From IMG/VR virus record IMGVR_UViG_3300015261_000151, positions 1 through 30,322 of that record: 30,322 nucleotides of DNA. One strand, written 5' to 3'. Positions 1-30,322 of this stretch are shown here, piece after piece. Made by a program: the position numbers and the translations under genes. Source of the DNA: a virus. Under the pieces are notes generated by a model that searched no databases, was not told where the DNA came from, and saw nothing but the letters and a program-made list of their open reading frames with translations. Position 1 is the stretch's first letter; each line of letters begins with the position of its first letter.

Positions 1-1794
1 ATGTCTAAAATACAAGATCAGTTGTCAAAAATGGCTTCAGCTAAGCAGTTTGAGCCATTCATCACGCATATCCGTTTCCCGAAATATAAAAATTTAGTTC
101 CCGACACTCGAATTGAATTTTCGCACCCTATAACTGTATTAGTTGGCGCGAACGGAACAAACAAAAGTTCTATCTTGCGCGCGCTATACGGCGTTCCCGA
201 TCACTCCAACTTAGGAGCTCTATGGTTCTCAACTTCCATCGATCCAATTGAGGAGGGTGAAGGGGAACGTAATTGTTTCATATATGGGCACTTCAACGAA
301 GACGCAAAAAGAGTGACGGAATATCTAAAGATAAGGATCAAGAAGGATAATGATCCTGATTACTGGGAACCGTCACGTCCGTTGGCTAAGTACAATATGG
401 AGATGGTTCCCCGTGCCGGTGCCAGGCCTCCGGGAGCACGGGGGACACGGTGGAATCCAATTAAAAAAGGGATGACTTACGTTGACTTTCGATCATCATT
501 AAGTGCTTTTGATAAATTCTTCTATCACGGTGAACTGCGTGATAAGAGTAATTCGCTCAAGGGCAAGAAGGAGCTCATACGATCGCGGGCTCCTCACCTT
601 AAGCGCGCAGCAGATAGTGGTGATAAATTTATCCAATGGCATGCGAAAGAACGCATTGTGAATGGCGAAAATTATCTTTTGGAAGCTGCGGAGCTCAGCG
701 CCGTCTCTGAGATACTAGGGCGTCAATACAGCGAAATCAGACTTCTGAGGCATAGGTTTTATAATAATGACGGATACACTGCTCGGATGCGTACTGCGGA
801 TTTCAGTTATACGGAAGCTTTCGCGGGCAGCGGTGAATTCTCGATAATTAAACTCGTTACTACGGTGATGAGATGTGCGCCTTGTTCCCTTATTTTGCTT
901 GATGAGCCTGAGGTCTCATTGCACCCAGGCGCGCAAGAAAGACTTATGGATTTTCTCGGGCAGGAGACAAAAATACATAAGCATCAAATTATCATTTCGA
1001 CGCATTCACCGGCGCTTGTTCAGACACTCCCACCTGAAGCTATAAAGGTGCTGGCAATGGATCCGGCCACTGGAAAAATTGGCGTTGTACGCCAAGATGC
1101 TTTGCCTGAGGAAGCGTTTTTCCACCTAGGCGCTCCAGTTTTAGGAAAAGTGCGCGTAGTCGTCGAAGACCGATTGGCAAAAGCAATAGTTGAGAAAAGC
1201 CTGCGGGCACGTGGACAAGCGATTTTTAACTTGTTCGATATCGTATACTATCCAGGTGGGTGCAAGACGCTCTGGGCATTTTACATACCGATATTTGCAG
1301 CGGAAAACCGTGATGATATCGTAGTTTTTTTGGACGGAGACCAGAAACCTTCCGAAGAGAATGAATTTCCTCTCCCAGATACCATTGCGCGCGCGGATGA
1401 AAATAAGTTGGACTCCATTATTAAGGCCGCCACGGGTGTGAAAGTCATTTTTCCTGTCGATGGAAATGATGGCGGGGGGAATAATGAGCAACGTGTTCAT
1501 GCTCAGCGCCAGTTTATTACGTGGTCAAAATCTCGCGTAGGGTTTATGCCCGACACTACTCCTGAACGGTTTGTATGGGAGAGGGCTCCCGAAATTTCGA
1601 AGCGCGGTATTCAGGGTGATGATTACAAAAAGAATTTTGCTTCGCTCGCACGTATGGAACTTGGATTAGCCGATTTCGAGGAAGTTACAGGCGACAACAT
1701 TTTGTACACCCAGCGTCGATTGTTATCCCTCATTGACGATGCTGAAGTTGGGTTAGTACAATTGCGGGAAGAATTACATAGTTTTGTCCAGTAG
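1..1794 (+). CDS. AAA ATPase fused to TOPRIM domain (OLD/PARIS-like)
   Basis: This 597-residue protein carries an ABC-type AAA ATPase followed by a TOPRIM nuclease-like domain. Visible motifs are Walker A GANGTNKSS (residues 49-57), an ABC-signature-like GSGEF near 276-280, Walker B ILLDEPEVSLHPG with D301-E302, and the switch histidine in STHSP (H335). The TOPRIM part shows E389 in VVVED and D445-x-D447 in FLDGD. In OLD nucleases and in the fused AriA-AriB form of PARIS, this ATPase-TOPRIM layout senses phage and cleaves nucleic acid. I infer a defence role; I cannot tell the two families apart from motifs alone. The ATG is at base 1, so the ribosome site and any upstream extension lie outside the window. 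The DNA is clearly AT-richer than the phage genes downstream. The methyltransferase gene begins 12 bp after the stop. Confidence 0.8.
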   Translation: MSKIQDQLSKMASAKQFEPFITHIRFPKYKNLVPDTRIEFSHPITVLVGANGTNKSSILRALYGVPDHSNLGALWFSTSIDPIEEGEGERNCFIYGHFNEDAKRVTEYLKIRIKKDNDPDYWEPSRPLAKYNMEMVPRAGARPPGARGTRWNPIKKGMTYVDFRSSLSAFDKFFYHGELRDKSNSLKGKKELIRSRAPHLKRAADSGDKFIQWHAKERIVNGENYLLEAAELSAVSEILGRQYSEIRLLRHRFYNNDGYTARMRTADFSYTEAFAGSGEFSIIKLVTTVMRCAPCSLILLDEPEVSLHPGAQERLMDFLGQETKIHKHQIIISTHSPALVQTLPPEAIKVLAMDPATGKIGVVRQDALPEEAFFHLGAPVLGKVRVVVEDRLAKAIVEKSLRARGQAIFNLFDIVYYPGGCKTLWAFYIPIFAAENRDDIVVFLDGDQKPSEENEFPLPDTIARADENKLDSIIKAATGVKVIFPVDGNDGGGNNEQRVHAQRQFITWSKSRVGFMPDTTPERFVWERAPEISKRGIQGDDYKKNFASLARMELGLADFEEVTGDNILYTQRRLLSLIDDAEVGLVQLREELHSFVQ

Positions 1795-1806
1795 ATTGGG
1801 TTCAAT

Positions 1807-2835
1807 GTGATCAAAGTTTTCGATTTTTTTTCGGGTTGTGGAGGAACCAGCTCGGGCTTTAGTCAAGCCGGAATGGAGGTGGTTATGGGGCTCGATATCG
1901 ACTCCGACGCCGCAGATTCGTTCCGAGCAAATTTTCCTACAGCGAGTTTTTTTTTAAACGATATCCGCGAGCTGGATGCCGATGTGCTGGCACCAATTAT
2001 TGGCGAGCGTGAGTCTCCACTTCTCTTCTGTGGCTGTGCGCCTTGCCAACCATTTTCGAAGCAAAATCAGCACCAAGATAAGAAAGATCCGCGTCGTGAC
2101 TTATTGAGCGAATTTTCCCGGTTTGTTGAGCGCTGGCTACCGGAGTACGTATTTATCGAAAACGTTCCCGGTTTGCAAAAAATAAAGGGAAACAACGGTC
2201 CTTTTCGAAAATTTGTTCGCTTGCTATCTGACCTAGGATACTCACAAGCCTCGGATATTATTTCAGCGATGTCCTATGGAGTTCCACAAACTAGGAAAAG
2301 ACTTGTACTACTCGCTCAGCGACACGGTTCAGCCTCCCTTCCACCTATTACCCACGGTACAAATGGGCGGCCCCATGCAACCGTGCGTGATGCAATCGGG
2401 CATTTACCACCACTTCAGGCGGGTGCGACTCATCCAACAGATCCACATCATCAAGCTGCGGCTCTGTCAGACATGAATTTTTTGCGAATCTCTCATACTC
2501 CAGAAGGTGGAGGGAGAGAATCTTGGCCCGACGAGCTTCGGCTCGAATGTCATCGCGATCACGACGGGCATTCGGATGTTTACGGACGCCTTGCTTGGGA
2601 TAAACTGGCATCGGGCTTGACTACTCGATGCATAAGCTATTCGAACGGAAGATTTGGGCATCCTGAGCAGAATAGAGCACTTAGCGTTCGTGAAACGGCA
2701 TTGATTCAGACATTCCCACCTGGGTATCATTTTTCAGGAAATTTGGCTTCCCGAGCGCGTCAGATTGGTAACGCCGTCCCGCCAGCGATGGCGTTGGCAG
2801 TCGCTCGCCACATTTTGTCGGGAGTTGTTCCATGA
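1807..2835 (+). CDS. DNA (cytosine-5-)-methyltransferase
   Basis: This is a complete C5-methyltransferase of 342 residues, which transfers a methyl group from S-adenosylmethionine to cytosine in DNA. The conserved motifs are in order: motif I DFFSGCGGTSSGF at the N-terminus, motif IV APCQPFS with catalytic C80, motif VI ENVPG (E118), motif VIII QTRKRLVLLA, and motif X RQIGNAVPP near the C-terminus. The target-recognition region lies between VIII and X, so the recognised site cannot be read from sequence. The start is GTG at 1807. Pairing with the OLD-like ATPase, and the same AT-rich composition, suggest one defence or modification unit in which the enzyme may mark self DNA; no cognate restriction enzyme is visible. 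Its stop overlaps another ATG (ATGA), suggesting a third coupled gene. Confidence 0.93.
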   Translation: MIKVFDFFSGCGGTSSGFSQAGMEVVMGLDIDSDAADSFRANFPTASFFLNDIRELDADVLAPIIGERESPLLFCGCAPCQPFSKQNQHQDKKDPRRDLLSEFSRFVERWLPEYVFIENVPGLQKIKGNNGPFRKFVRLLSDLGYSQASDIISAMSYGVPQTRKRLVLLAQRHGSASLPPITHGTNGRPHATVRDAIGHLPPLQAGATHPTDPHHQAAALSDMNFLRISHTPEGGGRESWPDELRLECHRDHDGHSDVYGRLAWDKLASGLTTRCISYSNGRFGHPEQNRALSVRETALIQTFPPGYHFSGNLASRARQIGNAVPPAMALAVARHILSGVVP

Positions 2836-2927
2836 GGGAAATTATTTACATAATCGGCATGGTTGGTTGTTCATCTCGTTGGGTTCACCTTTTCGCCCAC
2901 CCGACGATAGATACGTTTGGTTATTGA
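2832..2927 (+). pseudogene. 5' stub of a third defence-operon gene cut by prophage end
   Basis: An ATG at 2832 overlaps the methyltransferase stop in the form ATGA, the classical sign of translational coupling. The frame encodes about 13 plausible hydrophobic residues (MREIIYIIGMVGC...) and then runs antisense into the 3' end of the integrase gene, ending at a TGA at 2925. Only the part before about 2870 can be native to the operon; the rest is phage sequence read in the wrong sense. I infer that the prophage inserted into this gene and that its body lies beyond the other prophage end. A chance ATG is the alternative. The product cannot be identified. Confidence 0.35.
2836..2870. other. probable prophage attachment site region (attL or attR)
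   Basis: This is the only non-coding stretch between the AT-rich flank and the 3' end of the integrase gene, which in lambda-like phages abuts the attachment site. Composition changes here from AT-rich to GC-rich. No tRNA 3' end is recognisable. The core could extend into the last codons of the integrase gene. The duplicate copy lies outside the window, so the exact core is unknown. Confidence 0.35.
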
Positions 2928-3929
2928 AGTGTTTGTGTGACCGAGCAGCTTACTCGCGTCGTCGAGGCTTTCAATTTCGCTAGCGGCTTTTGGTCTTATA
3001 TCGCGGAACTGGAAGGCTTTAATGCGTTGGGCGAGGTCCAGAGCGCCGGCCGTTTCAGCCTCTGCGGATGCCGTTGCGCGTGCCTTCTCAAACCTGTCGC
3101 GCAGCATCTTCGCGGTGAGGTGCGTGCCGTTTGACGTACACACCAAGTGGCCGCTCATGCACTGTACTGGCCGGCCCTTCAACCGTTCGATGAACAGCCC
3201 GAGATCGGTGAGCCCGGCGGCATTTCGAAGTTGGATGCGCAGCTTCTGGCCGCGTTTGCCTTGTGTCACCATCAACTCGTCACCGCGCACGTGCTCCTTG
3301 CCCATCTTGATGACGTCAGCTGGCCGCTGGCCGGTCAGGTAGTTCAGGTCCATCGCATCTTGCAACTCGATCACGCCGGCATCGTAGACGGCATTCCATA
3401 CGTCGGCCTCTGCATAATAGTCGCGAGGAACCTCTTTGTTTTTGCGAACCCCGGTACATGGGTTTTCGTTGGTCGTGTAGCCCCATTCCCTAGCCAGATT
3501 GTAGATCGCCGACAGCACAGCGATCTCGCGATTCGCGCGGACCTTAGCGGTACGCGCGTCCCGGTACCGGGCGATATCGGACGGCTTGATGGCGCTGATA
3601 GGGGCGGTGGCGAAGGCGCCGCGCAGCTGCCTTATGCACTTCATATACTCCGCCTGCGTGCGGACCCCGAGCCCGGGTAGCACCTGCTTGACGTACTGAT
3701 CGATCGCATACCCCACCAGCGTAGCATCAGCCGGCGGCGGCGTGCCCTCAAGCTCGGCCCACTTGCGCTTCGCCGCCTGCAGGTCGGTGCCGAGCGGAAT
3801 CTCTTGGCGCTCGCCCGTTGCGCTGCGGCCGTTGTAGTAGTAGCCGACCCATACCTTGCCCGACGCCAGCTTACGGCGCCGTGCCAGCATGCGAGGGGGG
3901 AGTTTCATTCCTGTTGTCTTAGGACGCAT
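2871..3929 (-). CDS. int: phage integrase (tyrosine recombinase)
   Basis: This 352-residue tyrosine recombinase integrates and excises the prophage. Catalytic residues are readable: R202 in LTGQRPAD, a lysine in the beta hairpin (QGKRGQK, K225 or K229), box II as FRDIRPKAA (R309 and R312, with Arg where many enzymes have His), H331 in LLGHT and the nucleophile Y341. The N-terminal arm-binding region holds KVWVGYYYNG, and a SAM-like core-binding domain spans roughly residues 70-165. The RxxR form of box II is common in this phage integrase group. It is the last gene of the leftward operon, 3 bp after the DUF4224 gene, and its 3' end points to the presumed attachment site. Confidence 0.93.
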   Translation of the reverse strand: MRPKTTGMKLPPRMLARRRKLASGKVWVGYYYNGRSATGERQEIPLGTDLQAAKRKWAELEGTPPPADATLVGYAIDQYVKQVLPGLGVRTQAEYMKCIRQLRGAFATAPISAIKPSDIARYRDARTAKVRANREIAVLSAIYNLAREWGYTTNENPCTGVRKNKEVPRDYYAEADVWNAVYDAGVIELQDAMDLNYLTGQRPADVIKMGKEHVRGDELMVTQGKRGQKLRIQLRNAAGLTDLGLFIERLKGRPVQCMSGHLVCTSNGTHLTAKMLRDRFEKARATASAEAETAGALDLAQRIKAFQFRDIRPKAASEIESLDDASKLLGHTNTSITKRIYRRVGEKVNPTR

Positions 3930-3932
3930 CGC

Positions 3933-4187
3933 TTATCGAACCTTCGAGACGTCGAGCTGCCAGCCTTCAGCCGCGCTGGCCAGCGTCGAGGGATTGATGC
4001 CGGACAGTCGCATGCGGGCGTACAGCCGTCCAACCACAGGCGTGCCGGCGCGGTTCTTAAAAAACACCCAGCGGTTACTCGTAAGCCAGTCGACCTGGTC
4101 GTTCTTTCGCGCGCAGCCTGAGATCTCGCCGAGTTCGTCCGGAGACAGGGTCTCCGATTGAATTGGCACTTCGAATATTGCTGTCAT
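3933..4187 (-). CDS. DUF4224 family protein next to integrase
   Basis: This is a small 84-residue protein starting MTAIFEVPIQ, with the pattern LSPDELGEISGCARKNDQV typical of DUF4224. The domain is usually found immediately upstream of phage integrases, in the position of excisionases or directionality factors. The sequence shows a short helical N-terminal part and a central WLTSNRWVFFKN segment that may bind DNA. I place the start at 4187, preceded by a GAAAG ribosome site; a longer upstream frame exists but would run through the preceding gene. Three bases separate it from int, so the two are surely co-transcribed. An excisionase-like role is an inference from position; no experimental function is known to me. 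Confidence 0.75.
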   Translation of the reverse strand: MTAIFEVPIQSETLSPDELGEISGCARKNDQVDWLTSNRWVFFKNRAGTPVVGRLYARMRLSGINPSTLASAAEGWQLDVSKVR

Positions 4188-4197
4188 AGTGAGCTTT

Positions 4198-4398
4198 CTA
4201 TTCCTTAATCTGAGCGAAGTTGACGTGACGGTGGGCGGTGTGGGCGAAGCGCAGTTCGGGGCCCTGAATGGCGTACATGAAGGGGCGCAGCTTCCCGGCA
4301 TTCAGCTGTTCAACTGCAGCAATAAGGTTGTCCAATTTGACCAGTGGGATTGCTATCATTTCGGTCGAGTTCGTGGTGCTATTTTTCACTTCATTCAT
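4198..4398 (-). CDS. hypothetical phage protein, 66 aa
   Basis: This small soluble protein has no recognisable family. The start at 4398 (MNEVKNS) is chosen because GGAG lies 6 bases upstream; an ATG at 4425 would add nine residues without a ribosome site. The middle (IPLVKLDNLIAAVEQLN) looks helical, and the rest has no signal peptide or membrane segment. It sits in the leftward early operon, 10 bp before the DUF4224 gene. Being in the operon with rdgC and int is the only hint to its role. Confidence 0.6.
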   Translation of the reverse strand: MNEVKNSTTNSTEMIAIPLVKLDNLIAAVEQLNAGKLRPFMYAIQGPELRFAHTAHRHVNFAQIKE

Positions 4399-4429
4399 CG
4401 TGTTCTCCAGCGCCGCGCGGCGCATCGTT

Positions 4430-4675
4430 TCAAGTAACTTCCGGCGCCAGCGATACCGCGTCAGGCGCCAATGGCTCAGGGCTTCCGGCTAGGTACACGG
4501 TGGTGTCCACGGTGCCGCCGGAAAGGCTGTACGTGATCGTGTGGATGAAGCCCTTGCGATCGTTGTGCATGACCGGGTGGCAGGTCTGCAACGCATGCAG
4601 CAGCACCCGGTTGTGGCGTGCGGCTGCCTCGAGCTTGCTGCGCGCCACGCTGGGCGCGTCGTCGTGGGTGCCCAT
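4430..4675 (-). CDS. hypothetical phage protein, 81 aa
   Basis: This is an 81-residue protein of unknown family. The ATG at 4675 follows GGAAG by about seven bases, which supports this start. The first half is basic and helical (SVARSKLEAAARHNRVLLHALQ), and the second half is probably beta-rich. No catalytic motif, signal peptide or membrane span is visible. Its start lies 3 bp after the stop of the tiny membrane ORF upstream, which continues the tight packing of the leftward operon. Confidence 0.6.
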   Translation of the reverse strand: MGTHDDAPSVARSKLEAAARHNRVLLHALQTCHPVMHNDRKGFIHTITYSLSGGTVDTTVYLAGSPEPLAPDAVSLAPEVT

Positions 4676-4678
4676 GGC

Positions 4679-4759
4679 CTACTTCCAGTTGTAGATGACG
4701 AAGGTCACCAAGGCTGCGTAGTAGACCAGTTCGACGGTGATCTTGGCGCGTCGGCTCAT
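4679..4759 (-). CDS. tiny single-span membrane peptide, 26 aa
   Basis: This 26-codon frame encodes a basic N-terminus (MSRRAK), a hydrophobic stretch of about 15 residues (9-23, VELVYYAALVTFVIY) and a short tail NWK. This is the pattern of a small inner-membrane peptide with the positive end in the cytoplasm. Its ATG overlaps the stop of the upstream 22-codon ORF as ATGA, and its stop lies 3 bases before the next start. There is no strong ribosome site, so it would depend on coupling. The arrangement makes it more credible than a random short ORF, but the function is unknown. Confidence 0.5.
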   Translation of the reverse strand: MSRRAKITVELVYYAALVTFVIYNWK

Positions 4760-4824
4760 AGCGTCAACGGCAGCGCGTAGGCCGATTCCGGGCTATCTAG
4801 TTTGATATGTAGAACCGCGCTCAT
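4756..4824 (-). CDS. tiny hypothetical ORF, 22 aa
   Basis: This 22-codon frame (MSAVLHIKLD...) starts 2 bp after the stop of the PPC-motif gene. It is preceded by AAGG about ten bases upstream, and its stop overlaps the start of the 26-codon membrane peptide gene. It may be a real micro-protein or simply a leader that couples translation of the next gene. No domain can be assigned at this length. Confidence 0.4.
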   Translation of the reverse strand: MSAVLHIKLDSPESAYALPLTL

Positions 4825-4826
4825 GA

Positions 4827-5435
4827 TCAAATTGCCTTGTCATGTAGAGTTGAACATTTAGTTGCCAAGTCATACAGCCATTTCGCGAATGCTGGAGGCG
4901 TATGCTCCCGCTCAGCTTTGGTTATATGCGGTCGGCTGGCCGTTCGTTTTCGGCTTTGGACCACATGGGTTGGCTCGCCCAGAACAAGTGGCATTGCTGG
5001 TATCTGGCTTGGCTCACATCCGACGATGTACAGTAAAGTGGATTTTTCAGCTTTATGTCCCCACCAGTTTTGATGCACTGGGAGTGTCCAGCCACCCCAT
5101 TCATCGCGCTCACCAGGAGGCGGGAGTCCGGCCGCTGGCCAGAGTGTCGAGGCATTCGGATGCTCAAGAACACCGCCGAATCGCCGCACTTGGTCTACCG
5201 CCCAAAGCGCCAATTCCTTTTCACCTGGTCGTGGATTGGCGAAGTGGCGAAGTCGACCCCAAGCTCGGCATGGAGGGTGCGCAACGACAGGTACGCCGCC
5301 GGGCCACCGGCGGGCATCACGCTCAATGTCCCAAACGTCGCAACCATCCAAATCTTTATAATTGCTATCGCACCTCGCAAACAAGACAGCTACATTGGGC
5401 CCGCGAAATTCGGGTTTTTGAACCTGTTCAGCCAT
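4827..5435 (-). CDS. PPC-motif, methyltransferase-like phage protein
   Basis: This 202-residue protein contains VVAHPPCRAWG (PPC at 54-56), followed by EHP (91-93) and a C-terminal TPPAFAKWL (179-187). These recall motifs IV and VI and the C-terminal helix of C5 methyltransferases. The glycine-rich SAM-binding motif I is not recognisable, and the start VAVLFARCDSNYK is different. Similar proteins are common in beta- and gammaproteobacterial phages, usually labelled hypothetical. It could be a divergent methyltransferase or a DNA-binding decoy; I do not assign an activity. The start at 5435 is chosen because GGAGG lies 6 bases upstream. An in-frame ATG at 5450, overlapping the upstream stop (TAATG), would add five residues. 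Confidence 0.65.
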   Translation of the reverse strand: MAEQVQKPEFRGPNVAVLFARCDSNYKDLDGCDVWDIERDARRWPGGVPVVAHPPCRAWGRLRHFANPRPGEKELALWAVDQVRRFGGVLEHPNASTLWPAAGLPPPGERDEWGGWTLPVHQNWWGHKAEKSTLLYIVGCEPSQIPAMPLVLGEPTHVVQSRKRTASRPHITKAEREHTPPAFAKWLYDLATKCSTLHDKAI

Positions 5436-5449
5436 GGTTGCCTCCACCA

Positions 5450-5743
5450 TTATTCTGGATAGCCAAATGCCGCCACGGCCTCGGCCGGCGCGTGTGCGTG
5501 CAGCGTGATATGAACTGCCCCGGCGCGCTGATCTTCCATAATGCCGTGCGCTGCCAGCCGTTCCTTGGTGCTCAGATTCCGCCACTTCGATACGGCGTGG
5601 TCACCGAACCAGATCACTTGCGGCCCGTCAGCCTGGGATGGGCCAAACGAGAAACCACGATCACGCAGCCATTTGTCGGCGGCACGCTGCGCGCCGAAGT
5701 CATCACCGGCGACCGCCTGGAAAATTTTCACGTTGGGGCTCAT
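5450..5743 (-). CDS. hypothetical phage protein, 97 aa
   Basis: This is a 97-residue protein of unknown family. It reads MSPNVKIFQAVAGDDFGAQR at the start, then a basic WLRDRGFSFG segment and VIWFGDHAVSKWRNLSTKER. It has mixed alpha and beta character and no membrane span. The first four bases overlap the end of rdgC (ATGA), so translation is coupled. The neighbouring recombination gene suggests, weakly, a role in early DNA metabolism. Confidence 0.65.
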   Translation of the reverse strand: MSPNVKIFQAVAGDDFGAQRAADKWLRDRGFSFGPSQADGPQVIWFGDHAVSKWRNLSTKERLAAHGIMEDQRAGAVHITLHAHAPAEAVAAFGYPE

Positions 5744-6639
5744 GCTTTTGCCTCCCCGCCCAGCGCCTCAACCACGTCCGCCAGCATCTTCGCCAGCTCG
5801 GCGGTCATCAGCATCATGTCGCTGTCAAAGCGCTCGTCGTCGTTACAGGTGCTCGACTCTTTTTCCTGCAGTACGTCCAGCGGCTTCACCGACTTGATCG
5901 CCAGCGTCTCGTCCAGCACGAACGACACCTTGCTATCCCACGTCAGCGCCAGGCGCGTGCACTGCTTGCCCGCGTCAATGTGGCGGCCCACGTCGGCGGC
6001 TTCGAGGGTGTGGCGTTTGTACGCCACCTGCGCTTTGCTCTCGCCGGCCGCGCGCAGTGTCGCGTCCATGTCCACCGTGAAGCCCGCCGGCGCTTCGTCA
6101 GCCTGGAGCCACGAGGTCATCACGGCCACGGGGGAGCGCTGCACGCGCAGGCTTTCCACTGGCAGCTTGTCCACGGCCGTGAGCAGCAGCTTGAGCACGT
6201 CGTCGGCGCGGCTCGGCGAGGACGTGTCCACCACCAGCCAACCGTTCACCGGATCGATCCACACCCATGTGCTGGTCTTCGTCGAGAACGCGCGCGGCAG
6301 CAGCTCGTCGGCCACGCGTTCCTTCAAGTCCTTCATGGCCTTCTTGCCGGGTGCGAAGCCCTGCGCTTCTTCCATGTCGGCAGCACGCGCCTTCGCTACC
6401 TGATTGATCACGCTGGCCGGCAGCAGCTTCTTCTCGGTCGCCAGCACGAGCAGGAACTGGCGGTTGACGACGTGCACCAGATCGCTGCCGGGGCGCGGCT
6501 GGTCCCAGCCCTGGCGCAGCAGTTCGTTGTTGGCGGCCGGCACGTAGGAGTGGGGCACCAGCGCAGCGTTGAGCTGGTCGGCGGTGAATGCCCAGGGGGC
6601 GGGCAGGCGGTACACCTGCAAGTTTTTGAACCAGGACAT
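5740..6639 (-). CDS. rdgC: recombination-associated protein RdgC
   Basis: This 299-residue protein matches RdgC in length (E. coli about 303) and hallmark sequence: the start MSWFKNLQVYRL, then FVPHS-like LVPHSYVP, later GFAPGKKAMKDLKERV and a C-terminal LADVVEALGGEAKA. RdgC is a ring-shaped, non-specific double-stranded DNA-binding protein that restrains RecA filament formation and replication-linked recombination. A phage copy may protect replicating phage DNA or modulate RecA, which also governs prophage induction through CI cleavage. The ATG follows GGAG by six bases. Upstream stands a small 57-codon gene, and downstream the 97-residue gene overlaps by four bases. Confidence 0.95.
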   Translation of the reverse strand: MSWFKNLQVYRLPAPWAFTADQLNAALVPHSYVPAANNELLRQGWDQPRPGSDLVHVVNRQFLLVLATEKKLLPASVINQVAKARAADMEEAQGFAPGKKAMKDLKERVADELLPRAFSTKTSTWVWIDPVNGWLVVDTSSPSRADDVLKLLLTAVDKLPVESLRVQRSPVAVMTSWLQADEAPAGFTVDMDATLRAAGESKAQVAYKRHTLEAADVGRHIDAGKQCTRLALTWDSKVSFVLDETLAIKSVKPLDVLQEKESSTCNDDERFDSDMMLMTAELAKMLADVVEALGGEAKA

Positions 6640-6647
6640 TCCGTCTC

Positions 6648-6821
6648 CTACGTGGTGGTGTTGAGCAGTCGTTCCATGCGCGCGGCGGCGACCGCCTCGA
6701 CGTGCAGGGCGGCCGACAATTCGCGATCGAGCCGGGCGGTGCGCTGGGTGCTACGGCGGTAGGCGCGCGCCGCGGCGCGGATGTTCCGTGTGGTGGTGAA
6801 TCCGGTGAAGAGGCGCTTCAT
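6648..6821 (-). CDS. small basic hypothetical protein, 57 aa
   Basis: The frame from ATG 6821 encodes a 57-residue, strongly basic and probably helical protein, with many Arg and Ala residues (AAARAYRRSTQRTARLDREL). The ATG overlaps the stop of the 43-codon gene upstream as ATGA. The rdgC start follows 8 bp after its stop. The composition suggests nucleic-acid contact or a partner protein, but no family is recognised. Confidence 0.5.
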   Translation of the reverse strand: MKRLFTGFTTTRNIRAAARAYRRSTQRTARLDRELSAALHVEAVAAARMERLLNTTT

Positions 6822-6949
6822 GGTTTGACCATCGCGGTAACGCCCAGCGCGCCGGCGGTGTACGCGGCGTCGAGCAGCTGGCCGAGGTCACCGGTTTCCA
6901 TGTAGGTTCGTTTGCCGTCAGCGGTACGCTCAGTGATGAGGTAGGTCAT
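6818..6949 (-). CDS. small hypothetical protein, 43 aa
   Basis: This 43-codon frame starts MTYLITERTADGKRTYMETG and continues with a helical LGQLLDAAYTAGALGV. Its ATG overlaps the stop of the 85-residue gene (ATGA), and its stop overlaps the start of the 57-residue gene in the same way. The double overlap makes it a credible gene. It is soluble and of unknown function. Confidence 0.5.
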   Translation of the reverse strand: MTYLITERTADGKRTYMETGDLGQLLDAAYTAGALGVTAMVKP

Positions 6950-7203
6950 GCGGCACCTGCTGCGGCAGATTGGGCAGGCTGGACGATGGCGAAGATGGCG
7001 GCGCCAAGGGCCGCGTCTCCGGCGCCACGAACGGCGCCAGCCAGGCAGGCGACGAAGCAGTGAGCGCGAACCATGCTGCGGTCGTCCGTGGCCGATTCGC
7101 CAAACATCGAGAGCGCAGTTTTGAGGGCACCGACGTAGTCAGGCTGCTCGTTGGTTTCGGAGTAGGGTGGTGGTGCTGAGGTTGCGGCGGTTGCGGTGTG
7201 CAT
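6946..7203 (-). CDS. first gene of leftward operon, hypothetical 85 aa
   Basis: This is an 85-residue protein rich in Ala. Its N-terminus MHTATAATSAPPPYSE is probably disordered, and it then carries helical segments such as DRSMVRAHCFVACLAGAVRG. Short proteins of this kind open the leftward operons of many lambdoid phages of Burkholderiales, but I know no function. The ATG at 7203 follows GGAGG by six bases. It is the promoter-proximal gene, about 24 bases from the predicted transcription start of pL. Confidence 0.6.
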   Translation of the reverse strand: MHTATAATSAPPPYSETNEQPDYVGALKTALSMFGESATDDRSMVRAHCFVACLAGAVRGAGDAALGAAIFAIVQPAQSAAAGAA

Positions 7204-7233
7204 CTATTCCTCCATCGGTGTGTTGATGAGGAA

Positions 7234-7262
7234 AGATTAAGGCAGCTTTACATCAAAGTCAA
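7234..7262 (-). promoter_or_regulatory. pL-like early leftward promoter
   Basis: On the minus strand, TTGACT (7262-7257) and TAATCT (7239-7234) are separated by exactly 17 bases, close to the sigma-70 ideal. Transcription would start near 7227 and feed the operon beginning at 7203. The whole box matches the cro promoter at 23 of 29 positions, so the same repressor probably controls both. Confidence 0.75.
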
Positions 7263-7263
7263 G
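7246..7263. promoter_or_regulatory. operator dyad over pL -35
   Basis: The 18 bp CTTTACATCAAAGTCAAG form an imperfect dyad (CTTTAC...GTCAAG, 12 of 18 positions symmetric) that covers the -35 box of pL. The same dyad, better preserved, covers the -35 box of the cro promoter. It is the likely binding site of CI and Cro. Confidence 0.55.
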
Positions 7264-7365
7264 TAAACTTAATTATTTTGTTTGTTTCGAGTGACATTTG
7301 GAGAGATTCTTAGAAGCTGCCGACAGTACACTCATGTGTTAATAAATTACAAAAAGGATGGTTGT

Positions 7366-7686
7366 ATGGCAATGACGGTTTGCGGCGAGTGCGCAAGGGA
7401 AGGGAGCGATAAAGCTGCGGCTTGCCCGCACTGCGGTGCTAAAAAACCCAAAGCAAAGACGTGGCTCTACTTGCTGCTTGGGGTGCCAGCGGTGTTGATC
7501 GCATTCGTCTCGGTGGTTGGTTCTAAACCGGAGGTTCAGGCTCGGAGCCAGGATCAGAGGGCGATTGATATGTGCTGGGAAGATCAGGGCAAGAAATCAC
7601 ACGATCCCGGCACTGCGCGCTTTATCGCCGGGGCGTGTGAAAAAATGGAGGAGAACTACACTGCAAAACATGGTCGACGACCTTAA
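7366..7686 (+). CDS. zinc-ribbon, single-span membrane protein
   Basis: This 106-residue protein has an N-terminal zinc ribbon (C6-x2-C9 and C20-x2-C23), a hydrophobic span at about 33-52 (WLYLLLGVPAVLIAFVSVVG) and a polar C-terminal domain with two more cysteines (C70, C91). The ribbon would face the cytoplasm and the C-terminal part the periplasm. The ATG at 7366 has AGGATGG upstream; a longer frame from 7282 lacks a ribosome site. It lies between pL and cI and converges on cI, with the two stop codons overlapping inside TTAA. In lambda this interval holds rex, so a lysogen-expressed exclusion or conversion role is possible; that is inference. Confidence 0.7.
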   Translation: MAMTVCGECAREGSDKAAACPHCGAKKPKAKTWLYLLLGVPAVLIAFVSVVGSKPEVQARSQDQRAIDMCWEDQGKKSHDPGTARFIAGACEKMEENYTAKHGRRP

Positions 7687-8411
7687 AAGTGCTCGCCTTC
7701 GCGCCGAACGATTCGGCCGATAATTATGCACTCAGTTCCCCTGCACTGGCGCCGGTAGAACCGGCGCTGGTCGGAATTATCCGACATCAACCACCACTGG
7801 CCGGCATCGCGAGAGAATCGCTTTACCACGGGCTCCCCGTCGTAATTCACCGCAAACACGCCGTTATCCGTGGGCCTCTTGTCCGCGAGATTGATCACGA
7901 CGGTATCGCCCTCATAGAATGTGGGTTCCATGCTCTCGCCCTTGACCTGTATCGAAATCAGCTGTGAAGGTGTGTAGCCCCTACGATCTACCCATGTTTT
8001 AGAAAGTCCGATTGTCCCTCCGTCGGCCGTCTCTGGCTCGGCTTGGAACCCTGTCATGCCGGCCCTAAGTTTCAATCTTACGAACGGGATGCGATAGCTG
8101 TCGGAAGAATCATCTTCCATCGCGACCACGCGCTTAGCCCCGGGGAACATTTCCAAGACTGACTCTACCAGCAGGGCTGATCCTTCACCACGTTCTAGCC
8201 AGACAGCATCGACACCCAAGTAGTCGCCAACCCGTCTTGCTTGTTCAGCATTAATACCGTTGGCATCGGCGAACCAATAGCCAGCGGCCGTTGGTGAAAC
8301 TCCAGCAGCTTTGGCGATCTGCGATTGCGTGATTTTTTTGAGGCCTGGTTCCAGCGACAACTTCCTGTCGATCGCCCACCGCAAACGCTCAGATAAAAGA
8401 TTTGAATTCAT
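7683..8411 (-). CDS. CI/LexA-type prophage repressor (HTH + S24 peptidase)
   Basis: This 242-residue repressor keeps the prophage silent. The N-terminal HTH lies around residues 27-60 (TQSQIAKAAGVSPTAAGYWF). A linker precedes the S24 peptidase domain, with the cleavage bond A117-G118 in LRAGMTG, the nucleophile S160 in GESMEPTF and the general base K197 in PVVKRF. RecA-stimulated self-cleavage would lift repression during SOS. The Ser-Lys spacing of 37 equals that of LexA. The start at 8411 has no clear ribosome site, which recalls weakly translated or leaderless cI messages. It is divergent from the cro-like gene across a shared 69-bp control region. Confidence 0.93.
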   Translation of the reverse strand: MNSNLLSERLRWAIDRKLSLEPGLKKITQSQIAKAAGVSPTAAGYWFADANGINAEQARRVGDYLGVDAVWLERGEGSALLVESVLEMFPGAKRVVAMEDDSSDSYRIPFVRLKLRAGMTGFQAEPETADGGTIGLSKTWVDRRGYTPSQLISIQVKGESMEPTFYEGDTVVINLADKRPTDNGVFAVNYDGEPVVKRFSRDAGQWWLMSDNSDQRRFYRRQCRGTECIIIGRIVRREGEHF

Positions 8412-8480
8412 TTAGCTAGCTTAACAAGCAAAGCATAAAGTTGGCTTTACTTTGAAGTGAAGTTGTCTTAATATTTGCCC
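8412..8480. promoter_or_regulatory. cI-cro control region with operator
   Basis: This divergent intergenic region holds the rightward promoter and the operator dyad CTTTACTTTGAAGTGAAG (8445-8462, 14 of 18 symmetric). A further inverted pair, TAAAG-TTGG-CTTTA, lies at 8436-8449. A weak leftward promoter for cI (TTCACT, 17 bases, TTATGC) can be read on the minus strand and overlaps the operator, as lambda pRM does. That last element is tentative. Confidence 0.6.
8446..8474 (+). promoter_or_regulatory. pR-like rightward promoter
   Basis: TTTACT (8446-8451) and TAATAT (8469-8474) are spaced by 17 bases, a good sigma-70 promoter. The predicted start of transcription falls at about 8480-8482, on the ATG of the cro-like gene. 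The -35 box lies inside the operator dyad, so repressor binding would block polymerase. Confidence 0.75.
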
Positions 8481-8672
8481 ATGGATACACGGACAACGAT
8501 TAAACGACTGGGTGGCGGAGCGAAGGTAGCCGCCCTTTGTCAAGTAACGCCAGCAGCGGTCTCCCAGTGGATCGTAAATGGCATCCCTCCTGCGCGCTTG
8601 ATGTACCTCAAGCTGGCACGGCCGGAAGCGTTTGACCCATCCGACCGTCCGACTGTGCCTACCCCCAAATAA
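8481..8672 (+). CDS. Cro-like / YdaS-type HTH regulator
   Basis: This 63-residue protein starts MDTRTTIKRLGGGAKVAALC and continues QVTPAAVSQWIVNGIPPARL, the HTH pattern of Cro/YdaS-type phage regulators; the recognition helix should be within TPAAVSQWI. It should compete with CI at the shared operators and favour lytic growth. The ATG follows the -10 box by only six bases, so the message probably begins at or beside the start codon without a ribosome site. A non-ATG start six bases earlier would fall inside the promoter. It is the first gene of the rightward early operon. Confidence 0.85.
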   Translation: MDTRTTIKRLGGGAKVAALCQVTPAAVSQWIVNGIPPARLMYLKLARPEAFDPSDRPTVPTPK

Positions 8673-8810
8673 TTAACTAAATACAACTCGACGTGTCTCG
8701 TTACGTTCATATTATTTCCAATGGGAAATTGTTTTTCCATTGTCACGGAATATTTATTTAATTATTACATTGTTTTTTAGAAACTTCCTCATTTGTTTTT
8801 AGGTCAATAC
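8673..8810. other. AT-rich intergenic region with inverted repeats
   Basis: This 138-bp AT-rich gap contains a perfect inverted repeat, ATTTCC-AATG-GGAAAT, near 8714-8729, and an overlapping CAATGG...CCATTG pair ending at about 8742. No ORF is credible. It may hold a terminator, a binding site for the CII-like protein, or an nut-like site; I cannot decide which. Confidence 0.35.
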
Positions 8811-9254
8811 ATGAACATCCGCGACGCCATCTACCAAACCGTTCACCGCGCCGCCGGCGGCGTCGAGGCCTTGGCCGTACGCATGGGGCTGCGCGTGCAG
8901 ATTTTGCGTAATAAGGCCAATCCAAACAGCGCAACGAACTACCTCAGCCCGCTTGAGCTGGACGCACTCATGGAACTTACGGGCGACTACGCCGTGCTGC
9001 ATGCGCTGGCTCAGAACCACGGGCACGTTTGCCTCCGCGTGGACGTCGAGTCGGCGCCGTCGGACATGGCGGTGCTGGAGCTGGTAGCGAAGGCGTGGAG
9101 TGCGAGCAGCGACGTTGGCGCCGAGGTGTACGCCACGCTGGCCGACGGCATCGTGGAGGCGCACGAGATCGAGCGCGTGAAGGCCAAGGTCTACCACACG
9201 ACCAAGACCATGAACGAGCTGCTGGCCCGCCTCGAAGGCATGGCCGAGAAATGA
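8811..9254 (+). CDS. CII-like phage regulatory protein (CP76 family)
   Basis: This 147-residue protein matches the CP76/phage CII regulator family, with the start MNIRDAIYQTVHRAAGGVEA, then LAVRMGLRVQILRNKANPN and LSPLELDALMELTGDYAVLH. The N-terminal half carries the DNA-binding helices and the C-terminal half is helical (EAHEIERVKAKVYHTTKTMN). In P2-related and other phages, this family activates or adjusts the lysogeny decision. ATG 8811 is preceded by TTAGG at eight bases; six further upstream codons are possible without support. The stop overlaps an ATG used or bypassed by the next gene. Confidence 0.8.
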   Translation: MNIRDAIYQTVHRAAGGVEALAVRMGLRVQILRNKANPNSATNYLSPLELDALMELTGDYAVLHALAQNHGHVCLRVDVESAPSDMAVLELVAKAWSASSDVGAEVYATLADGIVEAHEIERVKAKVYHTTKTMNELLARLEGMAEK

Positions 9255-9274
9255 TTTACCCACCAGGAGACTAC

Positions 9275-9511
9275 ATGAGCAACGAATCCCTGCCGCTCGA
9301 CCCGAGCCGGCTGCTGAACCACATCATGGCTCAGCTGAAATTGAAGAACGATGCCGCGCTGTCGCGCGTGCTGGAGGTGGCGCCGCCCGTTATCAGCAAG
9401 ATCCGTCATCAGCGCCTGGCCATCGGCCCAGCACTGAAAATCCGCATCCTCGAAAAGATGGAAATCAGCGTCCACGAAATCAACTACCTGATCGGCAAGG
9501 CGGCAGCGTGA
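9275..9511 (+). CDS. small HTH DNA-binding protein
   Basis: This 78-residue protein has an XRE/YdaS-like core: NDAALSRVLEVAPPVISKIR reads as the helix-turn-helix, followed by a helical KIRILEKMEISVHEINYLIG. It probably acts as a second early regulator beside the CII-like protein. The ATG at 9275 follows AGGAG by five bases. An ATG at 9251, overlapping the previous stop (ATGA), would add eight residues but lacks a ribosome site of its own. Confidence 0.7.
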   Translation: MSNESLPLDPSRLLNHIMAQLKLKNDAALSRVLEVAPPVISKIRHQRLAIGPALKIRILEKMEISVHEINYLIGKAAA

Positions 9512-9639
9512 TCGCGACCGATCAGCAAAAGGATGCTGCGCCACCGACCGCACATGACGTGCCGCCGATTGAACCGGGCCACGTCATGCCCCTGGCGCAG
9601 TACGAAGAGCTGGTCCGCAAAGCAGCGGGCCTGAAATAG
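9508..9639 (+). CDS. small Pro-rich hypothetical protein, 43 aa
   Basis: A GTG at 9508 overlaps the preceding stop (GTGA) and opens a 43-codon frame. The first half is flexible and rich in Pro and Ala; the second half is a short helix (MPLAQYEELVRKAAGLK). No family is recognised. The overlap supports translation by coupling. It ends just before a strong hairpin. Confidence 0.5.
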   Translation: MIATDQQKDAAPPTAHDVPPIEPGHVMPLAQYEELVRKAAGLK

Positions 9640-9641
9640 GA

Positions 9642-9665
9642 AAGGCCCGCGTGGAGGCGGGCCTT
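9642..9665. terminator. perfect 9-bp hairpin between early genes
   Basis: AAGGCCCGC and GCGGGCCTT pair perfectly around a six-base loop. No T-run follows on the plus strand. On the minus strand the stem is followed by a short run of T, so it could end leftward antisense transcripts. Otherwise it may act as an RNA-stabilising or attenuating structure in the early message. Confidence 0.5.
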
Positions 9666-9696
9666 AGGTAAAACGTTACGACAAGGACATTATCTC

Positions 9697-10041
9697 ATGA
9701 AGTTACCACCACTGAATACCCGCCCACGCACCATTCTGATGGCGCTGCTGTCGGAGCCGGCCACCGTGTACCAGGGCATCGAGCGCCACGGCTACCTCGG
9801 CACCATCGAGGGCGTGATCCGCAACATCTACGAGCGCCTGGAGGTAGATGGATGCTTGGTCAAGACCGGCATGATCTACTCGGTATCGATTAAAGCCCGC
9901 GATGCACTGCAGCCTCGACCTGAAATCGAAGAGGGCGCGCCGACCGCGCCAGCGTTCCGTGGCAACTGGACTGGTCCAGCGCTAAGCGCGGCCAGTGCTC
10001 GCCGCACTGGTGCCGCATTTGGCACGCCCTGGGTGCGCTGA
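9697..10041 (+). CDS. hypothetical phage protein, possibly winged helix
   Basis: This is a 114-residue protein. The first 70 residues (RPRTILMALLSEPATVYQGI, then VIRNIYERLEVDGCLVKTG and MIYSVSIKARDAL) have the look of a winged-helix domain: helices followed by a beta hairpin. The last 40 residues are low in structure. The ATG follows AAGGA by nine bases. Its place directly before the replication protein suggests a replication or regulatory role; the fold is my reading, not a confirmed match. Confidence 0.6.
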   Translation: MKLPPLNTRPRTILMALLSEPATVYQGIERHGYLGTIEGVIRNIYERLEVDGCLVKTGMIYSVSIKARDALQPRPEIEEGAPTAPAFRGNWTGPALSAASARRTGAAFGTPWVR

Positions 10042-10043
10042 TA

Positions 10044-11009
10044 GTGTCGCCCCTTACCCCACACGATTGCGACCTTCAGGACTTCCAGTTCATGCCGCTT
10101 GACGTTGGCCGCCTGCGCGATTCCGACTTGGCTGCGGACGAAACACCGGAGGCGTGTTGGGCCGCAGTCCTGCTCTGGTCCGCCTCGTGGCACCAAGTGC
10201 CGGCCGCTTCCATTCCCGATAACGACGTCTGGATCGCCAAGCAGGCTGGCTACGCCCAGCGCGGCAAGATCGATAAGGAATGGGCGCGCGTTCGCACCGG
10301 CGCGCTGCGCGGCTGGATCAAATGCGATGACGGCCGCCTGTACCACCCTGTGGTGGCCGAGAAGGCGATGGAGGCGTGGCGGGCGAAGTTGGCCCAGCGC
10401 TGGCGCAGCGAGTGCGGCCGCATCAAGAAGCACAACCAGCGCCACAAGGACGCCAACGTACCAATGCCGGACTTCGATACCTGGCTGTCTCAAGGTCGTC
10501 CCGTTGGACACCCTTTACCTGTCCCCGGGGACAATTCGGGACACGGTGGGGACAAGGCAGGGGACACGGGGTCCAAGAGACAGGGAGAGGTACAGGGACA
10601 GGGACAGGGAGACCTTAAGTTAACCGTTCCTGACGGAACGGGCGCTGACGCGCCGCCTGCAGGCCTCACGTCCAGCGACGCGGTCTTCCAGATCGCCGTC
10701 CCTTGGCTGGTCGAGCGCGGCATGGCCGACAGGGCTGCGCGTTCGTTGCTGGGCGCGGCCCGGAAGCAACTGGGCGACGATGGTGCCTGGGCCTTGGCTT
10801 CGGAATGCATGCGTGCCGCGCCACTCGAGCCAGCATCCTGGCTTGCCGCCGCGCTCAATGCGCGCATAGGCAGCGTGAAGAGCAAGGGCGGCGCTTCCGA
10901 GAAATTCGCAGTCGCTGGCGCCGACCACGGCAGCAGCCGCGCCGCAATGGATGCAGCGATGGCGCGCCGGGGCATCGTGGTTGCTGACGACGAAACAATT
11001 CCGCTTTAG
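10044..11009 (+). CDS. DUF1376-like phage replication protein
   Basis: This 321-residue protein opens with the DUF1376-type segment LQDFQFMPLDVGRLRDSDLA followed by WAAVLLWSASWHQVPAASIP. A basic helical part (around 105-135) follows, then a Gly/Gln-rich linker near 155-190 and a compact C-terminal domain. By analogy with lambda O and DnaD-like proteins, it should bind the phage origin and pass DNA to the helicase loader encoded next. The linker DNA itself holds a GGGACA repeat cluster and hairpins, as lambda ori lies within O. The start is GTG at 10044, which fits the usual N-terminus of the family; the ATG at MPLDV is later and less likely. Confidence 0.75.
   Translation: MSPLTPHDCDLQDFQFMPLDVGRLRDSDLAADETPEACWAAVLLWSASWHQVPAASIPDNDVWIAKQAGYAQRGKIDKEWARVRTGALRGWIKCDDGRLYHPVVAEKAMEAWRAKLAQRWRSECGRIKKHNQRHKDANVPMPDFDTWLSQGRPVGHPLPVPGDNSGHGGDKAGDTGSKRQGEVQGQGQGDLKLTVPDGTGADAPPAGLTSSDAVFQIAVPWLVERGMADRAARSLLGAARKQLGDDGAWALASECMRAAPLEPASWLAAALNARIGSVKSKGGASEKFAVAGADHGSSRAAMDAAMARRGIVVADDETIPL
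10520..10533. repeat. 14-bp perfect palindrome in replication gene
   Basis: TGTCCCCGGGGACA is a perfect palindrome and forms the left edge of the GGGACA repeat cluster. It lies in the linker part of the replication gene. It could be the strongest binding site for the initiator if this cluster is the origin. Confidence 0.6.
10528..10606 (+). repeat. GGGACA iteron-like cluster, candidate phage origin
   Basis: GGGACA occurs at 10528, 10538, 10549, 10561, 10595 and 10601. The first four are spaced 10, 11 and 12 bases, about one helical turn. The cluster is flanked by a 14-bp palindrome on the left and, on the right, a short AT-rich step (10614-10623) and a 7-bp hairpin (CCGTTCC-TGAC-GGAACGG, 10624-10641). 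This resembles an iteron origin inside an initiator gene. Confidence 0.45.
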
Positions 11010-11017
11010 GAGCAATG

Positions 11018-11782
11018 ATGGAAACTGCATCGAAAATGGCCGGCATGGCCGCAACCCTTGCGATGTTGCGCGAGGTTCCAGGGAACTGCGAGAAGCACGG
11101 CCCGAGTGTCGCGCTCTTGCCGAAAAACCCGCGCTCCGGTCGCACCGAGTGGTTTTGTGCTGCTTGCGCCGAGGAAAAGCGGAGCGCTGAGGACATGGCA
11201 ACGTGGCTGAGGGAGCGCGCCGAGACCCTCAACCGCATCGCCGGTTTGCCACCACGTTACCGGGGCAAGGCATTTGAAGCATCGACCCACGAGCAGAAAC
11301 AGGTGCGCGCCACGGCACGTGCTTTCCGGGATGCGATCACATCGGAAAAGCGCTGGGCGGTGCTGACGCTGGTCGGCACCACCGGGACCGGCAAAACGCT
11401 GCTTGCGTGCGAGCTGGCGCAGTCGCTGATCGACAAGTGCTCCATGTCCGTCCGCTACTGCACGGCGAGCCAGATGATTTCGGAAATCCAGGCTACGTAC
11501 GGCCGCGACGGCAAGTCGGAGGAACAGGAACTCATGCGGCTGACCCAGTACGATCTGCTCGTACTGGACGAGATTGATGCAATCCGCTCGACGGAAAATT
11601 CAACCCTGCTGCTGACCGAGGTCATCAACCGGCGGTATAACGCGGAGCGGCCCGTGGTGGTGATCAGCAACCAGCCCATCAACAAGTTGGCGAACTACGT
11701 TGGCGATCGCGTGCACAGCCGTTTGAAGGAAAATTCGCTGGTGTGCGCCCACGACTGGGCCGACGCGCGGGTGGCGGCGTGA
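11018..11782 (+). CDS. DnaC-like helicase loader ATPase
   Basis: This 254-residue AAA+ protein resembles DnaC/IstB loaders. Walker A is GTTGTGKT (120-127), Walker B LLVLDE (180-185), and sensor 1 VVVISNQ follows. Arginines in GDRVHSRLKE may form the finger that contacts a neighbouring subunit. The N-terminus has C24-x2-H27 and C47-x2-C50, a likely zinc site of the kind seen in phage loaders. It should load the host DnaB helicase at the origin with the DUF1376 protein. ATG 11018 is chosen because AGGAG lies five bases upstream; ATG 11015, three bases earlier, is too close to it. Confidence 0.88.
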   Translation: METASKMAGMAATLAMLREVPGNCEKHGPSVALLPKNPRSGRTEWFCAACAEEKRSAEDMATWLRERAETLNRIAGLPPRYRGKAFEASTHEQKQVRATARAFRDAITSEKRWAVLTLVGTTGTGKTLLACELAQSLIDKCSMSVRYCTASQMISEIQATYGRDGKSEEQELMRLTQYDLLVLDEIDAIRSTENSTLLLTEVINRRYNAERPVVVISNQPINKLANYVGDRVHSRLKENSLVCAHDWADARVAA

Positions 11783-12189
11783 CGCGGCCGTCTCGCTCGG
11801 CCCTCAACCGGCAGCTGGCCGAGCTGCTCGGCTGGACCAACATCGAGCCAGCCGGTTTTTCGCTGATGGGCACACCGCCGTGGTGGACCGGCAACAGCCG
11901 GGGCCAAGCGATGGTGCCGGACTGGGAGGGGAGCTGGTCGGCTTGCGGCCCGCTGATGGTGCGCCACAACTGCTACCCAAGCGACGACTGCGATGATGAT
12001 CGGTTCCTGCACGTCGAATTCAGCGAGCACCCAGGCGGCGAGAAAAACTTCGGCGTGATCGTGCGCACCACCGAATACGCATCGAGAAACGAGGCCGCGC
12101 GCGTGCTCGTGGTGCTGGCGGTGATCGCGCAAATGAAGCGTGCGGCAGGCGAAGAGTGGCGCCGCCACCTGGCGGTTGCCAATCGATGA
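11779..12189 (+). CDS. hypothetical phage protein, ABA-sandwich-like
   Basis: A GTG at 11779 overlaps the previous stop (GTGA) and encodes 136 residues. The pattern LNRQLAELLGWTNIEPAGF, then WSACGPLMVRHNCY, and a helical end (EAARVLVVLAVIAQMKR) resembles the phage ABA-sandwich domain group, which holds many small early phage proteins of unknown role. The match is tentative. Its stop overlaps the start of the second recombinase, so four consecutive replication-region genes are tightly linked. Confidence 0.6.
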   Translation: MTRPSRSALNRQLAELLGWTNIEPAGFSLMGTPPWWTGNSRGQAMVPDWEGSWSACGPLMVRHNCYPSDDCDDDRFLHVEFSEHPGGEKNFGVIVRTTEYASRNEAARVLVVLAVIAQMKRAAGEEWRRHLAVANR

Positions 12190-13232
12190 GCGCTGAGGTT
12201 TTCAAGGTTGGCAGTATCTGGCACTACCGTTTTCAGGTCCGCCCTTTCAAACGCGTCCAGCGCAGTACGCGCATGCGCGACAGAAAGCGCGCCACCGTCG
12301 TGGCCGAGCGCGCCTACACCGATGCCGTCACGCGCGCGAATGGCGGCAACCCCATCCCGACGCTGGCCCAACTGCTGGCGGACTGGCTTGAGCTGCGCGC
12401 GGCGATCTCGAGCGCCCACCACGTCCGCAGCGTCAAGACGTTCAACCGGTTGCACCTGTACGGCCTGGGCGAGAAGCTGATTAGCGAGCTCGACACCACC
12501 ACGGTGGAGCGCGCCCGCGCCGCGCACCTGGCGGGCCGCAGCTACTCCACGGCCAACCACTGGCTGCGCATCCTCAAACTGCTGGTGAACTGGGCCGTCA
12601 AGCGCGGCATCCTCGCTCGTCTGCCGTGGGACGTGGCAATGCTGAGCGTGCAGAAGCGGCCGCGCGTGTTGCTGCCGCTGGCTGACGTCCACGCCTGGTT
12701 CGAGGCGATCGACCGGACGGTGGCCCGCGCGCCGGCGTTGAGCACCGCAGCCCGCCTGATGCTGTGGCTTGGCCTGCGCGAATCGGAGGCGATTACCGCA
12801 CGCTGGGAGTGGTTTGACTGGGAGCGGGCGACCTACACGCCGGGCGTGACGAAGGGGCGCGAGGCGGACCCGCTACGCGTACTGCCCGAGCTGGCGGCTT
12901 ATCTGGCGCCGCTGCGGGCCACCGAGGGGCTGCTGCTGTGCCGTCCTGATGGGACGCCATACGGCCCGGGCTTTATGCGCGCGGCTATCCAGTCGGCCAA
13001 CTCCGTTTGCAAGATCAAGGGCATCACGCCACACCGGCTGCGCGGCACGATCGCCACGTGGTTGTCCGAGAGCGGCACGCCCGCCCAAGACGTCCAGGCC
13101 TTCCTGCGCCACAAGGACATTCGAACGACGATGGTCTACCTCGAACGGAACATGGACCGCGTGAGCGCCGCGCAAGGAAGAATCGCTGAAAAGGCGGGTT
13201 TAACACGGCGAGAAAATGGCGAACAACTTTGA
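12186..13232 (+). CDS. second tyrosine recombinase
   Basis: This 348-residue tyrosine recombinase has a full catalytic set: R198 (LGLRESEA), K223, H283-R-L-R286, H309 (LRHKD) and Y318. The N-terminus has a SAM-like core-binding region (about 57-145) and a short basic arm domain. The start at 12186 overlaps the previous stop (ATGA); a longer frame from 12156 would ignore this coupling. It is unlike the integrase at the left end: it is rightward, belongs to the replication operon and has canonical HxxR. It might resolve replication products, invert or exchange a DNA segment, or be left from another element. Its target is not visible, apart from inverted repeats just downstream. Confidence 0.9.
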   Translation: MSAEVFKVGSIWHYRFQVRPFKRVQRSTRMRDRKRATVVAERAYTDAVTRANGGNPIPTLAQLLADWLELRAAISSAHHVRSVKTFNRLHLYGLGEKLISELDTTTVERARAAHLAGRSYSTANHWLRILKLLVNWAVKRGILARLPWDVAMLSVQKRPRVLLPLADVHAWFEAIDRTVARAPALSTAARLMLWLGLRESEAITARWEWFDWERATYTPGVTKGREADPLRVLPELAAYLAPLRATEGLLLCRPDGTPYGPGFMRAAIQSANSVCKIKGITPHRLRGTIATWLSESGTPAQDVQAFLRHKDIRTTMVYLERNMDRVSAAQGRIAEKAGLTRRENGEQL

Positions 13233-13252
13233 AGAACACCTTATAGAACCTA

Positions 13253-13273
13253 ATCCTCATGATTATTGAGGAT
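13253..13273. repeat. inverted repeat after second recombinase
   Basis: ATCCTCA and TGAGGAT form a perfect 7-bp inverted repeat with a seven-base spacer, 20 bases after the recombinase stop. The geometry is that of a tyrosine recombinase core site. A transcriptional hairpin is the alternative, but no T-run follows. Confidence 0.4.
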
Positions 13274-13288
13274 CATCAGCAACAAACC

Positions 13289-13312
13289 AGCCCGGCGACG
13301 CAAAAAGCCGGG
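13289..13312. terminator. GC-rich hairpin without T-run
   Basis: GCCCGGC and GCCGGGC pair around a loop of about ten bases that includes five A. The plus strand lacks a T-run after the stem, so it is a weak terminator at best. It separates the early operon from the candidate late regulator gene. Confidence 0.4.
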
Positions 13313-13351
13313 CGAAACAACCGAACTACCGTCCAAAACGAGGGGAATACC

Positions 13352-13747
13352 ATGCTGCAGCGAGTGAAGAAACACGACATCAAAATCGATACCTGGGCGC
13401 GGCCCGACCCGCTGGAGTATTGCCTGGCCGTGTGGAAGGATTGGATGGCCAGCACAGGCCAACGTAATCTGGGCGCACGCATTATGGGCGGCCTGGCTGG
13501 CGAAGCTGATGGACATGGGCAGGACCTGCACGAAGCACAGCACAGCCACGACATGCAGATCGCAGCTGCTACCGACGCGATGATTGACAGCCTCGACCGG
13601 ATCCACGTGTGGGCAATCTACGCGAGTTGCAGTATTGCCACGGCGTGGCGTTTTCCAAATGCCGACTTGATCACGACGGCGGCAGATGCGCGGCACGCCC
13701 TGGTGGTCAAGCTGAAAAAAAACGAGTGCACGAGGAATCTTTTCTGA
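13352..13747 (+). CDS. candidate late-gene regulator / hypothetical protein
   Basis: This 131-residue protein begins MLQRVKKHDIKIDTWARPDP and is rich in helices (EYCLAVWKDWMASTGQRNLG, then SHDMQIAAATDAMIDSLDRI). The C-terminal half, with WAIYASCSIATAWRFPNADL, may hold an HTH, as in RinA/ArpU or Q-type late regulators, but I cannot see a firm family motif. The ATG at 13352 follows GAGGGG by seven bases. Position supports the reading: it is the last early gene, and directly after it come a promoter and a terminator, as with lambda Q. Confidence 0.6.
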   Translation: MLQRVKKHDIKIDTWARPDPLEYCLAVWKDWMASTGQRNLGARIMGGLAGEADGHGQDLHEAQHSHDMQIAAATDAMIDSLDRIHVWAIYASCSIATAWRFPNADLITTAADARHALVVKLKKNECTRNLF

Positions 13748-13753
13748 TATAGT
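13745..13753 (+). promoter_or_regulatory. extended -10 promoter, candidate late promoter
   Basis: TGATATAGT reads as an extended -10 element (TG-n-TATAGT) overlapping the stop codon of the preceding gene. The -35 side is poor. Transcription starting near 13760 would meet the terminator at 13790 after about 60 bases, as a lambda-type pR' does with tR'. Confidence 0.45.
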
Positions 13754-13789
13754 GCATGCACACGGGGATCTGTTCGCCCGGAAATATTG

Positions 13790-13821
13790 AAGCCTGCCAC
13801 CTCACGGTCGCGGGCTTTTTT
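13790..13821 (+). terminator. intrinsic terminator before late region
   Basis: AAGCCTGC pairs with GCGGGCTT (one G-T pair) around a 12-base loop and is followed by six T. It is a good rho-independent terminator on the plus strand. Late genes downstream would require readthrough. Confidence 0.8.
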
Positions 13822-13832
13822 GTTTTTCGAAT

Positions 13833-14057
13833 TTAATAACCGGGCAGTCTTGGAACTAAATACTCCACGGCATCCGCGTTGAAGTACAGCGGCCCACCGT
13901 TCGGCCGATCCATGCGGTAGTTTTCGCTCCCCAGCACGGTCAACTGTCCTATTTGCTCCTTACCACTTTTGAAAAAGACAGCCCAGTAAAACGCGTCGGA
14001 GCCCTCTCTGTGCTCTTTAAACACTTGTTGCCGTGCTGCATCCACTATATTTGTCAT
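13833..14057 (-). CDS. lone opposite-strand small protein (moron candidate), 74 aa
   Basis: This is a 74-residue soluble protein with no family I recognise. It has a helical N-terminus (MTNIVDAARQQVFKEHR) followed by beta-rich segments (FYWAVFFKSGKEQIGQL, then YLVPRLPGY). The ATG at 14057 follows AGGAG by six bases. A TATACT box lies near 14095-14100 on the minus strand, but its -35 is not clear. It is the only leftward gene in the late half of the window, inserted between the late promoter region and the packaging genes. This is the usual mark of a moron expressed in the lysogen; the role is unknown. Confidence 0.65.
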   Translation of the reverse strand: MTNIVDAARQQVFKEHREGSDAFYWAVFFKSGKEQIGQLTVLGSENYRMDRPNGGPLYFNADAVEYLVPRLPGY

Positions 14058-14108
14058 TTGTAACTCCTAGTGATTTTTCTGGAGTTGCAATCTTACCAGT
14101 ATATCTAT

Positions 14109-14306
14109 ATGTCCCCACGTCATTACAGTGACCTCTTGCATCGAGCAGTGTTGCAAGGCGATACCGTCTGTTTAAGTCTGCTGGTCAGTCAACTCGTTGA
14201 TGCTGAACGCGCCCGGGAAATTCTCCGTGCAAAGGGATACGGGACCTATGGGATGGGGGCAAGCGCCACAGCAGCCGTAGTGCCGAGCTCGCCGCGAAAG
14301 GACTGA
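14109..14306 (+). CDS. conserved small phage protein upstream of HNH, 65 aa
   Basis: The frame from ATG 14109 encodes 65 residues with the pattern MSPRHYSDLLHRAVLQGDTV, LVSQLVDAERAREILRAKGYG, a helical pair I associate with small proteins encoded before packaging genes in proteobacterial phages. The ribosome site is weak, and an upstream ATG at 14070 would extend into the opposite gene's leader. Its stop is in the same frame as the HNH gene, 3 bp before it. The role is unknown. Confidence 0.6.
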   Translation: MSPRHYSDLLHRAVLQGDTVCLSLLVSQLVDAERAREILRAKGYGTYGMGASATAAVVPSSPRKD

Positions 14307-14309
14307 TTT

Positions 14310-14702
14310 TTGAAGCGCTTGCAGACTTTCCATTCATCGCTGTCCACCCTGCCTTCGCAACTGAACACCGTCACGGCTGGCAGCTGGCGTAGCGACAAGC
14401 AGAGCAGCACGGCGCGAGGTTACGGATACAAATGGCAGCAGGCGCGCCTCGGGTATCTCGCGGCGCATCCTTACTGCGTTTATTGCCTGCGCGAGGCGGG
14501 CATCAGCTACGACCAAGAGGCGGCCACGATCGGGATGCAGTGCATGAAGGCAGGCATCGGCTCACCGTTTGCTACCGTAGTCGATCACCGAGTCCCGCAT
14601 CGTGGTGACATGAAGCTGTTCTGGAATAAATCGAATTGGCAGGCGCTGTGCGCAACGCACCACAGCCGCGACAAGCAGCGCGAAGAATCGAATGGCATGT
14701 GA
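14310..14702 (+). CDS. HNH endonuclease (packaging-associated)
   Basis: This 130-residue HNH nuclease has structural cysteines C56-x2-C59, the D92-H93 pair in VVDHRVPHRGD, the NKSNWQALC segment and a closing C114-x2-H117-H118. In cos-type phages, such enzymes sit beside the terminase genes and help cut packaging substrate at cos. The start is TTG at 14310 with AAAGGA seven bases upstream. The same frame has a stop at 14304-14306, so it cannot begin earlier. Low-usage TTG initiation may keep the nuclease level low. Confidence 0.87.
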   Translation: MKRLQTFHSSLSTLPSQLNTVTAGSWRSDKQSSTARGYGYKWQQARLGYLAAHPYCVYCLREAGISYDQEAATIGMQCMKAGIGSPFATVVDHRVPHRGDMKLFWNKSNWQALCATHHSRDKQREESNGM

Positions 14703-14836
14703 GTCCGGCGCGGTCGCGTTCAGGGCGCCACGGGGCTGTGGATGGGAGGGGGAGGGTTCAAAGTCTGGCCGCCCCTCGGTCTAGACCGCATGGTACCTCA
14801 CGCGCAGAAAATTTCCCCCCTGGAGGTGGGGTGTTA
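14703..14836. other. candidate cos region between HNH and terS
   Basis: This 134-bp gap holds a G-rich stretch (about 14740-14757), a segment GTTCAAAGTCTGG and the perfect 12-bp palindrome CGGTCTAGACCG at 14777-14788. No ORF is credible. In phages with an HNH nuclease beside terminase, cos lies at this position. The exact nick sites cannot be read from sequence. Confidence 0.45.
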
Positions 14837-15304
14837 ATGGAATTAACAGGCAAGCACAGGGCTTTCGCCGACGCTGTACTTGCCGGGAAGTCCAACAAGG
14901 ATGCCGCAATTGCAGCGGGGTATAGCGGGAAGACTGCCGGGCCGGCCGGATCGAGGCTGGCGAAGCATCCTGCCGTGGCCGCGTTCATCGAGAAGTATTC
15001 GAAAAAAGATGCGCCACCACCACCCCCGCCGCCGGCAGAACCGGAGCGGCCGAAGTTCGATATCGCTGCGGCGCTCACGTTCTCCGACCCGATGCTGTTT
15101 CTCAAGGCTGCCATGAACGACCCGGCAGCCGCGCCAAAACTGCGGGTTGAGGCAGCGAAGGCGCTGTTGCCCTTTGTGCATACGCGGAAAGGCGAGGGCG
15201 GTAAAAAGGAGCAACAACAAGCTGATGCGGAAAAAGCCGCGTCCCGATTCGCCCGACCTGCGCCCCCAAAGCTGGCAGCAGCCGGCGGTAAGAAAGTGAA
15301 CTGA
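14837..15304 (+). CDS. terS: terminase small subunit
   Basis: This 155-residue protein starts MELTGKHRAFADAVLAGKSN, followed by KDAAIAAGYSGKTA, the HTH signature of phage small terminases, which recognise the packaging site and regulate the large subunit. A run of seven prolines (60-66) links the DNA-binding domain to a helical oligomerisation part. The C-terminus is basic. The ATG at 14837 comes after GGAGG about eleven bases upstream. It overlaps the large subunit gene by one base (TGATG). Confidence 0.88.
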   Translation: MELTGKHRAFADAVLAGKSNKDAAIAAGYSGKTAGPAGSRLAKHPAVAAFIEKYSKKDAPPPPPPPAEPERPKFDIAAALTFSDPMLFLKAAMNDPAAAPKLRVEAAKALLPFVHTRKGEGGKKEQQQADAEKAASRFARPAPPKLAAAGGKKVN

Positions 15305-16983
15305 TGAAGTGGACTACGGCATGCCCTGACTGGGGGAAGCGGCTGGTGGAGGGGCGAAGCATCATCCCGCCACCGATTTTCCCCGATCAGGCCGAGGCGG
15401 CGCTGGCGATCTTCAAGCAGCTGCGCGTAGTCGATCTGCCAGGAAAGCCGACCTTTGGCGAATGCAGTGAGCAATGGGTGTTTGATTTCGTAGCCGCCAT
15501 CTTCGGCGCGTATGACGCGGAGAGCGGCAACCAACTGATCCGCGAGTTCTACCTGCTGATCAGCAAAAAGAACACGAAGTCGACAATTGCGGCGGCAATC
15601 ATGCTGACCGCGTTGCTGATGTGTTGGCGGGAGGAGGAAGAACACCTGATCCTGGCGCCCACGAAGGAGGTTGCCGACAACAGTTTCAAGCCGGCTGCCG
15701 CCATGGTGCGCGCCGACGATGAGCTGCTTGCGCTGCTTCACGTGCAGGACCATGTTCGCATCATCACTGATCGCACCACCCGTTCATCGCTCAAGGTGGT
15801 GGCGGCCGATACCGATACCGTCTCGGGCAAGAAGGCCGGACGTGTGCTGGTAGACGAGCACTGGCTGTTTGGCAAACGCGCCAACGCCAGCACGATGTTC
15901 CAGGAGGCCACCGGCGGCCAGGTCTCCCGGGACGAGGGCTGGGTAATCTACCTCACCACCCAAAGCGACGAACCGCCGGCGGGCGTGTTCAAAGAAAAGC
16001 TGCAGCAGTACCGCAATATCCGCGATGGCCGCGTCGATGATCGCAAAAAGTTAGGCGTGTTGTATGAGTTCCCCGATCACATGATCGAGTCGAAGGCATA
16101 CCTCGAGCCCGCAAACTTCTATGTGACGAATCCGAACATCGGGCGCTCGGTGAATGCGGAGTGGTTGGCCGACACACTGCGGGACAACCAGGGGAAAACG
16201 GACGGCTCTTATCAGACGTTCCTGGCGAAACACCTGAATGTCGAAATCGGCCTGAACCTGCGGTCCGACCGCTGGGCCGGCGCGGACTTCTGGCTCGATG
16301 CCGGTGATGCTGCGCTGACGCTGGAAGCCCTGATGGCGCGCAGCGAAGTTGCCGTCATCGGTATCGACGGTGGCGGCCTGGACGACTTGCTGGGCTTGGC
16401 GGTCGTCGGGCGCGAACGTGACACGGGCCGGTGGCTGCATTGGGGCCACGCCTGGGCGCACGAGATCGTGCTAAAGCGCCGAGCCGAAATCGCCCCTCGG
16501 CTCCAGGATTTTAAGGCCGATGGCGATCTGACACTTGTCGAGCGCCCGGGCCGCGACGTCACCGAAGTGGCCGCCATTGCAGTCAGGTTGCGAGACGCGG
16601 GCTTGCTGCCCGAAAAGCACGGCATCGGCGTCGATGGCGCGGGTATCGGTGCGGTGATCAAGGAGCTGAGCGAGCACGACTTCTCGACGGAAGCCGGCGG
16701 CGACATTATCGCGATCGGGCAGGGCTGGCGTCTGAACGGGGCAATCAAGGACACCGAGCGCCTGGTCGCTGGCGAACAATTCGTTCATGGCGCCAGCGCG
16801 ATGATGGCCTGGTGCGTCGGTAATGCCCGGGTCGAGCAGGGGCGCTCTGCGATCAGCATCAACAAACAGATATCGGGCACGGCCAAGATCGACCCGCTTA
16901 TGGCGCTGTTCGACGCGGTGGTGCTGATGGGGCAAAACCCCGAATCGCGGTCGGCCCCTGAAATTTTCGTATTGGACTTTTAA
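15304..16983 (+). CDS. terL: terminase large subunit
   Basis: This 559-residue packaging motor has an N-terminal ATPase and a C-terminal RNase H-like nuclease. The Walker A position reads ISKKNTKST (86-94), where relatives commonly have RKNGKT; Walker B is VLVDEHW with D184-E185, and the coupling motif follows as YLTTQSD. Likely metal-binding aspartates of the nuclease are D355 (GIDGGG), D444 (GVDGAG) and D537 (FDAVV). It belongs to the Terminase_1 type of siphoviruses. It cuts phage DNA at cos and drives it into the prohead through the portal. The stop overlaps the portal start (TAATG). Confidence 0.93.
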   Translation: MKWTTACPDWGKRLVEGRSIIPPPIFPDQAEAALAIFKQLRVVDLPGKPTFGECSEQWVFDFVAAIFGAYDAESGNQLIREFYLLISKKNTKSTIAAAIMLTALLMCWREEEEHLILAPTKEVADNSFKPAAAMVRADDELLALLHVQDHVRIITDRTTRSSLKVVAADTDTVSGKKAGRVLVDEHWLFGKRANASTMFQEATGGQVSRDEGWVIYLTTQSDEPPAGVFKEKLQQYRNIRDGRVDDRKKLGVLYEFPDHMIESKAYLEPANFYVTNPNIGRSVNAEWLADTLRDNQGKTDGSYQTFLAKHLNVEIGLNLRSDRWAGADFWLDAGDAALTLEALMARSEVAVIGIDGGGLDDLLGLAVVGRERDTGRWLHWGHAWAHEIVLKRRAEIAPRLQDFKADGDLTLVERPGRDVTEVAAIAVRLRDAGLLPEKHGIGVDGAGIGAVIKELSEHDFSTEAGGDIIAIGQGWRLNGAIKDTERLVAGEQFVHGASAMMAWCVGNARVEQGRSAISINKQISGTAKIDPLMALFDAVVLMGQNPESRSAPEIFVLDF

Positions 16984-18290
16984 TGACCGGAATCTTGATG
17001 AACCTGGAAGCCGGCCGGCACGAGTCCCGTGTACTGGGCTCGTGGATTGCTGGTCGGGAGGGTGCCGCTGAGCGTATCGGAGTGGCTGCCTTGGGTGAAA
17101 ATTCCAGTTCATCGCTCACCATGGGCGAGCTTACCAACCTGCTCGGCGCAGCCCACCGCTCTTCGTCGGGTTCCGCCGTGACAGCGGAAACCGGAATGAG
17201 GGTGTCGGCCGCCTACGGTTGCATGTCGCTGATCGCCGGCGCCATCGCCACTCTGCCGTTGGGCATCTTCGAGCGCAAGGGTAACGACCGCGACTCGGCC
17301 GATCATGAGTACTGGTGGATGCTCAATGAGCTGGCCAGCGATGGCTGGACGTCGGCCGCTGCCTGGGAGGCGATCATCTTGTCGAAGCTGTCGCATGGCG
17401 ATGGTTTCGGCGAGTGGATTCGCCCGAGTTTTTACAGCAATCGAGTGAGCGGTTGGAAGCCGCTGCCGCGTCACACCGTGTCCCCGTTCAAAGACGGCGA
17501 CGTGGTGCGGTACCGGATCAGTCCGGGGGATAGGCCAGCCTACGTGCTTGACCGAGCGGACATCATTCATCTGCCGAGCCTCGGATTCGATGGGCTGACC
17601 AGCCCGAGTCCGCTGACATACGCGGCGCTTGAAGCGATTGGTACCGCTCTGGCTGCCCAGGAATATACGGGCCGCTTTCTCGCCGGCGGCGGTAATTTTG
17701 ACTACGCGCTCAGGACCGCGTCGAAGCTGGATAAGCCGCAACTGGAGCAGCTCAAGGCTTCGCTGATCGCCCGCGCGCAGAACGGTGGGCGCGGCCCGCT
17801 GATTTTGTCGGGCGGCCTGGAGCCGGCGCAGTTGAGCGTCAATTCTAAGGATGCCGAGATCCTCGCCACGCGCCTGTTCACGGTGGAAGAAATTTGCCGC
17901 ATCTTCGGCGTGCCTCCGACAATGGTCGGCCACGGCGGCGCGGTCTCGAACTGGGGCACTGGTGTGGCGCAGCAGGGCATGGGTTTCGTGCGCTATACCC
18001 TGCAGCGGCACCTGACCCCCATTCAGCAAGAGCTGAACAGCAAGCTCTGGCCGGTGCGTCAGCGCTTCTTCGTGGAATACGTCACGGCAGCACTTGAGCG
18101 AGGCGACCTGAAGGCGCGCTACGACGCCTACCGAACGGCGCTGGGCCGCGCAGGCGAAATGCCGTTTATGGACACGGATGAAGTCCGGCGGCTGGAGAAC
18201 ATGCCCCCGAATGCAAAACTCAAAATGAATGGAGGCAAGAGTGCCGAACAGCCTGACCCAGCTCCTGGTGAGCAACAAGACGCGTCCTGA
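16983..18290 (+). CDS. portal protein (HK97 type)
   Basis: This 435-residue portal forms the dodecameric DNA gate at the prohead vertex. Family features are VSAAYGCMSLIAGAIATLPL, the DIIHLPSLGFDGL segment, the basic patch around 285-330 and the clip/wing region VEEICRIFGVPPTMVG followed by LTPIQQELNSKLWPVR. It starts in a one-base overlap with terL. Its last 50 bases overlap the protease gene in another frame. The C-terminal tail (from about 415) is polar and probably disordered. Confidence 0.93.
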   Translation: MTGILMNLEAGRHESRVLGSWIAGREGAAERIGVAALGENSSSSLTMGELTNLLGAAHRSSSGSAVTAETGMRVSAAYGCMSLIAGAIATLPLGIFERKGNDRDSADHEYWWMLNELASDGWTSAAAWEAIILSKLSHGDGFGEWIRPSFYSNRVSGWKPLPRHTVSPFKDGDVVRYRISPGDRPAYVLDRADIIHLPSLGFDGLTSPSPLTYAALEAIGTALAAQEYTGRFLAGGGNFDYALRTASKLDKPQLEQLKASLIARAQNGGRGPLILSGGLEPAQLSVNSKDAEILATRLFTVEEICRIFGVPPTMVGHGGAVSNWGTGVAQQGMGFVRYTLQRHLTPIQQELNSKLWPVRQRFFVEYVTAALERGDLKARYDAYRTALGRAGEMPFMDTDEVRRLENMPPNAKLKMNGGKSAEQPDPAPGEQQDAS

Positions 18291-18990
18291 CCGCCTGCCG
18301 CAATCGCGGATTGTCGCCGAGGGCGGCGAGACCACGATCTACATTTACGACTCCATCGTGGCCGACGAGGAAACGGCTTACTGGTGGGGTGGTGTTTCCG
18401 CCGAGGCGCTGGTACCCCAAATCCGCGAGATCAAGGCAGGCACCGTGCATTTGCGCATCAACAGCCCCGGCGGCGACGTGTTCGCCGCGCAGACCATCTG
18501 CCAAGCCATCCGCGACACCGGCGCCCGCGTGATCGCTCACATCGACGGTTACGCCGCCAGCGCGGCCACCGTCATCGCGACGGCTGCCGACGAGGTCGAG
18601 ATCTCCGAGGGCGGCTTTTACATGATTCACAACGCCTGGACCTGGGCGATGGGCAACGCAGCCGACCTGACGGCCACCGTGACGCTGCTGTCGAAGATCG
18701 ACAGCACCCTTGCCAAGCAGTACGCGGCCAAGAGTGGCATGTCGGTAGACGACATCAAGTCAGCGATGGATGCCGAGACCTGGTACACCGCCGACGAAGC
18801 GGTCGATGCCGGCCTGGTCGATCGCATCGCCGTCGGCAAGAAGGCTGAGGCGAGCTGGAACATGAGCGCATATGCTAAGGCGCCAAAGATCGAGGCCAAG
18901 GCTCCGCGCGTCGAGGACGTCGCCACCGAAGAACACCGTGAACGCCAGAAGCAGCGGATCGGCATGCTGGCCCGCATTACCAATAGCTGA
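18241..18990 (+). CDS. ClpP-like prohead maturation protease
   Basis: This 249-residue ClpP-fold protease trims capsid subunits during head maturation. The nucleophile S107 is in GYAASAAT and H130 in YMIHNAW. The residue aligned with the ClpP acid seems to be Glu in DAETWYTA rather than Asp, as often happens in phage members. The oxyanion-region motif INSPGGDVFAA is intact. I choose GTG 18241 because GGAGG lies five bases upstream; an ATG at 18229 overlaps that ribosome site. It overlaps portal by 50 bp and lies directly before the capsid gene. A strong terminator follows. Confidence 0.9.
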   Translation: MPNSLTQLLVSNKTRPDRLPQSRIVAEGGETTIYIYDSIVADEETAYWWGGVSAEALVPQIREIKAGTVHLRINSPGGDVFAAQTICQAIRDTGARVIAHIDGYAASAATVIATAADEVEISEGGFYMIHNAWTWAMGNAADLTATVTLLSKIDSTLAKQYAAKSGMSVDDIKSAMDAETWYTADEAVDAGLVDRIAVGKKAEASWNMSAYAKAPKIEAKAPRVEDVATEEHRERQKQRIGMLARITNS

Positions 18991-19009
18991 CGCTCTCGCG
19001 CCACTACCC

Positions 19010-19033
19010 AACCGCCTCCGGGCGGTTTTTTTT
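19010..19033 (+). terminator. intrinsic terminator between protease and capsid
   Basis: AACCGCC and GGCGGTT pair perfectly around TCCG, followed by eight T. It is a strong rho-independent terminator inside the late gene block. Confidence 0.88.
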
Positions 19034-19077
19034 CGCCCATCCCGGCCGCGAGAGCGGACCACCACGAAAGGAAATTC

Positions 19078-20325
19078 ATGTCGAAGCTCGCCCAACTGCG
19101 CGCCCAGCGCGACGCCGTCGCCAAAAAAGCGCACGACCTCAATAACAAGTATCCCGCTGACCAGCGCATGCCTGCCGCCGAGGCGCAGCAGCTCGACGCC
19201 ATCCTCGCCGAGGTTGAAGGCATCGATGCCGAAATCGCGCGTGAGCAGCGTCTGGCTCAGCTGGCCGGCGACAACCCCGAAACCCAGCACCAGATCGCGC
19301 TGGCGGCCGCCACTCGCCCGGGTGGTGCGCAGACCGATGAAGGTGCGGCCCTGCGCGCCATGCTGACCGGCGGCCTGATGGCCCTGACGCAAGAGCAGCG
19401 CTCGGCCATGGCTGCGCGCGTCAATCCGGACATCCGTGCCGCCATGTCCACCACTACCGGCGCCGAGGGCGGCTACACCGTGGCTACTGAATTCAACAAG
19501 ACGCTGTTCCAGGCGATGAAGGCTGCCTATGCGGTGCGCAGCGTCGCCAGCAACATTCAGACTGCGACCGGCGCGCAGATGCTATTTACGACCACCGACT
19601 CGACCAGCGAAGAAGGCGAGATCGTGGGCCAGAATCAGCCGGTTACCACCGGTGAAACCGTCTTTGGTCAAGCATCGATGGATGTCTACAAGTACTCCTC
19701 GAAGGCGATCGCGCTGCCGTTCGAGTTGATTCAGGACTCGATGTTCGGCATCGAGACCTACATCTCGAACCTGCTGCAGCTGCGCATCGGCCGCATCCAC
19801 AACCGCCACCATACCGTTGGCACCAGCATTAACCAGCCGCGCGGCATCGTGAGCGCAGCGACCGCCGGCAAGGTTGGCGCCACCGGCCAGACCGTCACCG
19901 TCACCTACGACGACCTGGTTGACCTGGAGCACTCGGTGGATCCGTACTACCGCGCGGCTGGCAAGTGGATGATGCACGACGACACGCTCAAGGTGCTGCG
20001 CAAGCTGAAAGATGGCAATGGCCGTCCGATCTTCGTGCCCGGTTACGAGCAGGGCAACCCCGGCGGCGCACCGGACCGCCTGATGGGTCGCGAGATCGTC
20101 ATCAACCAGCACATGCCGGTGATGGGCGCCAACGCCAAGTCGATTCTGTTCGGCGACTTCTCGAAATACCTGATCCGCGACGTGATGGACACCACGCTGT
20201 TCCGCATGACCGACAGCGCCTTCACCTTGAAGGGGCAGGTTGGCTTCGTTGCGTTCGCACGCTCCGGCGCCAACATGATCGATATCGGTGGCGCGATCAA
20301 GTACTACCAGAACTCGGCGACCTAA
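19078..20325 (+). CDS. major capsid protein (HK97 fold)
   Basis: This 415-residue capsid subunit begins with a coiled-coil delta (scaffold) domain at about 1-65 (LAQLRAQRDAVAKKAHDLNN, then DAEIAREQRLAQL). The processed shell domain follows, opening with GAEGGYTVATEFNKTLFQ near 128-145. Later segments such as FEGGY-like SSKAIALPFELIQDS and the C-terminal GQVGFVAFARSGANMID fit the HK97 fold. The delta domain should be removed by the upstream protease. ATG 19078 follows AAAGGA by six bases. Confidence 0.94.
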   Translation: MSKLAQLRAQRDAVAKKAHDLNNKYPADQRMPAAEAQQLDAILAEVEGIDAEIAREQRLAQLAGDNPETQHQIALAAATRPGGAQTDEGAALRAMLTGGLMALTQEQRSAMAARVNPDIRAAMSTTTGAEGGYTVATEFNKTLFQAMKAAYAVRSVASNIQTATGAQMLFTTTDSTSEEGEIVGQNQPVTTGETVFGQASMDVYKYSSKAIALPFELIQDSMFGIETYISNLLQLRIGRIHNRHHTVGTSINQPRGIVSAATAGKVGATGQTVTVTYDDLVDLEHSVDPYYRAAGKWMMHDDTLKVLRKLKDGNGRPIFVPGYEQGNPGGAPDRLMGREIVINQHMPVMGANAKSILFGDFSKYLIRDVMDTTLFRMTDSAFTLKGQVGFVAFARSGANMIDIGGAIKYYQNSAT

Positions 20326-20376
20326 ACCCAGGCGGCGGCTGCGGCCGCCGTCGTGACCACTCATAGTGAGAACGAT

Positions 20377-20583
20377 ATGGCAAAAATTATCAAAAACGAT
20401 GATCAGGGCGGCGATCAAGCCGAAAAGGTGGGCGAGGTCGTTGCTGGCCGCGTGCTGGTGCATTGCTACTTGGGCGAGCCGGACGATGTAGTAGAGCTCG
20501 ACGCTGAGCTGGCGCCGTCGTTGGCCGATCTGGTCGATACCACCCCAGCTGCAGTCGAATACGCCCTGTCCCTGAAAGCCTGA
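20377..20583 (+). CDS. small acidic protein after capsid, 68 aa
   Basis: This 68-residue acidic protein starts MAKIIKNDDQGGDQAEKVGE and ends in a helical LADLVDTTPAAVEYALSLKA. Small proteins of this shape follow capsid genes in several siphoviruses, but I cannot name the family. A start eight codons earlier, with GTG, is possible; the ATG at 20377 has GTGAGA upstream. A GC-rich stem lies in the 50-bp gap before it. Confidence 0.6.
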   Translation: MAKIIKNDDQGGDQAEKVGEVVAGRVLVHCYLGEPDDVVELDAELAPSLADLVDTTPAAVEYALSLKA

Positions 20584-20585
20584 TC

Positions 20586-21425
20586 ATGACCATCCGCCTG
20601 CTGTGTGCTTATTCGATCTATCCTGTAAATGCCATCGTTACGCTTGATGCTGGGACCGAAGCTGGCCTGGTGGCTGCCAAGAGGGCATCGACGAACACCG
20701 CCGGCGGGACCGTGTTCGTCCCACCCGTGCAACCCAACCAGATCCGTGCCGCCAACCTGGTCTTTGACCCGGCCGGTAACGTGCTGGGCTTGGCTGGCCC
20801 CAACAATACGATCATCGCAATCGGTGGCTCTGCCGCTACCAAGCCGGGGCAGCCAGCCAAGCCCGTGCTGACTGCCATGGCGGGCGCCGTGAGCGTGGCG
20901 TGGGCGCCTAGCGTCGCCGGAAGCACCGCGACCACCAGCAACATCTGGACCGACATCAACGGCAACGTGACCCAGTTGACCACGAATCCGCAGATCATCA
21001 CTGCTCCGGCCGGCACGCCGTACACCGGCACCGTGACTACGCTGAACGCACAAGGCGCAGGGCCAGCTTCGGTGCAGGCGGATATAGTGACGCCAACGGC
21101 CGCCCCGGCCACGCTGCGCACGTTCGAAACATTCGATGTCAACGGCAACAACACCAACACGTTCAACCGCGTAGCGGTAGCCGAACTGGGGCGCACCAGC
21201 CTGATCATCCGCAGTCCCGCCGGCAACACGGCGCAGATCGCGCTGGGTTACCGCGATGCGGACAACCTGAATAATCCCAATCCCGATTTCAGCGCGCCCG
21301 TCTTGATCAACCCCGGCGAGGAAATGTTTAGCGACAACGACCAGATGCAGTACTTCGCACGCCAGAACGCTGCTACCGCAGTGCCCGGCCAATATGTGGA
21401 AATCGAGAAAGTGATTACGCTATGA
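20586..21425 (+). CDS. structural protein with Fn3-like domain
   Basis: This 279-residue protein appears mosaic. Residues 1-45 (IYPVNAIVTLDAGTEAGLVA) resemble a short phage protein family. Residues 88-170 look like a fibronectin-III/Ig-like beta domain (KPGQPAKPVLTAM, VSVAWAPSVAGST, TGTVTTLNAQGAGPAS). Residues 175-279 form another beta-rich part (LRTFETFDVNGNN ... VEIEKVITL). Such domains often decorate heads or tails and bind cell-surface sugars weakly. No signal peptide is present. It lies 2 bp after the acidic gene and overlaps the Asp-box gene by four bases, so the two products are probably made together. Confidence 0.7.
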   Translation: MTIRLLCAYSIYPVNAIVTLDAGTEAGLVAAKRASTNTAGGTVFVPPVQPNQIRAANLVFDPAGNVLGLAGPNNTIIAIGGSAATKPGQPAKPVLTAMAGAVSVAWAPSVAGSTATTSNIWTDINGNVTQLTTNPQIITAPAGTPYTGTVTTLNAQGAGPASVQADIVTPTAAPATLRTFETFDVNGNNTNTFNRVAVAELGRTSLIIRSPAGNTAQIALGYRDADNLNNPNPDFSAPVLINPGEEMFSDNDQMQYFARQNAATAVPGQYVEIEKVITL

Positions 21426-22672
21426 CCCGCTCCGTCCGCGCAGCTACCGCTCGCGCCAATCTTCCGTACACGATGACCGGTGTCGAATACATCGCACCGG
21501 GCGCAGCCGTGATTGGCATCTCCAAGAACGGTGCACGATTCTACGGCTCGACGGGCAACATTCTCAAAATATGCCTCGACTTGGCCACGGCTGCTACGCC
21601 CACGTGGACCAACGTTCACGACTTCACTGCCGAAGGCGGCGCCAACCACACGGTGGGCGGCATTCACGAGATGTTCAACGGCGAGGTGTTGGTTCCCTGC
21701 ACCAATGGCAGCGGGTTCTCGGCGTTGTACGTTTCGTCAGGCTGGGCCGCAAACCCTGCCACGGCCACGTGGACGAAGGTGCTGACCGCCACCAACGGTG
21801 TATTCAGTCCTCAATATTCGCTCAGCGACTTCTGCTCCGGCACCAACGGCGTCGTGTACTTGATCGACTCCAACTCAGCGCAAACGCTGGGCGGCGAGGC
21901 AAATGCGGCCACCGATGCAACGCGCGGCGGTTTCGGTATGCTCTCCACCGATTTCGGCAAAACCTGGACCAAGGTCTTCGACCTGGTGGCCTATGCTACC
22001 TCGCGGGGCTTTCCATATGCGGCCGGCCTGCACACCCACGGTAGCTGCTACGACGAGGTCGATGACCGCATCTACCAGATATACGGCGACAACACGGGGC
22101 AGGGAAAAGACGTGGCGGGTCTTGGCTTTGCGCAGGTCGTGTACAGCGATGACCGTGGCGCTACTTGGAACCGCCTACCCAATCCGTCAAAATTCGACAC
22201 GAACGCGCCCGGCTCGGCAACCACCATACAATACATCGGCGTGGCGCCCCTGGAGACCTGCGTGCTGTTCAGTCCTGACGTCAACCAGCCTGCCGCTGCT
22301 GTGATGTACCCGCGCGCCGGGGACCGGCAATTGGGCGTAGCGCACATCAGCACAACGATCTACTACGGCGGTGTGAATGGCTACCTGCAGCGTACTGGCG
22401 TCGGCATCGACAAGCCGGTGTTCGTAGGCGGCACCGTTGTGCAGACTCAAACCGGCAGCCGCAAGGTCCAGATCCCGATGCTCCATCCAGGTCAATCTGC
22501 ATGGTCACGCCTAGACTACGATATCCCGGTGCAGTCCCCCAACATTACTGGCTACGGGTTTGGCCGCGTGTTCGGCCCGTTCGCCAACGGCCGGATTGTT
22601 GCCACTTGTCGGCATAGCGTCGGCGGCTCCGGCAACACGTTGATGCGGGCAACGCTGGTCAACCCGACGTAA
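21422..22672 (+). CDS. Asp-box (BNR/sialidase-like) beta-propeller protein
   Basis: This 416-residue, almost entirely beta-type protein has two clear Asp-boxes of the form SxDxGxTW: STDFGKTW (175-182) and SDDRGATW (242-249). Weaker copies occur near TPTWTNV and TATWTKV. Asp-boxes mark the turns of beta-propellers in sialidases and glycan-binding proteins. The arginine triad of an active sialidase is not evident, so glycan binding or a purely structural role is as likely as hydrolysis. It has no signal peptide, and its place among head genes points to a virion surface protein. The start overlaps the Fn3-like gene (ATGA). Position between capsid and connectors is unusual for this kind of protein. 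Confidence 0.75.
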   Translation: MTRSVRAATARANLPYTMTGVEYIAPGAAVIGISKNGARFYGSTGNILKICLDLATAATPTWTNVHDFTAEGGANHTVGGIHEMFNGEVLVPCTNGSGFSALYVSSGWAANPATATWTKVLTATNGVFSPQYSLSDFCSGTNGVVYLIDSNSAQTLGGEANAATDATRGGFGMLSTDFGKTWTKVFDLVAYATSRGFPYAAGLHTHGSCYDEVDDRIYQIYGDNTGQGKDVAGLGFAQVVYSDDRGATWNRLPNPSKFDTNAPGSATTIQYIGVAPLETCVLFSPDVNQPAAAVMYPRAGDRQLGVAHISTTIYYGGVNGYLQRTGVGIDKPVFVGGTVVQTQTGSRKVQIPMLHPGQSAWSRLDYDIPVQSPNITGYGFGRVFGPFANGRIVATCRHSVGGSGNTLMRATLVNPT

Positions 22673-22681
22673 GGAGATCGG

Positions 22682-22756
22682 ATGTCTCTCATCATCGAAA
22701 CCGGCGCCGGCCTGCCGGATGCTGACAGCTATGCCAGTGTGGCGGTGCTGCCATGA
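22682..22756 (+). pseudogene. 24-codon 5' remnant of a DnaT-like/head gene
   Basis: A strong ribosome site (AAGGAG) precedes ATG 22682, but the frame stops after 24 residues (MSLIIETGAGLPDADSYASV...). This start matches the usual N-terminus of the phage DnaT-like (DnaT_2) family protein, normally about 150-200 residues, encoded between capsid and connector in related phages. The rest is missing. The stop overlaps the next start (ATGA), so the stub now serves to couple translation of the connector gene. I read it as a deletion scar. Confidence 0.65.
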
Positions 22757-23334
22757 CTATGGTGCGCACCATCGCCCCCACCGTGCTGGCCGTGGACCTG
22801 GCGCTGATCAAGAAAAACATGGTTATCGACGGCGACTACATGGACGATATCGTCAAAGGGTGGGCGCGTGGCGTGATCGCGCAGCTCGAGCACGATATCG
22901 GACAATGCCTGATGGAGCAGACCTGGCGTGTGACACTGCCTGCGTTCACCAGCATGGTCCGATTGCCCCACCCTGCTATTAGCGTCAACTCGGTCAAATA
23001 CATTGATGCCGACGGCATCGAGAAGACCATGGTCACGAATGATTATCGGTTGGAGGTTGAAGCCTACAGGTCCATCCTGCGGCCAGCGCGCGGCGCTGGC
23101 TGGCCGGCCACCTACGTTGATGCATTCGCCGATCCAGAGGATCAGCCACCGGCGGTGTTTGTTGAGGTGAAGTGCGGCTACGGCACGACCCCGGATGCTA
23201 CGCCGGAAACCGCCCAGCTATTCATTCTCGCAAAGCTCGTCGAACAGTTCGATCCAATAACCCGGCTCGAACGCAACACCGTTCAATCCGACTACCTTAA
23301 TGGGTTGGTCGATGATCTTAGGACCTACGCATGA
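22753..23334 (+). CDS. head-tail connector (phiE125 gp8 family)
   Basis: This 193-residue protein resembles the phiE125 gp8/gp6-like connector group. It begins MTMVRTIAPTVLAVDLALIK, with a helical DYMDDIVKGWARGVIAQLEH, a conserved QTWRVTLPAF and ILRPARGAGWPATY segments, VFVEVKCGYG, and a helical end. It should form the ring below the portal that closes the head and offers the tail docking site. It starts inside the stop of the truncated ORF and overlaps the closure gene by four bases. Confidence 0.85.
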   Translation: MTMVRTIAPTVLAVDLALIKKNMVIDGDYMDDIVKGWARGVIAQLEHDIGQCLMEQTWRVTLPAFTSMVRLPHPAISVNSVKYIDADGIEKTMVTNDYRLEVEAYRSILRPARGAGWPATYVDAFADPEDQPPAVFVEVKCGYGTTPDATPETAQLFILAKLVEQFDPITRLERNTVQSDYLNGLVDDLRTYA

Positions 23335-23669
23335 GCCTCGCTGCCCGATTAAGCCGTAATCGAATCACGCTGCAGGTGCTCGCGTCTGGGCGGGATGGGG
23401 CTGGCCAGCCAATCGAGACGTGGGCAAACTTCGTCACTGATACGCCTGATGGCATGATCGGCGCCGAACTCCGCGACGTCTCCGGCCGCGAATTCGTGGC
23501 CGCCGGCGCCACGCAGAATGAGGTGCTTACCACGATCACTATCCGGTACCGCGCCGGCGTGCTGCCGAAGATGCGCGTGTTGCATGGCGCGGACATCTAT
23601 GGCGTTGAGGCGGTGCTCGGGCAGGACCGGCGGACTTTGGCGCTGATGTGCTCGAGAGGCGTGGCGTGA
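23331..23669 (+). CDS. head closure protein (SPP1 gp16-like)
   Basis: This 112-residue, beta-barrel-type protein fits the head-tail joining family: RLSRNRITLQVLASGRDGAG, then QPIETWANFVTDTP, a central VSGREFVAAGATQNEVLTTI and YRAGVLPKMRVLHGADIYGV. In SPP1-like phages this ring stops DNA leakage after packaging. The start overlaps the previous gene (ATGA), and its end overlaps the next start (GTGA). Confidence 0.87.
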   Translation: MSLAARLSRNRITLQVLASGRDGAGQPIETWANFVTDTPDGMIGAELRDVSGREFVAAGATQNEVLTTITIRYRAGVLPKMRVLHGADIYGVEAVLGQDRRTLALMCSRGVA

Positions 23670-24127
23670 GCTTCAGCATCGATCTGTCCCAGTTCACCGG
23701 CCTGCGGGAGGCTGTGAGCAAATTTGGCGACGCCATCAAGGATGAAGTGGCCATTGAGGGCGCCGCCAGTATGGCGCTGGTGATTTATGAAGACGCTCGC
23801 TCCAACGTGCCGGTATCCACCAAACCCCATTATTTCTACGGTCGAAACTCTAAAAGAACGGGCGTCCGATACCTCATCCAGCCTGGCACGTTGAAGGCAG
23901 CGATTTACCGGGTGTTCTCGCCTGAGCGATCGACCCCAACGTACAAGCTGTACCGCATCAGCTGGAACCACACAAAGGCGCCGCACGGTGCAATGGTGGA
24001 ATTCGGCACCTCCCGCGCGCCAGCCCATCCGTTCATGCAGCCGGCACTCGCGCGGATGGATGATGCGATCACTGCTGGCAACGCCCGGATGGCGGCGAAG
24101 CTGGCGCAAATTAAAGGAAGGTCATGA
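23666..24127 (+). CDS. HK97 gp10-like tail component
   Basis: This 153-residue protein fits the HK97 gp10 family: an N-terminal helix (TGLREAVSKFGDAIKDEVAI), the short basic loop STKPHYFYGRNSKR and the hallmark C-terminal AMVEFGTSRAPAHPFMQPAL. The family sits between head closure and tail terminator and joins tail to head. The start is GTG 23666, overlapping the previous stop; an ATG at 23648 would extend into the upstream gene. The stop overlaps the next ATG by four bases. Confidence 0.88.
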   Translation: MSFSIDLSQFTGLREAVSKFGDAIKDEVAIEGAASMALVIYEDARSNVPVSTKPHYFYGRNSKRTGVRYLIQPGTLKAAIYRVFSPERSTPTYKLYRISWNHTKAPHGAMVEFGTSRAPAHPFMQPALARMDDAITAGNARMAAKLAQIKGRS

Positions 24128-24474
24128 ATGTTGATGTGCAAATTAAATCCGTCCTGGCGTCCTTGGTGGGCGACCGGGTTTATCCGGACGTAGCTCCGGA
24201 AGGCACCCTGCGTCCATACCTCACTTATCAGCAGACAGGCGGGGATGCGTTGAACTATTTGGAAGGCGGGGTTCCTGGAAAGCGTAACGCCCGTATCCAG
24301 GTCAATGCATGGGCCGATACCCGGCTCGCGGCGTCCGAATTGAGCGAGCAGGCGGAGGATGCCCTTCGGCTGGCTGCGAGCTTGCAGGCTAAAGTACTTG
24401 GCGCCCGGGTGTCGATCTACGAAGAGGACACTAAGCTGCGCGGAGCACGTCAGGCCTTCTCGGTCTGGTACTGA
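24124..24474 (+). CDS. tail terminator (DUF3168)
   Basis: This 116-residue protein matches the DUF3168 tail-completion family, the likely counterpart of lambda gpU: VQIKSVLASLVGDRVYPDVA, a RPYLTYQQTGG strand, then RIQVNAWADTRLAASELSEQ and the C-terminal YEEDTKLRGARQAFSVWY. It caps the tail tube once it reaches its final length. The ATG overlaps the previous stop. Confidence 0.88.
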   Translation: MNVDVQIKSVLASLVGDRVYPDVAPEGTLRPYLTYQQTGGDALNYLEGGVPGKRNARIQVNAWADTRLAASELSEQAEDALRLAASLQAKVLGARVSIYEEDTKLRGARQAFSVWY

Positions 24475-24475
24475 C

Positions 24476-24922
24476 ATGGGGCCACATCCGATTTGCCTGG
24501 TCGGCAGTATGCTCCTGGTGGCGCCGATGCGTCCTGGGGCGCAAACGCTCGCTGCCTACGCCGCACTCGAATACACGCAGGTGCGCGGCTTAAAAGTGGT
24601 GGGTGAGCTGGGTAACCAGTACGGCACCGTGCCCCGCAACCATATTGGGCTGGTGCGACCCTATCAGGCAATGACCGGCGCGCTCGCCGAGTTGTCGCTG
24701 CAGGTCGAGCTGATCCGAATCGCGGATGCCGGGCAGGAGATCCTGCGCGCGGCTGTTGGCATTACGCCTGGCTACAGCTACTGCGCCCGTCGCCCTGACG
24801 GCTCGGAACTGTACTTCTCAGGCGAAATTAATGCCTTGATGAACGGCGCTTTCGAGGCGAAATCGATAGCCGAGCAGCGCTGCACAATGGCGATCACCAG
24901 TAAGGTTTTCGAAACCAACTAA
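24476..24922 (+). CDS. unknown tail-region protein, 148 aa
   Basis: This 148-residue protein lies between the tail terminator and tail tube genes. It is mostly beta-type (VRGLKVVGELGNQYGTVPRN, then LAELSLQVELIRIADAGQEI) and ends in MAITSKVFETN. The shape recalls a second, tube-like or tail-completion protein, but I find no firm family match. The ATG at 24476 overlaps no stop and has a weak ribosome site; it begins one base after the previous stop. A strong terminator follows, so it ends this sub-cassette. Confidence 0.6.
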   Translation: MGPHPICLVGSMLLVAPMRPGAQTLAAYAALEYTQVRGLKVVGELGNQYGTVPRNHIGLVRPYQAMTGALAELSLQVELIRIADAGQEILRAAVGITPGYSYCARRPDGSELYFSGEINALMNGAFEAKSIAEQRCTMAITSKVFETN

Positions 24923-24941
24923 GCGATTTTTTAGTAGCTAC

Positions 24942-24969
24942 AAGCCAGCCTGAACCGCTGGCTTTTTTT
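24942..24969 (+). terminator. intrinsic terminator before tail tube
   Basis: AAGCCAGC and GCTGGCTT pair perfectly over eight bases with a seven-base loop and a T7 run. It is a strong rho-independent terminator. Confidence 0.88.
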
Positions 24970-25024
24970 ACGCCCGTATGGGCTCACAACATCGGTCCAG
25001 AGCGATCGGAAAGGAATTACCACC

Positions 25025-25672
25025 ATGGCTGTCTCCCTCCCCAACGGCGCCAAACTGGCGCTCGCAGTTACTTACGGCGCAGCGATCGCCGTCACCGCCG
25101 CTTCGAATGCTGCGCCGGCTGTGCTGTCCGCCGCAGCGCATGGCCTCGTCAACGGCGACTACGTGGAAGTCAGTTCCAACTGGGGCAAGCTGAATAACCG
25201 CGTATTCCGCGTGACCACGTCGGCTGCAGGCACTTTCGAACTGGAAAGTACGGACACTACCGATCTGAAATTGTTCCCCGCCGGGCGCGCCAATATCAGT
25301 GTGCGCAAGATCGCAACGAAAGAGCAGATCACCCAGGTGATCTCCAGCACCAGTTCGGGCGGCGAAATGGCCTTCGCCGAAGTGAGCTTCCTGGAAGAGA
25401 GCGACAGCTTCCAGCTGCCAACGCAGGCCAGCGCGCAGTCGATCGCCTTGTCCCTGGCCGATGATCCTTCGCTGCCTGGCTACAAGGCCGTCAAGGCTGC
25501 CGCTGATGCCCGCGCGATTCGCGCGCTGATCTGCACGTTGCCAACTGGCTCCGAGATCATCTACAACGCCTACGTGTCGCTGAACGAAACGCCGACCCTG
25601 ACCAAAAACGAAGTGATGGCCGTGACGGCGACCTTCAGCTTGCGCGCGCCGCCAGTCCGCTACTCCGCCTGA
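25025..25672 (+). CDS. major tail tube protein
   Basis: This 215-residue protein resembles the lambda gpV-like tail tube family. It begins MAVSLPNGAKLALAVTYGAA, contains beta segments such as VFRVTTSAAGTFELESTDTT and AFAEVSFLEESDSFQLPTQA, and closes with TKNEVMAVTATFSLRAPPVR. It polymerises around the tape measure as stacked hexamers. No sheath gene lies next to it, so the tail is not contractile. The ATG follows AAAGGAATT. Confidence 0.85.
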   Translation: MAVSLPNGAKLALAVTYGAAIAVTAASNAAPAVLSAAAHGLVNGDYVEVSSNWGKLNNRVFRVTTSAAGTFELESTDTTDLKLFPAGRANISVRKIATKEQITQVISSTSSGGEMAFAEVSFLEESDSFQLPTQASAQSIALSLADDPSLPGYKAVKAAADARAIRALICTLPTGSEIIYNAYVSLNETPTLTKNEVMAVTATFSLRAPPVRYSA

Positions 25673-25697
25673 TTCAGGCGCCAACCGCGTTACCCAG

Positions 25698-25719
25698 CCC
25701 GCCACTCGGCGGGTGTTTT
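25698..25719 (+). terminator. intrinsic terminator after tail tube
   Basis: CCCGCC and GGCGGG pair around ACTC, followed by TGTTTT. The T-run is imperfect, so it may be only partly efficient. Such leakage would lower expression after the abundant tube protein. Confidence 0.7.
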
Positions 25720-25773
25720 ATGCCCGCTCGGTCGCACCTTGTCGGGTCTTTTTCTTCCTATTGAAAGCACAAA

Positions 25774-26091
25774 ATGGCAAAGCAAAAATTCAACCTGAAC
25801 CCCAACCCGACCTTCAAAGCCAAAGTGGCGATTCCTGTCGCTGGCGGTAAGTCGGCCGACATCGAGTTCACCTTCAAGCATCGAAGCAAGGATGCGCTGA
25901 AAGATTTCATCGACGAAATGAAGGAAAAGGAAGATTTGGAGCTGCTCCAGGATCTGGTCACTGGCTGGGACATCGATGACCCGTTCGATGCCGAATCCCT
26001 GGAAAAGCTGGTTCAAAACTACCCCGGCTCGGCGCTCGCCATCTACCAGGCCTACATGGTTGAAATGTCGGGCGCTCGCGCAAAAAACTGA
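25774..26091 (+). CDS. tail assembly chaperone G-like
   Basis: This 105-residue protein corresponds to lambda gpG. It begins MAKQKFNLNPNPTFKAKVAI, has a basic/acidic helical middle (RSKDALKDFIDEMKEKEDLE) and ends ARAKN. It binds the tape measure and guides tube assembly. The last codons contain the slippery heptamer A AAA AAC at 26082-26088 directly before the TGA, so part of the ribosomes should enter the T-like frame. Confidence 0.88.
   Translation: MAKQKFNLNPNPTFKAKVAIPVAGGKSADIEFTFKHRSKDALKDFIDEMKEKEDLELLQDLVTGWDIDDPFDAESLEKLVQNYPGSALAIYQAYMVEMSGARAKN
26082..26088 (+). promoter_or_regulatory. -1 programmed frameshift slippery site
   Basis: AAAAAAC is read in the zero frame as gcA AAA AAC TGA. 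A -1 slip gives AAA AAA CTG ATC and continues openly through the DUF1799-like frame to 26402. The heptamer has the canonical X XXY YYZ form, and the stop follows it at once. This is the lambda G/GT arrangement. Confidence 0.88.
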
Positions 26092-26402
26092 TCGCCGTCG
26101 CCACGCGGATGTACGAGCGCGCCCCGGACGAAAAGGAACTGGCGGCGTTCGGCATGACCCTCGAGGACGTGGCGGCGGAGCCGGTCGATATCTGGCCCGA
26201 GCATGTACAGGCTTTCGAGCTGTTCAATTTCATGGGCACCCAGTGGCGCACCGGCATGTCAGGGCCGACAGGCCTCGACTACGGCGTCATGTACCGGAAG
26301 ATGGACCGCATGAAGCTTTCCGAACAGGAATACGACCAGCTTGAGGCTGATGTAATGCTGATGGAGCGGACTGCTCTCGCATGCATCCACGAAAAAGAAT
26401 GA
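26088..26402 (+). CDS. frameshift extension T-like (DUF1799) of tail chaperone
   Basis: This frame adds about 104 residues to the G-like chaperone after a -1 shift, giving a GT-like fusion of about 209 residues. It contains RMYERAPDEKELAAFGMTLE, DIWPEHVQAFELFNFMGTQW, and a helical LSEQEYDQLEADVMLMERTA, which resembles the DUF1799 tail family. An internal ATG at 26109 could give a 97-residue product, but it lacks a clear ribosome site, which favours frameshift expression. The fusion should contact tube protein while the shorter G coats the tape measure. Confidence 0.82.
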   Translation: MIAVATRMYERAPDEKELAAFGMTLEDVAAEPVDIWPEHVQAFELFNFMGTQWRTGMSGPTGLDYGVMYRKMDRMKLSEQEYDQLEADVMLMERTALACIHEKE

Positions 26403-26422
26403 CTCTAGTGTGTTGATAATCC

Positions 26423-26445
26423 GCCACCGGTGAGGTGGCATTTTT
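26423..26445 (+). terminator. intrinsic terminator before tape measure
   Basis: GCCACC and GGTGGC pair around GGTGA, followed by ATTTTT. It stands between the chaperone and tape measure genes and should limit tape measure expression. Confidence 0.7.
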
Positions 26446-26458
26446 ATTGGGAAACCCC

Positions 26459-29400
26459 ATGTCCGAAACTCTTGGCAGTGCAACAATCGAGGTAGGCGTT
26501 AACTCCGCCGGCGTCGAAGCGGGCATGAACCGCATCGACAGCTCGATTGCGCGCACTGGGCGGAACCTGGACAACCTGGGGGGGCGGGGTGCCGAAAACC
26601 TGAACCGCGTCGGCAGCGGTGCAGACGCGGCAGCGAGCCGCGTTGACGCCGCGACGCGCAACATCGCCGGTGCCGTCGAGCGCGCCAACGCTGCGCTGGT
26701 GGCCGGCAAGAAATCGAGCAGCGACTATTTCGAGGAACTGGCCCGCAGCCGCGGCGCCGACTTGCTGAAGCTGGCGCCCCTCATCGCGCAACTGCGCGAA
26801 ACCGAAGCGGCTCAGGCGCGCGCTAAGGCTGCTACCGACGCTACCACTGCTGCGCAAGTTGCAGCAGCCGAGGCGGCCCGCACCCAGGCTACGGCTCTTC
26901 GCGAAGCCGCGCAAGCGCAAAACGTGCGGGAGAATTTTCTTGCCGGCTTGCGTGAACAAATCCAACTCTTTGGCAAGAGTGCCGACGAGGTCACACGGTA
27001 CAGGGCAGCGCAAGCCGGCTTGGCCGGATCCGCCGAGCCGCTTATCCTTGAACTGCGCCAGCTTCGTGATGCCCACGAGGCCGCCAACGCCGCGCAGCAG
27101 CAGGCGGCCCAGCGCCGCGCTTCTGGTGACGCCATGCTGGCGAACCTGCGCGAGCAGATTGCCCTGCAGGGCAAGACCGTTGAAGAGGTGCTGCGCTATC
27201 GTGCGGCGCTCGCCGGCACCAGTGCCGATGCCGAGCCGCTAATTCAGCAACTCCAGCGCGTCAAGGCTGGGCAGGAAGCTGCCACCGAGGCCGCCCGGGC
27301 GCTGGCTGCTGCTCGGCAGCAGGCCGCCCAGACACAGGCCACCGGCGAGGCATTTCTCGCTAATCTCCGCGAGCAAGCGGCGCTGTACGGGAAGTCGGCG
27401 GAGGAGGTGCTGCGGTACCGTGCCGCCCAGCTTGGCCTGACCGGCATCGCCGCTCCGTTGCTGGCGCAACTGCAAAGCGTAAAGGCTGCGCAGGACGCGG
27501 TCACCGCATCAGCGCGCGCGACCGCCGAGGCGCAGCGCCAGGCCGCCCAGGTGCAGTCGGGCAAGGATTCGTTCGTGGCCAGCCTACAGCAGCAAGCCGC
27601 TGCCATCGGCAAGACCCGTGTCGAGCTGCTCGAGCTCCAGGCTGCCCAAATGGGCGTGACCGCGCAGTCTGCACCGTTCATCCAGCGGCTCCGTGAGGCC
27701 GAGCAGGGGCTGAACAACGCTGGCATGTCGGCGCGCGCCAACGCAGCCGCGCTGCGTGGCGTTCCCGCGCAATTCACCGACATCATCGTAAGCCTGCAAG
27801 GTGGCCAGGCACCGCTGACGGTGCTGCTGCAGCAAGGCGGCCAGTTGAAGGATATGTTCGGCGGCGCTGGCAACGCAGCTAAGGCCCTGGGCGGCTACGT
27901 CCTCGGCCTGATCAACCCGTACACCGTCGCGGCGGCCGCCGCTGTTGCTCTCGGCGTTGCGTACTACCAAGGGCAGGCCGAAGCCAAGGCGTTTGCCCTG
28001 TCGATCGCAATGACCGGCAATGTAGCCGGTGTGAGTGCTGGCCAGCTTGGGGACATGGCAAAGGCCGCATCCGAGGCCGCCGGAACTCAGGGCAAGAACG
28101 CCGAGGTACTCGCGCAACTAGTCGGTACCGGCAAGGTGGGCGCCGACCAGTTGGTGGCGGCGTCGGTCGCGGCAGTGCGGTCCCAAAAGTTCCTTGGCAT
28201 CGAGGTCGAGAATACCGTCAAGGCATACGCGGACCTGGGCGCCGATCCGCTCAAGGCCACGCTCAAACTGAGCGAGCAATATGGCTACCTCACGCTGTCC
28301 ACGTATCAGCAAATCAAAGCGCTTGAGAATCAGGGGCGCACACTCGACGCCGCCAAGATCGCGCAAGCAGCCTACGGTGACGCCATGCTCAAAAAGAGCA
28401 AGGATGTTGAGGCATCGCTCGGCACGCTGTCGCGCGCCTGGAATAGTGTCACCAGCGGCGCCAAGTCGGCGTGGGATGCCATGCTGGACGTGGGCCGGCA
28501 GGAAAGCCTGGGCGAAAAGTTGGAAAAGGCCGAAGAGCGCGTGAAGAAAGCGAAGCTGGCATTTTTCTCGTTCGCTGGCAGCAATGCCCAAAAGCAAGCT
28601 GAACTAGAGTCTGCTGAGCGGGATCGCGACAGCTTGCTGAATCAGCGCAAGGTGGCCGCCCTCAAGGCTGAGCAGGAAGGGGCTGACCAGCGCCGCAACA
28701 GGGCTGCCATCGAGTTCGCCGAGCAGGAGGAGAAGTACCTGACTCGCCGCGAGCAGATGGAGCGCGAGATCGAGAAGGCGCGTACCTTGCGTACGGCAGC
28801 CGCTCCGGCCGGTGAAAATGCAATCGTCACAGAAGAGGCTATCCAGAAGCGAATCGCCCAGATCAAGGCGAAGTACGTCGATGTGAACAATGCTGGCATC
28901 GCGTCGCAGATTGGCGCGGTACAGCGCCTTGGCGAAGTGCAAGATGAGGTGGCCAAGCGCGCCCGAATCAACCTTGACATGCAGCAGCAAAGCGGTGGCG
29001 TGCAATCGCTGGACAAGCGTATTGCCTATGCCGAGGCCGTAGCGAAAATGGATGAAGAGGCGATCCAGCGCGAGAAGTCCCGCGCGCTGCAGCGCCTGGC
29101 AATCACCGCCACAGAGACCGTCTCAGCAGATCAGCAGGGCGCGCAGCAGGAGAAGCTTGCCGCCTTGCGTGGGCAGATTTCCAAGGCCGACCAAGAAATC
29201 CTCACACGCCGTGCAGAATTGTCCAAAGAAGTGTCGGCGATGGAAATCGCTGATAGCCGCGCTGCGATGGAGGCGCTGGATAAGCTGAGCGAGGCCCGCT
29301 TTGCCGAGGTGGCTTCGCTGGAGGGCCAATTGCAGGCGCAGCGCGACGCCAACGCTGTCATCGGGTTGACCGCTCAGCAGGCGGCTGCATACAACCGCAA

Positions 29401-30322
29401 CCTGGTTGAGGAAGCCGCTGCGCGCAAAGAGGCCGATGCTGCATTGCTGGCTAATATTCCAAGCCGCGCTGCCGAGGCTGAGGCATTGAAGCGCAGCGCC
29501 GCCGCCATGCGAGAACTGTTCGATGCGCAGCAGGCCGGCGCGATGAAGAAAGAGCTGGCCGACTTTCTTGACCCGAATAAGGCCCAAGCTTTCGGGGATG
29601 CGTTACGAGATGCATTTGGCGGCGCTGGTAGCGCGCTGGTGAAGTTGAGCACTACCTTCCAGTCCTTCGCCAAGGGTCAGAAGGACTTCGCTAAGCAGCG
29701 TGCAAATGCCGCTGAACTCTACCTCAACGGTCAAAAAGATGAAGCGGAATATACCCGCGACATTATCAAGCTGAACAAAATGCAGGCGCTTGAGCAGTTG
29801 AAAGGCTACGGCGACATGGCCGGGGCTGCCGCTGGATTCTTCGGCGAGCAAAGTAAGGGCTACAAGGTGCTGACCACCATGTCGCAGGTGTTCCATGCGG
29901 CCGAGCTGGCGATGACGCTGGCTGAACTGGTGCCGAAGGGGATCAGCGCGGTGCTGAGTCAGGGGCAGGGCGACCCCTATTCGGCTTTCGCTCGCATGGC
30001 GGCTATGGCTGCCATTGTGGCCGGCCTGGGAGTTGCCATCAGTGGCGGTGGTGGCGGCGGCAAGTCCGTCTCGCAGCAGCGCCAGGAGACCCAGGGCACC
30101 GGTTCGGTGTTCGGCGACAGCACCGCGAAATCGGACTCGATCAATCGCGCGCTCGAGCTGGTAGCTGGTAACAGCAGCATCGAGTTGGGCTACACGCAAG
30201 GCATGTTGCTCGCGTTGCGCGGTATTCAATCGTCGCTGGCCGGGTTGGGCAATGTCCTGGTGCGTAATTCCGGATTGACCGGTGACACTGCGGCCGGCAG
30301 CAACGGCGCCGCGCAGAATTTG
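26459..30322 (+). CDS. tail tape measure protein (incomplete at window end)
   Basis: At least 1288 residues are visible, with no stop before the window ends. The N-terminus starts MSETLGSATIEVGVNSAGVE, followed by a coiled-coil Ala/Gln-rich part. Four degenerate repeats begin with F/M-L/V-A-x-L-R/Q-x-Q at 26936, 27134, 27353 and 27572. A hydrophobic segment lies at about 475-500 (YVLGLINPYTVAAAAAVALG). Long helical regions run from about 685 to 1010, and a Gly-rich turn near 1195 follows a second hydrophobic stretch. This is a lambda H-like (TMP_2) tape measure, which sets tail length and helps DNA cross the inner membrane. The gene's length fits a long non-contractile tail. Confidence 0.92.
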   Translation, partial: MSETLGSATIEVGVNSAGVEAGMNRIDSSIARTGRNLDNLGGRGAENLNRVGSGADAAASRVDAATRNIAGAVERANAALVAGKKSSSDYFEELARSRGADLLKLAPLIAQLRETEAAQARAKAATDATTAAQVAAAEAARTQATALREAAQAQNVRENFLAGLREQIQLFGKSADEVTRYRAAQAGLAGSAEPLILELRQLRDAHEAANAAQQQAAQRRASGDAMLANLREQIALQGKTVEEVLRYRAALAGTSADAEPLIQQLQRVKAGQEAATEAARALAAARQQAAQTQATGEAFLANLREQAALYGKSAEEVLRYRAAQLGLTGIAAPLLAQLQSVKAAQDAVTASARATAEAQRQAAQVQSGKDSFVASLQQQAAAIGKTRVELLELQAAQMGVTAQSAPFIQRLREAEQGLNNAGMSARANAAALRGVPAQFTDIIVSLQGGQAPLTVLLQQGGQLKDMFGGAGNAAKALGGYVLGLINPYTVAAAAAVALGVAYYQGQAEAKAFALSIAMTGNVAGVSAGQLGDMAKAASEAAGTQGKNAEVLAQLVGTGKVGADQLVAASVAAVRSQKFLGIEVENTVKAYADLGADPLKATLKLSEQYGYLTLSTYQQIKALENQGRTLDAAKIAQAAYGDAMLKKSKDVEASLGTLSRAWNSVTSGAKSAWDAMLDVGRQESLGEKLEKAEERVKKAKLAFFSFAGSNAQKQAELESAERDRDSLLNQRKVAALKAEQEGADQRRNRAAIEFAEQEEKYLTRREQMEREIEKARTLRTAAAPAGENAIVTEEAIQKRIAQIKAKYVDVNNAGIASQIGAVQRLGEVQDEVAKRARINLDMQQQSGGVQSLDKRIAYAEAVAKMDEEAIQREKSRALQRLAITATETVSADQQGAQQEKLAALRGQISKADQEILTRRAELSKEVSAMEIADSRAAMEALDKLSEARFAEVASLEGQLQAQRDANAVIGLTAQQAAAYNRNLVEEAAARKEADAALLANIPSRAAEAEALKRSAAAMRELFDAQQAGAMKKELADFLDPNKAQAFGDALRDAFGGAGSALVKLSTTFQSFAKGQKDFAKQRANAAELYLNGQKDEAEYTRDIIKLNKMQALEQLKGYGDMAGAAAGFFGEQSKGYKVLTTMSQVFHAAELAMTLAELVPKGISAVLSQGQGDPYSAFARMAAMAAIVAGLGVAISGGGGGGKSVSQQRQETQGTGSVFGDSTAKSDSINRALELVAGNSSIELGYTQGMLLALRGIQSSLAGLGNVLVRNSGLTGDTAAGSNGAAQNL
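26936..27721 (+). repeat. four tandem degenerate repeats in tape measure gene
   Basis: Units start at 26936, 27134, 27353 and 27572, so the spacing is 198, 219 and 219 bases (66, 73 and 73 residues). Each encodes a pattern like LREQ-x-ALYGKSAEEVLRYRAA followed by PLI-x-QLQ. The last unit reads GKTRVELLELQAAQ, the usual form of the TMP_2 domain. They look like internal duplications. Confidence 0.75.

Follow-up and report, generated by a model that had tools for sequence, protein, structure and literature searches.

How OLD-family nucleases tell self from foreign DNA is an open question, and for Gabija a passage of a 2025 paper states that the discrimination of self from non-self remains unknown (PMC12407980). 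The window analyzed here—IMG/VR virus record IMGVR_UViG_3300015261_000151, positions 1–30,322, the whole 30,322-nucleotide stretch—opens with an OLD-family ATPase-TOPRIM gene and a C5 cytosine DNA methyltransferase gene, both facing the integrase of a prophage. Is this pair what is left of a host defense operon that the prophage interrupted, or a complete unit that the prophage carries, and how might its two proteins act together? For one lineage, an OLD branch that nearly always has a C5 methyltransferase beside it, the discrimination problem gains a testable answer, namely methylation as the self-mark.

The first gene (1–1794, plus strand) encodes 597 amino acids, and its designation as an ATPase-TOPRIM protein in an earlier sequence-only reading is borne out by Pfam matches to AAA_21 (1e-18) and AAA_15 and, for the TOPRIM part, which has no Pfam match of its own, by invariant residues and a model match to the class 1 OLD protein of Thermus scotoductus (TsOLD). 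Walker A (G49xNGxxKSS), the signature (275-AGSGE-279), Walker B (D301 and E302) and the H-loop (H335) are invariant across 28 aligned sequences, and the TOPRIM residues E389, D445, D447, E522, and K543 are present in 28 of 28 homologues. The first three of these correspond to TsOLD E377, D431, and D433; with the catalytic equivalents of TsOLD and BpOLD as a guide (PMC6755086, PMC7049728), order and context make E522 and K543 the probable counterparts of TsOLD E480 and R487 (BpOLD E508 and K562). At E+4, the metal-B acid (TsOLD D381) is replaced by Ala393 in the window's ATPase, and an invariant Asp beside E389 might stand in for it. Using the AF2 model (mean pLDDT 89), Foldseek ranks TsOLD (6P74) first at E = 1.7e-13, as does a PDB profile search; since global TM-scores are 0.35–0.39 with large rmsd, the match is one of domain architecture and not of overall arrangement.

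The methyltransferase begins 12 bp later, as the sequence-only reading had it, with a GTG start (1807–2835, plus strand; 342 aa), and is identified by Pfam DNA_methylase (4e-58), by NCBIfam dcm, and by alignment. Its catalytic C80 and motifs I, IV, VI, VIII, and X are intact. At 47.5% GC against 61.2%, the lower GC of the pair is consistent with cargo. The window opens on the first base of the ATPase ATG, and so exact a start makes it probable that the record was cut back to a gene boundary.

Whether the operon continued into a third gene turns on an ATG at 2832 that overlaps the methyltransferase stop (ATGA, 2832–2835) and opens a 31-codon frame (2832–2927, plus strand), antisense to the 3′ end of the integrase. 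The overlap is real; the gene that had been proposed to start there, and to be cut at the prophage junction, is not supported. An equally long open frame is expected in random sequence of the same composition with a chance of ∼39%, so the window itself offers no argument for a third gene, and an overlapping downstream frame is absent from the relatives examined, including Duganella radicis, G207, G285, G206, G595, and G368. Intact homologous loci, which the same reading had proposed to look for, were found to end with the methyltransferase, and no conserved third neighbor accompanies the two genes across a set of 61 loci (described below). We thus rejected the third gene on both counts, chance length and lack of a counterpart in relatives, and regard the frame as spurious. 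A HEPN nuclease as the missing third gene was likewise rejected, as no HEPN family recurs next to the pair; the idea had come from more distant plasmid C5 methyltransferases that adjoin MAE_28990 HEPN genes.

If the pair is complete, where does the prophage end? The tyrosine integrase (2871–3929, minus strand; Pfam Phage_integrase) was compared with relatives from two sources: viral contigs, and the family group around D. radicis, in which 15 of 295 genomes had one. Two viral contigs, L013 and L014, carry integrases 95% identical to that of the window. Between L014 and the window, 22,770 bases of 2871–30322 align at 73–95% identity, compared with 0 of the 2,870 bases of the pair, and the alignment starts at 2871, the integrase stop codon. 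Because sibling homology ends exactly there, we read the pair as cargo of the prophage, whose junction with the host would then lie beyond the left end of the record. L014 fills the position of the pair with a 145-aa ORF to which no function is assigned, and in L013 the position is empty, with an inverted repeat and tRNA-Ser directly after the integrase (tRNA-Ser at 140 bp). These fillings—nothing, a small ORF, and the OLD/methyltransferase pair—amount to one slot with three contents among siblings. The 35 bp that separate the stops of the convergent methyltransferase and integrase genes (2836–2870) are accordingly the integrase-side edge of the slot and not an attachment site, and the junction that had been placed within 2836–2875 is ruled out by the sibling comparison.

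The wider integrase family has the same anatomy. In 13 of the 15 genome relatives (integrase identity 54–65%), tRNA-Ser(TGA) lies downstream of the integrase stop in a fixed orientation; the two exceptions are L133, which sits at tRNA-Leu, and L132, whose site is ambiguous. The distance from stop to tRNA is 65–186 bp in eight genomes and 1.1–1.9 kb, with cargo, in five, and the long intervals are filled mostly with lower-GC genes (a 230-aa ORF, a two-gene unit, a Tae4-like gene, and others). In 14 near-relative loci a near-perfect inverted repeat, TTGCGGAAA..TTTCCGCAA, precedes the tRNA motif by 95–131 bp. Loci without cargo have it 9–12 bp past the integrase stop (63 bp in L127), and in L129, L130, L137, and L025 the cargo comes first, such that cargo always falls between integrase and repeat. 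By these comparisons, the interval between integrase and attL is the apparent cargo slot of a tRNA-Ser(TGA) prophage family. Neither the repeat nor the tRNA-Ser motif occurs within the window's 2.87 kb past the integrase, and we infer an attL further left than the record reaches.

These observations bear directly on the alternative that a prophage integrated into a host defense operon and cut its third gene. Such an event would account for an ATG that overlaps the methyltransferase stop and for a frame that runs antisense into the integrase, and the pair does occur on chromosomes outside prophages (in D. radicis, after gyrB); with integrase siblings that insert at tRNA-Ser, sibling homology that ends at the integrase stop codon, copies of the pair elsewhere that lack a third gene, and a frame of chance length, we consider it extremely improbable. 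Nor is the proposal that the prophage disabled a host defense, or brought a partial one, supported: homologous loci end with the methyltransferase, and the sibling prophages place the attachment site outside 2836–2875.

The slot itself holds varied cargo in other members of the family (L014, L019, L020, L025, L026, L129, L130, L132, L135, L136, and L137): a DUF4062 protein, a DUF4325 protein with a GHKL-like gene, a Tae4-like gene, two-gene units, and unassigned ORFs. Among ten of these cargo proteins PADLOC matched none, and the gap between integrase and attL in this prophage family is worth mining for defense and conflict genes. The inverted repeat was also considered as a universal att arm. 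This holds only in part, for a more distant integrase subgroup (L056, L071, L077, L078, L079, and L134) has the repeat past the tRNA-Ser gene, where it could be an att arm, a terminator, or a host feature.

Is the association of the two genes more than a single event? When viral contigs were searched with a single ATPase or a single methyltransferase sequence, neither query gave a match; an alignment of the ATPase alone returned 51 contigs, which with nine genomes and the window make up the 61 loci (39 clusters at 85% identity). A C5 methyltransferase is adjacent to the ATPase in 59 of these, and as the search used the ATPase only, this adjacency was not built into the query. Gene order varies: the genes run in the same direction with the ATPase first in 43 loci, converge in 10, and have the methyltransferase first in six. 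Both exceptions have particulars of their own, with one contig (L165) that stops right after the ATPase and another (L169) in which the methyltransferase is 4.6 kb off, within a convergent GHKL/receiver operon. Other neighbors vary by lineage, the upstream gene being HTH repressor-like in several, and a profile of the window's integrase, whose reach stops short of unrelated integrases, found no adjoining integrase at the other pair loci save weak matches in two. Remote plasmid relatives of the ATPase (∼31% identity over 29–38% of the length), which fall outside the family as defined here, are mostly without an adjacent methyltransferase.

ATPase and methyltransferase distances correlate overall (r = 0.74, a value reached by 0 of 5,000 permutations), and motifs IV, VI, and X are kept in all methyltransferases found. 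At the convergent groups, the branching of the methyltransferases disagrees with that of the ATPases, a sign that the methyltransferase partner was replaced and adjacency retained; since several forks have weak support, the number of such swaps was left uncounted. In L194 the ATPase is broken by a frame change and the methyltransferase is whole (L193 has similar breaks, which could be sequencing errors), and the reverse case, a broken methyltransferase with a whole ATPase, was not seen in the loci collected. This direction is the one expected for restriction-modification (R-M), albeit with tiny numbers.

Might the two genes nonetheless be unrelated phage morons that came to lie side by side by chance, one an orphan C5 methyltransferase with a regulatory role and the other a class 1 OLD gene in its own right? 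Orphan C5 methyltransferases are common. Class 1 OLD proteins, for their part, are single genes (PMC10568477). Against this, adjacency in 59 of 61 loci, over that many clusters and in three gene orders, makes a chance neighborhood highly improbable.

Copies outside this prophage family support the same two-gene unit. Specifically, a search of the genome collection gave one close homologue, in D. radicis (76% identity over the whole ATPase), where the pair stands downstream of gyrB with 11 bp between its genes and is succeeded by ∼200 bp without a long ORF and then by a separate EcoRII-type set. G207 has the pair at the same gyrB site without that set and with an opposite-strand transposase-like gene next. 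In G285, G206, G595, and G368 the ATPase precedes the methyltransferase by 7–14 bp, and the flanks of G595 and G368, read from translations, look like ordinary chromosome (ubiD-like; pyrB/pyrC-like); in G042 the order is reversed. The pair is further present, at 99% identity or more, in 32 of 5,426 complete Escherichia coli genomes. Two of these copies were examined and lie in Rac-like prophage regions, annotated as “ATP-dependent nuclease” and “DNA cytosine methyltransferase.” A joined-flank search for the empty site in E. coli Rac-like prophages gave no record that reached 80% coverage, and the Rac prophage of K-12 is without the stretch concerned.

Two of these settings merit a remark of their own. 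The position downstream of gyrB looks like a small defense hotspot (D. radicis and G207); the EcoRII-type set of D. radicis, directly after the pair (L012:11044–15682), consists of a C5 methyltransferase with DNA_meth_N, Vsr, and EcoRII-C. In E. coli, a tractable species, the pair sits between a hok/gef gene and DUF977 (L199:9001–11894 and L200:9001–11894).

To which known system, if any, does the pair belong? The sequence-only reading had described a defense-like operon that matches no named system, and this description stands: no PADLOC model fits the ATPase over its full length (with only partial matches to GajA), NCBIfam defense models score far below their cut-offs against it, and the pair recurs widely. 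The PADLOC comparison, which had been suggested at the outset, gives HEC-04 as the best match of the ATPase and its homologues (E 1e-29 to 1e-37), with the ATPase likewise fused to TOPRIM; no more than about half of the profile is matched (best stretch 157–394 of 494), and HEC-04 is described as one protein whereas the ATPase of the window's type travels with a C5 methyltransferase. Both HEC-04 and IbfA have reported anti-phage activity. Class 1 OLD proteins (TsOLD, 6P74; P2 Old) provide the top PDB match and share the metal-A triad and the basic catalytic residue, and P2 Old is likewise carried as prophage cargo, but these are single genes as opposed to a gene with a near-constant methyltransferase partner, and the metal-B acid at E+4 is Ala here. 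Gabija resembles the pair in having two genes, one of them (GajA) an OLD ATPase-TOPRIM, and differs in that the partner GajB is a UvrD/Rep-like helicase, while here the partner is a methyltransferase and the window's pair is flanked by an integrase.

Other systems share less. PARIS also couples an OLD-type ATPase to a TOPRIM nuclease, although as AriA and AriB without a methyltransferase partner, whereas ATPase and TOPRIM are fused here and a methyltransferase is added; AriA matches are confined to the ATPase core. Retron OLDs (class 3) have a reverse transcriptase and an ncRNA as neighbors; at the loci collected the only conserved neighbor is the methyltransferase, and the window's view of its own pair stops at the ATPase start. 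Type II R-M systems, similarly, place a nuclease gene beside a C5 methyltransferase in several orders, and the window's methyltransferase matches PADLOC MTase_II over its full length; the nuclease here is instead an ATP-binding OLD/TOPRIM protein and not PD-(D/E)XK, HNH, or similar, and its cleavage at an unmethylated site is a prediction. On our best reading, the pair has its kin in HEC-04, class 1 OLD, and Gabija but shares its layout with none of them.

With its nuclease site intact and almost never without a neighboring C5 methyltransferase, the OLD protein is most simply read as half of an R-M-like pair in which the ABC ATPase gates cleavage. We consider it probable, with real room for doubt, that the window carries an apparently complete defense cassette, housed in the integrase–attL slot of a prophage that inserts at tRNA-Ser(TGA), with attL off the record's left end, and that this cassette acts in an R-M-like manner. 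In such a cassette the C5 methyltransferase would mark the lysogen's own DNA, the OLD ATPase-TOPRIM would cleave DNA without the mark in an ATP-gated manner, and the cleavage would protect the lysogen from other phages. Nuclease activity, its dependence on methylation, and an anti-phage effect are what we infer from conserved residues and gene arrangement.

Methylation may not be the self-mark, since class 1 OLD proteins work without a partner and neither Gabija nor PARIS includes a methyltransferase. The same cassette could, for instance, hold the OLD protein as an abortive-infection guard that senses interference with the methyltransferase or with host restriction and then degrades nucleic acid, the methyltransferase serving as bait or antitoxin. 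PARIS, which senses Ocr, is an analogous guard; in one account OLD-ABC proteins sense phage and serve as backup suicidal effectors (PMC12839542); and IbfA, an ATPase-TOPRIM homologue of HEC-04 reported without a methyltransferase partner, works by abortive infection (PMC12111858). A guard that watches over methylation in general would likewise fit the apparent swaps of methyltransferase partner. Near-constant adjacency in varied gene orders, by comparison, is typical of R-M pairs, and we regard the guard as possible but rather unlikely.

Returning to the R-M-like reading, the OLD classes described so far are single-gene, helicase-linked, and retron-linked (PMC10568477); the literature searched yielded no class linked to a methyltransferase. 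PMC12839542 mentions an earlier report (its reference 52) of OLD-ABC ATPases that are coupled with nucleases in RM-like systems, so that we make no claim to be first with the pairing. For the broader proposal—that this OLD branch is the ATP-gated restriction subunit of a C5 R-M-like system, largely dispersed by prophages and swapping both methyltransferase and gene order, and so a further OLD class defined by its modification enzyme—we find the balance about even.

Two other arrangements came to light among the loci collected. On plasmids (L006, L009, and L011), more distant C5 methyltransferases lie beside MAE_28990/MAE_18760 HEPN-like nuclease and DUF262 genes, which is another methyltransferase-linked conflict layout. 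In L169 (7779–13448), the OLD ATPase is convergent to an operon of a C5 methyltransferase, a GHKL/HEF_HK protein, and a Response_reg_2 protein; this operon resembles a MORC-type R-M system and is possibly a shared or alternative partner.
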